In this document: one piece after another, positions 1-5,383 of the stretch
How the letters are laid out: each line of letters begins with the position of its first letter
How positions within the stretch are numbered: position 1 is the stretch's first letter
DNA from: Hydrogenophaga sp.
GTDB taxonomy: Bacteria > Pseudomonadota > Gammaproteobacteria > Burkholderiales > Burkholderiaceae
Direction: 5' to 3'
Length of the DNA stretch: 5,383 nucleotides
NCBI GenBank assembly: GCA_025458545.1
Contig: JALOSH010000436.1
Coordinates: 1-5,383 of the forward strand
Program-made: the position numbers and the translations under genes
The notes under the pieces: model-generated
The model's database searches: none
The model's input: only the letters and a program-made list of their open reading frames with translations
What the model was told of the DNA's origin: nothing

Positions 1-1
1 G

Positions 2-1012
2 CAGTCTGACCGCAGCCCGGTGCGGGTCGCGTTGGCCATGGGTCAACAGCGCGTGGAGCTGCAGGCCGGCGACGCGGCCGCTCTCGCGGGCACCAACGGA
101 TGGCTGTTCGAATTCCACAAAAACCTGGCCTCGGCGAGCCAGCCGTTCGACGTGGTGGCCCAGCAGCGCTTGGGCTGGTCTCAACTGCCCTGGGGCCGCA
201 TCGCGGGCTGGACCGCCGCCGTGACCGCTGTGCTGTTGCTGTTGGCCCAGTTGCAGCGCCAGCGCACCGCGCGGCGCCGTGCCGAAGAGCTGCTTCGCCT
301 GGGCCAGGTGGCGCGCCTGAACACGCTGGGCGAACTCGCCGCCGGCATGGCACACGAGCTCAACCAGCCGCTGACCGCCGTGCTCGCGAACACACAGGCC
401 GCGCAGCGCCTGCTGGCCGACGAACCGCCCGAGCTGGACACCGCCCGTGGCGCGATGACACAAGCGGTGGCCCAGGCCCGGCGTGCTGCCGACGTGGTGG
501 GTCGGCTGCGCGCCACGGTCGAACGACCACCGCGCCAGGGCGCCGATGGTTCGGCCGACGTGGTCGACCTGACCGAGGCCCTCAGGCGCGCGCTGCACCT
601 GCTCGAACCGGAATGCCGACAGCGCGGCATCGTGCCCGATCTTCAAACCACCGAAGCGTTGCGGGTGTGCGCCGACCCGGTGGCGGTGGACCAGATCGTG
701 CACAACCTGCTGACCAATGCCCTGCAGGCGATGGACGCGGTGGACGCATCGCAACGCGCCCTCAAGCTGGTGGTGCAGCGCAGCGGTGGGGCGGGCGAGA
801 TCGTGGTCGCCGACCACGGCCCGGGCATCGCACCCGAGCTGCTGCCACGCCTGTTTGAACCGTTCTTTTCCACCCGGGAAGGCGGCCTGGGCCTGGGGCT
901 GCCGCTGTGCGAAACCCTGGCGCAAGGCATGGGCGGCAGCCTGTCGGCCGCCAACCGGCCCGGCGGTGGCGCGGTGTTCACGCTGCGACTGCCCTTGCAG
1001 GAGAGCGCATGA
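2..1012 (+). CDS. Sensor histidine kinase, C-terminal part (5' end outside window)
   Basis: This is the membrane sensor kinase of a two-component system. It should autophosphorylate on a histidine and pass the phosphate to the regulator encoded next. The frame is open to the left edge, so the start and most of the sensor region are missing. About 60 residues of probable periplasmic sequence precede a hydrophobic segment (nt ~200-253, GWTAAVTAVLLLLAQL) and an Arg-rich juxtamembrane helix. The H-box LGELAAGMAHELNQPLTAV places the phospho-acceptor His at nt 353-355. This H-box is of the HPK4 type found in FixL, DctB and TodS. The N-box has HNLLTNALQAM (Asn at 704 and 716), the G1 box DHGPGIAPE (from 812) and the F/G2 boxes LFEPFFS...GGLGLGLPLC (~851-910). 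All ATP-binding motifs look intact. The stop overlaps the regulator's ATG, so the two are translationally coupled. The signal sensed cannot be read from this fragment. Confidence 0.93.
   Translation, partial: QSDRSPVRVALAMGQQRVELQAGDAAALAGTNGWLFEFHKNLASASQPFDVVAQQRLGWSQLPWGRIAGWTAAVTAVLLLLAQLQRQRTARRRAEELLRLGQVARLNTLGELAAGMAHELNQPLTAVLANTQAAQRLLADEPPELDTARGAMTQAVAQARRAADVVGRLRATVERPPRQGADGSADVVDLTEALRRALHLLEPECRQRGIVPDLQTTEALRVCADPVAVDQIVHNLLTNALQAMDAVDASQRALKLVVQRSGGAGEIVVADHGPGIAPELLPRLFEPFFSTREGGLGLGLPLCETLAQGMGGSLSAANRPGGGAVFTLRLPLQESA
999..1003 (+). promoter_or_regulatory. Shine-Dalgarno site that fixes the response-regulator start
   Basis: AGGAG lies five bases before the ATG at 1009. 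An in-frame ATG also exists at 907, but it would add 34 residues with no homology to receiver domains and would overlap the kinase G2 region. The SD position and the ATGA overlap favour 1009. Confidence 0.8.
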
Positions 1013-1614
1013 ACACGCTCTCGCCCACCATCCACCTGATCGACGACGACGCGGCGGTGCGCGAGAGCCTGGCCTTGCTGATCGGCACCGTGGGCCTGCG
1101 CGTGACCCCCTGGGCCGAACCGCAGGCCTTTCTGAGCGGTTTCGACCGCGAGGCCATCGGCGCCATCGTGCTGGATGTGCGCATGCCCGGCATCAGCGGC
1201 CTGACCGTGCTCGACACCCTGGTCGCGCAGGGCGTGGACCAGCCGGTCATCATGCTCACCGGTCACGGCACGGTGGACATGTGCCGACGCGCCTTCAAGG
1301 CCGGCGCGGCCGAGTTTCTGGAGAAGCCGGTCAACGACGAGCTGCTGATCGAAGCCCTGCAGAACGCGGTGCGACAGCATGTGCGCTCGCGCGAGCGGCA
1401 CCAGGCCGACCGCACCGCGCGCGAACGCTACGCGCAACTCTCCGAGCGCGAGCGCGAGGTGCTGGGCCTGATCGTCGCGGGCCTGACCAACAAGCTCTCG
1501 CCACGCACGGTCGAGACGCACCGGGCCAATCTGTTTGCCAAGCTGCAGGCCGAATCGCTGGCACAGCTCATTCGCCACTACGCGGCGCTGGTCGACGAGC
1601 ACGACATCGGCTGA
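1009..1614 (+). CDS. FixJ/NarL-type response regulator with shortened HTH domain
   Basis: This is the 201-aa cytoplasmic partner of the upstream kinase, similar in length and layout to FixJ (about 204 aa). The receiver domain (residues ~7-120) has the acidic pocket D12-D13, phospho-acceptor D56 in LDVRMPG, T84 in LTGHG and K106 in EKPV, so phosphorylation should work. A charged linker (~121-140) leads to a LuxR/GerE-type DNA-binding domain (~143-195) with LSEREREVLGLIVAG and SPRTVETHRANLFAKL. Family members usually read N-K-x-I-A-x-x-L-x-I/L-S-x-R-T-V-E. Here K162 is followed directly by L163-S164, so about seven residues are absent between nt 1494 and 1495. That removes most of the scaffold helix (alpha-8) while keeping the frame. 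DNA binding may be altered or lost. The likely native targets are its own operon or the hbpS-like/ankyrin pair downstream; this is inference. Confidence 0.92.
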   Translation: MNTLSPTIHLIDDDAAVRESLALLIGTVGLRVTPWAEPQAFLSGFDREAIGAIVLDVRMPGISGLTVLDTLVAQGVDQPVIMLTGHGTVDMCRRAFKAGAAEFLEKPVNDELLIEALQNAVRQHVRSRERHQADRTARERYAQLSEREREVLGLIVAGLTNKLSPRTVETHRANLFAKLQAESLAQLIRHYAALVDEHDIG

Positions 1615-1740
1615 TGGTGGTTCGGCCACTCCGTATTTCTACGGAGCGCGGCGCGTAGCCCTCCGAATGGGCAGAAACGGTGCAAATTTCTACAGTTCTC
1701 CCACGGTTGATCGAACCGCACACACCCAACGGAGAATCCC
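1615..1740 (+). promoter_or_regulatory. Candidate control region upstream of the HbpS-like gene
   Basis: This is the only sizeable gap in the left block, so it probably holds the promoter for the two downstream genes. Visible structure: inverted repeat TCCGT-6-ACGGA (1630-1645); the 8-mer ATTTCTAC twice in direct orientation (1635-1642 and 1686-1693, 51 bp apart); a near-inverted match GCAGAAA (1671-1677); and CGGTT-5-AACCG (1704-1718). The 51-bp spacing is close to five helical turns, so both copies would lie on one DNA face. GGAGA at 1731-1735 is the ribosome-binding site for the ATG at 1741. No convincing -35/-10 pair was found, which fits activator dependence or an alternative sigma factor but proves neither. 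Confidence 0.4.
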
Positions 1741-2232
1741 ATGAAAGCCATCGTTTCCGCCTCTGCCATCGCCCTGTCCCTGATCTACACCGCCGCCAGC
1801 GCACAGGCCGTGCGCACCGAGAAAAACATGTCGCTCGATCTTGCGAACCAGATCGCGGCCGCCACCGTCGCCGCCTGCGCGGCCAACCACCACAACGTCA
1901 CCGCCGCCGTGGTCGACCGCGCCGGGAACCTGCGGGCTTTGCAACGGGCCGACAACGCCGGCCCGCACACCGTCGGCGCGGCGCAAGGCAAGGCCTACAC
2001 CTCGGCCTCGGCCCGCAACGCCACCACCGCCATGCTGGAGAACGTGCAAAAGAACCCCGGCGCGGCCACGCTGGTGGACATCCCCGGCTTCCTCATCCTG
2101 GGCGGCGGCGTGCCGATCCGGGTTGGCAACGAAGTGATTGGCGCGGTGGGTGTCGGCGGCGCGCCTGGTGGTCACCTGGACGAGCAATGCGCCAACGCCG
2201 GCATTGCCAAAGTGGCCGAGTTGCTGAAATGA
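1741..2232 (+). CDS. Secreted GlcG/HbpS-family (DUF336) heme-binding-like protein
   Basis: This 163-aa exported protein belongs to the GlcG/HbpS family. Some members bind heme, and Streptomyces HbpS modulates a sensor kinase under redox stress; other members have no known role. The Sec signal peptide has a short basic start (MK), a hydrophobic core and a likely cleavage after SAQA (residue 23), so the mature protein should be periplasmic. Family landmarks are VVDRAGNL (57-64), R69-x-D71, the K84-A region, PGFLILGGGVPI (115-126), VIGAVGVGGA (132-141) and DEQCA (147-151). The mature part has two cysteines, C46 and C150, which could form a disulfide. Heme ligands cannot be assigned by eye. The start is supported by GGAGA six to ten bases upstream. 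The gene overlaps the ankyrin gene by ATGA, so the two are probably made together. Placement after a kinase/regulator pair suggests a sensory or redox role. Confidence 0.9.
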   Translation: MKAIVSASAIALSLIYTAASAQAVRTEKNMSLDLANQIAAATVAACAANHHNVTAAVVDRAGNLRALQRADNAGPHTVGAAQGKAYTSASARNATTAMLENVQKNPGAATLVDIPGFLILGGGVPIRVGNEVIGAVGVGGAPGGHLDEQCANAGIAKVAELLK

Positions 2233-2909
2233 AGGCGCTGCTGCTGGCCCTGTCGCTCGCCCTAAGCGGCGTAACAGCGCAGGCTCAGGTCGCGCCCAGC
2301 GCAACCGAGGCCGCGGCCTACACGGGCCTGCACATGGCGGCGCACAAAGGCGACGTGGCCAAGATCCAGCGCCTGGCCGCCTCAGGCGCGGCATTGAACG
2401 CGACCGACGGGTATGGCCGCACGCCGCTGCACGTCGCCACCTTCGCCCGCCAGCGGGAAGCGGTCCGCGCACTGGTGAAAGCCGGGGCCGATCTCAACAA
2501 GCTGGAGAGCGACCGCTACGACGCCGTCACCATCGCATCGGTGGCGGACGACGAGGCCACGCTGAAAGTGCTGCTGGAACTGGGCGCCAGCGCGAAGCAG
2601 ACCACCAGCCGCTACGACGGCACCGCCCTGATCGCAGCGGCGCACCTGGGGCACGACGGCGTGGTACGGCAGTTGATCGCCGCCGGCGCGCCGCTGGACC
2701 ATGTGAACAACCTGCACTGGACCGCCGTGATCGAGTCCATCGTGCTGGGGGACGGCGGAGCGCGCCATCAGGCCACGTTGAAGGCGCTGATCGACGCGGG
2801 GGCGAATCTGCAGCTGAAAGACCGCAGTGGTCAAACGCCTCTGGCATTGGCCAAGGCCCGTGGGTACTCGGCCATGGTGGCGATGCTGGAGACGGCTGGG
2901 GCTCGGTAA
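2229..2909 (+). CDS. Secreted ankyrin-repeat protein
   Basis: This 226-aa protein has an N-terminal signal peptide (MKALLLALSLALSGVTAQA, likely cleavage after residue 19) followed almost entirely by ankyrin repeats. About six repeats are visible, at roughly residues 31-60, 63-93, 97-127, 130-160, 163-198 (longer, with an insert near DGGARHQ) and 201-226. Typical motifs include GRTPLHVA, LVKAGADLN, GTALIAAAHLGH and GQTPLALAKARGY. Ankyrin arrays are protein-binding scaffolds, so this is probably a periplasmic partner or chaperone-like protein rather than an enzyme. Periplasmic ankyrin proteins are known beside catalases (AnkB of Pseudomonas), which loosely supports an oxidative-stress link. The start ATG at 2229 overlaps the stop of the HbpS-like gene. 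An in-frame upstream extension to 1680 is rejected because it lies over the HbpS-like gene in another frame. The partner protein is unknown. Confidence 0.9.
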   Translation: MKALLLALSLALSGVTAQAQVAPSATEAAAYTGLHMAAHKGDVAKIQRLAASGAALNATDGYGRTPLHVATFARQREAVRALVKAGADLNKLESDRYDAVTIASVADDEATLKVLLELGASAKQTTSRYDGTALIAAAHLGHDGVVRQLIAAGAPLDHVNNLHWTAVIESIVLGDGGARHQATLKALIDAGANLQLKDRSGQTPLALAKARGYSAMVAMLETAGAR

Positions 2910-2942
2910 GCCACTCGCTCTCCCGCATTACCTCAAGGAACG

Positions 2943-3050
2943 AGCGCCAGCGCTGACCGGCTCCGCTCATGTCCCCCGGCTTGGGCTGCGCCCAAGCCTC
3001 CTCCTTTACTTCGCTGCGCCGGTCACCACTGCACTGTCACCCGTTCCGCC
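2943..3050 (+). repeat. Palindromic intergenic repeat, copy A
   Basis: This is the + strand copy of a two-copy inverted repeat family in the gap between the convergent ankyrin and tyrS genes. It starts with a palindrome, AGCGC-CA-GCGCT (2943-2954). Next is an outer inverted repeat, TGACCGGC (2954-2961) with GCCGGTCA (3018-3025), enclosing a perfect 9-bp hairpin (2978-2998). Three blocks match copy B on the opposite strand: GCGCCAGCGC (2944-2953, identical), 2961-2979 (15 of 19 match) and 3013-3034 (20 of 22 match). The right boundary is approximate. It looks like a REP/BIME-type element; whether it recurs in the genome cannot be seen here. Confidence 0.6.
2978..2998 (+). terminator. Perfect 9-bp hairpin, possible weak terminator after the ankyrin gene
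   Basis: GGCTTGGGC-TGC-GCCCAAGCC forms a perfect stem with a 3-nt loop about 70 bases after the ankyrin stop. It is followed by TCCTCCTTTACTT, which is pyrimidine-rich but not a true T run. It could end transcription on the + strand, or simply be the core of repeat copy A. Confidence 0.35.
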
Positions 3051-3092
3051 CACGCACGGGTGCGCATGCAGTCGCACGCCCAAATCGCCTCA

Positions 3093-3184
3093 GGATCGGG
3101 GCGACAGCGCGTTCTGTGCAGTGAGGACCGGCGCAGCCGGTCCGGGAGACACGAACGGAACAGAGCGCGCTGGCGCCCCGATCC
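3093..3184 (-). repeat. Palindromic repeat copy B: two-tier hairpin after tyrS
   Basis: The arms 3093-3117 and 3160-3184 pair over 25 positions with one G-T wobble and one A-G mismatch. Inside sits a perfect 8-bp hairpin, GGACCGGC-GCA-GCCGGTCC (3125-3143). Read on the - strand it is a diverged copy of element A, lacking a ~30-nt internal stretch that includes A's 9-bp hairpin. It begins 14 bases past the tyrS stop codon, so it would form in the 3' end of the tyrS transcript and could stabilise or terminate it. No U tract follows on either strand, so it is not a standard intrinsic terminator. Confidence 0.65.
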
Positions 3185-3198
3185 CGCGAGGTGCAGGT

Positions 3199-4461
3199 TT
3201 ACGAAAGCGTGACCCGGGCAAACTTCCGCTTGCCCACCTGCACCACGTACACACCGGCGCCCAGCTTCAGCCCCTTGTCGCTGACCACCGACGAGTCGAT
3301 GCGCACACCGCCGCCGTCGATCAACCGGTTGCCTTCGCCATTTGAAGCAACCAGCCCCGCGGCATTGAGCAGCGCCGCCACGCCCATCGGCGCGCCCGAC
3401 AGCGAGACCTCGGGAATCTCGTCCGGCACGCCACCCTTGCTGCGGTTGATGAAGTCCTGCTCCGCCGCATCCGCCGCCGCCGCGCTGTGGAAACGCGCGG
3501 TGATCTCCTTGGCCAGCAGCACCTTCGCATCCTTGGGGTTGCGACCGCCTTCGACTTCCTTCTTCAGCGCCTCGATCTGTGCCATCGACTTGAACGACAG
3601 CAGCGTGAACCAGCGCCACATCAACGTGTCCGAAATCGACAGCACCTTCGCGAACATGCTGTTCGCCTCTTCGGCGATGCCGATGTAGTTGTTCTTGGAC
3701 TTGGACATCTTGTCGATGCCGTCCAGACCCTCCAGCAGCGGCATGGTCAGGATGCACTGTGGCTCCTGGCCGTATTCCTGCTGCAGGTGGCGCCCCATCA
3801 GCAGGTTGAACTTCTGGTCGGTGCCGCCCAGCTCCAGGTCGCTCTTGAGCGCGACCGAGTCGTAACCTTGCATCAGCGGGTACAGGAACTCGTGCACGCT
3901 GATCGGCGTACCGGCCTTGAAGCGGTCGTGAAAATCGTTGCGCTCCATCATCCGCGCCACCGTGTACTTGGCCGCGAGCTGGATCATCCCCATCGAGCCC
4001 AGCGGCAGGCTCCATTCGCTGTTGTAGCGAATCTCGGTCTTGGCCGGGTCCAGCACCAGGCTGGCCTGCTTGTAATACGTCTCGGCGTTGGCCTTGATCT
4101 GCTCGCTCGTCAAAGGCGGGCGGGTGTTGTTGCGGCCCGAAGGGTCGCCGATCAGGCTGGTGAAGTCGCCAATGAGGAAAATCACCTGATGCCCCAGGTC
4201 CTGCAACTGGCGCATCTTGTTGAGCACCACCGTGTGGCCGATGTGGATGTCCGGTGCCGTCGGGTCCAGACCCAGCTTGATGCGCAACGGCACGCCGGTC
4301 GTTTCGGAGCGGATCAGCTTCTTCACCCAGTCGGCCTGGGGAATCAGCTCCTCGATCCCTCGCAAGGTGACGGCCAGCGCCTCGCGGACACCGTCGGTCA
4401 GTTGCCCGTCTGCAGGCGCCTGATTCTGAACACTTTCGACGTCATTTTGGCGGGTGGTCAT
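3199..4461 (-). CDS. tyrS: Tyrosyl-tRNA synthetase
   Basis: This 420-aa class I aminoacyl-tRNA synthetase charges tRNA-Tyr with tyrosine using ATP, in the cytoplasm. The Rossmann catalytic domain carries the HIGH signature at residues 73-76 (PDIHIGHT) and KMSKS at 251-255. Other landmarks are [16 protein letters not shown] (95-110), YPLMQGYD (194-201) and LGGTDQKFN (211-219). An anticodon-binding helical region follows, and an S4-type RNA-binding domain ends the protein (~358-418, with [15 protein letters not shown] and [11 protein letters not shown]). Length and motifs fit the bacterial TyrRS form common in proteobacteria; all key motifs are intact. The ATG at 4459-4461 is chosen because it opens the frame. 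The Shine-Dalgarno there is weak (GGAAA about ten bases upstream), so a start a few codons inside the unconserved first ~20 residues is possible. It is a core gene, convergent with the accessory-looking left block. Confidence 0.98.
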
Positions 4462-4661
4462 TGGGGGTATTTCCGATGCAAAAGCCCTTGATCTGGCTAT
4501 ACTTTTGGGTTTTGGTCTGTGGATTCTAGTGGGCCTGCATCAGCACCTCACAAAGTGTTTCGTCGGCGACCCGTGCGCCGGATGGAACCCGAATCCGTCG
4601 CCAAGACTCCCTTCTAGGTTGGCATGCCTCCCTGGGCACTGCACTCACCGGAACCGCATCG
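4462..4661. promoter_or_regulatory. Divergent intergenic region between tyrS and the M23 gene
   Basis: These 200 bp should hold promoters for both genes. On the + strand TATACT (4498-4503) matches the sigma-70 -10 box at five of six positions, but no good -35 box lies 16-18 bp upstream; it would give a leader of about 150 nt. On the - strand TAGAAT (complement of 4523-4528) is a five-of-six -10 candidate for tyrS with a poor -35 and a leader of about 55 nt. The stretch around 4480-4530 is noticeably more A/T-rich than its surroundings, as expected for a promoter. No T-box-like leader, terminator or convincing small gene was seen. Confidence 0.4.
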
Positions 4662-5383
4662 ATGTCATCACCCCTGGATTCGCTGGCACCGCTGGCCCGC
4701 AACACAACGCTCAGGCTGGCCAGCAGCCTCCGCCGCCATCCGCGCCGCATCATGGCTGGCCTGGGCGCTTTGCTGCTCGGCACCGGCGTCACCGCCTTCG
4801 GTATTGCCCCGCTGGCTCCTGATGCTTCCCGCTTGCCGGTGCAGCAGGTGATCGAGTCGCTGGACGCCGTGCCACTGCCGCTCACCGCAGAGATCAGCGC
4901 TCCGGCGGTGCCGATGACCCTGTTCCGCAGCGACACCATCCGCCGCGACGACACACCGCAAAGCCTCCTGCAACGCCTGGGCGTGCGCGATCCCGCCGCT
5001 TTGGCTTTTTTGCGCACCGACGCCACCGCCCGCCAGCTGTTCACCGGTCGCTCGGGCAAGCTGGTCACGGTGGAAACCACCGATCAGCACCAGCTCCAGC
5101 GCCTGACGGCCCGCTGGCTGCCCGACGACGAACGCAGCTTTCTCCGGCTGGTGATGGAGCCCACAGACAGCGGCCACAGCATCCGTGTCGAGAACGGCAG
5201 CCTCACGCCATCGACGCGCCTGGCCAGCGGCGTCATCCGAAGCTCCCTTTTTGCAGCCACCGACGCGGTCAACCTACCCGACAGCGTGGCGGTGCAGTTG
5301 GCCGAAATGTTCTCGAACGACATCGACTTCCGTCGCGACCTGCGCCAGGGCGACCGGTTCAGCGTGGTCTATGAAAGCCTGGA
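4662..5383 (+). CDS. Membrane-anchored M23 murein endopeptidase, N-terminal part
   Basis: The first 240 residues of a protein that continues past the right edge. It resembles MepM/YebA/Csd3-type M23 peptidases, which cut peptide cross-links in the periplasm for cell-wall growth. An N-terminal basic cytoplasmic stretch (RRHPRR, 24-29) precedes one membrane segment (~32-52, AGLGALLLGTGVTAFGIAPL), giving type II topology. Residues ~85-150 resemble the OapA/LysM-like regulatory domain (RRDDTPQSLLQRLGV, AAFLRTD-like). Residues ~183-240 match the Csd3-like second domain (ASGVIRSSLFAATDAVNLPD, NDIDFRRDLRQGDRFSVVYE). The LytM catalytic domain and its zinc ligands lie outside the window, so activity cannot be judged. 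The ATG at 4662 has a weak GGAA eight bases upstream. An internal in-frame ATG at residue 31 is less likely because it would lose the basic anchor-flanking segment. In this bacterial group such a gene commonly sits divergent to tyrS (from recall). Confidence 0.88.
   Translation, partial: MSSPLDSLAPLARNTTLRLASSLRRHPRRIMAGLGALLLGTGVTAFGIAPLAPDASRLPVQQVIESLDAVPLPLTAEISAPAVPMTLFRSDTIRRDDTPQSLLQRLGVRDPAALAFLRTDATARQLFTGRSGKLVTVETTDQHQLQRLTARWLPDDERSFLRLVMEPTDSGHSIRVENGSLTPSTRLASGVIRSSLFAATDAVNLPDSVAVQLAEMFSNDIDFRRDLRQGDRFSVVYESL

Follow-up and report, generated by a model that had tools for sequence, protein, structure and literature searches.

The window, by which we mean the whole stretch of DNA analysed here, is a single contig of 5,383 bases in which the 3′ part of a histidine kinase gene runs into the gene for its partner response regulator, followed by an intergenic region with two conserved elements and by further genes. 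The features are as follows, each with its basis.

2–1012, plus strand: 3′ part of the histidine kinase partner (HisKA and HATPase_c), truncated at its 5′ end where the contig begins (open reading frame (ORF) and family search)
1009–1614, plus strand: FixJ/NarL-type response regulator, 201 aa (sequence, ORF list and family searches)
1030–1359, plus strand: receiver domain, residues 8–117 (profile match)
1435–1578, plus strand: GerE (LuxR-type helix-turn-helix, HTH) match, residues 143–190, with the gap inside it (profile match)
1494–1495, plus strand: junction of the missing 21 nt, an EIGRALD-type segment in relatives (comparison with relatives)
1629–1646, no strand: probable operator palindrome CTCCGTATTTCTACGGAG, a putative function (comparison with relatives)
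1685–1718, no strand: another conserved intergenic block, AATTTCTACAGTTCTCCCACGGTTGATCGAACCG, between the palindrome and the HbpS-like gene (alignment with relatives)
1741–2232, plus strand: gene for an HbpS-like protein, the probable target (ORF and family search)
2229–2909: ankyrin-repeat protein (ORF list and family search)
3199–4461, minus strand: presumably tyrosyl-tRNA synthetase, judging from its sequence (ORF list)
4662: start of a further gene (ORF list)

An Rfam search of the window returned nothing above the gathering thresholds. The closest genome loci, among the best 80 of 133 relatives, come from Hydrogenophaga and other Comamonadaceae, and all six window proteins have relatives in the nearest eight loci (L001–L008), in conserved order. 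Three loci amid these mostly Comamonadaceae matches (L072, L074 and L075) are metagenome-assembled genomes labelled Bordetella parapertussis, and these labels may be misassigned.

The regulator (LSEREREVLGLIVAGLTNKLSPRTVETH) begins at ATG 1009, overlapping the kinase stop (kinase end at 1012), and ends with a stop codon at 1612–1614; the ORF list begins the same frame at an upstream GTG. Its receiver matches PF00072 at 85.7 bits (cut-off 30.2) and retains D12–D14, D56, T84 and K106, residues whose functional roles we take to be those usual for receivers and whose columns are invariant among relatives. Its output domain matches the LuxR-type profile PF00196 at 51.1 bits (cut-off 23.5) over profile positions 2–56 of 57. 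At the junction the protein reads GLTNK/LSPR, with K162 ending at 1494 and L163 beginning at 1495, and here relatives typically add EIGRALD. The initial annotation had proposed an in-frame loss of 21 nt at exactly this point, with FixJ longer there, conserved flanks, most of the scaffold helix gone and the receiver and recognition-helix sequences normal, and the comparisons bear out each of these statements: FixJ (1x3u, VVAGLPNKSIAYDLDISPR) has seven residues more, and the flanks are so strongly conserved that the gap is no artefact of how the sequences were aligned. Among relatives, six of the missing residues vary little or not at all, and the seventh is variable. The gap is thereby confirmed as a genuine feature of the window sequence.

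Several comparisons place this gap in the window alone, within the limits of the searches. First, seven extra residues stand at the junction in all 80 genome loci (the best 80 of 133 relatives). Second, a pool of 196 proteins, formed from the best 120 of 6,792 and the best 120 of 3,131 matches in a database clustered at 90% identity, contains 194 proteins with seven residues there (184 counted by script and 10 by eye in the script's printout), one with eight (P0130) and one with none, the window's own protein (P0001); at least seven residues are thus kept in 195 of the 195 other proteins among the matches listed. Third, when the query was limited to residues 145–186, which should raise any protein sharing the gap, the window's protein came top at 74 bits, the runner-up scored 63 bits, and no other gap-bearing protein appeared among the best 120 of 3,131 matches. 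Fourth, a junction-spanning pattern, run without a positive control, matched nowhere in the family's 399 genomes, and the exact 27-base junction string was absent from viral contigs. Fifth, a search of the genus, whose genomes partly overlap those of the 80-locus set, gave some match in 59 of 67 genomes and a near full-length match in 32, of which 30 exceed the matched part of the window gene by exactly 21 bases on their printed coordinates. The other two are G439, longer by 20 bases and without a gap in translation, and G446, shorter by 30 bases. The gap was thus seen only in this contig among the best 80 of 133 loci and the 196 listed proteins, and the suggestion that all orthologues share it, as a normal subfamily trait, is excluded by the residues retained in all 80 loci and in the pooled proteins among the matches listed. 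In the related protein P0130, with eight residues here, the additional one in this HTH segment is a glycine (ALGGLSPR).

The known regulators nearest in architecture differ from the window protein in the same way. FixJ, both in 1x3u and in the Bradyrhizobium japonicum structures 5xso and 5xt2, also joins a receiver to a LuxR-type HTH and aligns closely on the flanks of the gap, but 1x3u and the full-length 5xso carry the seven HTH residues that the window protein lacks. Nor does the window protein score as FixJ proper, reaching 190.1 bits on the NCBIfam equivalog NF006900 against a curated threshold of 255 bits, a value for the gap-bearing protein alone; the nitrogen-fixation setting of FixJ is likewise unmatched, with no such gene recognised in the window. 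StyR of Pseudomonas fluorescens (1yio), which has the same architecture and is the top structural match for both of the models described below, has seven residues at the junction where the window protein has none. The Hydrogenophaga and Comamonadaceae orthologues (P0002 and L001–L008) all keep the scaffold-helix residues, unlike the window.

AlphaFold models of the window protein and of the intact P0002, built on alignments of 28 and 27 proteins from the pool of 196, suggest what the loss does to the fold. The C-terminal domain of P0002 is modelled with helices at 146–156, 161–168, 172–185 and 191–207, and that of the window protein with helices at 146–156, 165–179 and 184–200, the first two being separated by no more than a turn of three residues. 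The model still shows the recognition helix as helical. Confidence over residues 161–170 falls to 68 in the window protein, against 94 in P0002. By both the sequence gap and the model, the window protein lacks the full set of four HTH helices, in which a scaffold helix precedes the recognition helix.

Outside the gap, the regulator gene bears no marks of decay. The closest protein among the matches listed, P0002, differs at four positions. Measured against the residues most frequent among 40 close relatives, the window protein deviates at six positions, each time with a residue that also occurs in some relative; dN/dS against L001–L010 is 0.04–0.18. Because the window residues are shared with relatives and dN/dS is low, nothing indicates that the gene has long been disused, a pattern that suits a young deletion and an error equally well.

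The reading we favour, with some confidence but well short of certainty, is a recent deletion that has left a null allele, possibly weakly dominant-negative, in a Hydrogenophaga-like bacterium. In one lineage, the gene for a FixJ-like response regulator would have lost 21 nt in frame and, with them, the greater part of the scaffold (second) helix of the encoded LuxR-type HTH. Production of the shortened protein, and its phosphorylation by the kinase, would continue, and it might still dimerise, but its recognition helix could presumably not be placed on DNA, and the downstream HbpS-like gene would then escape regulation. What was observed is that the gap exists and is absent from the relatives examined, that the receiver sequence is intact and that the palindrome is retained. 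Of the functions offered in the initial annotation, a DNA-binding-dead allele thus stands as the probable best reading, and a minimal HTH does not. Overall, the likeliest explanation is that the regulator of one strain has recently lost its ability to bind DNA, with sequencing or assembly error close behind.

Under that second explanation, which we regard as a serious though lesser possibility, the gene is normal in the organism itself and the 21 nt went missing from reads, library or assembly on the way to the contig; the source may be a read that was chimeric or damaged, at low coverage. The evidence for the gap is one contig of 5,383 bases, and the protein is otherwise nearly consensus, with only four further differences from P0002. 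A different in-frame gap also occurs in the same gene of G446 (L093, 1292–1861), where 17 receiver residues, the KP motif included, are lost between the CR of MCRR and the ELL of NDELL and the HTH residues are intact; the other 12 loci compared are without it. Single in-frame gaps therefore do occur in drafts, whatever their cause. Against an error, the reading frame is preserved, and the other window genes are open and align to L001–L008 with gaps of only 1–4 residues (the L003 kinase over residues 154–334 only).

The sequence around the junction bears on both of these explanations. Microhomology at the junction amounts to 0 bases in 48 of the 80 loci, 1 in 25, 2 in 5 and 3 in 2, so collapse of a repeat by the assembler is no ready explanation; this further counts against an error. 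Slippage between direct repeats likewise offers no clear cause, as judged from the at most 3 bases of microhomology in the 80 relatives. A perfect 6-base inverted repeat bounds the segment in 4 of the 80 loci, which by reading are L001, L003, L006 and L008, all within the nearest eight, and single-stranded DNA of L001 and L003 folds only slightly better than shuffled sequence (z = −1.33 and −1.10). A polymerase skipping such a hairpin, in the cell or in library preparation, may explain the loss, and since this route serves deletion and error equally, it leaves their relative standing unchanged.

Selection for a working protein, acting as a phosphate sink or through contacts of its receiver, is improbable. 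The intact receiver sequence, the entire ORF in frame and the low dN/dS would all suit it, but a young lesion yields the same pattern, dN/dS mostly reflects the time before the deletion, and no relative examined shares the gap. Least probable of all is that the domain forms a minimal LuxR-type HTH of three helices, still able to bind DNA: the recognition helix keeps its sequence and is helical in the model, the palindrome downstream of the gene is retained and the GerE match still reaches 51.1 bits, but no second example appeared among the loci, the listed proteins or the 399 genomes of the pattern search, and model confidence drops right at the gap, which also leaves the earlier suggestion of a minimal HTH not yet described without support. 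We consider it highly unlikely that a three-helix output domain still finds CTCCGTATTTCTACGGAG, or that output is independent of DNA, such that the scaffold helix would be dispensable in this HTH family. Within the limits of the searches, nothing speaks for a new HTH type or for a trait shared by a subfamily.

If real, the gap would amount to a naturally occurring knock-out in a two-component system of Comamonadaceae, and the contrast with the intact neighbour P0002 would help to reveal what the regulator controls; existing knowledge of LuxR-type HTH domains is unchanged by it. Titles and the opening lines of abstracts held nothing relevant on in-frame deletion in LuxR/FixJ proteins, the parts of the literature available held nothing relevant on this two-component system in Hydrogenophaga, and searches on the scaffold helix and on spontaneous loss of function found no paper.

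The palindrome downstream of the regulator offers a testable operator for the orthologous group and is a more useful by-product than the gap itself. In the window, CTCCGTATTTCTACGGAG (1629–1646) is one base off the CTCCGTAGTTCTACGGAG of relatives. In 70 of the 80 loci this 18-base site, with at most three mismatches, follows the regulator at a distance of up to about 400 bases, 22 of the sites being perfect; the consensus was derived from the first loci, so the nearest loci are not independent. Elsewhere in the loci, a total of 752,150 bases, there are five CTCCGTAGTTCTACGGAG-like sites, which lie farther past the regulator gene in loci without a near site. Position and symmetry make the palindrome the probable operator of the regulator group, and the HbpS-like gene is its regulator's probable target. 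In the literature searched, no paper was found for the CTCCGTAGTTCTACGGAG palindrome, the variants tried or the fragment TACGGAG. The G-to-T change in the window's copy was considered as decay alongside loss of the regulator and rejected, because relatives whose regulator is intact carry it too (for example L044, L050 and L062). Between the palindrome and the HbpS-like gene, the block AATTTCTACAGTTCTCCCACGGTTGATCGAACCG (1685–1718) is near-identical in seven of the eight relatives aligned, the piece from L002 having ended too early.
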